64,000 nucleotides of DNA from an uncultured Acidobacteriota bacterium (GTDB lineage: Bacteria > Acidobacteriota > UBA6911 > CAINFC01): contig CAINFC010000311.1 of assembly GCA_903847975.1 (NCBI GenBank), forward strand, positions 62,001-126,000. Direction: 5' to 3'. Under the pieces are notes generated by a model, which was given only the letters and a program-made list of their open reading frames with translations, searched no databases and had not been told where the DNA came from. The position numbers and the translations under genes are program-made. The stretch's first letter is position 1, and every line of letters starts with the position of its first letter. Positions 1-64,000 of this stretch are shown one piece after another.

Positions 1-713
1 ATGGCCGCCACTTCCGGGAGGATCCAGTCCAGAAGGCCGCTTTCGGCAAGAAGGTCCAGGGCCTGCGCCGGCTGCGGGCCGGTGAGCATCTTTTTGACCT
101 CGTCCCGGATGCGCTCCCAGCTGACGTGCAGGATTTCCCGGGCTCCGGCCCGGATGGCCTTCATGGTGTCCGATTCGATCCGGAATCCGAGGGTGCAGGC
201 AAACCGCAGGGCGCGAAGCATCCGCAGATAGTCTTCGGCGAACCGGTCCGCAGGGTGGCCGATGGCCCGGATGCAGCGCAACCGGATATCCTCCTGACCG
301 GCGACGTAATCCAGGATCCGATCGAGGATCGGGTCGTAAAAAAGGCCGTTGATGGTGAAATCCCTGCGCTGGGCGTCTGTTCGGGCGTCGGTAAATTCGA
401 CCCGGCTGGGATGCCGGTGATCCTGGTAGTCGAAGTCGGTGCGAAACGTGGTGACCTCGTAGGAAAATTCATCCACCAGCACGCATACCACGCCGTATTT
501 CAACCCCACGGGAATGACCCGCGGAAAGAGATGCAGGACGGTTTCCGGGGTGGCAGAAGTGGCGATATCGATATCCGGCGACAGCCGTTCCAGGAGAAGG
601 TCCCGCACGCAGCCTCCGGCAAAGAGGGCTTCGTAGCCGCGCCGGCGCAGATCTTCCACAATCCGGCATGCGCCGTTGAACTGAGCTTCCGACCAAGGTA
701 GTTTCTTCTTCAT
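1..713 (-). CDS. CCA tRNA nucleotidyltransferase / poly(A) polymerase family protein (partial)
   Basis: Class II nucleotidyltransferase that adds CCA (or A) to RNA 3' ends. The frame stays open to base 1, so only the N-terminal ~237 residues are visible. It starts at an ATG read leftward from 713 (MKKKLPWSEAQF). Visible family motifs are GGCVRDLLL at residues 33-41, the catalytic metal-binding DID at 47-49, RRDFTINGLFYD, and the neck motif EDYLRMLRALRF that binds template nucleotides. The head and neck domains are intact; the body and tail lie outside the window. Whether it is a CCA-adding enzyme, an A-adding enzyme or PcnB cannot be decided from this part. The gene is divergent from guaA, with about 180 bases between them. 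Confidence 0.93.
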   Translation of the reverse strand, partial: MKKKLPWSEAQFNGACRIVEDLRRRGYEALFAGGCVRDLLLERLSPDIDIATSATPETVLHLFPRVIPVGLKYGVVCVLVDEFSYEVTTFRTDFDYQDHRHPSRVEFTDARTDAQRRDFTINGLFYDPILDRILDYVAGQEDIRLRCIRAIGHPADRFAEDYLRMLRALRFACTLGFRIESDTMKAIRAGAREILHVSWERIRDEVKKMLTGPQPAQALDLLAESGLLDWILPEVAA

Positions 714-895
714 TCCCGGTTTTCCTGCACCGGATGAACGGGTGCGAAAGGATTCTTTAATAAAGTGACCGGGCGAGTCAAGAAGAATCAAGGTCGGGCA
801 TTCGCCGGAGCGAGCCTCAGGCACGACTTTTCTCTTCCCCCATCGGCCGACCACGGTTAAAATCTCTTCCGGACAGTATTCAAGGAGGTGGCATC

Positions 896-2434
<1,539 letters not shown>

Positions 2435-2450
2435 GCGGCCGCCCTCCGCA

Positions 2451-2930
2451 TTATTCCCGGCGCAGCACGTAGTCCTTTTCCAGCATTCGGTAGGCGGTAT
2501 TCTGGAAGCCCAGGCGGCAGTAGACTTCCTGCGCCCTCTGGTTGTTGCTTTCCACATAAAGGCGGACGCCGCAGACCCCGCCGGCGGCGCCGGCCTCCTT
2601 TTCCACCTGCTCCATCAAGGCGCGGAAAATACCCCGGTTGCGAAACTCCGGCAGGACGTAGACGCTCTGGATCCACCAGAAAACCCCGTTTCTCCAGTCG
2701 CTCCACTCATAGGTAATCATGGTCTGCCCAGCCACGCGGCCGTCCCATTCGGCGATCAGGTACCGCCCGAATTCCGGTCGGATAAAAAGGCCCCGGACTC
2801 CCTCGAGCAGTCTCGAGGGGTCCAGGTGCAGATGTTCGGTTTCCAGTGCCATGGCGCTGTTGAATCGGGCGATGGTTTCCGCATCGCTCTCCCGGGCCGG
2901 GCGGATGACCGGTTCCAAAGTATTATTCAT
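2451..2930 (-). CDS. GNAT-family N-acetyltransferase
   Basis: A 159-residue single-domain acetyltransferase. It has the usual GNAT order: an N-terminal strand IRPARESDAETIARF, a central strand VWWIQSVYVLPEF-like segment at about residues 85-98, the acetyl-CoA loop RNRGIFRALM at about 98-107, and the C-terminal NQRAQEVYCRLGF segment typical of motif B. It probably uses acetyl-CoA on a small amine or a protein N-terminus; the substrate is unknown. The ATG at 2930 overlaps the end of the C69 peptidase gene by 8 bases, so the two are almost certainly cotranscribed and translationally coupled. It converges on guaA with a 16-base gap. Confidence 0.88.
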   Translation of the reverse strand: MNNTLEPVIRPARESDAETIARFNSAMALETEHLHLDPSRLLEGVRGLFIRPEFGRYLIAEWDGRVAGQTMITYEWSDWRNGVFWWIQSVYVLPEFRNRGIFRALMEQVEKEAGAAGGVCGVRLYVESNNQRAQEVYCRLGFQNTAYRMLEKDYVLRRE

Positions 2931-4533
2931 ATCGGAGTTGCGCTCCTTTTTCGGCGGCCACGCGCCGCAGCCATTCCTGCGAATATCCTATGCCCTTGGG
3001 CTCGCCGGTCAAATCATTCAGGTAGCCGTCGTTGTGTCTGGTCAGAACCATGGCGGCCAGCTCTTTCCACCGGGCCACCAGGTCGTTTCCGGCAGAGATC
3101 GAGAACCGGGTCAGGTGGCGCCGGGCCTGCTCGCGGGATACGGCATAGAGGCGGCCGGCCATCTCATCTTCCATGGAAACCCACTCCAGGAAGTTTTTTT
3201 CCCATTCTTTCTGCGCCGCCTGGACATCCGGGAGAATCCGGGAATAGCGGTCGTAGGTCAGATTGGAGACCAGGTTGAAAACCCACCAGGCGGAATCCGG
3301 GGAGAAGCGGTTCAATTCTCCCTGCTCATAGGGCTTGGGGAGCGACTCCATTCCGCAATAAAAGGGCGCGAAGCAGGAAGTAAAGGCGTCGTCGGGAGTA
3401 AACCAGTACAGGCCTCCGATCGGATCGGGGAGCCAGCTGCGGCTCTGGGCCAGCATGACAAATCCGGCCTGCTGGGAGGAGATGGGCCGCTCCCAGATAT
3501 AGCTTTTGCCGTCCACTTTCCAGGTCAGGTCCCGAAAGCGGTAGGGGCTTCCGAACGGGCCGGCATCCACGCCGACTGTCATGTCGTAGGGAGTTCCTTC
3601 GTAATGGTCTCTCATCAAGGACATCACCTCCGCGGTGGACAGCTTGGCGTCCGGCTTGATGAAGAGGGGGTAATCCCCGGCACCCGGCACCCCGCGATGG
3701 AAGTCGCTGGAAAAATTCTGGCCGGGGGCCGCACGGCGGTATACGCTCCAGACCCGCGTGGCGCATACCCGCTTGCTGGTCACCGAGAGATCCGGATGGT
3801 AGGCATCCCGGAAGGAAAACGGCTGGCCCGAATCCTTCCGGTAGTATCCTTTTTCCGCTGCAAAGTCGATGACATCCGTAGAGTACATCCAGAGGTCGGG
3901 AGCATCCAGCGGGAAGGTGGTGATCCGGCTCATGTTGGCATGCGCCGAAATGTAGCCGTCCGGAACCCTTCCCGCTACCCAGACGATCCCCTTGCGATCC
4001 GGTCCCTTGCCGATCAGCTCCATGATCCAGACTTCCTTCTTGTCGGCAATGGAGAAGGTCTCCCCGCTGCTCTGATACCCGTATTCCGAACAGAGCTGGT
4101 CCATGATGCGGATGGCCTCACGGGCCGATCCGGCGCGCTTCAGGGCCAGGAGAATCAGAGCGTCGTAGCTCAGCAGCCCCTTGGGATTCTGTAGTTCCTT
4201 GCGCCCTCCGGTGGTGGTTTCTCCGATCGAAACCTGGCGCTCGTTGATCAGCCCGACGACGGCGAATTCGTGGGGTACGGCAGCCACCTGCCCGCGAATC
4301 CGGTCATCTTCCCAGCCGATGACATTGGCCATCTGCCCGGGAGCAAAGTCCCTGGCCGGCTGGATGAGAAAGCGCGGGATGAAGGGAGCGTCCGCCGAAT
4401 AGGTGATCATGACGGAGCCGTCCCTGGTGGCTCCGCTGCTGACCAGGATGCTGGTACAGCCCAGCAGCGGGGTGCCTGTCAGACAGAACAAGAGGAGTAG
4501 CCCCACCATCGACAACAGAAACCTGAAATGCAT
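2923..4533 (-). CDS. Secreted C69-family dipeptidase (Ntn hydrolase)
   Basis: Exported dipeptidase of the PepD/C69 family. An N-terminal signal segment (MHFRFLLSMVGLLLLF...) ends at GTPLLGC, and the Cys that follows is the conserved N-terminal nucleophile of this autoprocessed Ntn-hydrolase family (CTSILVSSGATRDGSV). Other family-type segments are ERQVSIGETTTGGR, YGYQSSGETFSIADKKEVW and HANMSRITTFPL. The length, about 537 residues, suits the family. A GTG at 4539 and an ATG at 4533 are both possible starts; I chose the ATG. A perfect TATAAT lies about 60 bases upstream. The position next to the acetyltransferase suggests a two-gene operon, perhaps for peptide degradation. Confidence 0.88.
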   Translation of the reverse strand: MHFRFLLSMVGLLLLFCLTGTPLLGCTSILVSSGATRDGSVMITYSADAPFIPRFLIQPARDFAPGQMANVIGWEDDRIRGQVAAVPHEFAVVGLINERQVSIGETTTGGRKELQNPKGLLSYDALILLALKRAGSAREAIRIMDQLCSEYGYQSSGETFSIADKKEVWIMELIGKGPDRKGIVWVAGRVPDGYISAHANMSRITTFPLDAPDLWMYSTDVIDFAAEKGYYRKDSGQPFSFRDAYHPDLSVTSKRVCATRVWSVYRRAAPGQNFSSDFHRGVPGAGDYPLFIKPDAKLSTAEVMSLMRDHYEGTPYDMTVGVDAGPFGSPYRFRDLTWKVDGKSYIWERPISSQQAGFVMLAQSRSWLPDPIGGLYWFTPDDAFTSCFAPFYCGMESLPKPYEQGELNRFSPDSAWWVFNLVSNLTYDRYSRILPDVQAAQKEWEKNFLEWVSMEDEMAGRLYAVSREQARRHLTRFSISAGNDLVARWKELAAMVLTRHNDGYLNDLTGEPKGIGYSQEWLRRVAAEKGAQLRYE

Positions 4534-4565
4534 TTTCACTTCTGCTCATTCCTTTCCTTGTAAAA

Positions 4566-4594
4566 TTGCGGCCGGAATCGGCGTGGGGTAAATT
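4566..4594 (+). promoter_or_regulatory. Possible promoter for the O-acetylesterase gene
   Basis: TTGCGG, 17 bases, TAAATT, about 70 bases before the start of the esterase gene. Both hexamers are only partial matches. Its -10 overlaps the leftward TATAAT, so the two promoters would compete. Confidence 0.35.
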
Positions 4595-4621
4595 ATAGCA
4601 GTCGAAGCAAGGTTGTGCCAT
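4592..4621 (-). promoter_or_regulatory. Probable sigma-70 promoter for the C69 peptidase operon
   Basis: Read leftward: ATGGCA, 18 bases, then TATAAT with an upstream TGC giving an extended -10 (TGCTATAAT). It lies just upstream of the peptidase start and its -10 overlaps that of a weaker rightward promoter. Called by eye, without transcript data. Confidence 0.5.
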
Positions 4622-4665
4622 TCGGCACACGTGCATTTATGGATCCATCGATAAGGGAGAAGGAA

Positions 4666-6189
4666 ATGAGAAAAGCGATTTGGGTAGGGTTGATCGGGCT
4701 TCTCTGGTCCGGGTCTTTACGGGCCGAAGTCAGGCTGCCGCGGCTGTTCGCCGACCATATGGTAGTCCAGCAGGGGCGGGCGATCCCGGTCTGGGGATGG
4801 GCGGACAACGGAGAGAAGGTCTCGGTGACATTCCGGGGCAGGACTGTGACTGTGGTGGCCCAGGGCGGAGGCTGGATGGTCCAGCTCGGCAAGGCCCCTG
4901 CGGGCGGGCCTTACGAACTTGTGGTGGCCGGGAAAAATACCATCACTCTTCGGAACGTCCTGGTCGGGGAGGTGTGGATCTGCAGCGGCCAGTCCAACAT
5001 GGAATGGCCGCTGAGCCGGACCTACGAAGCGGAAGCGGCCATGGCCGCCGCGAATTATCCCAAGCTTCGCCTGTTCCGCGTGGAAAGGATGAAGGCCAAT
5101 GAACCGATCAGCGACGTGCAGGGGGCCTGGAAGGAATGCGCCCCGGCTGCGGTCAAGGACTTTTCCGCGGTCGCCTATTATTTCGGCCGCGACCTGCATA
5201 AAGCCCTGAACGTGCCGGTCGGACTGATCGAAACCGCCTGGGGCGGCTCTCCCGCGGAAGTGTGGATGAGCAAGGATATCCTGGAAGGGAACGCCGATTT
5301 CAGGAAGAGCATCCTGGATGCCTATCCGGCCGCTTACCAGCGCTACCGGGAAAATCTGGCCAAGTGGGAAGCGGAGAGCGAAAGGCTGAAAAAAGAAGGC
5401 CGCGAGCAGAAAAGCCCCCGCCCCGGGATTCCCTGGAAGCCGACCGAGCTCTACAACGGGATGATCGCTCCCTTGACCCCCTTCGCCATTCAGGGCGCGA
5501 TCTGGTACCAGGGGGAATCCAACGCCGGCCGCGCCTTCCAGTACCGGACCCTTTTTACGGAAATGATCCGCAACTGGAGAAGGGACTGGCGGCAGGGGGA
5601 TTTCCCGTTCCTGCTGGTCCAGCTGGCGCCGTGGGACAAGGGAAAGAAGCGATCCATGGAGGAAATTACCTCGGCGCCGGTGGAGAGCGATTGGGCCGAG
5701 CTGCGCGAGGCCCAGTTCCTGTCCACCCGTATGTTGCCCAGGGTCGGCATGGCCGTGATTACCGATGTTGGGGACAAGGACGACATCCATCCGCAGAAGA
5801 AGGAGCCGGTCGGAGGGCGCCTGGCGGTGGCGGCACAGGCCATGGTGTACGGTCGGAAAGTGGAATACAGCGGCCCGGTTTTCAAGTCGATGCAGGTGCA
5901 GGGGGCCAAGGCGGTGATCCGCTTTGATCACGTCGGCCGGGGCCTGGAAGCGCGCGGAGGAAAGCTTTCCGGATTTGCCGTGGCGGGCGCGGATAACAAA
6001 TTTGTCTGGGCGGAGGCCGAGATTCAAGGGGCCCAGGTGATAGTCCACAGCCCCCAGGTGGCGGCGCCGGTATCGGTCCGCTTTGGATGGGCGGATTATC
6101 CGGTCGTCAATCTCTGGAATAAGGACGGATTGCCGGCGGTTCCCTTCCGAACCGACAAGCTGCCGATGCTGACAGCTCCCAAACCCTGA
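4666..6189 (+). CDS. Secreted sialate O-acetylesterase-like SGNH esterase
   Basis: Carbohydrate esterase of the sialate 9-O-acetylesterase family, predicted to remove acetyl groups from sugars outside the cytoplasm. The start at 4666 (MRKAIWVGLIGLLWSG) has GGAGAAGG upstream and begins a signal peptide cleaved near LRAEV. A beta-sandwich follows, then the SGNH block I motif CSGQSNMEW with the nucleophile Ser, the family segment GAIWYQGESNAGR, and a late DIHPQKKEPVGGRLA segment with the catalytic Asp-x-x-His. Length is ~507 residues. An upstream in-frame TTG at 4615 would place 17 extra residues before the signal peptide and was rejected. The natural substrate could be acetylated plant or animal glycans. 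Confidence 0.9.
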   Translation: MRKAIWVGLIGLLWSGSLRAEVRLPRLFADHMVVQQGRAIPVWGWADNGEKVSVTFRGRTVTVVAQGGGWMVQLGKAPAGGPYELVVAGKNTITLRNVLVGEVWICSGQSNMEWPLSRTYEAEAAMAAANYPKLRLFRVERMKANEPISDVQGAWKECAPAAVKDFSAVAYYFGRDLHKALNVPVGLIETAWGGSPAEVWMSKDILEGNADFRKSILDAYPAAYQRYRENLAKWEAESERLKKEGREQKSPRPGIPWKPTELYNGMIAPLTPFAIQGAIWYQGESNAGRAFQYRTLFTEMIRNWRRDWRQGDFPFLLVQLAPWDKGKKRSMEEITSAPVESDWAELREAQFLSTRMLPRVGMAVITDVGDKDDIHPQKKEPVGGRLAVAAQAMVYGRKVEYSGPVFKSMQVQGAKAVIRFDHVGRGLEARGGKLSGFAVAGADNKFVWAEAEIQGAQVIVHSPQVAAPVSVRFGWADYPVVNLWNKDGLPAVPFRTDKLPMLTAPKP

Positions 6190-6201
6190 GAGGTCTTGGC
6201 T

Positions 6202-6927
6202 TTAATCCAAACGGAAGGCGCGGGGCCAGGGCTTCCTGCCGGGAAGCCCTTTCCTCAGGAAGGCCTCGGCCTGCGGCGCCTTTTCGAAGAGCTGCTCCCG
6301 TCGGTAAAATTCCGCGGTGTGAACCTGGCGCCGGCTGCCGTTGCGCCGGGCGGGCATGTCGGCGTGCAGCATTTCATGGTAGACCACATAGGCTACGACG
6401 TAGCGGGGGATATCCGGGTGATCGAGTGCCCGGCTGATCACCACGGTGTGCACGCACTCCCGGTAATAGCCCAGCCGGCGGCGGGAGCGGTTGCGGGACC
6501 ACAGGATGCGTATTCCGCTCAGCCGGTCTCCGAAGTAGGCGCGGTTGATCTCGGCCCGTATCTCCTCCAGGTCGAAGTGTCGTCCCGGTCCGAAATCGGG
6601 AGTCTGCCTGGCGCGGCTGGCCCGCAAGTGGGCGGCCTCGGCCGCAAACTGCGGGGAGCGGATAAAGGCAAGATAGGACGCATAATGCTTTGCTTCGATG
6701 CGTCGTCGGAGAATTTTTCCCAAGAGAATGTGGGCCAGGGCATAAAGGATGTCGGCCGGGGCATCCTCCATGGCGTCGCTGATTCGCACCAGCAGCCGTC
6801 CCCGGCGCCGCCGGATAGTGTGCCTGATATCCGCGTACGGATAGAGTTCCACTTCCAGCGCCGGAGTGGGAGCGGGAAAAAGTTCGGCGCACGCCCTGTG
6901 AAAGACGGCGAGAAGGGTCTCAGGCAT
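6202..6927 (-). CDS. SprT/DUF45-like zinc metalloprotease domain protein
   Basis: A 241-residue cytoplasmic protein with a single zinc-protease motif, YHEMLHADMP, near residue 185 (HExxH), followed about 20 residues later by the conserved His of QVHTAEFYRRE. The mid-protein segment EEIRAEINRAYFGDRLSGIRI resembles the SprT-like core, in which N-(x)-(H/Y)F precedes the zinc site. The very basic C-terminus could suit nucleic-acid contact. It overlaps the downstream thioesterase gene's start-side neighbour by 8 bases (6920-6927), so both belong to one leftward transcription unit. The substrate is unknown; a role in DNA-protein crosslink repair would be speculation. Confidence 0.75.
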   Translation of the reverse strand: MPETLLAVFHRACAELFPAPTPALEVELYPYADIRHTIRRRRGRLLVRISDAMEDAPADILYALAHILLGKILRRRIEAKHYASYLAFIRSPQFAAEAAHLRASRARQTPDFGPGRHFDLEEIRAEINRAYFGDRLSGIRILWSRNRSRRRLGYYRECVHTVVISRALDHPDIPRYVVAYVVYHEMLHADMPARRNGSRRQVHTAEFYRREQLFEKAPQAEAFLRKGLPGRKPWPRAFRLD

Positions 6928-7351
6928 GAAACGGCGGGCTGGAGTTCAGCAGGCGGAAATATTCGTCCGGCAGCAGAGCAGGCTTTCCACTCCGGTCTGC
7001 AACCAGATGGATGGTCTCTCCTTCCGCTACCAGAATATCCGGATCCCGGAATACCTGGTAGGAAAAAATGACCAGTCGGCGTCGGGATTTCTGCAGCCGC
7101 GTCCGGATGCGAACGGTGTCGTCATAAAAAAGAGGGGCCTTGTAACGGCACCGGGCCTCGGCGACCATCAGCAGGCATCCGGTCTCCTCTTCCAGCTGCC
7201 GGTAGCTGAAGCCCCTGGCCCGGCAGTATTCCGAGCGGCCGCACTCGAACCAGACAAAATGATTCGAATGGTGCACCACGCCCATCTGGTCGGTTTCGGC
7301 GTACCTGGCCCGCGTCAGGAAATCGGTGAATGGGTCGGATGGAGAGTTCAT
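6920..7351 (-). CDS. Acyl-CoA thioesterase, YbgC/4-hydroxybenzoyl-CoA thioesterase type
   Basis: Small hotdog-fold thioesterase, ~143 residues from the ATG at 7351 (MNSPSDPFTDF). The signature YAETDQMGVVHHSNHFVWFE contains the catalytic Asp and the Tyr/His positions of the YbgC family. It hydrolyses short- or medium-chain acyl-CoA; in many bacteria the relative belongs to the Tol-Pal locus, but no tol genes are seen here. A GTG nine codons further upstream is possible. It is the first gene of a pair with the SprT-like protease, with an 8-base overlap. Confidence 0.87.
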   Translation of the reverse strand: MNSPSDPFTDFLTRARYAETDQMGVVHHSNHFVWFECGRSEYCRARGFSYRQLEEETGCLLMVAEARCRYKAPLFYDDTVRIRTRLQKSRRRLVIFSYQVFRDPDILVAEGETIHLVADRSGKPALLPDEYFRLLNSSPPFHA

Positions 7352-7492
7352 CGGAGGTCCGGCACGGCCGGCGCGCAATCCCCGCGGAAGACAAGCCGGC
7401 GGTGAAAAAAGTCCTCCCGTAAATCCAGGGCAGGCGCTTTACGGGAGGGAATGAAGCTTTTTGGGATGGAATGCAGGTCTGGGCCGATTCGG

Positions 7493-7666
7493 CTATTTCA
7501 TGCTGATGGCTTGCGAGGGGCAGACATCCACGCAGGCGTTGCAGTCTGCGCATTCGTCCTCATTGACCACCGCCTTGCCGTCCACCATGGAAATGGCTTC
7601 CGTCGGGCACACGGGAACGCAATCTTCACAACCTTCGCACTTATCGGCATCTACAATGGCTGGCAT
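7493..7666 (-). CDS. Ferredoxin, 2[4Fe-4S] clostridial type
   Basis: A 57-residue electron carrier. Two complete CxxCxxCxxxCP cluster motifs are visible: CEGCEDCVPVCP at residues 10-21 and CADCNACVDVCP at 39-50. The start MPAIVDADKC is preceded by AAAGGAG. This is the usual small bacterial ferredoxin that shuttles low-potential electrons in the cytoplasm, which suggests at least part of the lifestyle is anaerobic. It stands alone, with no obvious oxidoreductase partner; the closest leftward gene upstream is the 12-cysteine unknown protein. Confidence 0.96.
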   Translation of the reverse strand: MPAIVDADKCEGCEDCVPVCPTEAISMVDGKAVVNEDECADCNACVDVCPSQAISMK

Positions 7667-7752
7667 AAGACTCCTTTCAAATTAGAAAGCAATATTTTAG
7701 GGGTTTTCAGGGCAAAAGCCAAGGGGCGGAGAAAAGTTTTTTTGGTGAAAAT

Positions 7753-8211
7753 CTAGGGCTCCGGATCCTCCGGGCCCGACTCGTCAAAAAGGTCCACCAC
7801 CGGCAGGGGCGGCTCGCTGCCGGTGCCGGTGCCGGCAGACGCGGGCGGATAGAGTTCGAAAACCTGGCCTTCCTCCACCAGGGTATAACCTGTGGAACGC
7901 AGCCTCTGGAAATGGGTGCAGAACGTTTTTTCCTCCTCTCCGCGGCAGTGCTCCACGCAGTACAGGTCGGTGTCGGTGCAGTTCGTGCATTCTCCCAGGG
8001 ACAGGCAAACCTTGGGAACCGGGATTCCGCAGGCGCTGCAAATGGCAAATAGATCCTGGGAAGCCTGGTAGTCCGGGCAGTCCTTTCGGGTCGTTTCCAC
8101 CGAATCGTGAATCCGGCAGCCATAAAACTCGGGGGATTCGTTCGCCTGGCGCTGCGCTTCCGCCCGGACCAGAGATTCGTCCTGCCAATGGATGCAGCGC
8201 CGACATTCCAT
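7753..8211 (-). CDS. Cysteine-rich protein of unknown function
   Basis: I do not recognise this 152-residue protein. From the ATG at 8211 (MECRRCIHWQ, with AAAGG upstream) it has 12 cysteines at 3, 6, 32, 45, 58, 61, 69, 75, 78, 85, 89 and 98, several as CxxC pairs (CRRC, CSAC, CTNC, CVEHC). This spacing is typical of bound zinc or an iron-sulfur cluster. The C-terminal 50 residues are acidic and Pro/Ser-rich, partly encoded by a CCGGTG hexanucleotide repeat near 7820. A GTG 23 codons upstream is open but has no ribosome site. No signal peptide. It sits between the ferredoxin gene and a TPR gene on the same strand. Confidence 0.7.
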   Translation of the reverse strand: MECRRCIHWQDESLVRAEAQRQANESPEFYGCRIHDSVETTRKDCPDYQASQDLFAICSACGIPVPKVCLSLGECTNCTDTDLYCVEHCRGEEEKTFCTHFQRLRSTGYTLVEEGQVFELYPPASAGTGTGSEPPLPVVDLFDESGPEDPEP

Positions 8212-8282
8212 CGGGTGCCTTTCTTTTTCGCCAGACGGAAGGGAAGAAGGACCGGTCACCATTTCCGGCGTGTGCGACACTT

Positions 8283-8816
8283 CTAGGAGGAGCTTTCCAG
8301 CATGGCTTCGATCGCCGGATAATTGAAAACATCGATGAAGTCGGCATCGTTCAGGACAAATTCCCGGTTGTCGGGATTGATCTGAATCGCCTGCCCCAGG
8401 TGCCGGGCGGCGGCCTCGGCATCCCCTTTGCGGGCGTAGGCGGCTGCCATGGTGTAGTGCACGTGTTCGGATTTCGGGTCGAGCTTCATTGAGGCCTGCA
8501 GGTCGGTAATGGCCTGGTCCAGCTCCCCGTTGTTCATGTGCCAGCTGCCTCGTACGTATAACTCTTCGGCGGTCGCGGCCTGCTGCGGGCCCCCGGCTGC
8601 CAGGCGCTCACAAATCCGTATGTAAGTACGGCAACGGTCGGCAATCATTTTTTCTTCCGGAAACCGTTCCATGATCGCCTGAAAGGCTTCTGTGGCTTTT
8701 TTCTTATTCTTTCCGTAAAAAAGCGTCACCGCCTCATCCATCTGCCGGGCCGCTTCCCGGAAAGGATTGGAATCCCGGTGCCTTCCTGCCGGCGACTGTC
8801 TCTTGCTTACTTTCAT
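8283..8816 (-). CDS. Tetratricopeptide-repeat protein
   Basis: A 177-residue cytoplasmic protein, started at the ATG at 8816 (MKVSKRQSPAGR), which has AGGAG ten bases upstream; an upstream ORF extension has no such site. At least three TPR-like helices pairs are visible: EAFQAIMERFPEEKMIADR, ELYVRGSWHMNNGELDQAI and HYTMAAAYARKGDAEAAARH followed by the typical AIQINPDNREF. TPRs bind other proteins; no enzymatic domain is present. It is the first of a leftward series with the Cys-rich and ferredoxin genes. The role is unknown. Confidence 0.8.
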   Translation of the reverse strand: MKVSKRQSPAGRHRDSNPFREAARQMDEAVTLFYGKNKKKATEAFQAIMERFPEEKMIADRCRTYIRICERLAAGGPQQAATAEELYVRGSWHMNNGELDQAITDLQASMKLDPKSEHVHYTMAAAYARKGDAEAAARHLGQAIQINPDNREFVLNDADFIDVFNYPAIEAMLESSS

Positions 8817-9006
8817 CGATGTATCGCTCCTGACAAAACGTGCAATAAAACGTAAAGGGCTACCGGATTCCGGACTGTAGGAAGAATTCCTCGATCGTTC
8901 GGCCCCATGGTACCCGTTTCCCGAAAGCCTACAATTATACACGGAAATCGAATCGTACGGGGAAGGAATCCAGATCCAGAGCTGCCGTGGGTAGCGCGGT
9001 ATTTTT

Positions 9007-9084
9007 TGGCGTCCCCAAGGGGATTTGAACCCCTGTCGCCGCCGTGAAAGGGCGGTGTCCTGGGCCGGGCTAGACGATGGGGAC
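9007..9084 (-). tRNA. tRNA-Glu (anticodon UUC)
   Basis: Read leftward it folds as a full cloverleaf: acceptor GTCCCCA pairs with TGGGGAC, anticodon stem CCGCC/GGCGG holds the loop CTTTCAC with anticodon TTC, and the T-arm is AGGGG-TTCAAAT-CCCCT. The discriminator G and CCA are encoded in the genome. The D-loop is about two bases longer than in E. coli tRNA-Glu. It has its own promoter immediately upstream. Confidence 0.97.
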
Positions 9085-9098
9085 GCTCGGAGCGCATT

Positions 9099-9127
9099 AG
9101 TATACCCCCGGCTTGCGGGGATTGCAA
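9099..9127 (-). promoter_or_regulatory. Promoter of tRNA-Glu
   Basis: Read leftward: TTGCAA, 17 bases, TATACT. The predicted start of transcription is about 8 bases before the tRNA 5' end. Good hexamers, ideal spacing and a stable-RNA target make this a solid call. Confidence 0.75.
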
Positions 9128-9145
9128 GGTGTGGTCGTTAAAAAA

Positions 9146-10426
9146 TCACGGGATCGGTGCGGGGCCAGGCCCCGGCTTGCGAAAAACCATGCTCAGGATC
9201 CGCCGGCCGTCCGATTCCAGGATTTCCACCTGGTACCCCTGGTAGGGAAACCGGTCGCCCGTTTTCGGCAATCGCCCCAGATGCAGGATCATGAGGCCGG
9301 ATACCGTAATACAGTTTTCTTTCCCGGACTCCATCTGCAGTGTTTCCTCGAACCGGTCCAGGGGAGTCTCCCCGGAGACGCGAAAAGAACCATCCTCCAG
9401 GGGCTGGATGTCCTCCGGGTGGGTGTCATCCTCATCCCGGATTTCACCGACAATTTCCTTGAGCAAATCGGCAACGGTAACCAGGCCGGCTACTCCGCCG
9501 AACTCATCGATGACAATGGCCATTGGTATTTTCCAGGCCTGCAGCTCTTTGAGCAGCTCGCGGACTTTCTTGGTCTCCGGCACAAAAGGGAGGGGCTTGG
9601 CGTAGTCCTTGACGCAGCGCTGGTTGTCCTCTCCCTGGGAGAAAGCCAGCGCCTGGCGGATGTTGACCATCCCTACGATATTGTCGATGCTTTCCCGGTA
9701 AAGGGGGATGCGCGAGTGCTTGTTTTCCAGCATGAGATCCCGGGCCTGGCGGAAGGTTCCGGATTCGGCCAGAGCGACGATTTCCAGGCGAGGGGTCATC
9801 ACCTCGCGCACCAGGGTATTGCCGAATTCGACCACCGACTGGATCATCTCCGAATCATGCTCTTCCAGAATACCCTCCTCTTCGCCGACATCCAGAAACG
9901 CCTGGATTTCTTCTTCGGTGGCTTCTTCTTCTGTCCCGGCGGCTGCTTCCTCCTCTTTTTCCTTGGATGCGGCCCGCCTCCAGGAGGAAAACACCGGCCA
10001 GAGAAAAGGGCCCAGCAGCAGGTAGAAGGTTTTCAGGACCGGAAGCAGGGCCAGAAGAAAGCGCTGGGAGTGCCGTATGACGATCCAGTGGGGCAGAACC
10101 TGGCGCACCAGGAGCAGCGTGCCCCCGGTGCTGATGAACGCCCACAGCAGCGGAAACCGGCTGAAATGCTGCAGGGACAGGTAGGTGGTCAGGACGGCCA
10201 CGATGACGATGATCAGCTGGGAGCCCACGCGCAGGTGCAGTTGGACCTGGAGGCGATCCTCCGCCAGTTTTTTCAGCATCGATTCCTTCCGGAAACGCTC
10301 CTGCTCGGCCAGAACCTTCAACTGCACCTGGGTCAGGTGGGAAATGGCGGCATCCAGCAGGGATAAGAGGAGCAGAAGGATCAGCAGCCCGGCCAGGGAC
10401 AGGAGAATGAAGGACAGGTATTCCAC
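9146..10426 (-). CDS. CorC/HlyC-family membrane protein with CBS domains
   Basis: A 426-residue member of the CNNM/CorC (hemolysin C) family, thought to take part in Mg2+/Co2+ transport. Order: an N-terminal DUF21 membrane domain with about three to four hydrophobic segments (residues 1-150), a Glu-rich linker (KEKEEEAAAGTEEEATEEE), the conserved REVMTPRLEIVAL entry into a CBS pair (about 210-330; DEFGGVAGLVTVADL at the end), then the C-terminal CorC_HlyC domain (GETPLDRFEETL... GYQVEILESDGRRI). The ybeY-corC order is common in bacteria, and here the genes are 3 bases apart. Cargo and direction of transport are not known. Confidence 0.92.
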   Translation of the reverse strand: MEYLSFILLSLAGLLILLLLLSLLDAAISHLTQVQLKVLAEQERFRKESMLKKLAEDRLQVQLHLRVGSQLIIVIVAVLTTYLSLQHFSRFPLLWAFISTGGTLLLVRQVLPHWIVIRHSQRFLLALLPVLKTFYLLLGPFLWPVFSSWRRAASKEKEEEAAAGTEEEATEEEIQAFLDVGEEEGILEEHDSEMIQSVVEFGNTLVREVMTPRLEIVALAESGTFRQARDLMLENKHSRIPLYRESIDNIVGMVNIRQALAFSQGEDNQRCVKDYAKPLPFVPETKKVRELLKELQAWKIPMAIVIDEFGGVAGLVTVADLLKEIVGEIRDEDDTHPEDIQPLEDGSFRVSGETPLDRFEETLQMESGKENCITVSGLMILHLGRLPKTGDRFPYQGYQVEILESDGRRILSMVFRKPGPGPAPIP

Positions 10427-10429
10427 GGG

Positions 10430-10897
10430 TCAGGATCCCAGAAGATGCTTCCGCAAACGGAGTTCGATTTTGTCCATTTCTCCCCGGTCCTGTTCGTGGT
10501 CATACCCGGCCAGGTGCAGGATTCCGTGAATGACCAGGCAGGAGAGCTCCCAAGCCAGGGGATGACCCTCCCGGGCGGCGTTGCGGGCGGCATCCGGCAG
10601 GGAGATGACCACGTCGCCGAGATGCCCGGGGATTCCGGAATCGCCAAAGGACAGAACATCCGTAGGGTACGGCTTACCGCGGAAACGGCGGTTCAGAGAC
10701 TCGATCCGGCGGCGGCCGACGAAGACCAGCGACAGAGTGTCGGGGCGCAGGCCAAGCCGTTCGAGAGCGTCCCGGGCAACCTTCTTCAGTCGGGCGGAAT
10801 GCAGGGGGTATTTTGTCTGCCCGTTGAGGACGGCGATCCGCGGCATCCCCCTTTCGACGGATTCTTCAGGAGCCACTTTTGTTCCCTTCCGGGGCAT
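10430..10897 (-). CDS. ybeY: Endoribonuclease YbeY (16S rRNA maturation)
   Basis: Single-domain zinc RNase needed for 16S rRNA 3'-end processing and late ribosome quality control. The signature HGILHLAGYDHE (HGxxHLxGxDH) near residue 125 supplies the three zinc-binding histidines, and TDVLSFGD is the other conserved block. Length is ~155 from the first ATG, which overlaps pgpH by 32 bases; an internal ATG at 10846 (MPRIAVLNG) would leave a 19-base gap and is a plausible alternative. It is transcribed with pgpH upstream and the corC-like gene downstream, the standard neighbourhood. Confidence 0.95.
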   Translation of the reverse strand: MPRKGTKVAPEESVERGMPRIAVLNGQTKYPLHSARLKKVARDALERLGLRPDTLSLVFVGRRRIESLNRRFRGKPYPTDVLSFGDSGIPGHLGDVVISLPDAARNAAREGHPLAWELSCLVIHGILHLAGYDHEQDRGEMDKIELRLRKHLLGS

Positions 10898-13196
10898 TCT
10901 GGAAGTTGTAGCCCGGGTATTCGATCCGGTGGTGGAACATGCCGCACAGCACCTTCAGCAGACCATATTCGATCAGCTTCAATTCCTTCATGGAGAGGTT
11001 GCATTCGTCCAGCTGCTCGTCGTCCACCACCGCGCGGATGATTCTCTGGATCATTCCCTGAATCTGTGCGATAGTTGGGTCTTCCAGGGTTCGGGAGGCG
11101 GCTTCCACCGCATCTACAATCATCAGGATGGCCGCCTCCTTGGTCTGCGGCTTGGGCCCCGGGTAGCGGTAATCGGCATCGTTGATTTCCTGGCCTTGAT
11201 TGCGGGGATCGTTTTTGGCCTTCTGGTAAAAGTAAGTCATGATGCGCGTGCCATGATGCTGCGGGATCATGTCCAGGATGGCTTGGGGAATTCCGTACTG
11301 CGAGGCCATTTCCAGGCCTTCTTTCACGTGGCTGGCGATGACCAGGCTGCTGAGGTGGGGCGACAGGTTCTCATGTTTGTTGGAGGTGTAGGCCTGGTTT
11401 TCGACGAAGTATTCCGGTTTGAATGCCTTGCCGATGTCGTGGTAATAGGCGCCTACCCGTACCAGCAGCGAGTTGGCTCCGATGGCTTCGGCGGCGGCTT
11501 CGCCCAGGGTCCCGGTGGCGATGCTGTGGTGATAGGTTCCGGGTGCTTCCAGGGCCAGCCGCCTCAGCAGCGGATGCTCCAGGTTGGACAGCTCCAGAAG
11601 GCGGATGTCGGTGGTGATATTGAACAGGCTTTCCAATGGAGGAAGCAGGATGGAGGCGAACATGCAGGCAAAGATTCCGCCAGCCAGCCCTCCCAGGATC
11701 CGCAGGCTGATTACGGCCAGGGGATCCGGCTGGGGAGCCAGCAGAAAAAGAGCCGCGGCGGCCGCGGCGTTCACCACACCGATCGTCATGCCAAGCCGGA
11801 TAATGACGGCTCTTTCCCGGTACTGGTTGATTCCGTAGATGGCGGCCAGGCTTCCCAGAACAATGTAGATCGCCAAGGGAACGCTGCCTACCAGGTTTCC
11901 CATAAGCAGGGCATAGGCCAGCACAAAGAAAAGGGCAATGTAGGTGTGGATGAGAAGACTCAGCAGAACCGAGCCGAAGCTGAAGGGAATGGCGAAATAC
12001 AGGTTTTCCGGATTGCGGAAGGCGGAGAAGTCGATTCGCTCGCTGAGAATTCCGCAGAGTCCGAAAAGCAACCGGCCCACCAGCAGCGACAGCAGCAGGA
12101 GAAGGGAAAAAAGGATGAAGTATTTGTGAATGAACCGCAATCGCTTGCGCTGCCTGTTAAAGTAGCGCCAGGATCCGTAAAGGTACATGGCCAGGAGGAG
12201 CCAGTAGCCGAGAAAGTGCAGGACGATTTCCTGCTGCCGGGCAAAGGCGGCGGTGTATTGAATGGCCACCAGCATACTGGGAGTGATTTCGTCGCCCTGC
12301 CGCGCAATGACCCTGCCCTCCTTGATGCGTAGCAGGGCCGGCTCGACTTTTCGGGCATTTTCCCGCCGGCGCTTCTCGGTTTCCAGGGGATTGAAAACCA
12401 GAGTGGGCTGTATGCGCCTCTCCAGGAAGAGGTAAATCTCCTCCTGCTCCCGGGAGGAGAGCTCGGAAATTTCCTCCAGGCGGCGGTGGAGCTCCTCGCG
12501 GGCCTGCGGCGTGTCAGGCAGGCTGAGCGGGGATCCCAGCCAGGTTTCCTCGCCCGTGGACTCATTGTGAATGAAAATCCCGTTCTGCTGATGCGCCAGG
12601 AGCATATCCTTGCGCTCCACGATTCCCTTTCGCGCGGCCTCGAAAAAGGCGCTGATCAGCTTGACTTCCAGGCTCGAGGGAAAGCGCTTTTGCAGGAAGA
12701 AGCCCAGGATTGTGTCCGGGAAGGGGTGCATGGAAAGTTCCGGGATGACAAAAGCCCAGACCCGCTGGTGCCGCTGGGGATCCAGAAAAAGGGGCAGGGT
12801 AGCGCGATTCTGCTTCTCATAAAGCTCGATGCGGCGCCGGCCGCTGTCGAACGTCTCCTGCAGGTCCTTGGTGGTTCTCTCAATGATCGAGGGATCCAGG
12901 CTGAAGAGGGCGGGCGTGGCGTTCATGGCCTGAACTTTGCGGGCTTCGGTGGCTTCCGGATCGGGAATGACGATCTCCCGCGTTGTGCGGATATTGCTGT
13001 CGGCGATATCGCCGACCTTGTAATCCCGGATGACCTGAAATGGCTCGGAGACAATAACTGCCGCCATGGCCGCGGCGATAAGGATTCCGATGAGAATGTC
13101 GCGCCGGGTCAGGGAGCAGGCCAAGTCATACTTCAGTCCCCGAAAATAGCTGGTGTGGCTTGCCGACTGACGCGTGCCGTTCCGAGATGTTGGCAT
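10866..13196 (-). CDS. pgpH: 7TM-HD membrane phosphodiesterase (PgpH family)
   Basis: A 776-residue membrane protein of the 7TMR-HD family; characterised members hydrolyse cyclic di-AMP. Order: one N-terminal membrane segment (ILIGILIAAAMAAVIV), a large extracytoplasmic domain to about residue 350, a seven-helix membrane block (about 350-540), then a cytoplasmic HD domain with YHHSIATGTLGEAAAEA and YYHDIGK, a second His at HASHVKEG-type segment, and the distal QHHGT motif. All metal ligands of the HD core appear present. It lies directly upstream of ybeY, overlapping it, as in many bacteria, although phoH is not adjacent. No diadenylate cyclase gene is visible in the window. Confidence 0.92.
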   Translation of the reverse strand: MPTSRNGTRQSASHTSYFRGLKYDLACSLTRRDILIGILIAAAMAAVIVSEPFQVIRDYKVGDIADSNIRTTREIVIPDPEATEARKVQAMNATPALFSLDPSIIERTTKDLQETFDSGRRRIELYEKQNRATLPLFLDPQRHQRVWAFVIPELSMHPFPDTILGFFLQKRFPSSLEVKLISAFFEAARKGIVERKDMLLAHQQNGIFIHNESTGEETWLGSPLSLPDTPQAREELHRRLEEISELSSREQEEIYLFLERRIQPTLVFNPLETEKRRRENARKVEPALLRIKEGRVIARQGDEITPSMLVAIQYTAAFARQQEIVLHFLGYWLLLAMYLYGSWRYFNRQRKRLRFIHKYFILFSLLLLLSLLVGRLLFGLCGILSERIDFSAFRNPENLYFAIPFSFGSVLLSLLIHTYIALFFVLAYALLMGNLVGSVPLAIYIVLGSLAAIYGINQYRERAVIIRLGMTIGVVNAAAAAALFLLAPQPDPLAVISLRILGGLAGGIFACMFASILLPPLESLFNITTDIRLLELSNLEHPLLRRLALEAPGTYHHSIATGTLGEAAAEAIGANSLLVRVGAYYHDIGKAFKPEYFVENQAYTSNKHENLSPHLSSLVIASHVKEGLEMASQYGIPQAILDMIPQHHGTRIMTYFYQKAKNDPRNQGQEINDADYRYPGPKPQTKEAAILMIVDAVEAASRTLEDPTIAQIQGMIQRIIRAVVDDEQLDECNLSMKELKLIEYGLLKVLCGMFHHRIEYPGYNFQNAPEGNKSGS

Positions 13197-13323
13197 AGGT
13201 GTGATGGGCAGAGAGCGACTAGGCTGATCCCGAACGGCTCATTCGCGGGGGCGATACGGAAAATCCATGGCCGCGACCGCCGCTCCTTGCGCCCCTCATG
13301 CTGGTAGTAATCCTCACCGTATA

Positions 13324-13352
13324 ATTCTAGCAAAGCCCCGCAGAAAAACCAA
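13324..13352 (-). promoter_or_regulatory. Probable promoter of the pgpH-ybeY-corC operon
   Basis: Read leftward: TTGGTT, 17 bases, TAGAAT, about 120 bases before the pgpH start. It lies between etfA and pgpH where no other gene is found. Confidence 0.5.
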
Positions 13353-13438
13353 ACGGCTGCATGACAGCGGTATTCCTGCCCGAAAGAACGGCTGCGGGAA
13401 GAGCCAGGAGGAGAGGCAAATGCGTAAAAAAGCGTTGT

Positions 13439-14410
13439 TCAGCGGATTTTCTTGATTTCCTGGTTCAGCAGCGGCAGGATTTGCAGCGTGTCGCCTACGA
13501 TTCCGTAGTCGGCCAGCTTGAAAATCGGAGCCTCGGGATCCTTGTTGATGGCGACGATGTACTTGGAGGAGCTCATCCCCGCCAGGTGTTGAATGGCACC
13601 GGAAATGCCGCACGCCAGGTAAAGTGTGGGAGCCACGGTCTTGCCGGTCTGTCCTACCTGATAGCGGTGTTCCATCCAGCCGGCATCCACGGCGGCCCGG
13701 GATGCCCCCATAGCTCCGCCAATGGTTTCGGCCAGGCTTTGCACCAGGTGGAAATTTTCCGGACCCTTCATCCCCCGCCCGCCGGACACAATGATGTCCG
13801 CCTCGGTCAGCTCCACGGTCTGGCCGGCGAATTTCTGGGTCTCCGTGACCCTGGCGCGGATGCCGCTCAGGGAGAGGCTTTCGTTCAGCGAAATCCGTTC
13901 CGCGGTTCGGTCGCCGGACTCCTGCAGGGGGAATACGTTGGGTCGCAGGGTTCCCGCCTGCGGAGAGCCGGAAAGTCGGACCTGGGCAAATGCCTTGCCC
14001 GCGAAAATGGGGCGAGTCCACTCCAGTTGCATTTCCTCCTGCCAGACGACCTGGGTGCAGTCCTGCGCCAGGGCGACATCCAGCCGCGCGGTCACCCGTG
14101 GCATCAGGTCCTTGCCCTGCGAAGAGGCCGGCGCCAGGAGGACATCGGGCTGAAAGGCCCGGACGGCCGCACAGACCATCTCGGCATAGCCTTCGGTGCT
14201 GTAGGCGGTCAGCCCGGAATGATCGCTGAAGTAAATGCAGTCGGCGCCATAGGAGGTGCACTGGGCGGCGGTCTCCTCCGTTCCCGCAAGGACTGCGGCC
14301 ACTCTTCCGCCCTTGGCATCGGCGAGGCGTCGGGCTTCGCTGAGGCACTCCTTGGAAAATTTCTTTAAGGTTCCTTCTCGCTGTTCGACAAAAACAAGAA
14401 TTTTGGCCAT
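13439..14410 (-). CDS. etfA: Electron transfer flavoprotein, alpha subunit
   Basis: Alpha subunit of the FAD-containing heterodimer that takes electrons from acyl-CoA dehydrogenases. N-terminal Rossmann-like domain (MAKILVFVEQREGTLKKFSKE), then the C-terminal FAD-binding domain with VSGGRGMKGPENFHLV, SRAAVDAGWMEHRYQVGQTGKTV and the ending LYLACGISGAIQHLAGM plus INKDPEAPIFKLADYGIVGD. Length 323 is typical, and no N-terminal ferredoxin extension is present, which argues against the bifurcating EtfA types that carry one. It follows etfB by 39 bases. It is the last gene of the long leftward lipid cluster. Confidence 0.97.
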   Translation of the reverse strand: MAKILVFVEQREGTLKKFSKECLSEARRLADAKGGRVAAVLAGTEETAAQCTSYGADCIYFSDHSGLTAYSTEGYAEMVCAAVRAFQPDVLLAPASSQGKDLMPRVTARLDVALAQDCTQVVWQEEMQLEWTRPIFAGKAFAQVRLSGSPQAGTLRPNVFPLQESGDRTAERISLNESLSLSGIRARVTETQKFAGQTVELTEADIIVSGGRGMKGPENFHLVQSLAETIGGAMGASRAAVDAGWMEHRYQVGQTGKTVAPTLYLACGISGAIQHLAGMSSSKYIVAINKDPEAPIFKLADYGIVGDTLQILPLLNQEIKKIR

Positions 14411-14449
14411 GGGTATGTTTCCGATGGAAGAATAGGATTGGGATAAAAA

Positions 14450-15235
14450 CTACAGGACTTTCGCCTCTTCCCGCAGGAGCCGTACCAGCTGCGGAACCAC
14501 AACTTCCGGCTCGCCGCTGAGGATCTGTCCTCCGCCACGGGCAGGAGGCAGGGAGACCTTGGTCCAGACGAGCTTTCGGGCCTTGGCCCCGACCTGCTCT
14601 TCCGTCAGCCCCAGCCCGGATAGCTTAACCTCCTGGATTTCCTTCTTCTTGGCCGCCATGATTCCCTTCAGGGAGGGGTAGCGGGGCTCGTTGATCCCTT
14701 TATGGGTGCTAATTACCGCCGGCAGGGAGCAGGCAATGACTTCCACCCCCCCCTCGATATCTCTTTTAGCCACGACCTGGCCGTCCTTCCATTCGATAGC
14801 CACGGCACCGCTGACCTGCGGCAGGTTCAGCTTTTCTGCCAGAATCGACGGAGTCTGCGCGTTGTCTTCCCCGATACTGTATTTGCCCATGAGGACCACA
14901 TCCGGCTGCAGGGGGGCGATGACTGCGGCCAGGATCTTGGCCGTCCCCAGGGGATCGGTCTTCTGTGCGGCCGGATCGCTGATGTGGATGCCCCGGTCCG
15001 CTCCCATGGCCAGGCAGGTGCGAATAGCCGCAGAAGCCCTGTCCGGGCCCAGGCAGACGACGATGACTTCGCCCCCGCAGGCCTCTTTCCTCCGGAGCGC
15101 CTCCTCCACGGCAAATTCGTCATAGGGGTTGAGAATCCAGGTGATGCCGCTTTCCTCAACACTGCAGCCGTCGGAAGCGACCTGGACCCGGGTGGTCGTA
15201 TCCGGAACCTGTTTGACGCAAACAACTATTTTCAT
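14450..15235 (-). CDS. etfB: Electron transfer flavoprotein, beta subunit
   Basis: Beta subunit of ETF, binding AMP or, in bifurcating forms, a second FAD. N-terminus MKIVVCVKQVPDTTTRVQ is diagnostic, followed by WILNPYDEFAVEEALRRKE and the segment DVVLMGKYSIGEDNAQTPSILAE at about residues 115-137. Length 261 is standard. AGGAAC precedes the ATG. The gene begins 9 bases after the fabF stop, so it appears cotranscribed with fatty-acid synthesis genes, an unusual partner set because ETF usually serves acyl-CoA oxidation. Confidence 0.97.
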   Translation of the reverse strand: MKIVVCVKQVPDTTTRVQVASDGCSVEESGITWILNPYDEFAVEEALRRKEACGGEVIVVCLGPDRASAAIRTCLAMGADRGIHISDPAAQKTDPLGTAKILAAVIAPLQPDVVLMGKYSIGEDNAQTPSILAEKLNLPQVSGAVAIEWKDGQVVAKRDIEGGVEVIACSLPAVISTHKGINEPRYPSLKGIMAAKKKEIQEVKLSGLGLTEEQVGAKARKLVWTKVSLPPARGGGQILSGEPEVVVPQLVRLLREEAKVL

Positions 15236-15244
15236 AAGAAGTTC

Positions 15245-16483
15245 CTAATTAAATTTCTTCAACATGATGCAGGCGTTGGTCCCGCCGAAGCCGAACGAAT
15301 TCGACATGGCATAGACCACTTCCGCCTTGCGGGCCTGGTTCGGTACATAATCCAGGTCGCAATCCGGATCTCTGGCCTCCTGGTTGATGGTCGGAGGAAG
15401 GATCTGGTCCCGGATGGCCAGGGTGCTGATTGCGCCCTCGATGCCCCCGGCTGCTCCCAGGGGGTGGCCGAGCATCGACTTGGTCGAGCTGATGGCCAGC
15501 CGGTAAGCGTGCTCGCCGAAAACCTCCTTGATCCCCTGGGTTTCGAATTTGTCGTTGAAGGGGGTGGAAGTCCCGTGGGCGTTGATGTACTGGACATCCT
15601 GCGGGGCAATTCCGGCATCCCGGATGGTTTTGGCCATGACTCGCACAGCGCCGTCTCCGGAAGGAGCGGTAATGTGGTAGGCGTCGGAGGTCATACCGAA
15701 GCCCACAAACTCGGCCAGAATCCGGGCATCCCTTTTTTGGGCATGCTCCAGGGATTCCAGCACCAGAATTCCGGCTCCTTCTCCAATGACGAAACCGTCC
15801 CGCTCGAGATCAAACGGGCGACTGGCTTTGGTCGGATTGTCGTTTCGGGTGGAAAGAGCGCGCATCGACCCGAAGCCGCTTACCCCCATCGGGGTGATCG
15901 CCGACTCCGCGCCTCCGGCCACCATTACTTCCGCATCGCCGCGCTGTATGACCCGGAAGGCATCGCCGAGCGCGTGGGAACCCGAGGAGCAGGCTGTGCA
16001 GGGAGCCGAATTCGGGCCCTTCAGCCCGTACCGTATGCTCACCTGTCCGGCGGCCAGGTTGACGATGGCAGCCGGAATGAAAAAAGGGCTCACGCGGCGC
16101 GGGCCCTGCTTTAATAGGGTTTCATGCTCCCGCTCGATGACTCCGAATCCGCCGATTCCGGAACCGATAAAGACGCCGGCCAGATCGGCGATTTCCGGGG
16201 CAATCCGGAGATTGGCCATGGTCATCGCTTCCTCTGCGGCAGCGATGGCATAATGAATAAAGAGATCCATTTTTTTGATCTCTTTTTTATCGATGAACTG
16301 CTGAGGATCGAATCCTTTGACCTCAGCGGCAAACGTGGTGGAAAACCCGGTGGTGTCAAAGCGGGTGATCGGTGCCACGCCGCTCGCTCCGGACAGAAGT
16401 CCGGCCCAGGTTTCCCGGCTTGTATTTCCCAAGGCGGTCACCATGCCCAGACCGGTAACGACAACTCTTCTGTTTCCTGACAT
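15245..16483 (-). CDS. fabF: 3-oxoacyl-[acyl-carrier-protein] synthase II
   Basis: Condensing enzyme that elongates acyl-ACP with malonyl-ACP. From the ATG at 16483 (MSGNRRVVVTGLGMVT) it is 412 residues, the normal FabF length; the track of codons upstream lacks a better start. The active-site Cys lies in ACTACSSGSHALGDA-like sequence (here PCTACSSGSHALG), and the two catalytic histidines are in NAHGTSTPFND and STKSMLGHPLGAAG. The C-terminal NSFGFGGTNACIML loop is intact. Placed downstream of acpP with a gap of 168 bases. Confidence 0.97.
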   Translation of the reverse strand: MSGNRRVVVTGLGMVTALGNTSRETWAGLLSGASGVAPITRFDTTGFSTTFAAEVKGFDPQQFIDKKEIKKMDLFIHYAIAAAEEAMTMANLRIAPEIADLAGVFIGSGIGGFGVIEREHETLLKQGPRRVSPFFIPAAIVNLAAGQVSIRYGLKGPNSAPCTACSSGSHALGDAFRVIQRGDAEVMVAGGAESAITPMGVSGFGSMRALSTRNDNPTKASRPFDLERDGFVIGEGAGILVLESLEHAQKRDARILAEFVGFGMTSDAYHITAPSGDGAVRVMAKTIRDAGIAPQDVQYINAHGTSTPFNDKFETQGIKEVFGEHAYRLAISSTKSMLGHPLGAAGGIEGAISTLAIRDQILPPTINQEARDPDCDLDYVPNQARKAEVVYAMSNSFGFGGTNACIMLKKFN

Positions 16484-16651
16484 AATGGAATTGATCCCGT
16501 GCGCTTTGGAGAGAGGGGTTGAACGTAAACTTTCTGCCCCAATATACAGCAAACCCCCGTCTATCAGCGGCTTGGCCCTGACCTACTGCTGAAGACGGAG
16601 GTTTTCTTGGGGGAGGTTCCTGAACTTGCCGAGCCTGATTCCCGCAGGCTT

Positions 16652-16888
16652 TTAGTTGACGTGCTTTTCGATATAGTTGATGGCGTCCTGAACGGAACGG
16701 ATTTTTTCAGCTTCTTCGTCCGGAATCTCGATGCCGAATTTTTCCTCAAAGGCCATCACCAATTCCACAGTATCCAAAGAATCCGCCCCCAGATCATCCA
16801 CAAAGGAGGCGCTTGGGGTTACTTCCGCTTCGTCGACGCCCAGTTGTTCCACGATGATCGATTTCACATCGTCTTGGATGGATGGCAT
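16652..16888 (-). CDS. acpP: Acyl carrier protein
   Basis: Carrier of growing fatty-acyl chains. From [10 protein letters not shown] at 16888 it has 78 residues. The phosphopantetheine attachment site is the Ser in [14 protein letters not shown] at about residue 38, and the protein is strongly acidic, as expected. GGAG precedes the start. A TATAAT about 105 bases upstream suggests it also has its own promoter, in keeping with the large amounts of ACP cells need. Between them, the leader can form a short hairpin with a GCAA loop (16937-16952). Confidence 0.98.
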
Positions 16889-16991
16889 AGTTGTTCTCCG
16901 TTTCCTTTCCTTATGATTCTTGTTAAACAATTATGCTTTTCCTTGCGGAAAAACATTTTTCTTTCGTTTTGGGCTCTGCGTAAAGGTTGCT

Positions 16992-16997
16992 ATTATA
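16992..16997 (-). promoter_or_regulatory. -10 element (TATAAT) in the acpP leader
   Basis: Perfect TATAAT read leftward in the A/T-rich fabG-acpP gap. No convincing -35 at 16-18 bases (best is TTACTT), so this is called from the -10 and context alone. Confidence 0.4.
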
Positions 16998-17058
16998 GAA
17001 TACTCATCAGGAAAAAGTAAGGGATTTTATATCCGCCTTTTTCCGCACGTTTCACTGC

Positions 17059-17829
17059 CTACATATACATTCCGCCATTCACGTTAATCACTTGTCCGGT
17101 GATGTAACCTGCCTGCGGGGATGCAAGAAATTTAACGGCATGGGCGATATCTTTGTCAAGACCCATTCGGCCCAGGGGAATGGCAGAAAGCAGTTTTTCC
17201 CGGGCGGAGTCCGGAAGAATCCGAGTCATTTCGGTGTCGATGAATCCGGGAGCCACGGCATTGACGGTGATTTGCCGGCCGGCGAGCTCCCGGGCCAGGG
17301 CTTTAGTCAGTCCGATAATGCCCGCCTTGGAGGCGACGTAGTTGGCCTGTCCGGCATTCCCCAGCTGGGCCACCACGCTGGCCAGGTTGATAATCCTGCC
17401 GCGCCGCGCCTTGATCATGGCTGGAATCGCCTCCCGGCAACAGTAGAAAGTGCCCGCCAGGTTGACGTCCAGAACCGCCTTCCAGTCCTCGTCCTTCATG
17501 CGCATCAGCAGCCCGTCCCGGGTGATCCCGGCGTTGTTGACCAGGATGTCCAGCCGCCCCTGCTCGTCGATTACCTTCCGGATGCCGTTTTCCACATGGG
17601 CCGGATCGGAGACGTCAAGCCGCAGGGGAATCGCCCGTCCGCCGGATTCCATGATTTCCGATACCGCCGCTCCGATCTTGCCTTCCGCGATATCGGCCAC
17701 CACCACGATCACTCCGGATGCGGCCAGCTCCTGCGCAATCGCCTTGCCGATTCCCTGGGCGGCGCCGGTAATGATGGCGACCTGATTGTTCCAGTCCAAA
17801 ACGGTATCCCCTTGTTGTTTCCTTACCAT
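17059..17829 (-). CDS. fabG: 3-oxoacyl-[acyl-carrier-protein] reductase
   Basis: NADPH-dependent SDR that reduces beta-ketoacyl-ACP. From the ATG at 17829 (MVRKQQGDTVLDW, with AGAGG upstream) the protein has 256 residues; the ORF reads 42 codons further upstream into fabD but without family similarity. Visible: the cofactor loop TGAAQGIGKAIA, NNAGITRDGLLMRMKDEDW, the catalytic Ser in INLASVVAQLGNAGQ and YVASKAGIIGLTK with Tyr and Lys, and GFIDTEMT. It starts 86 bases downstream of the fabD stop. Confidence 0.97.
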   Translation of the reverse strand: MVRKQQGDTVLDWNNQVAIITGAAQGIGKAIAQELAASGVIVVVADIAEGKIGAAVSEIMESGGRAIPLRLDVSDPAHVENGIRKVIDEQGRLDILVNNAGITRDGLLMRMKDEDWKAVLDVNLAGTFYCCREAIPAMIKARRGRIINLASVVAQLGNAGQANYVASKAGIIGLTKALARELAGRQITVNAVAPGFIDTEMTRILPDSAREKLLSAIPLGRMGLDKDIAHAVKFLASPQAGYITGQVINVNGGMYM

Positions 17830-17914
17830 ATCTGCATGCCTCTTTGCTTCCTGCCGCTCGATCCGGGGTGGGGCGGCAGGGCCGCATCCCCGGGATCGCA
17901 ACCGGATATTTTGC

Positions 17915-18859
17915 TTACACCTGAGCGATTTCCAGCTCTTGCAGCGCAGCGGCAAGAGTGGAGGCGTCTTCTACGCCGAGGACTCGGATCCCCTCGGGCA
18001 ACTTCTTCAGCAATCCGCTTAAAACTTTTCCGGGGCCGACTTCCATAAACACCGTGACGCCCTCCCGCAGGAGGAATTCCATACTTTGCTGCCACCGGAC
18101 CGCCTGGCTTACCTGCCGGATCAGACCTTCCCGCAGGACGTCCGGTTCGAGAACCGGCAAGGCGCTCACATTACAGACCACCGGGCAGCAGGGTGGGGCG
18201 AAGGCCGCGTTCTGCAAATCTGCGGCCAGCCTCTCCTGGGCGGGCTGCATGAGCGGGCAATGGAAAGGCGCGCTGACCGGCAGGAGGATCCCCCGCTTGG
18301 CTCCTCTTTCCCTGGCCAGCACCACAGCGCGATCCACGGCCTCCTTGTGCCCGGCGATGACGATCTGCTGGGCGGAATTGTAGTTGGCAGGCGATACGAT
18401 CTGACCCTGCTCCGCATCCCGGCATACCGCTTCCAGCGAAGAGGCATCCAGCCCGAGGATGGCCGCCATGGATCCCTGGCCGACGGGTACGGCTTCCTGC
18501 ATGTAGCGGCCGCGGTGGCGCACCAGCAGAATCGCCTCTTCCAGGCTCAGAACCCCTGCCGCCACCAGGGCGGAGTACTCACCGAGGCTGTGGCCGGCGA
18601 CAAAATCGGGACGCACTCCGCGGGCCGACAAAGCTTTCCAGGCGGCCATGCTCGCGGCAAGAATCGCCGGCTGGGTGTTTTCCGTCAGCTTGAGCTGTTC
18701 CTCCGGGCCGTCAAAGCAGAGCGAGCTCAGGGAAAAACCGAGCACCCGGTCCGCAGCCTGGAACACTTCCTGGGATTCGGGGAAGTGTTCGAACAGGTCC
18801 CGACCCATGCCGGCGTATTGCGAACCCTGACCGGGAAATAATAAAGCTGTTTTTCTCAT
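17915..18859 (-). CDS. fabD: Malonyl-CoA-ACP transacylase
   Basis: Loads malonyl groups from CoA to ACP. The N-terminus TALLFPGQGSQYAGMGRDLF is typical; the nucleophile is the Ser in VAGHSLGEYSALVAAG near residue 90, and the catalytic His is in VSAPFHCPLM near residue 200. Length 314 is standard. It overlaps nothing and lies 45 bases after plsX. Gene order plsX-fabD-fabG-acpP-fabF matches the conserved bacterial fab cluster; fabH, usually between plsX and fabD, is missing here. Confidence 0.97.
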   Translation of the reverse strand: MRKTALLFPGQGSQYAGMGRDLFEHFPESQEVFQAADRVLGFSLSSLCFDGPEEQLKLTENTQPAILAASMAAWKALSARGVRPDFVAGHSLGEYSALVAAGVLSLEEAILLVRHRGRYMQEAVPVGQGSMAAILGLDASSLEAVCRDAEQGQIVSPANYNSAQQIVIAGHKEAVDRAVVLARERGAKRGILLPVSAPFHCPLMQPAQERLAADLQNAAFAPPCCPVVCNVSALPVLEPDVLREGLIRQVSQAVRWQQSMEFLLREGVTVFMEVGPGKVLSGLLKKLPEGIRVLGVEDASTLAAALQELEIAQV

Positions 18860-18904
18860 TCGAGTCTGGATTCTATCCTGGAGGCAGGTTTACCCGGCAG
18901 CGGT

Positions 18905-19963
18905 TCAGGACCGGGTACACTTTTCGGTGGTTTCTTCCCTGGCCTCGGCGCGGGCCGGACGAGAAAGCATGGCGGTCAGGTTGGATTCGATGCGGTGGTT
19001 GATCTGGTTTTCACAGAACTCCCGGGCGACCCGAATGGCGTTTTTAATCGCATTGGGATTGGACCGGCCATGGCAGATGATGCAGGCACCCTTCACACCG
19101 AGCAGAGGGGCGCCGCCATACTCGGAGTAGTCGATGCGCTTTTTCAAGCCGCGAAATGCGCGCTTGGAGAGCAGCGCTCCCACTTTGGTGGTCAGGGATC
19201 GGGACAGCTCTTCCTTGAGCATGGAAACGAACAGTTCGGCCAGGCTCTCGCTCACCTTCAAGATGACGTTGCCGACAAAGCCGTCGCAGGCCACCACATC
19301 CGCTTTACCATGGTAAATGTCCCGGCCTTCCACATTGCCGATAAAGTTGAGCTTCTGGGCCTGCAGCGCCTGAAAGACCTGGCGGGTCAGATCGTTGCCC
19401 TTGCTGCTTTCCTCTCCAATTGACATCAGGGCTACCCGCGGGGAGGGAATGCCCAGAATCTGCTGGGAATAAAAATGCCCCATAACCGCAAACTGCTCCA
19501 GATGTTCCGGTCGGCAGTCGACGTTCGCTCCGACGTCGATCAGCAGGCAGGGGCCCTTGGTGGTCGGCAGGATGGCGGCGATCGCCGGGCGGTCGACCCC
19601 TTTCAGCGGACCCAGAACGAGCTTGGCGGTGGCCATGACGGCACCGGTGTTTCCGGCGCTCACCATCCCGTCGGCCCGGCCATGACGTACCAGGTCGGCC
19701 GCAACCCGCAAGGAAGAGTTTTTCTTTTTCCTCAGGGCGGAGCTGGCGGCGTCCTCCATGGTAACCACTTCTTCGGCATGGACGATTTCCAGCCGGTTCT
19801 GGAAGCCGCCGGCTTCCCTGGCGGTCAGCAGCTCCTTGATCCGTGCGGTCTTTCCGACCAGCAGGATTCGGACATCCTGCTCCCGCAGGGCTTCCAGGGA
19901 ACCGGCAACCTCCGGATGGGGAGCGTGATCCCCTCCCATGGCGTCGACAGCGATGGTAATCAT
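18905..19963 (-). CDS. plsX: Phosphate acyltransferase PlsX
   Basis: Converts acyl-ACP to acyl-phosphate for phospholipid synthesis. N-terminus ITIAVDAMGGDHAPHPEV is diagnostic; other hallmark segments are SAGNTGAVMATAKLVLG, LIDVGANVDCRPEHL and CDGFVGNVILKVSE. About 352 residues, with a charged C-terminal tail beyond the usual ~335. The start at 19963 has no clear ribosome site and may be coupled to rpmF, which ends 18 bases upstream. Confidence 0.97.
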   Translation of the reverse strand: MITIAVDAMGGDHAPHPEVAGSLEALREQDVRILLVGKTARIKELLTAREAGGFQNRLEIVHAEEVVTMEDAASSALRKKKNSSLRVAADLVRHGRADGMVSAGNTGAVMATAKLVLGPLKGVDRPAIAAILPTTKGPCLLIDVGANVDCRPEHLEQFAVMGHFYSQQILGIPSPRVALMSIGEESSKGNDLTRQVFQALQAQKLNFIGNVEGRDIYHGKADVVACDGFVGNVILKVSESLAELFVSMLKEELSRSLTTKVGALLSKRAFRGLKKRIDYSEYGGAPLLGVKGACIICHGRSNPNAIKNAIRVAREFCENQINHRIESNLTAMLSRPARAEAREETTEKCTRS

Positions 19964-19981
19964 TGCCGGGGAAACGTGTCG

Positions 19982-20164
19982 CTAGGTTTCCGGTACTTCA
20001 ATGACCTGGCGGCCTTTGTAGAAGCCGCAGTGCGGGCAGGCCCGGTGGGGGAGCTTGGGCTCCAGGCAGTGGGTGCACACGCTGGTGCCCGGCGCTTTCA
20101 GATGGTCGTGGGACCGGCGCTTCCCGCGTCGGGATGCGGAATGTCTTCGTTTCGGATTCGGCAT
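19982..20164 (-). CDS. rpmF: 50S ribosomal protein L32
   Basis: Small ribosomal protein of 60 residues: basic N-terminus MPNPKRRHSASRRGKRRSHD followed by a zinc-ribbon with CTHC and CPHC, the form that keeps its four cysteines. AAGGGAG upstream of the ATG. Lies between yceD and plsX, the order seen in most bacteria. Confidence 0.98.
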   Translation of the reverse strand: MPNPKRRHSASRRGKRRSHDHLKAPGTSVCTHCLEPKLPHRACPHCGFYKGRQVIEVPET

Positions 20165-20253
20165 AGCTTTTCTCCCTTGATTCCTTTCAAAAAAATATTC
20201 GAATGATCCGTTTTGCTATCTTTATCGTAATGGCCCGGAGGCCCGTTGGCGCC

Positions 20254-20793
20254 TTAAGACTTGCGTTCCAGGGTTTCCCGCAGGCCCTGAAGCTTTTCCC
20301 GGAACGGGTTGGATGCGGCCGGCTGGCACTGGCATTCCTCCCGGTTTTGATTCTTGCCGCACTGCGGGCAAAGCCCGTGGCAGTCTTCCCGGCACAGGGA
20401 TTTCATGGGAAGGGCCAGAAGAATCTGTTCGGAAATGGCCAGGTTGGTTTCGAATGCGACTCCGTCGTAAAAGCCTACTTCCATGTCTTCGTAGCGAAGC
20501 TCGATTTCCCGGGTGCTTTCCTGCGATCCGGGTTGCGGGATATACAGCAGATCGAAATCCAGGTTTTTCCCCTGGGAAAAATGCTCCAGACACCGGCAGC
20601 ATTGAAATTCCAGCTCGGCGCGACAGGTTCCCTGGATCCGGAGCGTTTTGCCCTCCAGCAGGGAAATCACCGCCTGCACGCGGACATCCTCCGTCAAACG
20701 GGCGTCTTCGTGCCGGAAATCAAGCTCCTGCCTGGGCACCACCTCCGACAAGGTTAGAGGTTTGTCTCCTAATGTTTCAATTTCAATCAGCAT
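20254..20793 (-). CDS. yceD: YceD/DUF177 family protein
   Basis: A 179-residue protein of the DUF177 family, whose members are encoded with rpmF and have been linked to 23S rRNA accumulation. The family's CxxC pairs are visible: CRAELEFQCCRCLEHF near residue 60 and the C-terminal CREDCHGLCPQCGKNQN zinc-like site near 135-150. First gene of the rpmF-plsX-fab series, about 90 bases before rpmF. No clear ribosome site. Confidence 0.92.
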   Translation of the reverse strand: MLIEIETLGDKPLTLSEVVPRQELDFRHEDARLTEDVRVQAVISLLEGKTLRIQGTCRAELEFQCCRCLEHFSQGKNLDFDLLYIPQPGSQESTREIELRYEDMEVGFYDGVAFETNLAISEQILLALPMKSLCREDCHGLCPQCGKNQNREECQCQPAASNPFREKLQGLRETLERKS

Positions 20794-20909
20794 ATGATTC
20801 GGAATTCAACCGGCTTCAGGCTCATCCGCTCCTAAACCGTGGGAGGGGTAAAGCTAACGCAAAAGCCCCAAGAAATCAAGGGTCTGCTATGAAAATAAAG
20901 GGCTTCCTT

Positions 20910-21977
20910 CTAGATGCCAGGGATGTTCAGCCCGGCGGTCCACTCCTGCGGGAGAAAAAAGGTCCGATAAAGGTGAAGGGCGTAATTATCCGTCATCCCC
21001 GCGAGGAAGTCGGTGGCGGCCCGTTCCATGGATTCCTCCCGGCGCACCCGCTCGGATAGATATCCCTCCGGGTGCCGTGTCAGATAGCCGAAGAGGTCCA
21101 TCAGGATCTTTTCCGCCTTGACGAATTCGGTTTGCGGTATGGCGTGCCGGTAGACTCTTTCGTTGAGAAAAGTGCGCAGCCGGGTTATGACCTCCAGGGC
21201 CGCAGGGGAAATGGAAATGCGCTCCAGTTCAACCTGCTCCGTTTCATGGATCACATCGCAAACCAATGTGTTGATCCGCTGGGAGTGCGTTTGTCCGAGT
21301 GCGTCGATGATTGGCCCGGGCACATCCCGGTCGGCGATTAAGCCGGCTCGAAGGGCATCATCCAGGTCGTGGTTGACGTAGGCGATGATGTCCGATAGCC
21401 GCACAATTTCCCCCTCCAGGGTGGCCGGGGACTTCTCCGGCCTTGGCGACAGTATTTCGCTCATCCCTTTGGAATGCTTGATAATGCCGTCCCGGACCTC
21501 CCAAGTCAAATTTAGTCCCTGGCCATCCCGCTCCAGGTGATCGACGACCCGCAGGCTCTGTATGTAGTGCCGAAATCCCTCCGGCAGGAGGCGGTTGAGA
21601 ACCGACTCTCCGGCGTGGCCGAACGGAGTGTGCCCCAGGTCGTGAGCCAGCGAAATGGCCTCCACCAGGTCCTCGTTCAGGCGCAGGGCCCGGGCAATCG
21701 TTCTGCCGATCTGCGAGACTTCAAGGGTATGGGTCATGCGGGTTCGGAAGTGATCTCCCAGCGGAGCGAAGAACACCTGCGTTTTCCGCTTCAAGCGGCG
21801 AAAGGCCTTGCTGTGGACGATCCGGTCCCTGTCCCGTTGGAAAGGAGTACGGATGGGGCATTCCTCTTCCGGGGCCATTCTCCCCCGGCTCCGGCTGCTC
21901 TGCGCGGCGCGCGGGCTGAGGTTCAGGGCCTCGTTTTCCTGAAAGCGCTCGCGTAAGGAAGGGCAAAAACCGGCCAT
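20910..21977 (-). CDS. Deoxyguanosinetriphosphate triphosphohydrolase-like protein
   Basis: HD-domain dNTPase that cleaves dGTP or related dNTPs to the nucleoside and triphosphate. From the ATG at 21977 ([12 protein letters not shown]) it has 355 residues. Metal ligands: [31 protein letters not shown] and [14 protein letters not shown] (the HD pair), with a distal [15 protein letters not shown]. Nearest to the short dGTPase-like subfamily widespread outside enterics. The 27 codons before this start lack similarity and a ribosome site. It follows the TPR membrane gene by about 90 bases. Confidence 0.92.
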
Positions 21978-22066
21978 AGTTTTATCCGACTCTTTTCCCG
22001 GGCACGGAGTCCGGAAAGGAGAGGTGTCTCGCCCCGGGCGGCGGGCCCGGTCTGGCACTCCGGAAG

Positions 22067-22816
22067 TTAGCCGGCTTTTTCGCCGAGTTCGGTCAGCTGG
22101 CTTTCCGCGCGCGGCTTGACTTTGGAATCTGGAAATTCCTTGACCAGGCGTTTCCAGAGCTCGATCGCCTTGGCCTTGTCTTTCTTGTTGAGATGATGCT
22201 CCGCCAGGGAATAGAGGATTTCATCTTTTGGAAGACTGGTCTTGGCGTCTTTCAGGATTTTTTCGTAATTCTCCGTGGCCTTTTCCGTATTGCCTTCCGC
22301 CAGGTAGCTCTCTGCCATCGACAACAGGGCCAGGGAGGCGACCTCCGAGCCGCTTTCCGACTGAGCCAGCTGCTCCATAATGGAAGTGAAATCGCTTTTC
22401 TTTCCGAGTTCCAGCCGGCACAATCCTTCATAGTATCGGGAATACGGGTAAAGAGCCGTGCCCTTGGCCTTGGCGGAAAGTTCGGTAAAGGCCTTTTCGG
22501 CATCCGTGAACTTTTCCAGGTCGGTCTTGTAGCGGGAAGGTTCCGGAGCGGGATTGTTAGGATCTGCGGCAGGCGTCTCTCCCGCGGTGGCGTGGAATTT
22601 CTCCAGGGCTTTGCCGTAAGCCGACTGCAGCTCCTGGCCTTGGCCTGTCCGGTAATCGCTCCAGAAGAAAATGGCCAGGGAAACGACCACGAAGGCCGCC
22701 AGGATACCCAGCAAAAGCTTACTGTTGTCAACCACGTACTTGAGGATCCGATTCATCGTGGAATGAATCTGGTCTTCCTGTACCATTTCTTTTCTAGTTA
22801 GTCTTCCACCCGACAC
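22067..22816 (-). CDS. Membrane-anchored TPR protein, YfgM-like
   Basis: A 249-residue protein with a short cytoplasmic N-terminus, one membrane segment ([19 protein letters not shown], about residues 35-53) and a periplasmic helical-repeat part with TPR motifs: [46 protein letters not shown] and [19 protein letters not shown]. This matches the layout of YfgM, an ancillary subunit of the Sec translocon that helps periplasmic chaperones. In enterics yfgM lies next to der; here it is back-to-back with der, which supports the assignment. The GTG start has GAGGTG five bases upstream. Confidence 0.8.
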
Positions 22817-22936
22817 GGTTCACCTCGCAAGTTCTACATTGAAGGCATTTAAATTAAGGCAGATCCCGCTGAATGTCAAATTTATTTTCGTTTGGCTTGT
22901 GTGGTATTTTTAGCACGGAGGTTCACTGCAGCCATC

Positions 22937-24256
22937 ATGACCAAAACTATTGCCATTGTCGGAAGGCCCAATGTCGGAAAATCGACCCTTTTTAACAAGA
23001 TTTGCCGGCAGAGGCGGGCCATTGTCGCGGACTTGCCCGGCATAACCCGGGACCGGATATACAGCCGTGCCGAATGGAACGGGCACCGGTTCGAGGTGGT
23101 CGACACCGGGGGGCTGGTGCCTCGGGAAAAGGAGCTCATCCTGCAGCACATCCTGAGCCAGGCGAGAGAGGCCCTGGAGGAATCGGATCTCATCCTTTTC
23201 CTGGTCAACGGACGGGAGGGGCTCACCGTACAGGACGAAGAGGTCGCCGATTTTATCCGGCCCTATTCGGCCAGGACGATCCTGGTGGTCAACCAGCTCG
23301 ATCCCCCGGTTCGACTTGAGCTGACTGCGCCCTTTTTTCAGCTGGGGGCCGAATCGCTGGTTGCCCTTTCCGCAGAACACAACGCCGGCCTGGGAGAGCT
23401 GCTGGACTTGGTCTGTCAAAGGCTTTTTGGCCAGGAGCGCGAAGCGGACTCCACGGAAGAGGAGGAGGAGGAGAGCAATGAAATCCGGGTGGCCATTGTC
23501 GGTCGGCCGAATGTGGGCAAGTCGACGCTGGTCAACAGCCTCCTCGGAAAAAACCGGGTGATTGTCAGCCCGATTGCCGGAACGACGCGCGATGCCGTCG
23601 ACTCCGTGATCCGCAAAGGCAGCGGGGTCTACCGGCTCATCGATACGGCCGGCATACGCCGGAAAGGGAAAACCTCCGGGCAGATCGAGAGCCTGAGTGT
23701 GATCATGGCCCAGAAAAGCCTTCGTCGGGCCGATGTGGCGCTGCTGTTGCTGGACGGTTTGGAAGGAGTCACCAAGCTGGATGCGGAAATCGGCGGGATG
23801 GCTCTGGAATCGGGATTCTCGCTCTTTATCCTCGGGAACAAGGCGGACCTCTTTCCGCCGCAGCGCAAGGAGGAATTGGGGGAGGAACTGGATCGGCGCA
23901 TGAAGTTTGCCGAATTCGCACCGCGGCTGTTTTTGTCCGCCCGCGAAAACCTTCGGGCCGATCAGCTTTTTTCATTCATAGAGCGGGCCTCCAAAGCAAG
24001 GAAGACGCGCATCAGCACCTCGCGCCTGAACAACCGCTTCCTGCCGCACGTCAAGGAACACCTCACCCAGTCGGGCCACCTGAACCTGCTGCCCGCCAAC
24101 TTTATCACCCAGGCTTCGGTTTCTCCGCCGACTTTCGTCCTTTTTATTAAAGGAAAATCCATGCATTTTTCCCTGGAGCGTTTCGTGCAGAACCAGCTCC
24201 GAAAACAATTCGGTTTTTATGCCGCCCCGATCCGACTGGTGGTCCGAAAATCATGA
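22937..24256 (+). CDS. der: GTPase Der (EngA), ribosome assembly factor
   Basis: Essential 50S assembly GTPase with two G domains in tandem. From the ATG at 22937 (MTKTIAIVGRPNVGKST) it has 439 residues. G1 motif GRPNVGKS appears twice (about residues 8 and 190), with DTGG/DTAG G3, and NKAD in the second domain (the first has NQLD instead of NKxD, a conservative change). The C-terminal KH-like domain ends in FYAAPIRLVVRKS. A GGAGG lies 16 bases before the ATG, which is further than usual; no closer start is in frame. Confidence 0.97.
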   Translation: MTKTIAIVGRPNVGKSTLFNKICRQRRAIVADLPGITRDRIYSRAEWNGHRFEVVDTGGLVPREKELILQHILSQAREALEESDLILFLVNGREGLTVQDEEVADFIRPYSARTILVVNQLDPPVRLELTAPFFQLGAESLVALSAEHNAGLGELLDLVCQRLFGQEREADSTEEEEEESNEIRVAIVGRPNVGKSTLVNSLLGKNRVIVSPIAGTTRDAVDSVIRKGSGVYRLIDTAGIRRKGKTSGQIESLSVIMAQKSLRRADVALLLLDGLEGVTKLDAEIGGMALESGFSLFILGNKADLFPPQRKEELGEELDRRMKFAEFAPRLFLSARENLRADQLFSFIERASKARKTRISTSRLNNRFLPHVKEHLTQSGHLNLLPANFITQASVSPPTFVLFIKGKSMHFSLERFVQNQLRKQFGFYAAPIRLVVRKS

Positions 24257-24356
24257 CCGAATTGCCTTTTTTATTTTACATTCGGAGAAACTGAATTGGT
24301 GCAGATAGTTAGATTCAGACCGATTCAAACATTCTGGATATAATCGCACGGAACCC

Positions 24357-24385
24357 TTGACAAGAATTGACTTTCTCTTTATTAT
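24357..24385 (+). promoter_or_regulatory. Strong sigma-70 promoter of ihfA-merR
   Basis: TTGACA, exactly 17 bases, TATTAT; the -35 is perfect and the -10 has five of six. Transcription would start near 24392, giving a leader of about 68 bases before the IHF gene. The best promoter match I see in the window. Confidence 0.85.
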
Positions 24386-24459
24386 GAAAGAGTAATTACA
24401 TTGGCAAAATATCCGTATCGGGAAGACCCAGGCGGGGGATTTTCACATTCGGTGAGATT

Positions 24460-24726
24460 ATGACCAAGGACTCCTTAGCTAAAGTTGTCTATGATTTGCA
24501 CGGGGGGATTTCGTACAAGGAAGCCCAGAAGATCATTGACAACATGCTCGATATCATCCGTACGCAGCTCCAAAAAGGAGACAAAATCATGCTTACGGGA
24601 TTCGGAGTCTTTCATGTCGTCAACCGCAAGCAGCGGCGCGGGATTAATCCCCAGTCCGGCGATTCAATCATGATTAAGTCGCGAAAGTACGTGTCCTTCA
24701 AGCCCTCCAAGATTTTGAACTTTTAG
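24460..24726 (+). CDS. ihfA: Integration host factor alpha-like DNA-binding protein
   Basis: HU/IHF-family DNA-bending protein, 88 residues. N-terminal helices TKDSLAKVVYDLHGGISYKEA, the signature GDKIMLTGFGVFHV, the beta-arm with RQRRGINPQSGDSIM-type sequence (KQRRGINPQSGD), where the Pro intercalates into DNA, and the last helix KPSKILNF. The alpha assignment rests on its partner merR gene and on general form; HU or IHF-beta is possible. Two bases separate it from merR. Confidence 0.85.
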   Translation: MTKDSLAKVVYDLHGGISYKEAQKIIDNMLDIIRTQLQKGDKIMLTGFGVFHVVNRKQRRGINPQSGDSIMIKSRKYVSFKPSKILNF

Positions 24727-24728
24727 CC

Positions 24729-25175
24729 ATGAAACAGTTTCCTAAAAAGCTTTTTTACAAAATCGGTGAAGTCTGCGATATAACGCAGGTTGCCCCACAT
24801 GTGATCCGTTATTGGGAAACCGAGTTTTCTTCCTTGAAGCCCTCCAAAAACGCAGCCGGCCAGCGAATCTATCGTTTCAAGGATGTGGATCTCATCCTGG
24901 AAATTAAAAAGCTGCTGTACGATGAAGGGTACACCATCGCCGGAGCCAACAAGAAAATTCAAACGGAAATCCTGCGCAAGAAAGAAGAAAAAGCTCCGGC
25001 CGCATCCTCGGCAAAAATCAGCAGGCCGGAAACACTCAGTGCCGGAGATTTCGCTTCCCGCTCCATTGCGGAATTGAAGCCCATGCTGGACCAGCTGAAA
25101 GGGAAGTCAGACGATGAAGTAGCCGGTCTTCGGGCAGAGCTAAAAAGCATATTGACACTTTTGGACAAAAAGTGA
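24729..25175 (+). CDS. MerR-family transcriptional regulator
   Basis: A 148-residue regulator. N-terminal winged helix-turn-helix with LFYKIGEVCDITQVAPHVIR and the wing YWETEFSSLKPSKNAAGQR typical of the MerR clade next to ihfA. A coiled-coil-forming C-terminus (EILRKKEEKAP..., ELKPMLDQLKGKSDDEVAGLRAELK) lacks the cysteines used by metal-sensing members. It probably binds DNA as a dimer; ligand and targets are unknown. The ihfA-merR-tRNA-Pro order is widely conserved in Deltaproteobacteria and relatives. Confidence 0.88.
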   Translation: MKQFPKKLFYKIGEVCDITQVAPHVIRYWETEFSSLKPSKNAAGQRIYRFKDVDLILEIKKLLYDEGYTIAGANKKIQTEILRKKEEKAPAASSAKISRPETLSAGDFASRSIAELKPMLDQLKGKSDDEVAGLRAELKSILTLLDKK

Positions 25176-25181
25176 TACATT
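25152..25181 (+). promoter_or_regulatory. Probable promoter of tRNA-Pro(GGG)
   Basis: TTGACA, 18 bases, TACATT, across the end of the merR gene and about 90 bases before the tRNA. Perfect -35, moderate -10. The tRNA could also be read through from the ihfA promoter. Confidence 0.5.
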
Positions 25182-25273
25182 CAGAAGGGATATAGAGATT
25201 TTCTTTTTCACTGCTTGGGATACCCCATGGCAAAACGTAAAAGAGAACTCTCCGCGGGCGTTACCAACGCCGT

Positions 25274-25350
25274 CGGGACGTAGCGCAGCCTGGTAGCGCA
25301 CATGCTTGGGGTGCATGGGGTCGGAGGTTCAAATCCTCTCGTCCCGACCA
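25274..25350 (+). tRNA. tRNA-Pro (anticodon GGG)
   Basis: Cloverleaf: acceptor CGGGACG/CGTCCCG, anticodon stem CATGC/GCATG around the loop TTGGGGT with anticodon GGG, T-arm GGAGG-TTCAAAT-CCTCT. Encoded discriminator A and CCA. 77 bases. An intrinsic terminator follows 9 bases later. Confidence 0.97.
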
Positions 25351-25359
25351 GTTTTTTAT

Positions 25360-25394
25360 ATCAGCCACGTTTTTCGCGTGGCTGATTTTCTTTT
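25360..25394 (+). terminator. Intrinsic terminator after tRNA-Pro(GGG)
   Basis: Perfect 10-bp stem ATCAGCCACG/CGTGGCTGAT with a 7-base loop, then TTTCTTTT. It ends 9 bases before the surE start codon, so surE must be expressed from read-through or its own signals. Confidence 0.9.
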
Positions 25395-25403
25395 GGGAGA
25401 ACC

Positions 25404-26174
25404 TTGAAACCGCTGATCCTTGTTACCAACGACGACGGGTATCGATCGGAAGGCATCCAGCATCTTGCGGCACGGCTGGCAACGTTCGGCGAAGTGTTTA
25501 TTGTCGCCCCGGAAGAAGAGCGGAGCGCGGTGAGTCACGCTTTGACGGTGCGCGATCCGGTCCGCCTCAAGAAAATATCGGAAAAAATTTTCGCGGTGCA
25601 CGGCACCCCTGCCGATTGCGTGATCCTGGCGATACGCGCCGTTCTGCCTCGAAGGCCGGCCCTGGTCGTTTCAGGGATTAATCATGGCAGAAACCTGGGA
25701 GACGACATCATGTATTCCGGGACGATCGCCGGAGCGCGCGAAGCCTGTTATCTGGATCTTCCCGCCTTTGCCGTATCTCAGCAGACGGACGGACCCGAGC
25801 CCCGGTTCGAGCTGGCGGCCCGATTCGCCTCTCACCTGGCAGAGAGAGTCATTGCCGCCGGTCTTCCGGACGGCGTTTTCCTCAATGTCAATGTTCCCAA
25901 TCTCAGCTGCCCCCTGGGCATTCGCTGGACCCACCAGGGCCTGCGGATTTCCCGGTCCAGCCTTTCGGAATGTCCGGACCCCCGGGGTAATAAATTTTAC
26001 TGGATCGGGGAGGAATTCAGGGGGAAGGACGTCGGCCAGGAGGAAGACTCGGATTATGATGCCATCGAAAACGGCTATATTTCCATTACTCCATTACAGC
26101 GGGACCAGACCAGTTACAAAAGTCTGAGGAGTCCTCTGGCCAGGGAACTGGCGGCCTCTCTCGACGGAATTTGA
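25404..26174 (+). CDS. surE: 5'/3'-nucleotidase SurE
   Basis: Survival protein E, a metal-dependent phosphatase for nucleoside monophosphates. The N-terminus [20 protein letters not shown] supplies the metal-binding Asp-Asp, with [32 protein letters not shown] (Asn and GT loop) and NVNVPN following. Length 256 is standard. The start codon is TTG at 25404, preceded by GGGAGA. Located between the two tRNA-Pro genes. Confidence 0.97.
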
Positions 26175-26205
26175 CCCGCCTCCGGATAAAGGTGAAATCC
26201 GTCTC

Positions 26206-26234
26206 TTGATTCCTCCTGAAAAAAGGAGTATAGT
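26206..26234 (+). promoter_or_regulatory. Promoter of tRNA-Pro(CGG)
   Basis: TTGATT, 17 bases, TATAGT. The spacer contains the inverted repeat CTCCT/AGGAG. The tRNA begins about 57 bases after the expected start site. Confidence 0.65.
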
Positions 26235-26297
26235 TCCGCTTTAACTTCGTCGGTTTCCCTGGGAATCCCCCTTGGAAAACCTGGTTGTTTGAAAGGA

Positions 26298-26374
<77 letters not shown>

Positions 26375-26494
26375 TCTCAAACCTGCTCCTATGTCTCCTT
26401 TCATGGCAAGTAGGAATTCAAGTTCTGACGAAGGGCCCTGCGCCTGGTAGCCCATGCTTTTCCTTCCGTTTTTCTGTTCTGGTGGGAAGTGAAA

Positions 26495-26773
26495 ATGGCA
26501 GAAAAAGCAAGACACATGATCATTTTCGGCCGGGTCCAGGGGGTGGGATACCGCTACTTTGCATGCCGGGTTGCTCAGGAAAAAAACCTCTGCGGCTATG
26601 TCCGCAACCTTCCGGAAGGGGAAGTGGAAGTCTGGGTGCAGGGTGACGAGAAGGCGGTCAATGAAATAACAGCAACGCTCCAGGAAGGCCCCCCCTGGTC
26701 CCACGTAACACACATTGAGGCGAGGGACAGCGCTCCCTCCCCCGAATGGAATCGTTTTTCCATATTAAGGTAG
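26495..26773 (+). CDS. acyP: Acylphosphatase
   Basis: Small (92-residue) enzyme that hydrolyses acyl phosphates. The catalytic signature is [17 protein letters not shown] (G-x-V-Q-G-V-x-[FY]-R with the Arg), followed by [19 protein letters not shown] containing the catalytic Asn. Starts at ATG 26495 with GGGAAG upstream; a GTG two codons earlier is also open. Its stop is 5 bases before the apt start, so both are cotranscribed. Confidence 0.95.
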
Positions 26774-26778
26774 GAACA

Positions 26779-27291
26779 ATGGACTACAAGAAAATTATCC
26801 GTGAAATACCCGATTTTCCGAAGCCGGGAATCCTTTTTTACGATCTGACCACGCTGCTCAAGGACGCATCCGCTTTCCGGTCCGCCATGGATGAGCTTTC
26901 CGCCCCCTACCGCGATAAAAAGATCGACCTGGTGCTGGGAGTGGAAGCGAGAGGCTTCATCGTCGCCTCCTGCCTGGCCTATGAGCTCCATGCCGGCTTC
27001 ATCCCGGTCCGCAAGCCGGGAAAGCTGCCTGCGGAGTCCCATCGGATCTCCTATGACCTGGAGTACGGAACCGATTCCCTGGAAATCCACAAGGATGCCA
27101 TCCAGCCCGGACAGCAGGTGCTGGTCGCCGATGACCTTCTGGCCACCGGGGGGACCGCCGCCGCTGTCGGCAAACTGGTGAAGGACATGGGAGGCAGCCT
27201 GGCAGGCATGGCGTTTCTGGTGGAGCTGGAATTCCTGTCGGGGCGCAGCAAACTCCCGGGCGTAGACATTTTTTCGCTGATCCGGTACTGA
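26779..27291 (+). CDS. apt: Adenine phosphoribosyltransferase
   Basis: Salvages adenine to AMP with PRPP. 170 residues from [18 protein letters not shown]. Visible are [30 protein letters not shown], the [13 protein letters not shown] flexible loop and the PRPP-binding loop [25 protein letters not shown] precedes the ATG; the upstream in-frame extension into acyP was rejected. Confidence 0.97.
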
Positions 27292-27313
27292 TTTTTCCCC
27301 GGAACCTACCTTC

Positions 27314-29023
27314 ATGCCCAAAATACTTCTTTTCGTTCCTCTGGCCGCTCTCTGGGGTCTGATCGGCGTGCTCGCGGCTCAATCCCGCCCGAAGGCCGAC
27401 CTGATTCTGATTTCCGGAAAAGTCTGGACTGTGAATCCTGCCCGGCCGAAAGCGGAGGCGGTGGCCATCCAGGGAAGCCGCATCCTGGCCGTCGGTTCGA
27501 ATCAGGAGATCCTGGATCTTGCCGGGCCGCAAACCCGCCGGATCGACCTGCAGGGGCAGGCTGTCTTTCCGGGGTTCATCGACAGCCATGCTCATTTTCT
27601 GGGCCTGGGAAAAGAAAAACGCCAGGTCAACCTGCGCTATGCCGGCAGCTGGGAAAATGTCGTCGAACGGGTGGCTGCCGCCGCCGCCCGTGTTCCAAAG
27701 GGAACCTGGGTGCTGGGTCGCGGGTGGCACCAGGAAAAATGGAATCCCAAGCCCGCTGTTCTGGTGGCCGGCTTTCCGGTTCACGATCTTTTAAGCCGCG
27801 CGGTACCGGACCACCCGGTTCTGTTGACCCACGGCAGCGGACACGCCCTGTTGGTCAACGCACGGGCCATGGAGCTGGCCGGAATTTCGGATGCCACTCC
27901 CAATCCGCCGGGCGGGGAGGTCCTCCGGAATACCAGAGGTCAGGCGATTGGGGTTTTCACGGAAAATGCGGAGGACCTGGTCTGGGAAGCCTACGGACGG
28001 GACCAGAGCCGTCTCTCTCCTGCCGAGCGGGAAGCGGAAACGATAAAGGAAATCGAAGCGGCGGATCGCGAGTGCCTGGCCAACGGGATCACCACCTTTC
28101 ATGACGCCGGGGTCGGGTTTTCCACCTTGGACCTTTACAGGAAAATGGTGGATGCCGGTCGGATCCGCGTGCGCCTCTGGGCCATGGTCAACGAGAGCAA
28201 CGAGCAGCTGCGCCGCCGCCTGGGGAGCTATAAGCAGATCGGCTATGGGGAAAACCAGCTGACGGTCCGGGGAATCAAACGGTTGCTGGACGGCGCTCTG
28301 GGATCGCGCAGCGCCTGGATGAAGGAGGGATACGCCGATCGGCCCGGGAATACAGGGTTGAATACTATTCCGCTTTCCGATCTCAAGCAGACGGCCCAGA
28401 TCGCCCTGCAGAACGGCTGGCAGCTTTGCGTTCACGCCATCGGCGATCGGGCCAACCAGGAGCTCCTGGACCTTTACGAATCGATCCTGCCGTCCCCCTC
28501 CGCTTCGGAAAGTCGCTGGCGCATCGAACACGCCCAGCACCTGGACCCCCAGGACATCCCCCGCTTCGCCCGGCTGGGAGTGATCGCCGTGATGCAGGGG
28601 GTACACTGCACCTCCGACGGGCCGTTCATTGTTTCCCGTCTGGGAGAAAAGCGGGCTCGCTCCGGCGCCTACGTCTGGCGGTCGCTGCTGGATGCCAGGG
28701 CGAGGATCAGCAACGGGACCGATGCTCCGGTGGAAGAGCTGAACCCGCTGGCCTGCTTTTATTCTTCCGTTACCAGGCGCCAGGGGAACGGAGAGTATTT
28801 TTATCCGGAGCAGCGCATGACCCGTTCGGAAGCCCTGGAAAGCTATACGATCCAGGGGGCCTATGCCGGATTCGAGGAGAACATCAAAGGTTCCATCGAG
28901 CCGGGCAAGCTGGCGGACCTGGTGGTGCTGTCCCGGGATATCATGACGGTTCCGGAGGAAGAAATTCCGCAAGCGGAAGTGAGAATGACCATCATCGGAG
29001 GACAAATCCGATTTTCCAAATGA
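27314..29023 (+). CDS. Exported amidohydrolase, YtcJ/Amidohydro_3 type
   Basis: A 569-residue metal-dependent hydrolase of the N-substituted formamide deformylase/YtcJ group. An N-terminal signal segment (MPKILLFVPLAALWGLIGVLAAQS) leads to the small beta domain (ADLILISGKVWTV). Metal ligands: DSHAHFLGLG (HxH) near residue 93, HAIGDRANQ near 375, RIEHAQHL near 402 and the late Asp in NGTDAPVEELNP. The C-terminal NIKGSIEPGKLADLVVLS is typical. Members act on N-acyl or cyclic amide compounds; the substrate is not predictable. 22 bases after apt. Confidence 0.9.
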   Translation: MPKILLFVPLAALWGLIGVLAAQSRPKADLILISGKVWTVNPARPKAEAVAIQGSRILAVGSNQEILDLAGPQTRRIDLQGQAVFPGFIDSHAHFLGLGKEKRQVNLRYAGSWENVVERVAAAAARVPKGTWVLGRGWHQEKWNPKPAVLVAGFPVHDLLSRAVPDHPVLLTHGSGHALLVNARAMELAGISDATPNPPGGEVLRNTRGQAIGVFTENAEDLVWEAYGRDQSRLSPAEREAETIKEIEAADRECLANGITTFHDAGVGFSTLDLYRKMVDAGRIRVRLWAMVNESNEQLRRRLGSYKQIGYGENQLTVRGIKRLLDGALGSRSAWMKEGYADRPGNTGLNTIPLSDLKQTAQIALQNGWQLCVHAIGDRANQELLDLYESILPSPSASESRWRIEHAQHLDPQDIPRFARLGVIAVMQGVHCTSDGPFIVSRLGEKRARSGAYVWRSLLDARARISNGTDAPVEELNPLACFYSSVTRRQGNGEYFYPEQRMTRSEALESYTIQGAYAGFEENIKGSIEPGKLADLVVLSRDIMTVPEEEIPQAEVRMTIIGGQIRFSK

Positions 29024-29065
29024 CTTTTAATTTTCGCACGCGCATTTCCAGGTGAGGTTCCAGGT

Positions 29066-29620
29066 ATGGGCTTTGTTATGCAAAGAGTTGAACTGGCGGG
29101 AGTCGGCATCCTCCAGCCGTCGGTTTTTGAAGATACCCGCGGCTTTTTCAAGGAGATGTATAACCGACCGGCCTTCGAACAGATCGGGCTGACGGAGGCC
29201 TTCGTTCAGGACAATCTTTCACGCTCCAGCCTGGGTACGGTCCGCGGCCTGCACTTTCAGGCGCCTCCCTTCTCCCAGGGCAAGCTGGTTACGGTTCTGG
29301 AAGGGGAGGTTCTGGACGTGGTGGTCGATTTGCGAAAGGGCTCCCCGACCTACGGGCAGTCGTTTTCGATCGTGCTGGCTCAGAACCGGCACACCATGCT
29401 TTATGTGCCCCCCGGCTTTGCGCACGGGTTTTCCGTTCTGTCCGCCTCCTGTCTTTTTTACTACAAGTGCACCGCCGTTTTTCATAAGCCGGCGGAAGGC
29501 GGAATCCGCTGGAACGATCCGGATCTGGCCATCGACTGGAGGGTGTCCGCGCCTCTGGTTTCCGCCAAGGATCAGGACCTTCCTTTTCTGAAAGATTTCG
29601 ATTCTCCTTTTTCTCTTTAG
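29066..29620 (+). CDS. rfbC: dTDP-4-dehydrorhamnose 3,5-epimerase
   Basis: Cupin-fold epimerase in dTDP-L-rhamnose synthesis. Diagnostic segments: [29 protein letters not shown] (catalytic His), [18 protein letters not shown] and [14 protein letters not shown]; the active-site Tyr lies in FYYKCTAVF. 184 residues, standard. AGGTGAGG upstream. Followed 23 bases later by rfbA; rfbB and rfbD are not in the window. Confidence 0.97.
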
Positions 29621-29643
29621 AGGTACGACACGGAGGTAGCCGC

Positions 29644-30516
29644 ATGAAAGGAATTATTCTGGCAGGCGGGTCCGGCACCCGGCTGCACCCTCTCACCATA
29701 GTCATGAGCAAGCAGCTCATGCCGATCTACGACAAGCCGATGGTCTATTATCCGCTCTCTTCGCTGATGCTGGCGGGAATACGCGATATTCTGGTCATCT
29801 CCACCCCGCAGGACCTGCCCCACTTCCGGAATCTGCTGGGAGATGGCCATCAGCTGGGGATCCGGCTGCAGTTCGCGGAGCAGCCCCACCCGGGCGGCCT
29901 GGCCCAGGCGTTTCTGATCGGAGAATCTTTCATCGGCTCGGAGAAAGTCTGCCTGATTCTCGGCGACAATATTTTCTACGGGGAAGGATTGCCGCGGACC
30001 CTTCAAAAATGCACGGAGCCGGAGGGTGCCATTGTTTTCGCCTACCACGTTGCGGATCCGGAGCGCTATGGAGTCGTTGAGTTCGATCCCCAGGGAAAAG
30101 TGATTTCGATCGAGGAAAAGCCGGCCCGGCCGAAATCGAGTTTCGCCGTCCCGGGGATCTATTTTTACGACCAGGAGGTGGTGGCCATTGCCAAAAACCT
30201 GCGGCCTTCAGCCCGCGGCGAGCTGGAAATTACCAGCGTCAACCAGCGGTACCTGGAAATGGGTCGGCTGCGCGTGGCGGTGATGAGCCGCGGGGTTGCC
30301 TGGCTCGACACCGGCACCCACGATGCGCTGATGCAGGCGGGAAATTTCGTGCAGATCATCGAGCAGCGCCAGGGTCAGAAAATCGGCTGTATCGAGGAGA
30401 TTGCCTACCGGATGGGGTATATCGATGCCCGACAGCTGGAAGCGCTGGCCGGAGAGCTGCTCAAGAGCGGATACGGCAGATATCTTCTGAACTGCCTGGA
30501 AGAGAGAAGCCTCTGA
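29644..30516 (+). CDS. rfbA: Glucose-1-phosphate thymidylyltransferase
   Basis: First enzyme of dTDP-sugar synthesis, joining dTTP and glucose-1-phosphate. The signature is [18 protein letters not shown] with the catalytic Arg, followed by [26 protein letters not shown] and [16 protein letters not shown]. 290 residues. GGAGG precedes the ATG. Gives a healthy reference signature for the degenerate relative 2 kb downstream. Confidence 0.97.
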
Positions 30517-30532
30517 TACCGGCTTGAAGTCC

Positions 30533-32752
30533 ATGCGCGGTTCGGCTCCTGCTATGCCTGCCCAGGCACGCCGCTTGATCCCGCAATCGGCCGCCGCTCG
30601 CCTGGCGATCGGCGGGGCGATTCTGTGGATGGCGACCCGGCTGGTCGGGATGTTTGTCCCCACGCGGATCTGGGGAGAGACCCTGGTCATTGTCGGCAAG
30701 CTGTTTCTGCTTCTGGCCTTGTTCCTCTTCCTCTCCCGGATGTGGAGCTCGCTGATGAGCCGCTTCCTCTGGAAAATCCGGCGCCGGCTGATCCTGGCCT
30801 ACATTTTTTCTTCGGTGATTCCCCTGATCCTCTTTTTTTCGATCGTCGCCCTGAGCGCCTTTCTGCTCTACTATCAGCTGATGCACTTTCTGCTGCTCAA
30901 CCAGGTCGGGCTGCAGACCGCCCAGCTGGAGTCTTTCGCTGCCGCCATCCGCAACAGCATGGAGGAAATGGGCCACCGGGCCGCGGCGGACCGGGAGGGG
31001 CTGCAGCAGCTGCTGGACCAGGAGGCCCGCTTCGTTCAGACCAGCTTTGCGACGGCGGCCATCTACGTTCGGCTGAAGGCCGGCGGCGGGCAGCCGCCCC
31101 ACCTGCTCTTTTCCGGTACGCCGGATCCCATGATGGAAATGGACTACCGCCTGCCGTCGTGGCTGTCGGAACGCGATTTCAGCGGCATCGTCTTTGAGCC
31201 CCCCGCCCCGCAGGCCCTCTCGCCTACGCCTTCCCGCCGGGCGGCCAAGGCGGCGGCCCACAGCAACCTGTCCCTGCGCTCCGTGGCTTTTTCGAGAGGT
31301 GCACGGGAGTCGGAGATCAGCGTCGAGGTGATCGCTCCGGTAGACCGCAACCTTCTCCGCCGTCTCAAGTCGGCCCTGGGGCTGGAGCTGTTTTTATTGC
31401 GGGGAGAGTCCGAACCCGGCGGGGAGGGGACTCCGGGGACTCCGGGGGAGCCGGGCCGCGCAGGCAGGCAGGCTCTCCCGCGCCTGCTGTCCTCCACGCA
31501 GGAATCCACTTCGGACCAGGAACTGGAAAACAAAGCGCAGTATTTCGTGCCGATGACCCTGTACCCGGTTCTCTGGGAAAACGGGCAGGAAGCGGAAAAT
31601 CCCCGCATAGACAATCTTGTGGCGGAGCTTTCTCTGTCCGGCTTGTACCGGCAGCTCTTTCTCTCCGAAAACAAGCTGCGCCAGAATATTGCCGATATCC
31701 TGCAGTTCCTGCTGCTCTTCTTTCTGGCCGCCGAAATTTTATCCCTGCTGATCGGGGCGGTGCTCACCAAGACCATCACCGCCGCGGTGCACAGCCTGGA
31801 TCGCGGTGTTCGACTCCTCAAGAAGGGGGACTTCAGCCACCGCATTGTCGTCAAGTCGAACGACCAGCTGGGAGATCTGGCCGACTCCTTCAATACCATG
31901 AGCCGTTCCCTCCAGGAGCTGATGAAAGAAAGGGTGGAAAAGGAGCGGCTGGACCGCGAGCTGGAAATCGCCAAGGAAGTGCAGGGCCGGCTGTTTCCCA
32001 AGTGCGCCCCGGATTTGAGTCACCTGGATATCTGCGGCTCCTGCCTTCCGGCCCGATCGGTCAGCGGGGATTTTTTCGATTATCTGACCGTTTCGCCCCA
32101 GGTCCTGGGAATCACCATCGGAGACATTTGCGGGAAAGGGATTTCCGCCGCTCTGCTTATGGCGAACCTGCAGGCGGCGATTCGCAGCCAGGCACCCTGG
32201 TTTATTCCGGGGTCCGGAGGGGAAAGCCGGCGGATCTGGGAAGAGAAGCTGCTTTCGGCCATGGTGGAGAAAATCAATCGGCATGTTCTGGAATACACCG
32301 CCTCCAGTAAATTTGCCACCCTCTTCATCGCGGTCATCGACCAGGAAAACCGGTGTCTGACCTATTGCAACGCCGGACACAATCCTCCGCTGATTCTGCA
32401 GGGGGACAGGCTTCTGTCGCTGAAAACCGGCGGTACCGTGGCGGGCATGTTTGCGGAGGCTACCTTCGCCCAGGAGACCATTCCGCTCCAGCCGGGGGAT
32501 CTGTTCGTCGGCTACACCGACGGCCTGGTGGAGGCATCCAACGAGTACGGGGAGGAGTTTGGAGAAGAGCGGCTTCGCACCGTCCTGCTCGATTATTCCG
32601 TATTGCCCGTAGAAAGTATTCATCGAAAAATCATGGAATCGGTGCAGAACTGGTCAGGCGGAAAAGAGCTCGAGGACGACATGACCCTCATCGTGGCCCG
32701 GTGCCAGGATCGGGAGGCGGAGAGCCGAGGCCCCGGAGTGTGCGAAGGATAA
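30533..32752 (+). CDS. Membrane-bound RsbU/SpoIIE-type PP2C phosphatase with HAMP domain
   Basis: A ~739-residue signalling phosphatase. N-terminal hydrophobic stretches give two to three membrane helices within residues 20-130 (LVIVGKLFLLLALFLFL, LILFFSIVALSAFLLYY), then a large extracytoplasmic domain to about residue 385, another helix (ILQFLLLFFLAAEILSLLIGAVL), a HAMP linker and coiled coil (ERLDRELEIAKEVQGRLFP), and the phosphatase domain with ARSVSGDFFDY and GDICGKGISAALLM metal ligands, ending in GYTDGLVEASNEYGEEFGEERL. Such proteins dephosphorylate anti-anti-sigma factors in partner-switching pathways; no such partner is encoded nearby. The start (30533) has only a weak ribosome site; a TTG at 30524 is also open. 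Confidence 0.88.
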   Translation: MRGSAPAMPAQARRLIPQSAAARLAIGGAILWMATRLVGMFVPTRIWGETLVIVGKLFLLLALFLFLSRMWSSLMSRFLWKIRRRLILAYIFSSVIPLILFFSIVALSAFLLYYQLMHFLLLNQVGLQTAQLESFAAAIRNSMEEMGHRAAADREGLQQLLDQEARFVQTSFATAAIYVRLKAGGGQPPHLLFSGTPDPMMEMDYRLPSWLSERDFSGIVFEPPAPQALSPTPSRRAAKAAAHSNLSLRSVAFSRGARESEISVEVIAPVDRNLLRRLKSALGLELFLLRGESEPGGEGTPGTPGEPGRAGRQALPRLLSSTQESTSDQELENKAQYFVPMTLYPVLWENGQEAENPRIDNLVAELSLSGLYRQLFLSENKLRQNIADILQFLLLFFLAAEILSLLIGAVLTKTITAAVHSLDRGVRLLKKGDFSHRIVVKSNDQLGDLADSFNTMSRSLQELMKERVEKERLDRELEIAKEVQGRLFPKCAPDLSHLDICGSCLPARSVSGDFFDYLTVSPQVLGITIGDICGKGISAALLMANLQAAIRSQAPWFIPGSGGESRRIWEEKLLSAMVEKINRHVLEYTASSKFATLFIAVIDQENRCLTYCNAGHNPPLILQGDRLLSLKTGGTVAGMFAEATFAQETIPLQPGDLFVGYTDGLVEASNEYGEEFGEERLRTVLLDYSVLPVESIHRKIMESVQNWSGGKELEDDMTLIVARCQDREAESRGPGVCEG

Positions 32753-32774
32753 TATCAGAAAACAGGAGGAAAGG

Positions 32775-33752
32775 GTGCAAATTAAAAAAGCGGTAATCAC
32801 GGCCGCAGGGCGCGGCGCCCTGCTGTATCCGGCTTCGGATCCGGTGCAAAAAAGCATGCTGCCGGTTGTGGATCTGGACGGGCGGGTCAAGCCGGTGATG
32901 CAGATCATCGCCGAAGAAGCCCTGGAAAGCGGGATCGAGGAAGTGTGCATTGTCTGCGCTCCCGGCGACCAGGCGGAATACCTGCGCCTTTTTTCCCAGC
33001 GCCGGGATCAGCTGTGGAAGGATGCCGGGGTGGAGCCCTGGGCCCGCGAGCAGGCCGAGCGCCTCGACTTTCTGATCGGGCGGCTGCATTTCACGGTACA
33101 ACAGGAGCCGTGGGGGTACGGCCACGCCGTCTATTGCGCGCACCAGGCAGTGGGCCAGGAACCCTTTCTGCTGCTGCTCGGCGATCACCTCCATATTTCC
33201 CACCGGAAAGACAAGCGCTGCGCACGGCAGCTGCTGGACCTGGCCAGGGCGGAGAGCTGTTCGGTGGCTGCGGTTCAGCCCACCCGCGAGCATCTGGTAG
33301 GGTTGTATGGAACCCTTTCCGGCAAGAGAGTGGCGGACCGCTCCGGGGTGTACCAGATCGAAAAGATCCTGGAAAAGCCTTCGCTCAGCCTGGCGGAGCT
33401 GGAGCTGCAGACCCCCGGCCTCCGGGCCGGCTTTTATTTATGCCTGTTCGGCACCTATGTCCTCTCTCCCCAGATTTTCTCCCTGCTGGAGGAGGAAGTG
33501 GCTAAAGGAGTCGGGGAAGGGAGAACGCTGCTGCTCACCCCGGCCCTGCAGCGCCTGGCCGACCAGGGCAAGTTCCTGGCGATGGAAATTCAGGGGACGC
33601 GGCACGATATCGGCACACGGTACGGACTGCTGCAGGCTCAGATTGCCATGGGTCTGGCCGGAGAAGGGAAGAGCGAGGTCCTGGAGCTGCTCACCGAAAC
33701 CCTGGCCGAAGCTCACCTGCGCAGTGCCGGCGGAGATGGACATGACGACTGA
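32775..33752 (+). CDS. GalU-like nucleotidyltransferase with altered signature
   Basis: A 325-residue relative of UTP-glucose-1-phosphate uridylyltransferase (GalU). It keeps the fold markers KAVITAAG, MLPVVD, EAL-ESGIEEVCIVCAPG, FTVQQEPWGYGHAVYCA, LLGDHLH, EKPS and RHDIGTRYGLLQAQI. The nucleotide-binding signature, however, reads AAGRGALLYPASDPVQKSMLP where relatives have GxGTR(F/L)xPAT...PKxMLP, so the Thr-Arg pair is Ala-Leu and the Pro before Lys is Gln. It starts at GTG 32775 with AGGAGGA upstream and overlaps the next gene by 11 bases. Either a changed substrate, a regulatory subunit, or a failing gene. Confidence 0.8.
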   Translation: MQIKKAVITAAGRGALLYPASDPVQKSMLPVVDLDGRVKPVMQIIAEEALESGIEEVCIVCAPGDQAEYLRLFSQRRDQLWKDAGVEPWAREQAERLDFLIGRLHFTVQQEPWGYGHAVYCAHQAVGQEPFLLLLGDHLHISHRKDKRCARQLLDLARAESCSVAAVQPTREHLVGLYGTLSGKRVADRSGVYQIEKILEKPSLSLAELELQTPGLRAGFYLCLFGTYVLSPQIFSLLEEEVAKGVGEGRTLLLTPALQRLADQGKFLAMEIQGTRHDIGTRYGLLQAQIAMGLAGEGKSEVLELLTETLAEAHLRSAGGDGHDD

Positions 33753-36700
33753 CAACCCGTTCGTAAAGATGATTGTCTGTGCCGATCCGGAGGTCCGGGA
33801 TCAGCCGTTTCTGGAGGTGTGCCTTTCCATGCCTGCCGCCCGGCTGTGGACATCGCTGGAAGAGCTGGAGCAGTTCCGGCATGCGGCCGGAAGCCTATAT
33901 CATCGCGTCCGCGCCTCCCTCTTTCTTTATGCCGCCTACCGGTTCCTGCTGATGGAGTCCCCTTCCATGGCGGCCACCGGAACCATCCCCTACCGCGGGT
34001 TTACCGATATTCTGGAGCGGCGCTTCGAAGAAGCCATTCAATCCTTCCGCCGGGTGCTGCAGCAGAAGGGGCCCGATGCCGCCCTGCTCAGCGCCCTGGC
34101 GGAAAGCTACCACCGGCTGGCCTTCCAGGATCTCCTGGACCAGGTACGACGCAGCGTCCGTTCCAGCCGCGGGAACCAGTGGATGTTTCGCGTCGGGGAC
34201 GAGAGCGAGCACCCGGTGCGGCTGCGGCCGGAACTGCTGCGCCGCGAAGCCGGCAGCCGGTTTTTCCCCATCCTGAAGGAAACCACGCCGGTCCGGCTGG
34301 ACCTGAGTCATAGCGGCTGGTCGGATATTTTCTTTCTGGGAATGGACTATCCGGAAGGGGCCCGGGTTCTGAACATCAGCGTGGATCTGGGAGTGTACGG
34401 GCGGGATGCCGGGGTGCAGCCGCCCATCGAGACCTTTGTCCGGGTGATTCCCGAGAGCTGCCTGAGGCTGACCAGTCTGGATCTTCACCAGACCAAGGAC
34501 ATCACGGAACTTCGGGATCTGTTCAATTTCGGAAACGACTACCTTGGGCTGCTGAAAGCCGGCGTCATCGCCTCCGGCGTTATTCCGCCCTCTTTCGAGG
34601 GCAGCCACAGCCGGCTGCCGCAGATCCTGTCCCGCGTCTGCGGGGCCGATCGGGGCCTGGAGCTGATCACCCGGGTCAACGATATTCCCAAAGGATCGCG
34701 CCTGGCGGTCTCCACCAACCTGCTGGCTTCGATCATCAGCCTGCTGATGAGGGCCACCGGGCAGACCATGGCCCTGGAAGGAATTCACCGGGAGGAGGAG
34801 CGCCGTCTGGTGGCCTCCCGGGCGATTCTGGGAGAATGGATCGGGGGATCCGGCGGAGGCTGGCAGGATTCCGGCGGGGTTTGGCCCGGATTCAAAGTCA
34901 TCTACGGTGTACCGGCTTCCGAGGGCGATCCGGAATTCGGGATCAGCCGCGGATGCCTGCTGCCCCGCCACCGGCTTCTGGGGCCGGAGGATCTGCATCC
35001 GGAAATGAAGGAGAGGCTGGCTGATTCCCTGGTCCTGGTGCACGGTGGAATCGCCCAGAATGTGGGCCCCATCCTGGAGATGGTGACCGAAAAATACCTG
35101 CTGCGGGGCCGGAAGGAGTGGGAGGCCCGACAGGCCATGCGGGGCATCTTTGACCGGATCCTGGATTCGCTGAAGGCCGGGGACGTGCGCCGGCTGGCCG
35201 CGGAAACCACCTTGCATTTCACAAATCCTCTGGCTACGGTGATTCCCTGGGTTACCAACCTGTTTACCGAAACCATCATGCGGCGCGCCCGGCAGAAACT
35301 GGGCCAGGACTACTGGGGCTTTCTCATGCTGGGTGGCATGTCCGGAGGCGGCATGGCCATGTTCGTACATCCCGGAAAACGGGATTCCTTCCGGGATGCG
35401 ATTCTCGAAATCATGCACCAGGCTAAAAAAGAGCTGGAAGACGCCTTGCCGTTTGCCATGGAGCCGGTGGTCTATAACTTCCAGGTGAACGAAAACGGCA
35501 CCGCCGCCCGGATGCTGCACGGGGAGGACACCTTTCTTCCCGCGTCTTATTATTCCCTGCATGTTCCCGGCCTTTTGCGCCGCTCCGCCGAACCTGCCCT
35601 GACGCTTCGGCTGGCGGAGGTGGACCGGTTTGCCCGCGGACTCTCCCGGCCCGAAGATGCCTACCGCCTCCTGGGCTCGGTGCTGGGCGGGCTGCTCAGC
35701 GGCTCCGCAGTCACGGAAAGCGCAGTGCGCCGCCGCTGGGAGGAGGAGGTGGTGCGGATACGGCAGGAAAACGGCTTCGATCCGATCCAGCATGAGCGCT
35801 TCCGCGAGGACCTGCACGCCGGAAAAATCGGGCTGGCTCATAACCGCCTGCCGATCGACACGCTGATCGAGGATGTGGCCGAAGAAGACCTGATGCATCT
35901 CACCGGGAAGCCTTCTCTCGTCGAGCGCGGAGAAGAGGCTCTGCGCCAGGGAAGCGTGGCGTCCTTTACCCTGGCTGGCGGAGTCGGGACCCGCTGGACG
36001 ACCGGGGCGGGAGTAATCAAGGCGTTGAATCCCTTTGTCCGCCTGGGAGGAATCCACCGCAGCTTTATGGAAATACACCTGGGCAAGTCCACCTGGACCG
36101 AGCGGCGTTATGCATGCCCGGTCCCTCATCTCATTTCCACCAGCTTTCTGACCCACCAGCCGATTGCCCGCTATCTGGACCGAACCGGCCAGTGCGGCTA
36201 TGCCGGGCCGCTTTACCTCTCACCGGGAAGATCCATCAGCCAGAGACTGGTGCCCATGGTCCGCGACCTGATGTTCCTGTGGGAGGAGATGCCCCAGGAG
36301 ACGCTGGATGAGCAGAAGCAGAAAGTTCGGGAGGCGGTACGCAAAGCGCTGATGGACTGGGCCCGGTCCAAGGGAGAGAGCAGCGACTACACCGACAATC
36401 TGCCCGTTCAACGCTTTAATCCTCCGGGACACTGGTACGAAGTGGCTAATCTGCTGCGCAACGGAGTTCTGGCCCGGCTGCTCGAAGAACGGCCTCAGCT
36501 GGAAACCCTCCTGCTGCACAATATCGATACGCTGGGCGCCAATCTGGATCCGGAAATTCTGGGCGCCCACCTGGCCTCGGGAAACGTCCTGACCTTTGAA
36601 GTCGTACCGCGGAGAATCGAAGATCGGGGGGGCGGGCTGGCCCGGGTAAACGGCCACCTGCGATTGCTGGAGGGCCTGGCCCAGCCGCGCGAAGAGGACG

Positions 36701-37086
36701 AACTGGATCTGCGCTACTACAACACCATGACCACCTGGATCCAGATCGATCCGTTGCTTCAGCTGTTCGGACTGACCCGGAAGGATCTCAACGGGCCCGA
36801 GGACCGCATCGCCTCTGCGGTCCGCAAGCTGGCCCACCGCATGCCGACATACGTTACCATTAAAGATGTGAAGTGGCGATGGGGCCACGGCCAGGAGGAC
36901 GTGTATCCGGTGGCCCAGTTTGAGAAGCTCTGGAGCGACATGAGCGCTCTGCCGGAGATCCGGTGCGGCTTTCTGGCTGTTCCGAGGATGCGCGGGCGAC
37001 AGCTCAAAGACCCCGGTCAGCTGGATGCCTGGGCCAATGACGGAGGAAGGGAGCATGTGGCCGCCTTGTCCGGGTTCGCCGTTTGA
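33742..37086 (+). CDS. Bifunctional fucokinase-like GHMP kinase / UDPGP-family sugar-nucleotide pyrophosphorylase fusion
   Basis: 1,114 residues, uninterrupted. Residues 1-180 are helical with TPR-like character (LERRFEEAIQSFRRVLQQKG) and no recognised motif. Residues ~180-600 resemble the L-fucokinase branch of GHMP kinases: VRLDLSHSGWSD (191-195), PKGSRLAVSTNLLAS (316-330), GGGWQDSGG (371-379) and LGGMSGGGMAMF (530-541). Residues ~735-1060 are a UDPGP pyrophosphorylase: LAGGVGTRW (744-752), VIKALNPF (K760), NPPGHWYE, HNIDTLGANLDPEILG (926-941, Asp929), EVVPRRIEDRGGG and YYNTMTTWI. The predicted route is sugar, sugar-1-phosphate, then NDP-sugar. ATG 33742 is chosen because GGAG lies six bases upstream; the ORF reads open back to 33307 in the wrong frame of the previous gene. 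Sugar and nucleotide are unknown. Confidence 0.85.
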   Translation: MTTDNPFVKMIVCADPEVRDQPFLEVCLSMPAARLWTSLEELEQFRHAAGSLYHRVRASLFLYAAYRFLLMESPSMAATGTIPYRGFTDILERRFEEAIQSFRRVLQQKGPDAALLSALAESYHRLAFQDLLDQVRRSVRSSRGNQWMFRVGDESEHPVRLRPELLRREAGSRFFPILKETTPVRLDLSHSGWSDIFFLGMDYPEGARVLNISVDLGVYGRDAGVQPPIETFVRVIPESCLRLTSLDLHQTKDITELRDLFNFGNDYLGLLKAGVIASGVIPPSFEGSHSRLPQILSRVCGADRGLELITRVNDIPKGSRLAVSTNLLASIISLLMRATGQTMALEGIHREEERRLVASRAILGEWIGGSGGGWQDSGGVWPGFKVIYGVPASEGDPEFGISRGCLLPRHRLLGPEDLHPEMKERLADSLVLVHGGIAQNVGPILEMVTEKYLLRGRKEWEARQAMRGIFDRILDSLKAGDVRRLAAETTLHFTNPLATVIPWVTNLFTETIMRRARQKLGQDYWGFLMLGGMSGGGMAMFVHPGKRDSFRDAILEIMHQAKKELEDALPFAMEPVVYNFQVNENGTAARMLHGEDTFLPASYYSLHVPGLLRRSAEPALTLRLAEVDRFARGLSRPEDAYRLLGSVLGGLLSGSAVTESAVRRRWEEEVVRIRQENGFDPIQHERFREDLHAGKIGLAHNRLPIDTLIEDVAEEDLMHLTGKPSLVERGEEALRQGSVASFTLAGGVGTRWTTGAGVIKALNPFVRLGGIHRSFMEIHLGKSTWTERRYACPVPHLISTSFLTHQPIARYLDRTGQCGYAGPLYLSPGRSISQRLVPMVRDLMFLWEEMPQETLDEQKQKVREAVRKALMDWARSKGESSDYTDNLPVQRFNPPGHWYEVANLLRNGVLARLLEERPQLETLLLHNIDTLGANLDPEILGAHLASGNVLTFEVVPRRIEDRGGGLARVNGHLRLLEGLAQPREEDELDLRYYNTMTTWIQIDPLLQLFGLTRKDLNGPEDRIASAVRKLAHRMPTYVTIKDVKWRWGHGQEDVYPVAQFEKLWSDMSALPEIRCGFLAVPRMRGRQLKDPGQLDAWANDGGREHVAALSGFAV

Positions 37087-37110
37087 GAAGGGGTGTCCAG
37101 GGGAAAGCCC

Positions 37111-37983
37111 ATGCGGTTCCTTAAAGCGCAGGCCAACGGCAACGATTACCTGGTGGCGATGACCGGCGCGTCCGGCATGTCCGCCGCCGGGCTGGGAGCC
37201 CGTGCTGCGCGGATGTGCGACAGGCACTTCGGCGTCGGCTCGGACGGCATCGTTTTCCTGTCCCGGGGCGAAGGAAGCAGCCCTTCCGGCTGGGAGGCCC
37301 GTATTTTCAACCCGGACGGCGGAGAGGCGGAAGTGTCCGGAAACGGCCTGCGCTGCGCCGCCGCGGGGATCGGCTTTCTCGAGCCGCATCGCTCGGAGGA
37401 AATCCGCATCCGGACCTCCTCCGGGGAAAAAACATTCCGCCGCCTGGAGAGAAGAGGAAACCGTTTCCGATTTGAAGCCGACATGGGCTGCCCGGCCTTC
37501 GAGCCGGACCGGATTCCCATGCGTACGGCGGAGCGCCTGGAAAAGGCCCTGGGATACCCGCTGGCAGTCGAAGGGCGTATTTTTCCGGTGACCGCGCTTT
37601 CCATCGGCAATCCCCATTGCGTGATCTTCGGCCGGGTGGCGGAAGAAGCCGACTGGCCGCGCTGGTCCTCGCTGATTTCCGGGCACGAGGCTTTTCCGAA
37701 CCGGACCAATGTGGAATGGGTGGAGATCCTGGGCCCGGATCGGATTCGCGTCTCCTTCTGGGAGCGCGGGGTCGGGCCCACGCTTTCCTCGGGAAGCGGC
37801 AGCTGTGCCGCGGCAATTGCCGGCATTCTGGCCGGGATGACCACAGAAAGGGTAACGGTAAGCAGTGAAGGGGGCGATCTGGCCGTCGAGTGGCGCGACC
37901 GGAAAAAGATATTCCTGACCGGCGAGGCGGAGCTTGTTTTTGAGGGCAGGTGCCTTGGGGCGGAGGGCGACGATGACCGCTGA
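37111..37983 (+). CDS. dapF: Diaminopimelate epimerase-family protein with Ser in place of both catalytic Cys
   Basis: A 290-residue member of the DapF fold, which interconverts LL- and meso-diaminopimelate for lysine and peptidoglycan. It keeps KAQANGNDYLV, HFGVGSDGIVFL, IFNPDGGEAE, GNGLRC, IGNPHCV, FPNRTNVEWVEIL and ERGVGPTLSSGSGSCAA. The two catalytic positions are changed: the residue before GNG is Ser76 (Cys73 in the H. influenzae enzyme) and the residue in the final loop is Ser227 (Cys217). Start at ATG 37111 (MRFLKAQ, AGGGGA upstream); a GTG 6 codons earlier is open. No other lysine genes nearby. Either a serine-using lineage of true DapF, or a sister epimerase/isomerase. Confidence 0.8.
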   Translation: MRFLKAQANGNDYLVAMTGASGMSAAGLGARAARMCDRHFGVGSDGIVFLSRGEGSSPSGWEARIFNPDGGEAEVSGNGLRCAAAGIGFLEPHRSEEIRIRTSSGEKTFRRLERRGNRFRFEADMGCPAFEPDRIPMRTAERLEKALGYPLAVEGRIFPVTALSIGNPHCVIFGRVAEEADWPRWSSLISGHEAFPNRTNVEWVEILGPDRIRVSFWERGVGPTLSSGSGSCAAAIAGILAGMTTERVTVSSEGGDLAVEWRDRKKIFLTGEAELVFEGRCLGAEGDDDR

Positions 37984-39121
37984 GCAGATTCTATCCTTCT
38001 GCCGGAGCTCCCGGGAATGGGCCGTGGATTGTCTCGCGGAAATGGTCCGCAGGGAATCGCCCACCCGGGATCCGGACGCCGTCAACCGGCTGGGGGAATT
38101 TCTGACCGGCCTGTTCCGGCAGCAGGACTGCCTCCTGGAGGCGGTCCATCCGGCGGAGCGCGGCGCTCATCTGTTCGGATGGGGTACGGGAAGTGTTTCC
38201 TGCGCGGACAGGCAGCCGGTCCTTCTGCTGGGGCACATGGATACGGTCTGGCCGGTTGGAACGCTGCAGAGCATGCCCCTCCGCCGCGAAGGGGACCGCC
38301 TCTACGGGCCGGGAATTTTCGATATGAAGGCCGGCCTGCTGCTCATGCTGTTCGTCGCCCGGGCGGTACGGGAAAGGGTTTTTCTTCCTCGAAGCCCGTG
38401 GAAAATATTAATCATGGCCGATGAGGAAGCCAGCGCTCCGGAGTCCAGAAACGTCATCGAGGAGCAGGCCCGGGACTGCCGTTACGTGCTTTGCCTGGAG
38501 CCGCCTCTTTCCGGCAACCGCGCCAAGACGGCCCGCAAGGGATCCTGTCGCTTTCTTCTGGAAATCCTCGGGCGGGCGGCGCACGCCGGCGTGAACCATG
38601 CCGACGGAGTCAGCGCCGTCGAGGAGCTCGCCCACCAGGTGCTGCGGCTGCAGGCCATGACCGATTATGCGCGGGGTACCACGGTCAGCGTGGGCACGGT
38701 CCACACCCGCAATGCGGCCAACGTGATTCCCGATTATGCGGTGGCGGAAATCGATGTCCGGGCCGCGAGCCGGGCCGAGGCGGACCGGGTGATCGGGCAG
38801 ATTCATGCGCTGGCGCCGGTCCTGGACGGGGCGCGGCTGAAGGTCACCGACGGAATCCGGCGTCCGCCGCTGGAGCGGACCGACGGGGTGGCCGCTCTCT
38901 ACCGGTCGGCAGCCTGCCGGGCCCGGGAGCTCGGATTTGAGCTGGGAGAAGGTTCCAGCGGAGGCAGCAGCGACGGAGCCTTCACCGCCGCTTTGGGGAT
39001 TCCCACGCTGGATGGCATGGGAGTGGAAGGCGACGGCCTCCATGCCGAGCATGAGCATGTTTGCGTTTCGGATATCGCGCCCAAGGCGGCGCTGATAATG
39101 AGGATCCTGCAGGAATATTGA
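37973..39121 (+). CDS. M20-family metallopeptidase (glutamate carboxypeptidase type)
   Basis: A 382-residue zinc peptidase close to carboxypeptidase G2. Metal ligands: LLGHMDTVWPVGT (His and the following Asp), IFDMKAGLLLML (bridging Asp), ADEEASAPESR (catalytic and bridging Glu), and the late GGSSDGAFTAALGIPTLDGMGVEGDGLHAEHEHV with the last His. A dimerisation domain sits in between (VNHADGVSAVEELAHQVL). ATG 37973 has GGAGGG upstream and overlaps dapF by 11 bases, so the two are coupled. It could trim amino acids from peptides or folate-like compounds. No signal peptide. Confidence 0.9.
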   Translation: MTAEQILSFCRSSREWAVDCLAEMVRRESPTRDPDAVNRLGEFLTGLFRQQDCLLEAVHPAERGAHLFGWGTGSVSCADRQPVLLLGHMDTVWPVGTLQSMPLRREGDRLYGPGIFDMKAGLLLMLFVARAVRERVFLPRSPWKILIMADEEASAPESRNVIEEQARDCRYVLCLEPPLSGNRAKTARKGSCRFLLEILGRAAHAGVNHADGVSAVEELAHQVLRLQAMTDYARGTTVSVGTVHTRNAANVIPDYAVAEIDVRAASRAEADRVIGQIHALAPVLDGARLKVTDGIRRPPLERTDGVAALYRSAACRARELGFELGEGSSGGSSDGAFTAALGIPTLDGMGVEGDGLHAEHEHVCVSDIAPKAALIMRILQEY

Positions 39122-39145
39122 AACGATGAAGCGGAAAGGAGAGCT

Positions 39146-39853
39146 ATGACGGCGTTCACGGCGGAATTGATCGGTACGGCTTTGCTGATCACCATGGGCA
39201 ACGGGGTGGTGGCCAACGTGCTTCTGGGGCGCAGCAAAGGCCAGGGGGGCGGATGGATTGTCATCACCATGGGGTGGGCGATGGGGGTGTATATCGGGGT
39301 GCTGGTGGCAGGGCCCTACAGCGGAGCTCATCTCAACCCTGCGGTGACCGTGGCTCTGGCAGCGGCCGGTCGTTTTGCCTGGGATCTGGCTCCCGGTTAC
39401 ATCGCCGCCCAGCTGCTCGGAGCGGCCCTCGGGTCGGTGCTGGTCTGGCTCAGCTACCGGGACCACTTCCAGGTGGAAAAGGATTCCGGTCAGATTCTTT
39501 CGATATTTGGAACCGGGCCCCAGTTTCCCAACCCGCTGAACAACTTTCTCACCGAACTGATCGCCACGCTGGTTTTCATGACCGCCGTGCTGCACCTGGC
39601 CGCTCCCAAGGTGGGGCTGGGTTCCCTGGATGCCCTGCCGGTGGCGCTGGTGGTGCTGGGAATCGGGCTGTCGCTGGGCGGCCCGACCGGTTACGCCATC
39701 AATCCCGCGCGGGACTTCAGTCCGCGGCTGGTCCACGCCCTCCTGCCGATTCCCGCCAAGGGAAAAAGCGAATGGTCCTATGCCTGGGTGCCGGTGCTCG
39801 GCCCCCTGGCGGGCGCCCTGCTGGCGGTGGCCATTTTCTCGGTGAGCAGGTAG
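39146..39853 (+). CDS. MIP-family channel, glycerol facilitator (GlpF) type
   Basis: Six-helix inner-membrane channel, 235 residues. The two pore motifs are GAHLNPAVTVAL (first NPA) and GYAINPARDFSPRL (second NPA). The Asp after NPAR in the second motif is the mark of glycerol-conducting aquaglyceroporins rather than pure water channels. Excellent ribosome site (AAGGAG) before the ATG at 39146. No glycerol kinase or glycerol-phosphate dehydrogenase is nearby, so the solute could be another small uncharged compound. 24 bases after the M20 peptidase. Confidence 0.95.
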   Translation: MTAFTAELIGTALLITMGNGVVANVLLGRSKGQGGGWIVITMGWAMGVYIGVLVAGPYSGAHLNPAVTVALAAAGRFAWDLAPGYIAAQLLGAALGSVLVWLSYRDHFQVEKDSGQILSIFGTGPQFPNPLNNFLTELIATLVFMTAVLHLAAPKVGLGSLDALPVALVVLGIGLSLGGPTGYAINPARDFSPRLVHALLPIPAKGKSEWSYAWVPVLGPLAGALLAVAIFSVSR

Positions 39854-39856
39854 AAC

Positions 39857-40729
39857 ATGGCTCCCGCATCGCTTTTCCGAAGACTTCTCCTGGCGCTCCC
39901 GGGGCTGCTGTTCTGCGGTCAGGGAGCGCTCGCCCAGTCCTCCTCCTTTGCCTTTATCGACAGCAAGACCATTGTCACCCTGGAGTTCAGCGGCTCCTCG
40001 GAGGCCACCCTGAATTTCTTCAACATGACCAAGTACCTGGTGGTGCTGAAAGCCCAGAATCTGTGGCTGGTCGACGATGTCGGGGCGGTACGCATCGGTC
40101 AGGTATTCCGGAGGGAAAACCCGGACCCGGAGGAAGGCAATTATTCGGGCTCCTACATGGTGGAAGCCTGGAACTACAAGGCCGTGGAAATCTGCGGTGC
40201 GTTTCCTCCGTCCCAAACCCTTCGCCAGGTGATCCTGGTTCTTGGCGGAAAGCGCCTGGTGATGCAGCCGATGCGTTCTGCCGCCATGGAGGAGCTGGCG
40301 GCCCGGATTCAGGAAGTGGATCTGTCGCTGCAGAACGGCCTCGAGATCCTGGAAAAGGCCAACCTGTCTTCGCGGGGCAGCATGAGCTATCCGACCGGCG
40401 AGGAGGATGAGCTGGATCAGCTGATTCGCAAGATGATGGGACCGGATGATACCAATCCGCCCCGCATCCTCTCCCGTCCCGCTCCCCAGCTCACCAGGGA
40501 AGCCCGCCAGGCGGGATTGACCCAGGCGCAGGTCAAGGTCAGCGTATCGCTGGACAAAAACGGGTTGATCCGGGAAGCGAAAGTAGTCAAGGGAATGGGA
40601 TACGGGCTGGATGAGCGGGCCCTGACCACCGTTCGCAACAGCTGGACTTTTTTGCCGGCCACCCAGTACTCGGAACCGGTGGATGCGGTGGCCACCGTCC
40701 TGGTGGACTTTGCCGCCGCGGCCCGCTGA
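39857..40729 (+). CDS. Exported protein with TonB C-terminal domain
   Basis: A 290-residue protein with an N-terminal signal peptide (LFRRLLLALPGLLFCGQGALAQ). The middle region is unassigned. The last ~90 residues match the TonB C-terminal fold: VKVSVSLDKNGLIREAKVVKGMGYGLDERALTTVRNSW followed by FLPATQ and a final strand. No membrane anchor other than the signal, so it is unlikely to be a classical TonB that draws on ExbBD; free-standing TonB-C domains of this kind occur in Acidobacteriota. Starts 3 bases after the channel gene. Confidence 0.8.
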   Translation: MAPASLFRRLLLALPGLLFCGQGALAQSSSFAFIDSKTIVTLEFSGSSEATLNFFNMTKYLVVLKAQNLWLVDDVGAVRIGQVFRRENPDPEEGNYSGSYMVEAWNYKAVEICGAFPPSQTLRQVILVLGGKRLVMQPMRSAAMEELAARIQEVDLSLQNGLEILEKANLSSRGSMSYPTGEEDELDQLIRKMMGPDDTNPPRILSRPAPQLTREARQAGLTQAQVKVSVSLDKNGLIREAKVVKGMGYGLDERALTTVRNSWTFLPATQYSEPVDAVATVLVDFAAAAR

Positions 40730-40760
40730 TCTGTAAAAAACCACAACAAGGAGCATGCCA

Positions 40761-42593
40761 ATGAGAACGCCTGTTCTGGAACGAATGGCGCAAAAGCCGC
40801 AGGTTTTCGACGGGGCCATGGGAACCATGATTTATTCCCGGGGCGTTTTTCTGAATGCCTGCTATGATGAGCTTTGTCTCTCCAATCCGGACTTGATCCT
40901 GGGGATTCATCGGGAGTATGCCGGCGCCTTTGCCGACATCCTGGAGACCAACAGCTTCGGAGCCAACCGCATCAAGCTGCGGGCCTACGGACTGGCGGAC
41001 AAGGTGGCCGATATCAACCGTGCCGCCGTGCGGCTGGCCCGCAGCGCTGCAGGAGAGGAGCTTTACGTGGCGGGCTCCGTGGGGCCCTGCCTGAAGCCCG
41101 GCCAGATTCTGTCCGCGGAAAACGAGAAGGAATTGCGGGCGGCGTTCGAAGAGCAGGTCGGCGTCCTGACTTCCGAAGGCGCCGACTTTTTAATCCTGGA
41201 AACCTTCCATGACCTGCAGGAGCTGCTGCTGGCGGTCGGCGTGGCCGGCCGGTTTGACGTGCCGCTGTTCGCCTCCTTCATGGTGAACGAAAAAGGGGAG
41301 ACCGCCCACGGCACATCCATCGAGCAGATGGTCTCGGCACTGGATGCCGAGCCCGGAGTGCACGCCGTGGGGATCAACTGCGGCGTGGGCCTGGCGCCCA
41401 CCTTCGACATGCTGGAAAGAGCCATGCCGATCGTCAAGAAGCCCTTCTTCGTGATGCCCAATGCGGGGCTTCCCCGGCAGGTCGAGGGACGGATGCTCTA
41501 TTTGAACAACCCGGAGTATTTCACCGAGTACTGCAAGAAATTCATTGAGATGGGGGTTCGCGCCGTCGGAGGCTGCTGCGGGACCACGCCGGAGCACATC
41601 CGCATGGCCGCCAAAGCGGTCAAGGCGCTGAGCGGGGTTAAAAAACATATTGAAATCCGGGCCTATCCTGCGGAAGCCGCAGCGAGCCAGGAGGTCATTC
41701 CGCCGAACAAGCGCTCCCGGTTCGCCGCCCGGCTGCTGGGGGGCAAAAGGGTTACCACGGTGGAGCTGCTTCCTCCGAAATCCTCCGACATGAGCCAGCT
41801 GCTGGAGCGCGCCCGGGAGTGCCATCTGGCCGGCGTCGATGCCATAAACATTCCGGACGGACCCCGGGCCAGCGCGCGGATATCGCCGATGATTTCCGCC
41901 ATAGCCATTCGCGAGCGGGTCGGAATCGAGCCGATCCTGCACTACTGTTGCCGGGATCGGAATCTGATCGGCATGCAGTCCGACCTGCTGGGCGGATATG
42001 CGGCGGGACTGACCAATTTTCTGATCATCACCGGCGACCCGCCCAAGCTGGGAGATTATCCGGACGCCACAGGGGTGTTCGACGTGGATGCCATCGGGCT
42101 GACGAAAGTGGTGGCCAACCTGAATCGCGGCCGGGATATCGGCGGTGCGGCAATTGCCCCGGCGACGGGAATCTTCATCGGCGTGGGGGCCAATCCCTGC
42201 GCCGTGGACCGGGAGCGGGAACTCAGCCGCTTTTTTGCCAAAATCGATGCCGGGGCCCAGTTTGCCATCACCCAGCCGGTGTTCGATGCCGAGGAGCTGC
42301 TTCGTTTTCTGGACCGGCTGGCCGGGCACGGGCGCCAGATTCCCATTGTCGCCGGCGTATGGCCCCTGACCAGCCTGAAAAACGCCGAGTTCCTCAAGCA
42401 TGAAGTACCCGGCGTCAAGGTTCCTGACGCGATCATTGAAAGGATGTCCCTGGCCCGCACCAAGGAAGAAGGGGTGCGCACCGGGATCGCCATCGCCAGG
42501 GAAACCTGCGCGCAAATTTCCCCGCACGTCTGCGGCTTCCAGGTGTCGGCCCCCTTCGGACGGGTGGAGATCGCCCTGGAGGTTCTATCCTGA
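40761..42593 (+). CDS. Bifunctional homocysteine S-methyltransferase / methylenetetrahydrofolate reductase
   Basis: Two enzymes of one-carbon metabolism on one chain of 610 residues. The N-terminal ~300 residues are a zinc-dependent Hcy methyltransferase: QVFDGAMGTMIY, ETNSFGANRIKL, the first zinc Cys in GINCGVG and the Cys pair in VGGCCGTTPEHI. Residues ~320-610 are MTHFR: TTVELLPPKS, DAINIPDGPRASARISP, THFLIITGDPPKLGD-type sequence (NFLIITGDPPKLGD), GVGANPCAVD and AQFAITQPVFDAEE. This architecture (YitJ-like) is known in Bacillus and other phyla. Start ATG 40761 has AAGGAG seven bases upstream; an ATG at 40755 is too close to it. No folate or methionine riboswitch fits in the 31-base gap before it. 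Confidence 0.94.
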   Translation: MRTPVLERMAQKPQVFDGAMGTMIYSRGVFLNACYDELCLSNPDLILGIHREYAGAFADILETNSFGANRIKLRAYGLADKVADINRAAVRLARSAAGEELYVAGSVGPCLKPGQILSAENEKELRAAFEEQVGVLTSEGADFLILETFHDLQELLLAVGVAGRFDVPLFASFMVNEKGETAHGTSIEQMVSALDAEPGVHAVGINCGVGLAPTFDMLERAMPIVKKPFFVMPNAGLPRQVEGRMLYLNNPEYFTEYCKKFIEMGVRAVGGCCGTTPEHIRMAAKAVKALSGVKKHIEIRAYPAEAAASQEVIPPNKRSRFAARLLGGKRVTTVELLPPKSSDMSQLLERARECHLAGVDAINIPDGPRASARISPMISAIAIRERVGIEPILHYCCRDRNLIGMQSDLLGGYAAGLTNFLIITGDPPKLGDYPDATGVFDVDAIGLTKVVANLNRGRDIGGAAIAPATGIFIGVGANPCAVDRERELSRFFAKIDAGAQFAITQPVFDAEELLRFLDRLAGHGRQIPIVAGVWPLTSLKNAEFLKHEVPGVKVPDAIIERMSLARTKEEGVRTGIAIARETCAQISPHVCGFQVSAPFGRVEIALEVLS

Positions 42594-42622
42594 GAAAGCC
42601 GCTCCGGCCAACCTTCCCGGCG

Positions 42623-43009
42623 CTATTTTATGGGAGGTACGGCGCTGCGGAACACTTCGCACTCGCGGCATAGCTTCATCTTGCTGTGCCAGCTTTTCTG
42701 GGGCTTTCCGGTACAGAGCGTGCCGTTGATCAGCCAGCAGAAGTGATTGGCGTTAAATTCGGTAGCCGGACAGTTTTTCTTGATCTCCGGCGGGCACTTT
42801 TTTATCGAGTGGCAGGGTTTGGCCTTTTTCTTCCCCAGGCTTTTCTGGGCCAGGAGAAACAAAATCTGCCTCTCGGCATGCACCGGTACGTTTCTCCACC
42901 CCTGCTCAAAGCTCTGAATGGCTTTGGGCGAAATGGCCAGCAGCTGCGCCAGCTGGTTCTGGGTCTTGCCCAGCTGATGTCGGATCTTGGCGAAAGTCTC
43001 TTTATCCAT
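42623..43009 (-). CDS. HTH protein with cysteine-rich (two-CW-like) C-terminal domain
   Basis: A 128-residue protein. Residues 1-60 form a Xre-type helix-turn-helix (FAKIRHQLGKTQNQLAQLLA, SPKAIQSFEQGWRNVP). The C-terminal half has seven cysteines at 66, 72, 80, 91, 99, 114 and 117 in CHSIKKC, CWLINGTLC and CREC contexts, resembling the small two-CW domain that occurs in proteins of uncertain function. Together they suggest a DNA-binding regulator with a metal- or redox-sensing tail, though neither the metal nor the target is known. It converges on the methyltransferase/MTHFR gene. Promoter candidates lie at 43029-43096. Confidence 0.75.
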   Translation of the reverse strand: MDKETFAKIRHQLGKTQNQLAQLLAISPKAIQSFEQGWRNVPVHAERQILFLLAQKSLGKKKAKPCHSIKKCPPEIKKNCPATEFNANHFCWLINGTLCTGKPQKSWHSKMKLCRECEVFRSAVPPIK

Positions 43010-43028
43010 GGAACTGCCCCTTGGGTAA

Positions 43029-43057
43029 ATTATAAGAAATAATGGATTGTATGTTTA
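43029..43057 (-). promoter_or_regulatory. Candidate promoter for the HTH/Cys-rich gene
   Basis: Read leftward: TAAACA, 17 bases, TATAAT. A second candidate, TTGACA, 18 bases, TAATGT (43067-43096), lies just upstream and would give a longer leader. Either could be real. Confidence 0.5.
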
Positions 43058-43138
43058 AAAACCCTTACATTACTACCACGCGGTGACCGTTGTCAAGGGG
43101 AAAAAGACGGCGGATCGATTTAAGGGAGGGACGTCCCG

Positions 43139-43167
43139 AAAAAAAGGGATGCCCGGCCGGGCATCCC
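43139..43167 (-). terminator. Intrinsic terminator of the Spy-like protein gene
   Basis: Perfect palindrome with an 11-bp arm GGGATGCCCGG (43146-43167), followed on the leftward strand by a run of seven T. It lies about 90 bases after the stop of the gene ending at 43260. Confidence 0.85.
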
Positions 43168-43259
43168 TCCTCCGCGACCGGTCGGCGCCGGCCGCGGATT
43201 TCGCGAGTCGTCTCAGATCAGGAGGTCAGGCGAGAGACTCGGGAACCATGGGAAGAGGA

Positions 43260-43778
43260 TCACATGCCGTGACCGCCGGGTCTGCCGGGTCCGCCGGCCA
43301 GCGATTGGATCAGCCCCACGAGACCATCCACTCCGAGGCTCTTCTGGAGAAAGCTCAGCTGCGGTTGAATGAGTTTCACTACGGCCACCGCGAAGGTCGT
43401 CAGAGCCTTTGCCCGGGCCAGTTCCTGGGCCGTTCTCTCGTTGGCCAGCGTGGGCAGCAGAGCGATGGCACTGGTGTCGTTGCCGGCCAGGATGAAGGTA
43501 TCGTAGCTGGTCTTGTTGGCGGTTGGGGTTGGGGCGTTATCGGCTTGAAATTTGGTGATCAGAGCGGTCAGAGCGGTCTGCTGGTCCGTGGAAAGAGCAG
43601 CGGCGCCGGCGTCGGCGATCGCCTGGGTCAGGCGATGCAGGGGGTCGGGCGCCTGGACCGCTCCGTCCGGCGGGCCGCCCTGATGCTGGGCCAGGGCCAT
43701 TCCGGAAAGAGTGAGCAGGGCGCACAGGGCAACCAGGGCCAGCCGGTAATGGTTTCGTAATCTACCGTTTGTTTTCAT
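43260..43778 (-). CDS. Small exported protein, possibly Spy/CpxP-like
   Basis: I do not recognise a family with confidence. The protein has 172 residues with a clear Sec signal (HYRLALVALCALLTLSGMALAQ). The mature part is small, Ala/Leu-rich and helical, with LSTDQQTALTALITKFQ, a loose match to the LTxxQ motif of Spy/CpxP periplasmic chaperones, then a Gly/Pro-rich tail (GGPGRPGGHGM). No cysteine. A direct repeat like those bound by OmpR-family regulators lies 137 bases upstream (43915-43932), and a terminator follows the gene, so it is a one-gene unit. Confidence 0.6.
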   Translation of the reverse strand: MKTNGRLRNHYRLALVALCALLTLSGMALAQHQGGPPDGAVQAPDPLHRLTQAIADAGAAALSTDQQTALTALITKFQADNAPTPTANKTSYDTFILAGNDTSAIALLPTLANERTAQELARAKALTTFAVAVVKLIQPQLSFLQKSLGVDGLVGLIQSLAGGPGRPGGHGM

Positions 43779-43914
43779 AGCAGCTTCCTTTTCTTTGAGA
43801 TTTGTTTGTTGCTCTTCGCTGACCGGTCATTTGTTTTCGGCAACCCATGTTGCCGAATTCACCTGTTATGATTTCCGCACCGGATGGGGAGTTCAAAAGA
43901 GAAAAGGAAAACCC

Positions 43915-43932
43915 TGTAAAGATTTTGTAAAG
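43915..43932 (-). promoter_or_regulatory. Direct repeat TGTAAAG with 11-base period, possible OmpR-family operator
   Basis: TGTAAAG ATTT TGTAAAG: two copies 11 bases apart, one DNA turn, as for PhoB, CpxR and other OmpR-family sites (CpxR box GTAAA-N5-GTAAA; here the spacer is 6). It lies 137 bases upstream of the small exported protein's start. Confidence 0.4.
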
Positions 43933-44099
43933 CCGCCGGGAAGGGAATAGGCCGCTTCCTCTTCTGGTTCCGGGATGACGGCGCAAAAAATCGAGAGTTC
44001 CCGTGGCGGCCCGGATCGTTGGATCACAGCATGGGCTGGGATCCGGACCCCTTTAGGGTTCTCGACTTATTGCCCCACCGTTATCCGGGAGGAACCGGC

Positions 44100-44126
44100 A
44101 AAAAGTCGCACAACCCCTTGGCGACA
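44100..44126 (-). terminator. Weak intrinsic terminator after glgP
   Basis: Read leftward: 5-bp stem GTCGC/GCGAC with an 11-base loop, then six T, about 100 bases after the glgP stop. The stem is short, so this is a modest call. Confidence 0.4.
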
Positions 44127-44223
44127 GGCTCTTCCGCTTTTCTTCCCGTGCTTCCGGTCTTCCTGTGAACCCTTTCTCTTCACGGGCAGACGGGACGAAA
44201 CGGAAGGAAGAAAGAAGCGCGGC

Positions 44224-46692
44224 TCAGAGCAGCGGTTTGACGTTCCAGACGTCCCGGGCGTATTCGGTGATGGTCCGATCCGAGGAAAAGAATCCCATGC
44301 GCGACACGGTTCGTATCGACATGCGGGTCCACTGCTCTCTATCCAGATAGGCCTTGGATACCAGCTCCTGGCAGCGCATGTAGCTTTCGAAATCGGCCAG
44401 CACCAGATAGGGATCGCCACCGCCCAGCAGGGAATTGACAATCGGCTGGAACAGGTCCGGCTGCTCCGGAGAAAAGGTGCCGTCATAGATCATGTCCAGA
44501 ACCTGGCGCAGCTCCTCATGGCGGTGGTAGATATCCCAGGGGTTGTAATCGTCGGCTTTCAGCCGGGCCACTTCGTCGGCGTCCAGTCCGAAAATGAACA
44601 GGTTGTCCCGCCCGACCTCCTCCATGATTTCAATGTTGGCGCCGTCGAGCGTGCCGATGGTCAGAGCTCCATTCAGGGCGAATTTCATGTTACCCGTGCC
44701 GGAAGCTTCCGTTCCGGCCGTGGAAATCTGCTCGGACAGCTCGGCGCCCGGGATGATCTTTTCGGCCGAGGAGACGCAGTAATTGGCCAAGAAGACCACC
44801 TGCAGGAGGTCTTTGGTCTGCGGGTCGCTGTTGATCCGCTCTCCGACGGAATTGATCAGCTTGATAATCTGCTTGGCCAGCTGGTAATCGTGGGCGGCCT
44901 TGCCGGCAAAGATCACGGTCCGCGGGGCGGTGTCTGTCCGGCCGCCCTTGATGCGGTTGTAATGCGCCACAACCCGCAGGAGATTCAGCAGCTGCCGCTT
45001 GTACTCGTGAATCCGCTTGACGTGCACGTCGAACAGGCTTTCCGGATTGACCACCAGGTTGTTTTTGCGCAGGATATAGGCGGCCAGCTTGTTCTTCTTG
45101 GTCCTCTTGGCCTCCCGCCAGCGCTCCCGGAATTCCGCATCGTCCTCCAGCCCTTCCAGATCGCGCAGCCGGTCCAGGTCCGTGATCCAGCTGGGCCCGA
45201 TCTTTTCGGTGATCAGCTTGGACAAGGCCGGGTTGGCCTCCAGAAGCCAGCGCCGCGGGGTGATCCCGTTGGTCTTGTTGTGGAAGCGCTCCGGGTAGAG
45301 CTCGGCGAAATCGCGGAACAGACGCTCGCGGATAATGCGGGTGTGGACCTGGGAAACGCCATTGACGGAGTGCGATCCGGCTACCGCCAGATGGGCCATG
45401 CGCACCCTTCGCTCCGGCCACTCCTCGATCAGCGACATCCGGCGCACCCGGTCCATATCGACGGGGTAGCGCCTTCGCACCTCATCCAGCAACCGCTGGT
45501 TGATATCGTAAATAATCTGCATGTGGCGCGGCAGAACCCTTTCCATCAGCTCCACCGGCCAGGTTTCCAGGGCTTCCGGCATGATGGTGTGGTTGGTATA
45601 GCCGAAGGTGCGGATGCAGACGTCCCAGGCGGCTTCCCACTCCATTCCTTCTTCATCCAGCAGAATGCGCATCAGCTCCGGGATGGCAATGGCCGGGTGG
45701 GTGTCGTTGAGCTGGATGGCCACGCGTTCGGGGAGGCGTAGGAAATCCTGATAGCGCTTCTTGAAGCGGCGCAGAATATCCTGGAAGGTGGCCGAGACAA
45801 AAAAGTACTCCTGCTTCAGGCGCAGCTCCCGCCCTTCATGAATCGAATCGCTGGGGTAAAGCACCTTGGAGATGTTTTCGCTTTTGGCTTTTTCCTCAAT
45901 GGCCCGCACGTAATTTCCGTGCTGGAAGAAATTCAGATCGAATTCCCGGGTGGATTTGGCGGCCCAGAGGCGCAGGTTGCTGACGTGCCCGTTTTTAAAT
46001 CCCGGGATCATGGTATCGCAGGGCATGGCCATCACCTTGTCGGTGTCCACCCAGCGGCAGCGCTTCTTCCCGGCTTCATCGGCGCAGGTTTCCACCCGTC
46101 CCCCGAAGTGGATGGTGAAGAGATATTCGGGCCGCTCGATTTCCCACAGATTGCCCCAGCGAAGCCAGTTGTCGGGCTGCTCCACCTGCCAGCCGTTTTC
46201 GATCTTCTGGAAAAACATTCCGTAGTCGTAGCGGATTCCATATCCGTAGCCGGGGATATTCTGCGAAGCCATGGAGTCGAGGAAGCAGGCCGCCAGGCGG
46301 CCCAGCCCGCCGTTCCCCAGTCCGGCATCCCACTCCAGTTCTTCCAGTTCCTCCAGCTGCATTCCCAGGTCGTTCAGGGCCAGGCGCATGCGGCCCTGAA
46401 TCCCCAGGTTGATCAGGCTGTTCTGCAGCATGCGCCCCAGGAGGAATTCCATGGAGAGGTAATAGACGCGCTTGACGTCTTCCGTGTAGTAGCTTCGCTG
46501 CGTTTCGATCCAGGAGCGGATCAGCTGGTTCCGGGCAGCGTAGGCCACGCCCTTCAGGCAGCGGAAGGAATCGATTTTGTCCGGGTCCGCACCGATCCCT
46601 CCGATGAGGTGGCGGCGAATGTCTTCTTTGATGTTTTCCACGCTGGAGTAGGCGGTTTCCGGCAGGTCGCCGAATTTCTTTTCCTCGTTCAC
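44224..46692 (-). CDS. glgP: Glycogen/maltodextrin phosphorylase
   Basis: Releases glucose-1-phosphate from alpha-1,4-glucans. 822 residues, the normal length for the GPB-type phosphorylases. Markers: YLSMEFLLGRMLQNSLINLG, GLGNGGLGRLAACFLDS, YGIRYDYGMF, TNGITPRRWLL and the PLP-binding lysine in TAGTEASGTGNMKFALNGAL. It starts with GTG at 46692 preceded by AGGAGGATATC. It follows the FHA-histidine kinase gene by 60 bases on the same strand. Its product, glucose-1-phosphate, is the substrate of RfbA and of GalU-like enzymes elsewhere in the window. Confidence 0.97.
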   Translation of the reverse strand: MNEEKKFGDLPETAYSSVENIKEDIRRHLIGGIGADPDKIDSFRCLKGVAYAARNQLIRSWIETQRSYYTEDVKRVYYLSMEFLLGRMLQNSLINLGIQGRMRLALNDLGMQLEELEELEWDAGLGNGGLGRLAACFLDSMASQNIPGYGYGIRYDYGMFFQKIENGWQVEQPDNWLRWGNLWEIERPEYLFTIHFGGRVETCADEAGKKRCRWVDTDKVMAMPCDTMIPGFKNGHVSNLRLWAAKSTREFDLNFFQHGNYVRAIEEKAKSENISKVLYPSDSIHEGRELRLKQEYFFVSATFQDILRRFKKRYQDFLRLPERVAIQLNDTHPAIAIPELMRILLDEEGMEWEAAWDVCIRTFGYTNHTIMPEALETWPVELMERVLPRHMQIIYDINQRLLDEVRRRYPVDMDRVRRMSLIEEWPERRVRMAHLAVAGSHSVNGVSQVHTRIIRERLFRDFAELYPERFHNKTNGITPRRWLLEANPALSKLITEKIGPSWITDLDRLRDLEGLEDDAEFRERWREAKRTKKNKLAAYILRKNNLVVNPESLFDVHVKRIHEYKRQLLNLLRVVAHYNRIKGGRTDTAPRTVIFAGKAAHDYQLAKQIIKLINSVGERINSDPQTKDLLQVVFLANYCVSSAEKIIPGAELSEQISTAGTEASGTGNMKFALNGALTIGTLDGANIEIMEEVGRDNLFIFGLDADEVARLKADDYNPWDIYHRHEELRQVLDMIYDGTFSPEQPDLFQPIVNSLLGGGDPYLVLADFESYMRCQELVSKAYLDREQWTRMSIRTVSRMGFFSSDRTITEYARDVWNVKPLL

Positions 46693-46752
46693 GATATCCT
46701 CCTGGATGGCATGGGAGTTGGATGGGGGATGAGTAGGACCGGTGGGTCTCCG

Positions 46753-48411
46753 CTATTGGCCCAGGGGCTTGATTCGCCGCCGCGGCAGGGTCGCGCAAAA
46801 GGAGGCGCCGCAGCCGGCATCGCTTTCCAGGGTGAGCTGGCCTCCGTGCTCCTGAATGCTTTTTCTTGCCAGGGCCAGGCCCAGTCCGGTTCCCTGGGAG
46901 CCCTTGGTGCTGAAAAAAGGCTCAAAAATTTTTTCCTGCAGCTTGTGGGGCACCCCGGGCCCTGAGTCGCTGATCACGGCCTGCACCTGGTCAAAGGAAG
47001 CCAGGAACTGGGTGCTCAAGGTGATGTGTGGCCGCACCGCGCCGCGGCAGGCGTCGATGGCGTTGGTCAGAATATTGAGCAGGGCATCGTACACCGACTT
47101 GGGATCCAGCAGGCAATCCGGCATGGCGTCGTCCAGCTGGAGGACCATTTCGATTTGCAGCTCCTCGGCCCGTGAGGCCTGATTCTGAAAAATGTCGCTC
47201 ACAATTCTGTTCAGATTCCACTCCTGCCAGTCCGGCTCGCGCTGCTTGGCATAGGAGAGCATATCCTGCACCAGAGCGCTGATGGTCTGCGTCGACTGCC
47301 GCATCATCGGCCACACCCGGGAAAGCATGGTCAGGTCACCTTTCAGCAGGGCGAGGTCTATCAGACCCGCTGAGCCGGTCATGCCGGTCAGGACGTTTTT
47401 GGTGTAGTGGGAAATCCCGGCCACGGCGATGCCGAAAGCCGCCAGCCGCTCGGATTCCAGCTTCTGCTTGACCAGCAGGGCATTCTCGATGGAAATGGCG
47501 GCGTAAGCCGCCAGCATGTTGAGCAGGGTCAGATCTTCCTTTTGATAGGTGAAGGTGTGCGCCCGGGAGTCCAGATAGATCGTGCCCAGCACGTTATTGC
47601 GGTGAATCAGCGGGGCGCAGATGGCAGACCGGATGGCCATGGTAATGATGCTCTGCGCCTGGGAAAAGCGCTCGTCCTTGGCGGCGTCCAGAACCAGAAC
47701 CGCCTTCTTTTGCCCGTTGGCGTAGTCCAGGATCGTCCGGCTGATCAGCAGGTCTTCGGCGACCGGGCGCTGCAGGCGCGCCTCGAAAATTCCGTCCTCC
47801 TGGTTGAAAAGGAGGACCGCGCCCCGATCCGGCTGAAACACTTCGAAGAGGATATCCATCAATACGGCAAGGCGTTCATCCAGGTCGAAGACCGACTGCA
47901 TCGATTCCGCCAGCCGGGCCAGAGTTCCGGCATCCCTTTCCGACAGCCCCTGCAGGGAAGGGACTTTTTTGGCGGGGATATGCCAGGAGATCGTATCCCG
48001 GCTGCCGCTGTCCTCCACCAGCTCTTCGAGCGGCGAAGACCAGTCCAGTTCGCGCACGGCACGCAGGGCCGAGTCGTCCTCCGGCATGGCATGGGAAAAA
48101 CTCATTTCGATCCGGCCGATGCGGATCCGGCTCCCCTCCCGGAGCGGCAGCTCCGTGTCGCAGCGCTCCAGGTCCACATAGGAGCCATATTTGCTGTGCA
48201 GATCCTGCAGGTAAAAGAGGTTCTTTTTACGTGCGATCTGGGCATGAAACCGGGAAACCGAAGAATCGGGAATTACAATGCTGTTGCGGGCGTTGCGTCC
48301 GATGGTCTCCACCGGATGGCACAAAAGAAAGACCTTGCCTTGACAAAAACCGCCGTGGACAAGGAGGGCAGGCTCTCCGCGGGAGTTGCCGTTGTTTTGG
48401 GCTTCGGACAT
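46753..48411 (-). CDS. Soluble FHA-GAF histidine kinase
   Basis: A 552-residue cytoplasmic kinase without membrane segments. Order: FHA domain, residues ~20-110 (ETIGRNARNSIVIPDSSVSRFHAQI), which binds phospho-threonine proteins; a GAF domain, ~170-320 (VLGTIYLDSRAHTF, LTLLNMLAAYAAISIENALL); a DHp helix with the phosphorylatable His in GISHYTKNVLTG near 340; and the ATPase domain with NILTNAIDA (N box), VISDSGPGVP, IFEPFFSTKGSQGTGLGLALA. No response regulator is adjacent, so the partner is unknown. The FHA domain suggests input from a Ser/Thr kinase. It lies just upstream of glgP. Confidence 0.9.
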   Translation of the reverse strand: MSEAQNNGNSRGEPALLVHGGFCQGKVFLLCHPVETIGRNARNSIVIPDSSVSRFHAQIARKKNLFYLQDLHSKYGSYVDLERCDTELPLREGSRIRIGRIEMSFSHAMPEDDSALRAVRELDWSSPLEELVEDSGSRDTISWHIPAKKVPSLQGLSERDAGTLARLAESMQSVFDLDERLAVLMDILFEVFQPDRGAVLLFNQEDGIFEARLQRPVAEDLLISRTILDYANGQKKAVLVLDAAKDERFSQAQSIITMAIRSAICAPLIHRNNVLGTIYLDSRAHTFTYQKEDLTLLNMLAAYAAISIENALLVKQKLESERLAAFGIAVAGISHYTKNVLTGMTGSAGLIDLALLKGDLTMLSRVWPMMRQSTQTISALVQDMLSYAKQREPDWQEWNLNRIVSDIFQNQASRAEELQIEMVLQLDDAMPDCLLDPKSVYDALLNILTNAIDACRGAVRPHITLSTQFLASFDQVQAVISDSGPGVPHKLQEKIFEPFFSTKGSQGTGLGLALARKSIQEHGGQLTLESDAGCGASFCATLPRRRIKPLGQ

Positions 48412-48462
48412 AAAACGTAAAAAATCGCTTCGGTTATGCCATAAGGGCGGCCTGCCACGAAA

Positions 48463-49875
48463 TTAATGATAACTCATGCCCGGTTCCGGATGGGGATCCG
48501 CGGAAAGAAAAAGGTCCTCGCGGGTGGGGTCAAACCGGGAGGCCGCAAGCAGAACCCCCTCGCCGAAATCCCGCATGGAGGAGCGGATGGCGGAAGCCTC
48601 GCCGGCCGCCACGATGGAGCAATGTTCGGGCCGGATATGTTTTCGGATGACGGAGGAAATTTCTTCCAGGGTGATCTCCTCCAGCTTCTGCCGGTAGGTG
48701 TGCCAGTAGTCTTCGGGCAGTTCATGCAGGGCGGAGCTGAGCAGGCGGTCCGCCACCTGGCCCGGAGTTTCATTGTGAATCGGGAAGGAGCCGATGACAT
48801 AGGCCTTGGCATCCTCCAGCTCCCGGGCAGTGATGGGCCCGTGCACGAACTCCTGCAGCAGCTCGAGAATAATCCCCACGGCCTGGGCGGATTTGCCGGT
48901 CTGCGTAAAGGTGCTGATCTGAAAGGAACCGCCCAGGCGGTCCATCTGCAGGACGCTTCGCGCCCCGTAGGTCAATCCTTCCCTGGCCCGCAGACGCAGG
49001 TTCAAGCGGCTGTTGAAGCCGGCTCCGAACACCTGGTTGGCCAGAACCAGAGGGAGGTGGTCGGGATCCCGGCGCGCAATGCACCTCTGCCCGATTACGA
49101 TCTGGGTCTGCACGGCATGCGGGACGTCGATCAGCAGAACGCGCTGCCCCGGGCCATCCGGGGAAGGAGGAGTAGGCGCTCCCGGAGATCGGCCGCCGGT
49201 CCAGGCGCCCAGGTTGTCCTCCGCCAGGCGAAGCGCCTCGGCGAAGCCGATGGCACCGGAAAAGATAAGGCAGGCGTTCTCCGGTCGGGAGTGGGCAGAA
49301 TAAAAACGTCTCACCTCTTCGGCGCTCATCCTTGCCAGGGACGCCGGGTGCCCGTCCGCCGGGGTGCCGTAGGAGTGAGCGCCGAACAGCAGGCGCGTGG
49401 CGGCAGCCGCAGCCAGGAATTCGGCATCCGCATAATGAATCTGCAGGGAGGAAGTTTGATTCAGGATCACCCGCTGCATTTCCTCGGGCTCAAAAAGCGG
49501 CCGGAGCAGGGTTTCCGCCAGGAGACGGACGGCGAGGGGCAGTGCCGGCTGCAGGGTCTGCATCGAAACGTAGAAGGCATCGCGGGCGGCGTGGGCCGCC
49601 AGCCCGGCGGCGATCAGGTCGAGCGACCGGGCCATCTCCTGCGCGGAGTAGTGTTCGGTTCCCTGGCTCAAAAGGCGAGCGGCGATCGAGGAGAGGCCGG
49701 CGGATGCCGGGCTGTGGCGAATCGATCCGGCATCCAGCATCAGATCCAGCACCACCATGGGCTGCCGGAAATCCTCCACAACCAGTAGCGTGAGCCCGTT
49801 GGGCAATCGGCAGGAACGGTGTTCGGGGAAGGAGAATTCCCGTTTGGCGGCCGGAGGCGGTGGAAGAGCATTCAT
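48463..49875 (-). CDS. M16-family peptidase homologue lacking the zinc site
   Basis: A 470-residue insulinase-like protein. It has the N- and C-terminal M16 halves (LVVEDFRQPMVVLDLMLDAGSI, RRFYSAHSRPENACLIFSG, and the Arg/Tyr pair region LRAREGLTYGARSVLQ) but, where HxxEH should be, reads GLSSIAARLLSQGT. It is therefore expected to be a non-catalytic subunit that supplies the Arg-Tyr motif to a partner, as in mitochondrial alpha-MPP and the paired bacterial M16 proteins. ATG 49875 is taken; an upstream in-frame reading overlaps the neighbouring gene. The active partner is the next gene upstream. Confidence 0.88.
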   Translation of the reverse strand: MNALPPPPAAKREFSFPEHRSCRLPNGLTLLVVEDFRQPMVVLDLMLDAGSIRHSPASAGLSSIAARLLSQGTEHYSAQEMARSLDLIAAGLAAHAARDAFYVSMQTLQPALPLAVRLLAETLLRPLFEPEEMQRVILNQTSSLQIHYADAEFLAAAAATRLLFGAHSYGTPADGHPASLARMSAEEVRRFYSAHSRPENACLIFSGAIGFAEALRLAEDNLGAWTGGRSPGAPTPPSPDGPGQRVLLIDVPHAVQTQIVIGQRCIARRDPDHLPLVLANQVFGAGFNSRLNLRLRAREGLTYGARSVLQMDRLGGSFQISTFTQTGKSAQAVGIILELLQEFVHGPITARELEDAKAYVIGSFPIHNETPGQVADRLLSSALHELPEDYWHTYRQKLEEITLEEISSVIRKHIRPEHCSIVAAGEASAIRSSMRDFGEGVLLAASRFDPTREDLFLSADPHPEPGMSYH

Positions 49876-49888
49876 AGGCGGGTCCGAA

Positions 49889-51214
49889 TCATTGAGGGAT
49901 GCCCTCTTCTCCGGGCGGCGGGGGGCCGGGTTCCACCCAGAGCCGGGTTTCATTGGTTTCGATAAGATAATGCCGGCAGACTCTTTGCACGTCTGCCGGG
50001 GTCACCTCCTGGTACCGCGCCAGCTCCGCCTGGCAGAGCGAGGGGTCGTTGCGCAGCACGGCCATCTTCCCGAGAAAACCGGCCCGCTGCTCCAGGGTCT
50101 GGCGGCCGATGATAAAATCGCGCACCACGTTGTTTTTGGCTTTCAGGAGCTCCTCCTCGGAAACCGGGTTTTCCTTCATCTCCAGGAAAACCTCCTGCAT
50201 CAGCCGGTTCAGATCGGCCGCGTCGCGGCCGTAGTTGCAGATGGCAAAAGAAAAAAAGATGGAAGGGCCCTCCAGGAGATAGGCCTGTCCGGAGGCGGAA
50301 AGAGCCGATTGGGTTTCATAGACCAGGCGCCGGTACAGGCGCGAGCTTTGTCCGGAGGAGAGAATGACGGAGGCGATCTCCAGGGCATAGGAATCCGGAT
50401 GGCCCATCGGCGGCAGGTGGAAGGAGCCGGCTACGGCGGGAAGGGGAGCCATGGGATATGTTTTCCGGAGCTCTCTCAGGTTTTCCTGCGGCGGTTCGAT
50501 TGCGCTCACCCGGGGAATGGGATCGGCCCGAGGGGGGAGGCTGCCGAAGTGCCTGTCGACCAGACGGATTCCTTCGTGGGTGTCAAAGTCCCCCGCCAGG
50601 ATCAGGGTCAGATTTCCGGGGACGTAATACCGCCCATGAAAATCCCGGACCATGTCGATGGAAGCCCGGTCCAGGTCCTCCATGCTGCCGATGGGCATGT
50701 GCTTGTAGGGATACACGGTGAAGGTGGAGTCGAGGATATCTTCGGCCAGAAGGCCGTACGGCTGGTTTTCATAGTGCATCCGCCGTTCCTCCTTGACCAC
50801 TTCGCGCTCCCGGAGGAAATTGCTTTCGCTGACATCCAGGGCGGCCAGCCGGTCCGCCTCCAGCCAGAGCATTCTTTCCAGGTAGTGGGACGGGAATGTC
50901 TCCCAGTAAACCGTCTGGTCGAAGGTGGTATAAGCGTTGACCACTCCACCTGCCTGGCGCACATAAAGCATGTGCTGCTCCGGTCCGACATGGCGGGAGC
51001 CTCGAAACATCAGATGTTCGAAGAGATGCGCAAATCCGGTGGTGCCGGGTTTTTCATCCTTGGATCCGACGTGGTACCAGAGCTCCAGGTGGGCCATGGG
51101 GCGATGGTGATCCTCGAGCAGCAGCAGCCGAATGCCGTTCGCCAGGCGATGCTCCGTAAAGTCGAGCGGGGGCATGGGCGTACGGGAAGCGGCCTCGGCT
51201 GTTTTCATGAGCAT
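49889..51214 (-). CDS. M16-family zinc peptidase (catalytic partner)
   Basis: A 441-residue peptidase of the pitrilysin/insulinase family. The inverted zinc site is complete: FAHLFEHLMFRGS (HxxEH) near residue 60, with a downstream Glu in VVKEERRMHYENQPYGL. Homology continues through LILAGDFDTHEGIRLVDRHFGSLP and VILSSGQSSRLYRRLV. No convincing signal peptide, so location is unclear. Next to the HxxEH-less homologue with a 13-base gap, so an active/inactive heterodimer is likely. Degrades peptides. Confidence 0.93.
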   Translation of the reverse strand: MLMKTAEAASRTPMPPLDFTEHRLANGIRLLLLEDHHRPMAHLELWYHVGSKDEKPGTTGFAHLFEHLMFRGSRHVGPEQHMLYVRQAGGVVNAYTTFDQTVYWETFPSHYLERMLWLEADRLAALDVSESNFLREREVVKEERRMHYENQPYGLLAEDILDSTFTVYPYKHMPIGSMEDLDRASIDMVRDFHGRYYVPGNLTLILAGDFDTHEGIRLVDRHFGSLPPRADPIPRVSAIEPPQENLRELRKTYPMAPLPAVAGSFHLPPMGHPDSYALEIASVILSSGQSSRLYRRLVYETQSALSASGQAYLLEGPSIFFSFAICNYGRDAADLNRLMQEVFLEMKENPVSEEELLKAKNNVVRDFIIGRQTLEQRAGFLGKMAVLRNDPSLCQAELARYQEVTPADVQRVCRHYLIETNETRLWVEPGPPPPGEEGIPQ

Positions 51215-51248
51215 GTCGATGCAACTGCCTTTCTCGGCGCTTCCGCAG

Positions 51249-52076
51249 CTATTTTTTGGGCGGAGCGGGATCGGTGCCGAACCGTATGGTGGCGTCTACG
51301 TTAAAACGCTTGTAATTGCCGTAGGTCACTGTTTCCTGGATCTCGATGTCCCCGTTCGGGAACTGCAGGGTATCGTTCGCTTCGGTCCAGGTGGGAAACC
51401 AGAATTTGCCGTCGATCAGTTCCCGCCGCGTCTCGAATTCCGGAAAGCGCTGGTTTTTAGGCTCCGGCAGCGGCTTGCCGCGGGTCATGACGATCTGGAG
51501 ATCCTGCTGGTCGACCCAGATCTGCCCTTTGAAATAAAAGTGTCCTTTGCGCATGCGCTTCGGGGTCACCGCAAAGAGGTAGCAGTCCAGTTCGTCTTCC
51601 CGGATTTTTTTTACGAACTGAACGTCATAGTCGGGGAGGTCCTCGGTGGTCAGAACAAAGGGCTGAAGGTTATGGATGACTTCTTCGTCCTCGCGCGTAA
51701 AGCCGATATCCCGCAGCCGGTCCATGCGCCGGGTCACGCGGATGTTCCTTTTCCCCTTGTCGTCGAAGTAGATTTCGGAATTCATCTGAAAGTACTGGCC
51801 ACTGACTCCGCGGCCGCGCACCCGAAGGATTTTCATTTCCATGGCCTGGGTATAGGTGTAATTCAGCCAGGCCGCGCGGAATTCCGTTTCCTTGGAGACG
51901 AAGGAGCTAACAATACGGCTGATCTCCTCGGGGCTCTGGGAAAAGAGCGCGGGGCCGGAAAACAGACCGCACAGAAGGGGAATGAGGAAAAAGCGGAGGC
52001 AGACAAAAACAGGCCCAACCCGAAGGAAGGGCCTGTTGCCAAGGCGTCGCAAAAGGAGGTGAAAGGGGGTGGTCAT
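51249..52076 (-). CDS. Exported LolA-like lipoprotein-sorting protein
   Basis: A 275-residue protein from the ATG at 52076 with an unusually long N-terminal region and a hydrophobic signal (CLRFFLIPLLCGLFSGPALFSQ). The mature part is a beta-rich fold related to outer-membrane lipoprotein-sorting (LolA/DUF4292-like) proteins: YFDDKGKRNIRVTRRMDRL, CYLFAVTPKRMRKGHFYFKGQIWV, WVDQQDLQIVMTRGKPLP and TYGNYKRFNVDATIRF. Role uncertain. A strong hairpin-and-T sequence lies inside codons 14-24 of the signal region. No start codon exists between that hairpin and residue 55, so the hairpin really is inside the gene. Confidence 0.75.
   Translation of the reverse strand: MTTPFHLLLRRLGNRPFLRVGPVFVCLRFFLIPLLCGLFSGPALFSQSPEEISRIVSSFVSKETEFRAAWLNYTYTQAMEMKILRVRGRGVSGQYFQMNSEIYFDDKGKRNIRVTRRMDRLRDIGFTREDEEVIHNLQPFVLTTEDLPDYDVQFVKKIREDELDCYLFAVTPKRMRKGHFYFKGQIWVDQQDLQIVMTRGKPLPEPKNQRFPEFETRRELIDGKFWFPTWTEANDTLQFPNGDIEIQETVTYGNYKRFNVDATIRFGTDPAPPKK
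52004..52037 (-). terminator. Terminator-like hairpin after the matrixin gene, inside the next gene
   Basis: Read leftward: 9-bp stem AACAGGCCC/GGGCCTGTT, 12-base loop, then a run of T (GTTTTTG). It lies 44 bases after the stop of the matrixin gene and inside the first codons of the LolA-like gene. Confidence 0.65.
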
Positions 52077-52080
52077 GGCG

Positions 52081-54612
52081 TTAAGGGTGATTGAAAACAA
52101 AAACAAGGACCGCGCTGGTTGTGGCGGTCACTCCGAAACGGTCCATGATCAGCACGGAAATCTGGTGGAAGCCATCGGTCAGCCGGGTGGTGTCCAGATC
52201 GATACGGAAGCCGGCCGTGTCGCTGTTGGGAAACTGCGGGAACATGGCGGCGATATCCGGTCGGTAATAGCGGGTAACCGCGGCGTTGTCCGGAACCCCG
52301 TCGATCAGCAGGGTAAGCTTGGTCTGTCCATGGTCATCGACCGCCCAGCCGGATATCGGGATAATGTTGCTTACCGTAGCGGCGTTCGAAGGCGTTTCCA
52401 GCTGACCGAAGGGCTGCAGGTTGAAAATGGTGCTGGTGGTGGAGCTGGTGCTGGTGGTGGTCGAGGTCAGCAGCCTGGTGGTTGTGGTGGTACTTGTCGG
52501 GGGAAGCGTGGTGGAGGTGGTCGTGCTTGTGGTCGTCGGGGGAAGCGTGGTGGTGGTCGGCGGCGTCAGTGTCGTAGTCGTACTGGGCGGCACCCACTGA
52601 ACGTTGAGCGATGCCTTGTTGGAGTAGTTCAAGGTATCTCCCGGGGGACGGATGGCGACAATCGAATAAGTCCCTTTGGCAATCAGGGAGGAAGGCAGAG
52701 CGAAAGAGAGCTCTCCGGAATTCTTGATGGCCGGATCAATCTTCCAGGCCCCGCCGCCGGCGTCCGCGGCCAGCTGAAGGTAGGTGCCGTTCGTGAAGCC
52801 GCTGCCCAGCACCGTGACGTTGATTCCCGTACTCTCGGTAACGGTTGACGGAGAAAGGGCCTGGATGGCCAGCGGGTTGGCAACCACCCTCCAGGTAACG
52901 GGAGCGGTTTCATTTTCCGCACCGCCGGGCGGACGTAGCAGGCTGAGATTGTAGTCTCCCGGTACGGCCTCCGAGGGATTGTAAAAGACCAGGAGCCCGG
53001 GGGTGAGCACCTCGGGCACCAGGGAAACCTCATATCCGTGCTGCTTATGGCGCAGCTGCAGGCGCAAGTCGCGGTAAAAATTGATGCCCCGGACCTGAAT
53101 CTGTTCGTTCGAATTGTAAAGCACCTGAGCGGGAGAGATGGAGGAAACGGTCATAGGATTTGCCGTCACCGTCAGGGTTACGGAATTGAGCGACTCGTTG
53201 CCGTTTCCGCCGGGAGGTCTGCCGACGATGATGGTATTTCTTCCGGCATAAAGATTGTAGGGAAGAATGAAATGAACCTGTGTCGGGTCGTCGTAAAGCA
53301 GAGGATAGGCGCTGGCCGAGCCTACATTATCCTCATTACGGATAAAGGCCCAGCTGCCCGGCAGGAAACCGTTGCCGCGAAGGACAATCAGGGAGTCGGA
53401 GTGGCTGGGAACCGAAGAGGGGATAACCTCCGTCAGAATCAGCGGCGGATTGAGAAGAAAGCGGATCTCACGCTTTTCCCCGGCAGGCAAAAGGATCGAA
53501 GTGGCTGCTTCCGGATCGTCGGGAGGGCTGGTGCCCGCTTCATCGATGCCGTTGTAAAACTCGGGCAGGAAATCGTTGACTTCCGGTTTCATATAAACCG
53601 GCCATTCGCCGGGACCCAGGTATTCTATTTCCACCCGCATGGCCGTCATGGCTGGAATTCCCGGAAGAAGAAATTCTCCTCTGGTGACCGAGGGAAAGAG
53701 CAGATCCGGATGAAAGCCGACGCCGGAGATCTGGGAAACCGCATCCCGGTATACAGCCAGAGGATCGCTTATCGTATTGACATTGCGGGCAATGACATTG
53801 ACGCCCTGGACTTCCCGGACCCCGTTGGATTGATACACGCTGCCATGAAAGGAAGCCTTGGTGCTGAAAAAGGTAGTGTTGCCGTAAAGCCAGTTGACCG
53901 TGACAATGTCGTCATACTTTAGCGTGGCATGGGTAACCAGGAGGTACGGATACATGGTTTCCACCATGTTTTCCGGGGGGATGCCGTAGCCGGAAATCGC
54001 TCTTTTGGAAAAGTAGGCATCCCCGTTCACCTGGCTGTGCCCCAGGCCGATAAAATGACCGAACTCGTGAACCAGAAGGGCCTCCAGATACTTTTCATCC
54101 AGTTCGCCGCAGGCATCATTTTTATCGAAATCGAAGGGATCGGTATTAATAATGGAATAGGCCTCGGTCACGTAGCCGGTGGCCGGGTCTACGAATTCCG
54201 GGGTGGAAAAGCCGAGCACCTCCTGGGAAAACCCGAGAGCCCGGAGAATCTGTCCGTCGTTATCAAAGATGACCGGGCTGATTCCGTCCCGCTTGCCCAG
54301 GTAGTCCCTGAAGTTGGCCCCGTCAATGTCCTCGAAGATGCCGTCGCGCTCCTGGAAAGATATTTTGGAGCAGGCATCCGACCAGCGGCGTATGGCCTGG
54401 GAGACAAGATTCTTGGCCGACCGGTTGGGCAGATAGCCGAGCGAACCTCGGTCGGTCCAGTAAGGTATTACCCCGCTTTTCCAGATGAGGGGCTGTCCCT
54501 CACGGACCTGCTGATGAGAAACATAACCGATAGGATTTCCGGCAAACAGAAGTGCGCTCGAGAGCAGGAAAAGAAAGCAGAGCAGCAGAAAAGAGAAATA
54601 TCGTTTCAACAT
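52081..54612 (-). CDS. Secreted matrixin-type metalloprotease with IPT domains and Thr-rich linker
   Basis: An 843-residue exported protease. Signal peptide at residues 1-24. The catalytic domain has the metzincin zinc site VHEFGHFIGLGHSQ (His182, Glu183, His186, His192) and a Met-turn candidate Met220 in MYPYLL. Next come three IPT/TIG-like immunoglobulin domains (LILTEVIPSSVPSHSDSLIV, MTVSSISPAQVLYNSNEQIQ, LAIQALSPSTVTESTGINVT), then a ~50-residue Thr/Ser/Pro linker, and a C-terminal beta domain (LTLLIDGVPDN...GFRIDLDTTRLTDG). Excellent ribosome site AGGAGGA. Last gene of a leftward run with two other exported proteins. Likely extracellular or surface-attached protein degradation. Confidence 0.88.
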   Translation of the reverse strand: MLKRYFSFLLLCFLFLLSSALLFAGNPIGYVSHQQVREGQPLIWKSGVIPYWTDRGSLGYLPNRSAKNLVSQAIRRWSDACSKISFQERDGIFEDIDGANFRDYLGKRDGISPVIFDNDGQILRALGFSQEVLGFSTPEFVDPATGYVTEAYSIINTDPFDFDKNDACGELDEKYLEALLVHEFGHFIGLGHSQVNGDAYFSKRAISGYGIPPENMVETMYPYLLVTHATLKYDDIVTVNWLYGNTTFFSTKASFHGSVYQSNGVREVQGVNVIARNVNTISDPLAVYRDAVSQISGVGFHPDLLFPSVTRGEFLLPGIPAMTAMRVEIEYLGPGEWPVYMKPEVNDFLPEFYNGIDEAGTSPPDDPEAATSILLPAGEKREIRFLLNPPLILTEVIPSSVPSHSDSLIVLRGNGFLPGSWAFIRNEDNVGSASAYPLLYDDPTQVHFILPYNLYAGRNTIIVGRPPGGNGNESLNSVTLTVTANPMTVSSISPAQVLYNSNEQIQVRGINFYRDLRLQLRHKQHGYEVSLVPEVLTPGLLVFYNPSEAVPGDYNLSLLRPPGGAENETAPVTWRVVANPLAIQALSPSTVTESTGINVTVLGSGFTNGTYLQLAADAGGGAWKIDPAIKNSGELSFALPSSLIAKGTYSIVAIRPPGDTLNYSNKASLNVQWVPPSTTTTLTPPTTTTLPPTTTSTTTSTTLPPTSTTTTTRLLTSTTTSTSSTTSTIFNLQPFGQLETPSNAATVSNIIPISGWAVDDHGQTKLTLLIDGVPDNAAVTRYYRPDIAAMFPQFPNSDTAGFRIDLDTTRLTDGFHQISVLIMDRFGVTATTSAVLVFVFNHP
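52431..52588. repeat. Low-complexity GTGGTx repeat encoding a Thr-rich linker
   Basis: Imperfect tandem GTGGT/GTCGT triplet repeats within the matrixin gene, read leftward as runs of Thr with some Ser and Pro (TTTTLPPTTTSTTTSTT). Such tracts form flexible, often glycosylated linkers between secreted domains and can change length by slippage. Confidence 0.75.
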
Positions 54613-54620
54613 GGCTCCTC

Positions 54621-55220
54621 CTATCGGTTCGAAAGAATCTGTTGTACGAGGGACATCAGGTCCTGGAGCGGAAGTGCGTGCGACTCGGTCGAACCGGTTG
54701 CGGACTCCCGGAACCGCCCGACCGATTTGCTTTCCATTCCCCGGAAGAGGTTGTTATTCCCCTGCCCGTTGATCGCCAGGACCTGCTTCGTCGAAGTGTC
54801 GGCGAATGTCCGAAAAGCGCCCTGGCCGAGACCCTGCGGACTGGAATAACCCATCGGACTGACCGCGGCAAGAAAGATGAGGTATGATTCTCCCAGCCGG
54901 TATTCCGGCATCCCCTCCACGGTGGCCACCGACAGACTGCGGTCCGAGGCCGGGCGGTAAGTCGGGGCAAAGCCGAACTGCTTGATGGAAAAGGTCGATC
55001 CGGCCTGGCCTTTGAGCGTTCTTTGAATTTCAAAGGTATAGCGGGTGGCCGGCAGGCCGTTTTCATCCATGCGGGCTTCCGCGGCGACGCATTTGCCGTA
55101 AAAGATCGTCCGGGCGCCGGTTGTCATCTGTTCCAGGTTGATCGGCCGAACCATGCTTCCGGCGAAGGCCGTCCCGGCGCAGACAACCAGGATGAAAAGG
55201 ATTAATACCTGTTTTTTCAT
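54621..55220 (-). CDS. Small exported protein of unknown function
   Basis: I do not recognise a family. From the ATG at 55220 (GGGAGG upstream; the 46 codons before it are a spurious extension) it has 199 residues with a good Sec signal (KKQVLILFILVVCAGTAFAG). The mature part has a beta-rich look: MTTGARTIFYGKCVAAEAR, YTFEIQRTLKGQAGSTFSIKQFG, YRLGESYLIFLAAVSPMGYSS. The second of these resembles the small barrel of proteins that report on secreted enzymes' release, but this is weak. One cysteine. It shares a leftward run with the matrixin gene 8 bases downstream, so it may help or regulate the protease. Confidence 0.6.
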   Translation of the reverse strand: MKKQVLILFILVVCAGTAFAGSMVRPINLEQMTTGARTIFYGKCVAAEARMDENGLPATRYTFEIQRTLKGQAGSTFSIKQFGFAPTYRPASDRSLSVATVEGMPEYRLGESYLIFLAAVSPMGYSSPQGLGQGAFRTFADTSTKQVLAINGQGNNNLFRGMESKSVGRFRESATGSTESHALPLQDLMSLVQQILSNR

Positions 55221-55264
55221 ATTCTTCCCTCCCTTTTTTTCTGGATCTTCCTGTCTCGGTCGAT

Positions 55265-55768
55265 TTAAAAACGTACCACCAGTCCGGTATTGACCTGCAG
55301 ATTGTGGGTGGCGGGATTCCAGACAACCAGGTCGTTCAGTTCGAAGCGTGCGGACCATTGGTGGTTCAGGGAAACATCCACGCCGGCACCGTATTTGATG
55401 GCAAATTCGGATCCGGTGCTATTGAATGCCCTGAAATTGGATGCGCCCAGAAGCATGTGAACAAAAGGGGTCAGGCGTTTGCCCGGCAGCATGAACTTGG
55501 GGCCGGAGCCGATGGTGTATTGGTCGAAGGTGGTTCCTCCGAGGTTGAAATTGGCATCGAACTGGACTTCTACCTCAAACCAGGATTTGGCCTTTTGCGC
55601 ATAGCCCACCGTGAACCCCGAGCCGCCGAACTCGAAGTCGGTCAGGTAGCTGAACCCGACGTTGAATTCATTCCTGGGCTCGATGCTCTGTGCAGAAGCA
55701 GCTTGTTCCAAGGGAAAGCAGGAAATCACCGCTGCCAGGGCGATCAACAGGGATAATTGGCGCACCAT
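55265..55768 (-). CDS. Outer-membrane beta-barrel protein
   Basis: A 167-residue protein with a signal peptide (LSLLIALAAVISCFPLEQAASAQ) and alternating hydrophobic strands (EFNVGFSYLTDFEF, GFTVGYAQKAKSWFEVEVQF, SARFELNDLVVW) ending in ...LVVRF. A C-terminal Phe at the end of the last strand is the standard BAM-recognition signature. About eight strands, so a small OmpX/OmpW-size barrel. Good ribosome site AAGGAG and a strong promoter upstream. First gene of a run of three exported proteins. Confidence 0.8.
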   Translation of the reverse strand: MVRQLSLLIALAAVISCFPLEQAASAQSIEPRNEFNVGFSYLTDFEFGGSGFTVGYAQKAKSWFEVEVQFDANFNLGGTTFDQYTIGSGPKFMLPGKRLTPFVHMLLGASNFRAFNSTGSEFAIKYGAGVDVSLNHQWSARFELNDLVVWNPATHNLQVNTGLVVRF

Positions 55769-55830
55769 ATGGTTTTCTCCTTAATGCAGTTTATTAAGCC
55801 TTGCTGCATAAATCATCTTTATAACTTGGG

Positions 55831-55859
55831 ATTTTATGCTTTGTGAGGGAATAAATCAA
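55831..55859 (-). promoter_or_regulatory. Promoter of the exported-protein operon
   Basis: Read leftward: TTGATT, 17 bases, TAAAAT, with an A/T-rich region upstream and a leader of about 55 bases containing the inverted repeat ATGCAG/CTGCAT. Confidence 0.7.
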
Positions 55860-56038
55860 GAGAAATTCTTTATTTTTTTAGAAAAAGCCTTTGCCGACAA
55901 TTGGCAACAGGAGAAATGCTTTGATAAAATCACTTGGTCAGGCCTGGCAGGGAGGTCCCGCTGGCGGCAGCGGCTGCTCGAGCGGGCGGGTCGAAAGTGC
56001 TGAAACCGCAGCCTAGGACAAAATTTCGGGAAATTACC

Positions 56039-56485
56039 ATGGATATATGGTCACAATTGGAAAACAGCAGTGTGGAAACGGAAAGGTCTTCTCCGGAGCG
56101 GAATTCCGGTTTTGAGGATCGCCGCGAGTTTACGAGGGTTTCGGCTCGAGCCGAAGTGGAGGTGCTTACCGAGGAGAACTGGAAAATTTCCGGTTCCAGC
56201 GCCAATCTGAGCCTTAACGGGCTGCTCCTGGAGGTCAGCCTGCCCACTCTGGTCGGAAAAAGCTGTTCGGTCACACTCTCTCTGCCCGCCGAACCGGAGC
56301 CCTTGCGCATCAACGCCAAAGGGATCATCGTGCAGTCTCAGAAGGGCAAGATGGGGATCCAGTTCACCAGCGTGGACTGCGAGGATTTCGATTATCTCCG
56401 GAACCTGATCCTTTATAATGCCAGCGACCCGATACGGATTGAAACGGAGTTCGACAGTCACCTGGGGCTGAAAAAGTCCGTTTAA
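56039..56485 (+). CDS. PilZ-domain protein
   Basis: A 148-residue cytoplasmic protein whose C-terminal ~100 residues are a PilZ domain, a cyclic di-GMP receptor. The RxxxR motif is DRREFTRVS near residue 24 and the second motif is ANLSLNGLLLE ([DN]xSxxG) near 59. Both binding motifs look intact. The ATG at 56039 is used; the 35 codons before it have no similarity or ribosome site. Only 27 bases before leuC, so cotranscribed with leucine synthesis genes, an unexpected pairing. Confidence 0.85.
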   Translation: MDIWSQLENSSVETERSSPERNSGFEDRREFTRVSARAEVEVLTEENWKISGSSANLSLNGLLLEVSLPTLVGKSCSVTLSLPAEPEPLRINAKGIIVQSQKGKMGIQFTSVDCEDFDYLRNLILYNASDPIRIETEFDSHLGLKKSV

Positions 56486-56512
56486 ACTTCCTCCCTCTCA
56501 CGGAACGAGCAT

Positions 56513-57922
56513 ATGGTTTTAAAAACTCTGTTGGATAAAATCTGGGAGGATCATGTCGTCCACCAGGAAACGGGCTGTCCCGCCATTCTCTATATCGACT
56601 TGCACCTGCTTCATGAGGTGACCTCTCCGCAGGCTTTCGACGGGCTGTGGCAGCGCGGCCTGCGGGTAAGACACCCGTCGCGGTGCCTGGCTACGGTGGA
56701 TCACAGCATTCCCACAACGGACCGCCGCCAGCCGGTGGCCGATCCCCTGGCCGCCAGGCAGATTCTTCGCCTGGAGGAGAACTGCCGGGAGTACGGCATT
56801 CCTCTTTTCGGATTGCACAGCCGGCGGCAGGGCGTAATTCACGTGATCGGACCGGAATCGGGAGCCGTGCAGCCCGGGATGACCATCGTTTGCGGCGACA
56901 GCCATACGGCCACCCATGGCGCCTTCGGGGCTCTGGCGTTCGGGATCGGAACCAGCGAAGTGGAGAACGTGCTGGCCACCCAGTGCCTGCTTCAGGCCAA
57001 GCCTAAGAATTATGAAGTTCGACTGGAGGGTTCGCTGGCCGCCGGGGTAACCGCCAAGGACATCATTCTGGCGCTGATTGCCCGCATCGGAATCGGCGGC
57101 GGAACCGGGCACGTTTTCGAATATAAAGGAAAAGCCATCCAGCGCCTGTCGATGGAGGAGCGGATGACGGTCTGCAATATGTCGATCGAGGGAGGAGCCC
57201 GGGCCGGGCTAATGGCCCCCGATGAGGTTACCTTCCAATATCTGCAGGGCAAGCCGTTTGCGCCCCGGGAAGAGGAGTGGACGCGGGCCCTGGCCAAATG
57301 GCGCCAGCTGGCCAGCGATGAAGGCGCCCTTTATGACCGCTCGGTTGAGCTGGACCTGGACCATCTGGAGCCGATGATCACCTATGGCACCAATCCCGGC
57401 ATGGCCATTCCCGTAACCGGCAGGGTCCCCGATCCGGACCACATTCACAGTCAGGAAGAAAAGAATTCCATGTCTCACGCGCTGCAGTATATGGGCCTGC
57501 GTCCGGGTCAGCCTATTCTCGGGCAGCCCATCGATGTGGTTTTCATCGGCAGCTGCACCAACGGCCGGCTCCTGGACCTGCAGCAGGCCGCGGAGGTCCT
57601 GAAGGGCCGTCGGATTGACGGCCGGGTCCGAATGCTGGTGGTTCCGGGTTCCGGCCAGGTCAAGCGTCAGGCCGAGGAGCTGGGGCTGGACCGCATCTTT
57701 CTCGAGGCCGGAGCCGAATGGCGCGAGCCGGGGTGCAGCATGTGCATTGCCATGAACGGCGATGAAATCCGCGCCGGGCAGTATTGCGTCAGCACCAGCA
57801 ACCGGAATTTTGAGGGGCGACAGGGCAAGGGCGGACGGACACTGCTGGCCAGCCCGGCTACGGCGGCCGCCTCGGCGATCGCCGGGGTCGTCGCGGACTG
57901 CCGGCGGGTCGTCCGCCTATAG
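56513..57922 (+). CDS. leuC: 3-isopropylmalate dehydratase large subunit
   Basis: [4Fe-4S] aconitase-family subunit of isopropylmalate isomerase, second step of leucine synthesis. 469 residues. Markers: [51 protein letters not shown], and the three cluster cysteines in GSCTNGRL and CSMCIAMN. The C-terminal [19 protein letters not shown] is diagnostic. leuD follows after 39 bases. Confidence 0.98.
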
Positions 57923-57961
57923 TATCGGGAAAATCGGATTTGCAGAGACCAGAGGGCACGC

Positions 57962-58576
57962 ATGGAACCAATCAAAATCATTACCGGGAAAGCCGTTCTT
58001 TTACCGAAAGACAACATCGATACCGATCAGATCATCCCCGCCCGCTTCCTGAAGGTGACCGACAAAAAGGGCCTGGGCGACTGCCTGTTTTATGACTGGC
58101 GGTACGACGCCCAGGGAGCTCCCCGGGAAGATTTCCTGCTGAACCAGCCGCAGGCCAGGCAGGCCAGAATCCTGATCGTGGGGGACAATTTCGGCTGCGG
58201 CAGCTCGCGCGAGCACGCCCCCTGGGCCCTGGTCGGCTACGGATTCGCTGCAGTCATCAGCACGTCCTTTGCCGACATATTCCGCAACAATTCCCTGAAG
58301 AACGGCCTGCTGCCGATCGTCATGCCCGCCGAAGCCCATTCGGAATATGCCCGGAAAATAACTCTCCAGCCGGACCTTGAGCTGGTCGTTGACCTGGAGG
58401 AGCAGACGGTTCGCGCGGCTGGCCTGGAGCCGGTGATTTTCCCGATCGACGGCTTTTCCAAACGGTGTCTGCTCGACGGCGTGGATGAAATGGGCTACAT
58501 TCTCAAGCATGAAGCCCACCTGAAAGCGTATGAGGGCTCCCATCCTCCACGAATTCAGGTCACGGCCATCGATTAG
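57962..58576 (+). CDS. leuD: 3-isopropylmalate dehydratase small subunit
   Basis: Partner of LeuC, carrying the swivel domain. 204 residues. DNIDTDQIIPARFLK at the N-terminus, then GDNFGCGSSREHAPWALVGYG with the conserved Ser, and GFSKRCLLDG near the end. Complete. No leuA or leuB in the window. Confidence 0.98.
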   Translation: MEPIKIITGKAVLLPKDNIDTDQIIPARFLKVTDKKGLGDCLFYDWRYDAQGAPREDFLLNQPQARQARILIVGDNFGCGSSREHAPWALVGYGFAAVISTSFADIFRNNSLKNGLLPIVMPAEAHSEYARKITLQPDLELVVDLEEQTVRAAGLEPVIFPIDGFSKRCLLDGVDEMGYILKHEAHLKAYEGSHPPRIQVTAID

Positions 58577-58644
58577 CGCATCGATACGGCATTTTTATTT
58601 TGTTCTGCCGACCCGATAGGGACTTGCTCCTGGTCTGGGGCCAA

Positions 58645-58814
58645 CCCGGCAAAAAATTGCCGGGTACAATCTTTTCGTCCCTTGCGGGACTTTTGCCTCG
58701 GAATAACATTCCTGCCAGGATTTGAGCGGGGCATTCCCAGGCGATGGCGGAGCGAAACGGTACGATATCCGATATTTCGCCGCGGGCGGCATACACCTGA
58801 GTCCCTTGAGGGAC
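58645..58814. repeat. Palindrome-rich intergenic element
   Basis: The leuD-comEC gap contains three short hairpins: CCCGGCAA/TTGCCGGG (58645-58664), GTCCC-TTGC-GGGAC (58677-58690) and GTCCC-TTGA-GGGAC (58801-58814). The two 14-base GTCCC hairpins differ by one base. The pattern looks like a short interspersed repeat of the REP kind; I cannot count other copies within this window and I find no open frame of credible origin in it. Confidence 0.5.
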
Positions 58815-58875
58815 GGTAGAACCTGACCTGCCAGCGACTTTTCGCCGCAAGCCCGATTTTCCGTTTGTTGGCCTG

Positions 58876-58884
58876 TGCTACAAT
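58876..58884 (+). promoter_or_regulatory. Extended -10 element before comEC
   Basis: TGCTACAAT, an extended -10; the best -35 is poor (TTTTCC, 16 bases upstream). It predicts a start near 58891, almost on the ATG at 58893, or 35 bases before the ATG at 58926. Confidence 0.35.
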
Positions 58885-58892
58885 TTGCCCAT

Positions 58893-61571
58893 ATGCCGGA
58901 ACAGGGACAGGATCGGAACCTACAGATGGCCTGGGAACGGCTGCCGGTGCTGCTTCCGGCGGTTTTCTTCCTGCTGGGCACGCTTCTGTCGATCGGGGCG
59001 GTTCCGGTGGCCCCCGGGGCGGTCCTCCTGGCGGCGACCGCTGGTCTCGTTCTGGCCGTCGGCGCCTACGCGAAAAAGCGGCCGCTCTTTTTTTCCGCTT
59101 TTCTTTGTTCGGGTTTTTGCCTGGCAGGGCTCTATTTTGTCCGCGCTGCCGAAGAGCGCCGCGAGCTGGAAAAGAACGGGCTTCGTCCCTATCTCGAGGA
59201 GGAAGCGGTCCCGGAATGGACGGCAGGGCTGTGCAAGGATCCGGAGGAGGCCGCCGACCACCTTACCCTGCTTCTTCAGCTGGAATCGGTGCAGCGGAAG
59301 GAATCGGTCCGGGCGCTGCACAGCCGCTGCCGGCTGGTGGTCTACCACGGCGACGGCCCGGAGGCCGGAGGCCGCTGGCGGGCCGGAGACCGCATCCGCT
59401 TCCGCGCGGCTCTCCGCTTTCCGCGGAATTTCTCCAATCCGGGAATGTTCGATTACCGCGCCTTTCTGGAACGGCAGGACATCCTGCTGATCGGAACCCT
59501 GAAAACCCCCGCACAGCTGGAGCGGCTTCCCGGGAGATCGGGCAGCGCTTTCGAAAGATATGCCGCATCCATGAGGCGTGCCTTCACCGGCTTTCTGCGC
59601 TCCTCCTTCTCGCCCTACGGACCGGAAGGGCAGAGGACTTCCGCGATCCTGGAAGGACTTTTATTCGGAGGCCGGGAAAAAATGGAACCCGCGGTGGAAG
59701 AGCTGTTCCAGAAAACGGGAACCTACCACATTTTTGTGGTTTCCGGGTTCAATACCGCGCTGATTGCCGTTTTCCTGGCGGGACTGATCCGGCTTTTCAC
59801 CCCTTCGCGCCTGGCGGCTTTTCCCGTATCGGTTCTGGCCCTTGGCGGGTATGCCGTCATGGCGGACATGAACGTGCCGGTCATCCGCGCCACGCTTCTC
59901 TGCCTGTTCGTCCTGGCGGCCCGCTGCCTCTGGCGGCGGATTCATCTTTTAAACAGCCTGGCCATCACCGCGATTCTGATCCTGGTCCTCTGGCCGGAAA
60001 GCGCCCGCGACGCCAGTTTTCAGCTCACCTATCTGGCCTGCCTGGCCATTGCCTGCATTGCTGTCCCGCTGACCCGGCGGCTGCTCGATCCTTTCCGCCT
60101 GGCGGTTCGCGGAATTTTCCAGCCCAATGTTTCCCTGGTGGAGCCGGGGCCCGTGCCCCGTATGGCCCGGAGGCTGCGCTATGAGATCGAGCTGGCGGTG
60201 GACGGGTGCATCCAACATCTGCGGGGCGACCCGGAGCGCGGGCGGCGCCTGGCGGCGGTGGGGATTGCCGCGCTGGGTTCGGCCGGCTACTATCTGGCCG
60301 GAATCCTGCTGGTTTCCATCTCCGTCCAGCTGTTCATGGCGCCGGTGATGGCGGTTCTTTTTCACCGGGTCACCCTGGCCTCGGCACTGGCCAACCTGGT
60401 GGTGGTGCCGGTGATGACCGTTCTGCTGATCTCCTCCCTGGTCATCGGCCTGGCCGGAACCGTTCTGGGGTGGACCTGGAGCGCCTGGGTGCCGCTGACC
60501 ATGCAGGTTTGCCGCTGGGTGCTGGATTCCCTCGAGTGGTTTTCCCGCTGGCCCTATTGGCACTGGTGGGTCACCGCTCCGCCGACGGCCTGGATCTGGC
60601 TCTATTTCGGGTTGTGGATTCCGGTGCTGCTCCCCCTGCCGCGCACGATTCGCCTGGCTTCGCTGGCGGCCGCGCTGCTGCTCCTGCCGACCTTTTTCTG
60701 GTCCCCTTTTCCGCTGCAGCACCAGGCCGGACGCCTGGAAGCCTGGTTCCTGGACGTGGGCCACGGCGATTCCATCCTGCTGATATTCCCCGACGGGCGG
60801 ACCATGCTGGTCGACGGAGGAGGGCAATGGCGGCCGCCGGCCGGGGACGGGTTGGAAAAAGAGGCTCCTCTGACCCGCTTCGATATCGGCCAGGATGTCG
60901 TCTGCCCCGCCCTGTGGACTTTGCGGGTTCGCAAGCTGGACTACGTCCTGCTGACCCACCCGGAGCGCGATCATGCCGGCGGATTGGAGGCGGTGCTGCG
61001 ACATTTTCCGGTGGGCGAGCTGCTGGGCCCTTCTCCGGTGCAGAAGTGGCAAGGCCTGCTGCCGGTGCTATCCGCGCTGGCGAAGGAAAAGGAAATCTCC
61101 TGGAAAGGGGTGCTGCGCGGCCAGGCATTCCAGGTCGGAGCCGCCGAAATCCGGATCCTCAATCCCCCCGCATCCCTGCTGGGCCCCCATTCGCGTGTGA
61201 ACAACCGATCTGTTGTATTATACTCTCGCTACGGGAAACAGAAGATTCTGCTTACCGGAGATGTGGAAAAAGCCACGGAGTTTGACCTGCTTCGCGAATG
61301 CCACCTCCTGCAGACCGATTTGCTGAAGGTGGCGCACCACGGCAGCGACACCTCCACCACCGCGGGTTTCCTGGATTGCGCCAGCCCGCGGTATGCGGTG
61401 ATCTCGGGGAGCGACGGGCCGTCCGCCCATCGGCCTTCCCGCAAGGTAATCGACAGGATAAAGGAACGGGGTATACAGTGTTTCACCACCTGGGAGCATG
61501 GGGCGGTTCACGCGGTTCTGTCCCCGGACTCCATGGAAGTTTCTTCCTTCCTTAAGGCAACCATTCCATGA
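58893..61571 (+). CDS. comEC: ComEC/Rec2-family DNA uptake channel protein
   Basis: Polytopic membrane protein that carries single-stranded DNA across the inner membrane during natural transformation. ~892 residues. N-terminal DUF4131 region with GNFSNPGMFDYRAFL-type sequence (RNFSNPGMFDYRAFLE), the Competence core with GLLFGGREKMEPAVEELFQKTGTYHIFVVSG, about ten membrane helices, and a C-terminal metallo-beta-lactamase-like domain: DVGHGDSILLIFP, LTHPERDHAGG and KVAHHGSDTST. All three parts are present, so the gene looks functional. The ATG at 58893 is used; 58926 is also reasonable. No other com genes here. Confidence 0.95.
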   Translation: MPEQGQDRNLQMAWERLPVLLPAVFFLLGTLLSIGAVPVAPGAVLLAATAGLVLAVGAYAKKRPLFFSAFLCSGFCLAGLYFVRAAEERRELEKNGLRPYLEEEAVPEWTAGLCKDPEEAADHLTLLLQLESVQRKESVRALHSRCRLVVYHGDGPEAGGRWRAGDRIRFRAALRFPRNFSNPGMFDYRAFLERQDILLIGTLKTPAQLERLPGRSGSAFERYAASMRRAFTGFLRSSFSPYGPEGQRTSAILEGLLFGGREKMEPAVEELFQKTGTYHIFVVSGFNTALIAVFLAGLIRLFTPSRLAAFPVSVLALGGYAVMADMNVPVIRATLLCLFVLAARCLWRRIHLLNSLAITAILILVLWPESARDASFQLTYLACLAIACIAVPLTRRLLDPFRLAVRGIFQPNVSLVEPGPVPRMARRLRYEIELAVDGCIQHLRGDPERGRRLAAVGIAALGSAGYYLAGILLVSISVQLFMAPVMAVLFHRVTLASALANLVVVPVMTVLLISSLVIGLAGTVLGWTWSAWVPLTMQVCRWVLDSLEWFSRWPYWHWWVTAPPTAWIWLYFGLWIPVLLPLPRTIRLASLAAALLLLPTFFWSPFPLQHQAGRLEAWFLDVGHGDSILLIFPDGRTMLVDGGGQWRPPAGDGLEKEAPLTRFDIGQDVVCPALWTLRVRKLDYVLLTHPERDHAGGLEAVLRHFPVGELLGPSPVQKWQGLLPVLSALAKEKEISWKGVLRGQAFQVGAAEIRILNPPASLLGPHSRVNNRSVVLYSRYGKQKILLTGDVEKATEFDLLRECHLLQTDLLKVAHHGSDTSTTAGFLDCASPRYAVISGSDGPSAHRPSRKVIDRIKERGIQCFTTWEHGAVHAVLSPDSMEVSSFLKATIP

Positions 61572-61595
61572 CTTGAGAAAAAAAGGAAAAGCACT

Positions 61596-63074
61596 ATGAT
61601 GACTCGGAGAACAGCGCTGCAGACCATGACCTCCGCTCTGACCGCTTTCCCGGCGATTGCGCGCGGGGCGCGGCGGGCGGGCGACAAGCCCAATCTTTTG
61701 TTCCTATGGACCGACCAGCAGCGGGCCGATACCATGGCCGCCTACGGCAACACCCTCTTCCGCGTCCCGGCCATGAACCGCCTGGCTTCCCAGTCGGTGG
61801 TTTTCGAGCGGGCCTACGTCTCCCAGCCGGTCTGCACTCCCAGCCGCTCCACGGCGCTCACCGGGCTATGGCCCCACCAGTCCGGCTGCGTGCGCAACAA
61901 CATACCTCTGCCGGCCGAAACCAAAACCCTGCCGGAGCTGCTCGGCGATTCGGATTACCGGACCGCCTACATGGGGAAATGGCACCTGGGGGACGAAATC
62001 TTCGCCCAGCACGGGTTCGAGGAGTGGAAGGCCATCGAAGACGGGATTTACCGCAACTATTACTCCGCCGGGCGCGACCGGTCGGCGCGCAGCGCCTATC
62101 ACCACTTTCTGACCTCCCTGGGATACCAGCCGGGCAAGGAAAACAGCTTCGACCGCGACTTCGCCACCCGGCTGCCGGTGGAGCACTCCAAGCCCTCCTT
62201 TCTGGCAGCGGAGGCCTCCCGGTTCCTTCTGAAGAACCGCTCCGAGCCCTGGATGCTCTATGTCAACTTCCTGGAGCCGCACACGCCGTTCGGCAGCGCC
62301 CTGAATGACCTGCACAGCGAGCAGGAGGCGCCGCTGAAAAACTTTCCGGGCACCCCGCTGGGGCCGGAGCCGGAGTGGTACCGCCGAAGGCGCGAAGCGG
62401 TCACCGGCGAAGGGAAGAAAGCGGGGAGCCCCGCCGATTTTCCCGCCTGGGTTCAGCGCATGGCCCGGAACTATGCCGGGCTATGCTCGCTGGTGGATCA
62501 GGCCCTGGCGCGGATTCTCTGGGCTCTGGAAGCATCCGGTCAGGCGGACAACACTATCCTTGTTTATACTTCGGACCACGGCGAAATGATGGGGGCCCAC
62601 CGGATGATGGCCAAGCAGCTGATGTACGAGGAGGCCATCCACGTCCCGCTGCTGCTGCGCGCACCCTGGGTCCTCCGGTCACCGGGGCGCGTGGCTCCGC
62701 CTGTCGGCCATATCGATCTGGTTCCCACGCTGCTCGAACTTCTGGGCAAGCCCAACCCCGGATTGCCGGGCCGCAGCCTGCTTCCGCTGTGCCGGGGGGG
62801 GCGCCGCGAGAATCCCAACGTGTTTCTGGAGTGGACCGCCGACCGGAACGACAGCGGGGAAGGGCCCGACGGACGGACCGTGATTTCGCCCGACGGCCAC
62901 AAGCTGGTGCTGTATGACAAGGACCGCTCTCTGCTCTTCGACCGCCGCAAGGACCCCGAGGAGCGGAACAACGTTTACGGACGCCCGGAATACGCCAAAG
63001 TGCAGCGTCAGCTGAGGAAGGAAATCGAATCCTGGCAGGCGCTCCACAGGGACGGCATGGTGCTTCCGGACTAG
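61596..63074 (+). CDS. Tat-exported sulfatase
   Basis: Arylsulfatase-family hydrolase of 492 residues. N-terminus has the twin-arginine signal TRRTALQTMTSALTAFPA. Metal ligands KPNLLFLWTDQQRADTM, the active-site CTPSRSTALTGL, where Cys is converted to formylglycine (C-x-P-S-R), GKWHLGDE and TSDHGEMMGAH. The C-terminal part FDRRKDPEERNNVYG is typical. Substrate probably a sulfated glycan or aryl sulfate. No maturase gene nearby; one must exist elsewhere if active. Confidence 0.95.
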   Translation: MMTRRTALQTMTSALTAFPAIARGARRAGDKPNLLFLWTDQQRADTMAAYGNTLFRVPAMNRLASQSVVFERAYVSQPVCTPSRSTALTGLWPHQSGCVRNNIPLPAETKTLPELLGDSDYRTAYMGKWHLGDEIFAQHGFEEWKAIEDGIYRNYYSAGRDRSARSAYHHFLTSLGYQPGKENSFDRDFATRLPVEHSKPSFLAAEASRFLLKNRSEPWMLYVNFLEPHTPFGSALNDLHSEQEAPLKNFPGTPLGPEPEWYRRRREAVTGEGKKAGSPADFPAWVQRMARNYAGLCSLVDQALARILWALEASGQADNTILVYTSDHGEMMGAHRMMAKQLMYEEAIHVPLLLRAPWVLRSPGRVAPPVGHIDLVPTLLELLGKPNPGLPGRSLLPLCRGGRRENPNVFLEWTADRNDSGEGPDGRTVISPDGHKLVLYDKDRSLLFDRRKDPEERNNVYGRPEYAKVQRQLRKEIESWQALHRDGMVLPD

Positions 63075-63183
63075 AACCCCTGCCGGGAAAGGGAGGCAGA
63101 ATCCCGTGGGGCTTTCGGTTCGGATCGAGCTGCCTCCTCCTTATTCTATATTCTATAAACCGCATTTTTAAAGGAGCAGGAAA

Positions 63184-64000
63184 ATGACAGAATCATCCCG
63201 ACGTGATTTTCTTCGGACGACCGGCCTCGGGCTGGCGGCGGGGTCGCTCCCGGCACTCCTGCCGGGAGATGCCGCGGCCGCCGGAAAGAAGCCGAATGTG
63301 CTTTTTATCGCCATTGACGATTTGAACCACTGGGTGGGCTACCTGGGGCGCAACCGGCAGACGCGGACGCCGAATATCGACCGGCTGGCGGCACGGGGCG
63401 TCTGGTTCAACCACGACTACTGCGCGGCGCCGGTCTGCAACCCTTCCCGGGCGGCCCTGATGTCGGGCCTGCGTCCGTCTACCTCCGGGGTGTACGGAAA
63501 CGATAACGACTGGCGCACGGTCATACCGGAAAACCTGCCGCTGACCGCCCAGTTCCGAAAGGCGGGCTATCGGGTCTGCGGATCGGGCAAGATTTATCAC
63601 GAAGCCTTCCGGCGCCGCAGCGAATGGGACGATTACCTGGAGGATGTCGGAACGGATCCTCTGCCCCAGGGCGACACGGGCGTGGGCGGCATCCGGTTCG
63701 CGCCGCTGGACTGCGGCGACGAGGAGTTGCGGGAATACAAGATCGTCAACTACGGCATCGAGCAGCTGAAAAAGAAGCACGACCGGCCGTTCTTTCTGGC
63801 GGTCGGGCTGCACAAGCCTCACCTGCCCTGGTTCGTGCCCCGGAAGTACTACGACATGCACCCTCTCGAGGGGATCGAGCTGCCGCCGCACCTGGAAAAT
63901 GACCTGGACGATATCCCGCCGGCGGGCATCCGGATGGCCAAGCCGAAAGGGGATCATGCCCAGATCCTGGCTTCCGGAAGATGGAAGGAGGCGGTCCGCG
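63184..64000 (+). CDS. Tat-exported sulfatase, iduronate-2-sulfatase-like (partial)
   Basis: Second sulfatase gene, running off the window with 272 residues visible. Perfect Tat motif SSRRDFLRTTGLGLA, AAAGGAG before the ATG at 63184. The active site is CNPSRAALMSGLRP with the modifiable Cys; metal-binding IDDLN and the segment GSGKIYHEAFRR are present. The order of segments (IDDLNHWVGYL, GVYGNDNDWR, HKPHLPWFVP) matches the iduronate-2-sulfatase/choline-sulfatase branch. 109 bases after the first sulfatase. The substrate cannot be named from this part. Confidence 0.93.
   Translation, partial: MTESSRRDFLRTTGLGLAAGSLPALLPGDAAAAGKKPNVLFIAIDDLNHWVGYLGRNRQTRTPNIDRLAARGVWFNHDYCAAPVCNPSRAALMSGLRPSTSGVYGNDNDWRTVIPENLPLTAQFRKAGYRVCGSGKIYHEAFRRRSEWDDYLEDVGTDPLPQGDTGVGGIRFAPLDCGDEELREYKIVNYGIEQLKKKHDRPFFLAVGLHKPHLPWFVPRKYYDMHPLEGIELPPHLENDLDDIPPAGIRMAKPKGDHAQILASGRWKEAVR

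Follow-up and report, generated by a model that had tools for sequence, protein, structure and literature searches.

A DapF homologue encoded in the window (the whole 64,000-nucleotide stretch of acidobacterial DNA that was analysed) has serine at both of the positions occupied by catalytic cysteines in the known enzyme, and the same Ser/Ser form is present in all of the approximately 164 genomes of the host phylum (Acidobacteriota) whose gene of the matching group was read. The two-thiol rule of DapF probably fails, then, across a whole bacterial lineage. DapF is the model two-thiol racemase, a drug target and an enzyme of both cell-wall and lysine synthesis; enzymes of its fold use one residue to remove the alpha proton from one face of the substrate and a second to supply a proton on the other. 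No description of a Ser/Ser DapF was found in the open-licence literature searched, and within that literature the form is apparently undescribed so far.

The Ser/Ser gene, its product and its neighbours

The ORF at 37111–37983 (+ strand) is intact from ATG to TGA and encodes 290 amino acids; its local G+C fraction of 0.65 is similar to that of neighbouring sequence. DAP_epimerase (134.8 bits) is the sole Pfam family matched by the product, and the score of 213.4 bits against NCBIfam TIGR00652 is above the curated cut-off of 114.65 bits for that model, which is also matched by the other 38 rows of our alignment (A1). Ser76 is encoded by tcc (37336–37338, +) within the motif EVSGNGLRC, directly before a predicted helix at residues 77–90, and Ser227 by tcg (37789–37791, +) within TLSSGSGSC, directly before a predicted helix at 228–240. 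The original prediction had placed the two serines before GNGLRC and in TLSSGSGSC respectively, which the codons confirm in full, and alignment to solved DapFs bears out its further claim that they fall on the catalytic residues Cys73 and Cys217 of Haemophilus influenzae DapF. Crystal structures of the C73S and C217S forms of the H. influenzae enzyme are among the matches of the window protein. The PROSITE DapF signature, N-x-[DN]-[GS]-[SENGFT]-x(4)-C-[GI]-N-[GA]-x-R (as quoted in PMC8225329), is not matched, since the corresponding segment, NPDGGEAEVSGNGLR, fits every element but the Cys. Because the two cysteines expected of a DapF are both serines here, we do not call the protein a canonical DapF but place it in the DapF fold family as a Ser/Ser variant.

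An AlphaFold2 model built from 39 sequences (pLDDT 92.3) has the DapF fold. The predicted helices begin at residues 77 and 228, so that Ser76 and Ser227 each cap a helix in the manner of the canonical cysteines. The best PDB match of the model is 9mro_A, the complex of a cyanobacterial DapF and a DAP analogue (TM 0.89, 2.1 Å), followed by Arabidopsis DapF with LL-aziDAP, and the structures nearest to it are DapFs holding DAP analogues (2.1–2.4 Å). Canonical DapFs (TIGR00652/PF01678), such as those of H. influenzae and Corynebacterium glutamicum and the cyanobacterial 9mro, share with the window protein their fold, length, DAP-binding side chains and GNG and ERGxGxT motifs, and are likewise found in genomes with LysA and a DAP-type MurE; they differ in having two catalytic cysteines where the window protein has serines, and in having the signature Cys that it lacks.

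Serine is known at one catalytic position in more distant relatives of the proline racemase superfamily, a Ser/Cys 4-hydroxyproline 2-epimerase (B9JQV3) and a Ser/Thr trans-3-hydroxyproline dehydratase (B9K4G4) (PMC4113996). These have the same overall fold (the model matches 4lb0 and 4k7g), but they act on proline-type substrates, pair their one serine with Cys or Thr and are only 11–14 % identical to the window protein. Membership of the proline racemase subfamily (4HypE/t3HypD) was considered and rejected: Pfam reports DAP_epimerase only, and matches to the proline racemase fold rank far below those to DapF. The engineered H. influenzae mutants C73S and C217S (2q9h and 2q9j) are close structural matches and carry the same substitutions singly; they are, however, laboratory mutants with hindered catalysis, whereas the natural protein carries both serines, conserved across the phylum. 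The cofactor-independent enzymes PddB, HisR/CntK and O-ureidoserine racemase share the DapF fold and a two-base mechanism, but all are Cys/Cys.

An M20-family metallopeptidase ORF (37974–39121, +) follows; its probable start codon, the ATG at 37974, lies just inside the 3' end of dapF (cgatgaccgctga at the junction), so that the two genes are probably co-translated. The best match of the metallopeptidase is to glutamate-carboxypeptidase-like models, and it scores far under the DapE cut-offs; it is a neighbour and is not counted as part of the epimerase mechanism. No gene neighbourhood around the Ser/Ser gene was common to many loci. On the other side of dapF lies an ORF of 1259 amino acids (33307–37086, +) that matches UTP-glucose-1-phosphate uridylyltransferase and, weakly, a bifunctional fucokinase/fucose-1-phosphate guanylyltransferase; the translation is odd at the beginning, where the true start may lie later or the frame may be wrong. 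The ORF at 40755–42593 (+) corresponds to a bifunctional homocysteine S-methyltransferase/methylenetetrahydrofolate reductase (PRK08645, 696 bits, cut-off 453).

Distribution and conservation in the phylum

The genome from which the window derives (G000; 8.13 Mb, 99 % complete) has its nearest relatives in the genome search at class level, with none closer. All 19 same-class loci of the matching DapF clade (L002–L020) are Ser/Ser; most of the remaining same-class loci that were read, which come from a single genus, have a distant DapF clade with Cys at both positions. At least 150 of 396 genomes of the phylum have a match at an E-value of 1.2e-43 or better. The sequences read comprised 40 loci with flanks from across the phylum, several weaker loci found with Pfam, and 93 further sequences, and every member of the Ser/Ser group among them has both serines; identity to the window protein is about 34–50 %, and Ala, Gly or Thr never occurs at either catalytic position in the approximately 164 phylum sequences of this group. 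The original prediction had asked for alignment with DapFs of the phylum and had named a common Ser/Ser form, together with successful complementation, as the outcome that would refute it; of these two, a Ser/Ser form common in the phylum is what was observed. The 19, 40 and 93 Ser/Ser sequences rule out a sequencing error or an oddity of one genome, and what stands in place of a single-genome peculiarity is a lineage-wide variant. Among the plasmid matches listed, none reaches 36 % identity to the window protein and none is a close relative.

A second, distant DapF clade, which is Cys/Cys, occurs elsewhere in the phylum. Both kinds are present together in two members of a single family (f30), G092 (L107/L290) and G356 (L108/L292) each combining a Ser/Ser DapF with a divergent Cys/Cys DapF-like gene. 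The main Ser/Ser sequences cluster in a tree computed after both catalytic columns had been masked. A single Ser/Ser clade that leaves out one sequence, L148 (from G038), agrees fully with the data (p-AU 0.63), and one that includes it fits more poorly without being rejected (p-AU 0.17). L148 is Ser/Ser, but its motifs place it in the second, distant DapF clade, to which the Cys/Ser form L125 (from G043) also belongs; these two may represent a second origin. One-sided forms are also seen in four Chloroflexota sequences of Dehalococcoidia type (L042, L045, L050 and L051), which have Ser first and Cys second (EVSGNGLRC ... LACGSG).

Conservation was assessed in 72 non-identical Ser/Ser sequences and compared with the 41 nearest Cys/Cys DapFs, and no positions separate the two sets more strongly than 76 and 227. 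DAP is held in C. glutamicum DapF by the side chains of Asn74, Asn85, Asn159, Asn194, Glu212 and Arg213 (PMC5296763). The corresponding residues of the window protein, Asn67, Asn78, Asn167, Asn200, Glu218 and Arg219, are conserved in 100 % of the 72 sequences, and the invariant positions also include Asn11, Ser76 and Ser227. Both serines are likewise present in 93/93 of the further sequences, in which Asn78 is replaced in five (four times by Asp, once by Ser) and Arg219 in one. Ser76 is encoded by TCN in 65 of the 72 sequences and by AGC in seven, a mixture that could reflect either long retention of serine or repeated origin.

The DAP pathway in genomes with the Ser/Ser gene

The window gene is the single PF01678 (DapF-family) gene of its genome; the second dapF for which the original prediction proposed to search is not there, which excludes a second, normal DapF, and in most genomes bearing a Ser/Ser gene it is the only family member. 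Replacement by meso-DAP dehydrogenase (Ddh) was also rejected, as none of 32 genomes, this one included, had a match that scored above the cut-off. LysA is present in G000 (451.7 bits) and in most Ser/Ser genomes. The G000 MurE carries TSDNPR, with the DAP-type DNPR motif, and this motif is found in 30/30 MurE loci read, ruling out a Lys-type wall; DNPR does not distinguish between LL-DAP and meso-DAP. With LysA and a DAP-type MurE but neither a further DapF nor Ddh, G000 would need a DAP epimerase, for which the window gene appears to be the only candidate.

The route to LL-DAP in G000 is incompletely accounted for, because DapB was not found there with PF05173, with a small profile of phylum DapBs, or above the TIGR00036 cut-off. 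The same result was obtained for G002, G193, G174, G221, G042, G038 and G043, making eight of the genomes tested. Several genomes with no recognisable DapB have LysA and a DAP-type MurE, and a divergent or unrelated reductase is suggested for such genomes. No DapL of the TIGR03542 type scored above cut-off for the step from tetrahydrodipicolinate to LL-DAP. A convincing LysA match is absent from G326, G221, G042, G038 and G043, in which MurE keeps DNPR; in Ser/Ser genomes of this kind DAP would serve the wall only.

A proposed two-serine epimerase and the alternatives

We think it fairly probable, from sequence and predicted structure, that the window protein is a working DAP epimerase with a serine/serine acid–base pair. 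Such an enzyme would use the DapF fold to convert LL-DAP to meso-DAP with no catalytic thiols, Ser76 and Ser227 replacing the usual cysteines, each at the N-terminus of one of two helices that face each other. One serine, as the alkoxide, would abstract the alpha proton of DAP, and both the helix dipole and the closing of the two domains over the substrate may make this alkoxide more accessible; the other serine, as the hydroxyl, would return a proton on the opposite face. Glu218, Arg219, Asn67, Asn78, Asn167 and Asn200 would grip both ends of DAP, as in ordinary DapF. Both the epimerization of DAP and the roles of the serines as acid and base are what we infer from the residues and their conservation, the predicted fold and the lack of a further DapF or a Ddh. 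Use of the serines is a better explanation than loss of function, because serine is strictly retained and never replaced by Ala or Thr in a sole, presumably essential enzyme.

The low activity of Cys-to-Ser mutants, the basicity of serine and the missing DapB all count against a Ser/Ser epimerase. Single Cys-to-Ser mutants of PddB keep less than about 0.1 % activity (PMC8225329), as do those of Mt-DapF as cited in that paper, and the activity of HisR is nearly abolished or greatly reduced by such changes (PMC11602996). Serine is a poorer base than cysteine, and the preference for cysteine has been explained in a review (PMC8142540); a natural Ser/Ser racemase was not found in the open-licence literature searched. 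In these mutants, however, the serine is placed in an active site adapted to thiol chemistry.

The original prediction had offered either serine chemistry or a different substrate, and of these we favour the former. A different substrate is disfavoured by the complete conservation of the DAP-binding side chains in the 72 sequences and by the position of the gene as sole DapF-family member beside LysA and a DAP-type MurE, with no Ddh. A related reading, which we regard as unlikely, is that the protein binds DAP or a close relative and either serves as a sensor or catalyses some other reaction, for example an elimination or the exchange of a proton on one side only, with meso-DAP supplied by another enzyme. 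The Ser/Thr t3HypD does show that a change of catalytic Cys can turn an epimerase into a dehydratase (PMC4113996), Cys-to-Thr cases of such a change have been reviewed (PMC8142540), and some members of the group lack the His beside the active-site Asn (GNPQ, GNPV). Against this, the residues contacting the two ends of DAP are retained, DAP itself lacks a leaving group at C-beta, and most genomes bearing the gene have it as their single DapF-family member, with LysA, a DNPR-type MurE and no Ddh.

It is more doubtful still that meso-DAP is not needed, the wall containing LL-DAP or another diamino acid, lysine being made by another route and the gene being a relic or of minor importance. The failure to find DapB in eight of the genomes tested, G000 included, would agree with this, as would the absence of LysA from a few Ser/Ser genomes (G326, G221 and G042). 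LysA is nevertheless present in most, including G000, the MurE motif is found at every locus read (although it is blind to LL- versus meso-DAP), and the gene, unlike a relic, is intact, with an active site that is nearly invariant over some 160 genomes. That another cysteine replaces the lost thiols, leaving the protein a thiol enzyme, seems very improbable. Cys36 is near-invariant in the Ser/Ser proteins (72/72 and 92/93) and Cys82 is common, but the nearest Cys/Cys enzymes keep Cys36 just as strictly (41/41), so that it is not a replacement, and Cys82, Cys170 and Cys232 are each missing from a share of the Ser/Ser members; no substitute thiol is therefore apparent in the alignments.

Returning to the two-serine epimerase, we put at about even the broader proposition that this is a natural, probably essential amino-acid epimerase with a Ser/Ser pair and no catalytic thiol, which serves as the sole DAP epimerase in much of the phylum and may have evolved more than once. 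Annotation by score only hides this change of catalytic residues across the phylum. The two genomes with both kinds of gene, G092 and G356, offer natural cases for comparing Ser/Ser and Cys/Cys forms within one cell. If the lineage does run DAP epimerization with two serines, the thiol pair is not required for the reaction; neither thiol reagents nor the disulfide switch of C. glutamicum DapF would be expected to affect such an enzyme, which would be a testable case of alpha-proton abstraction by an alcohol.
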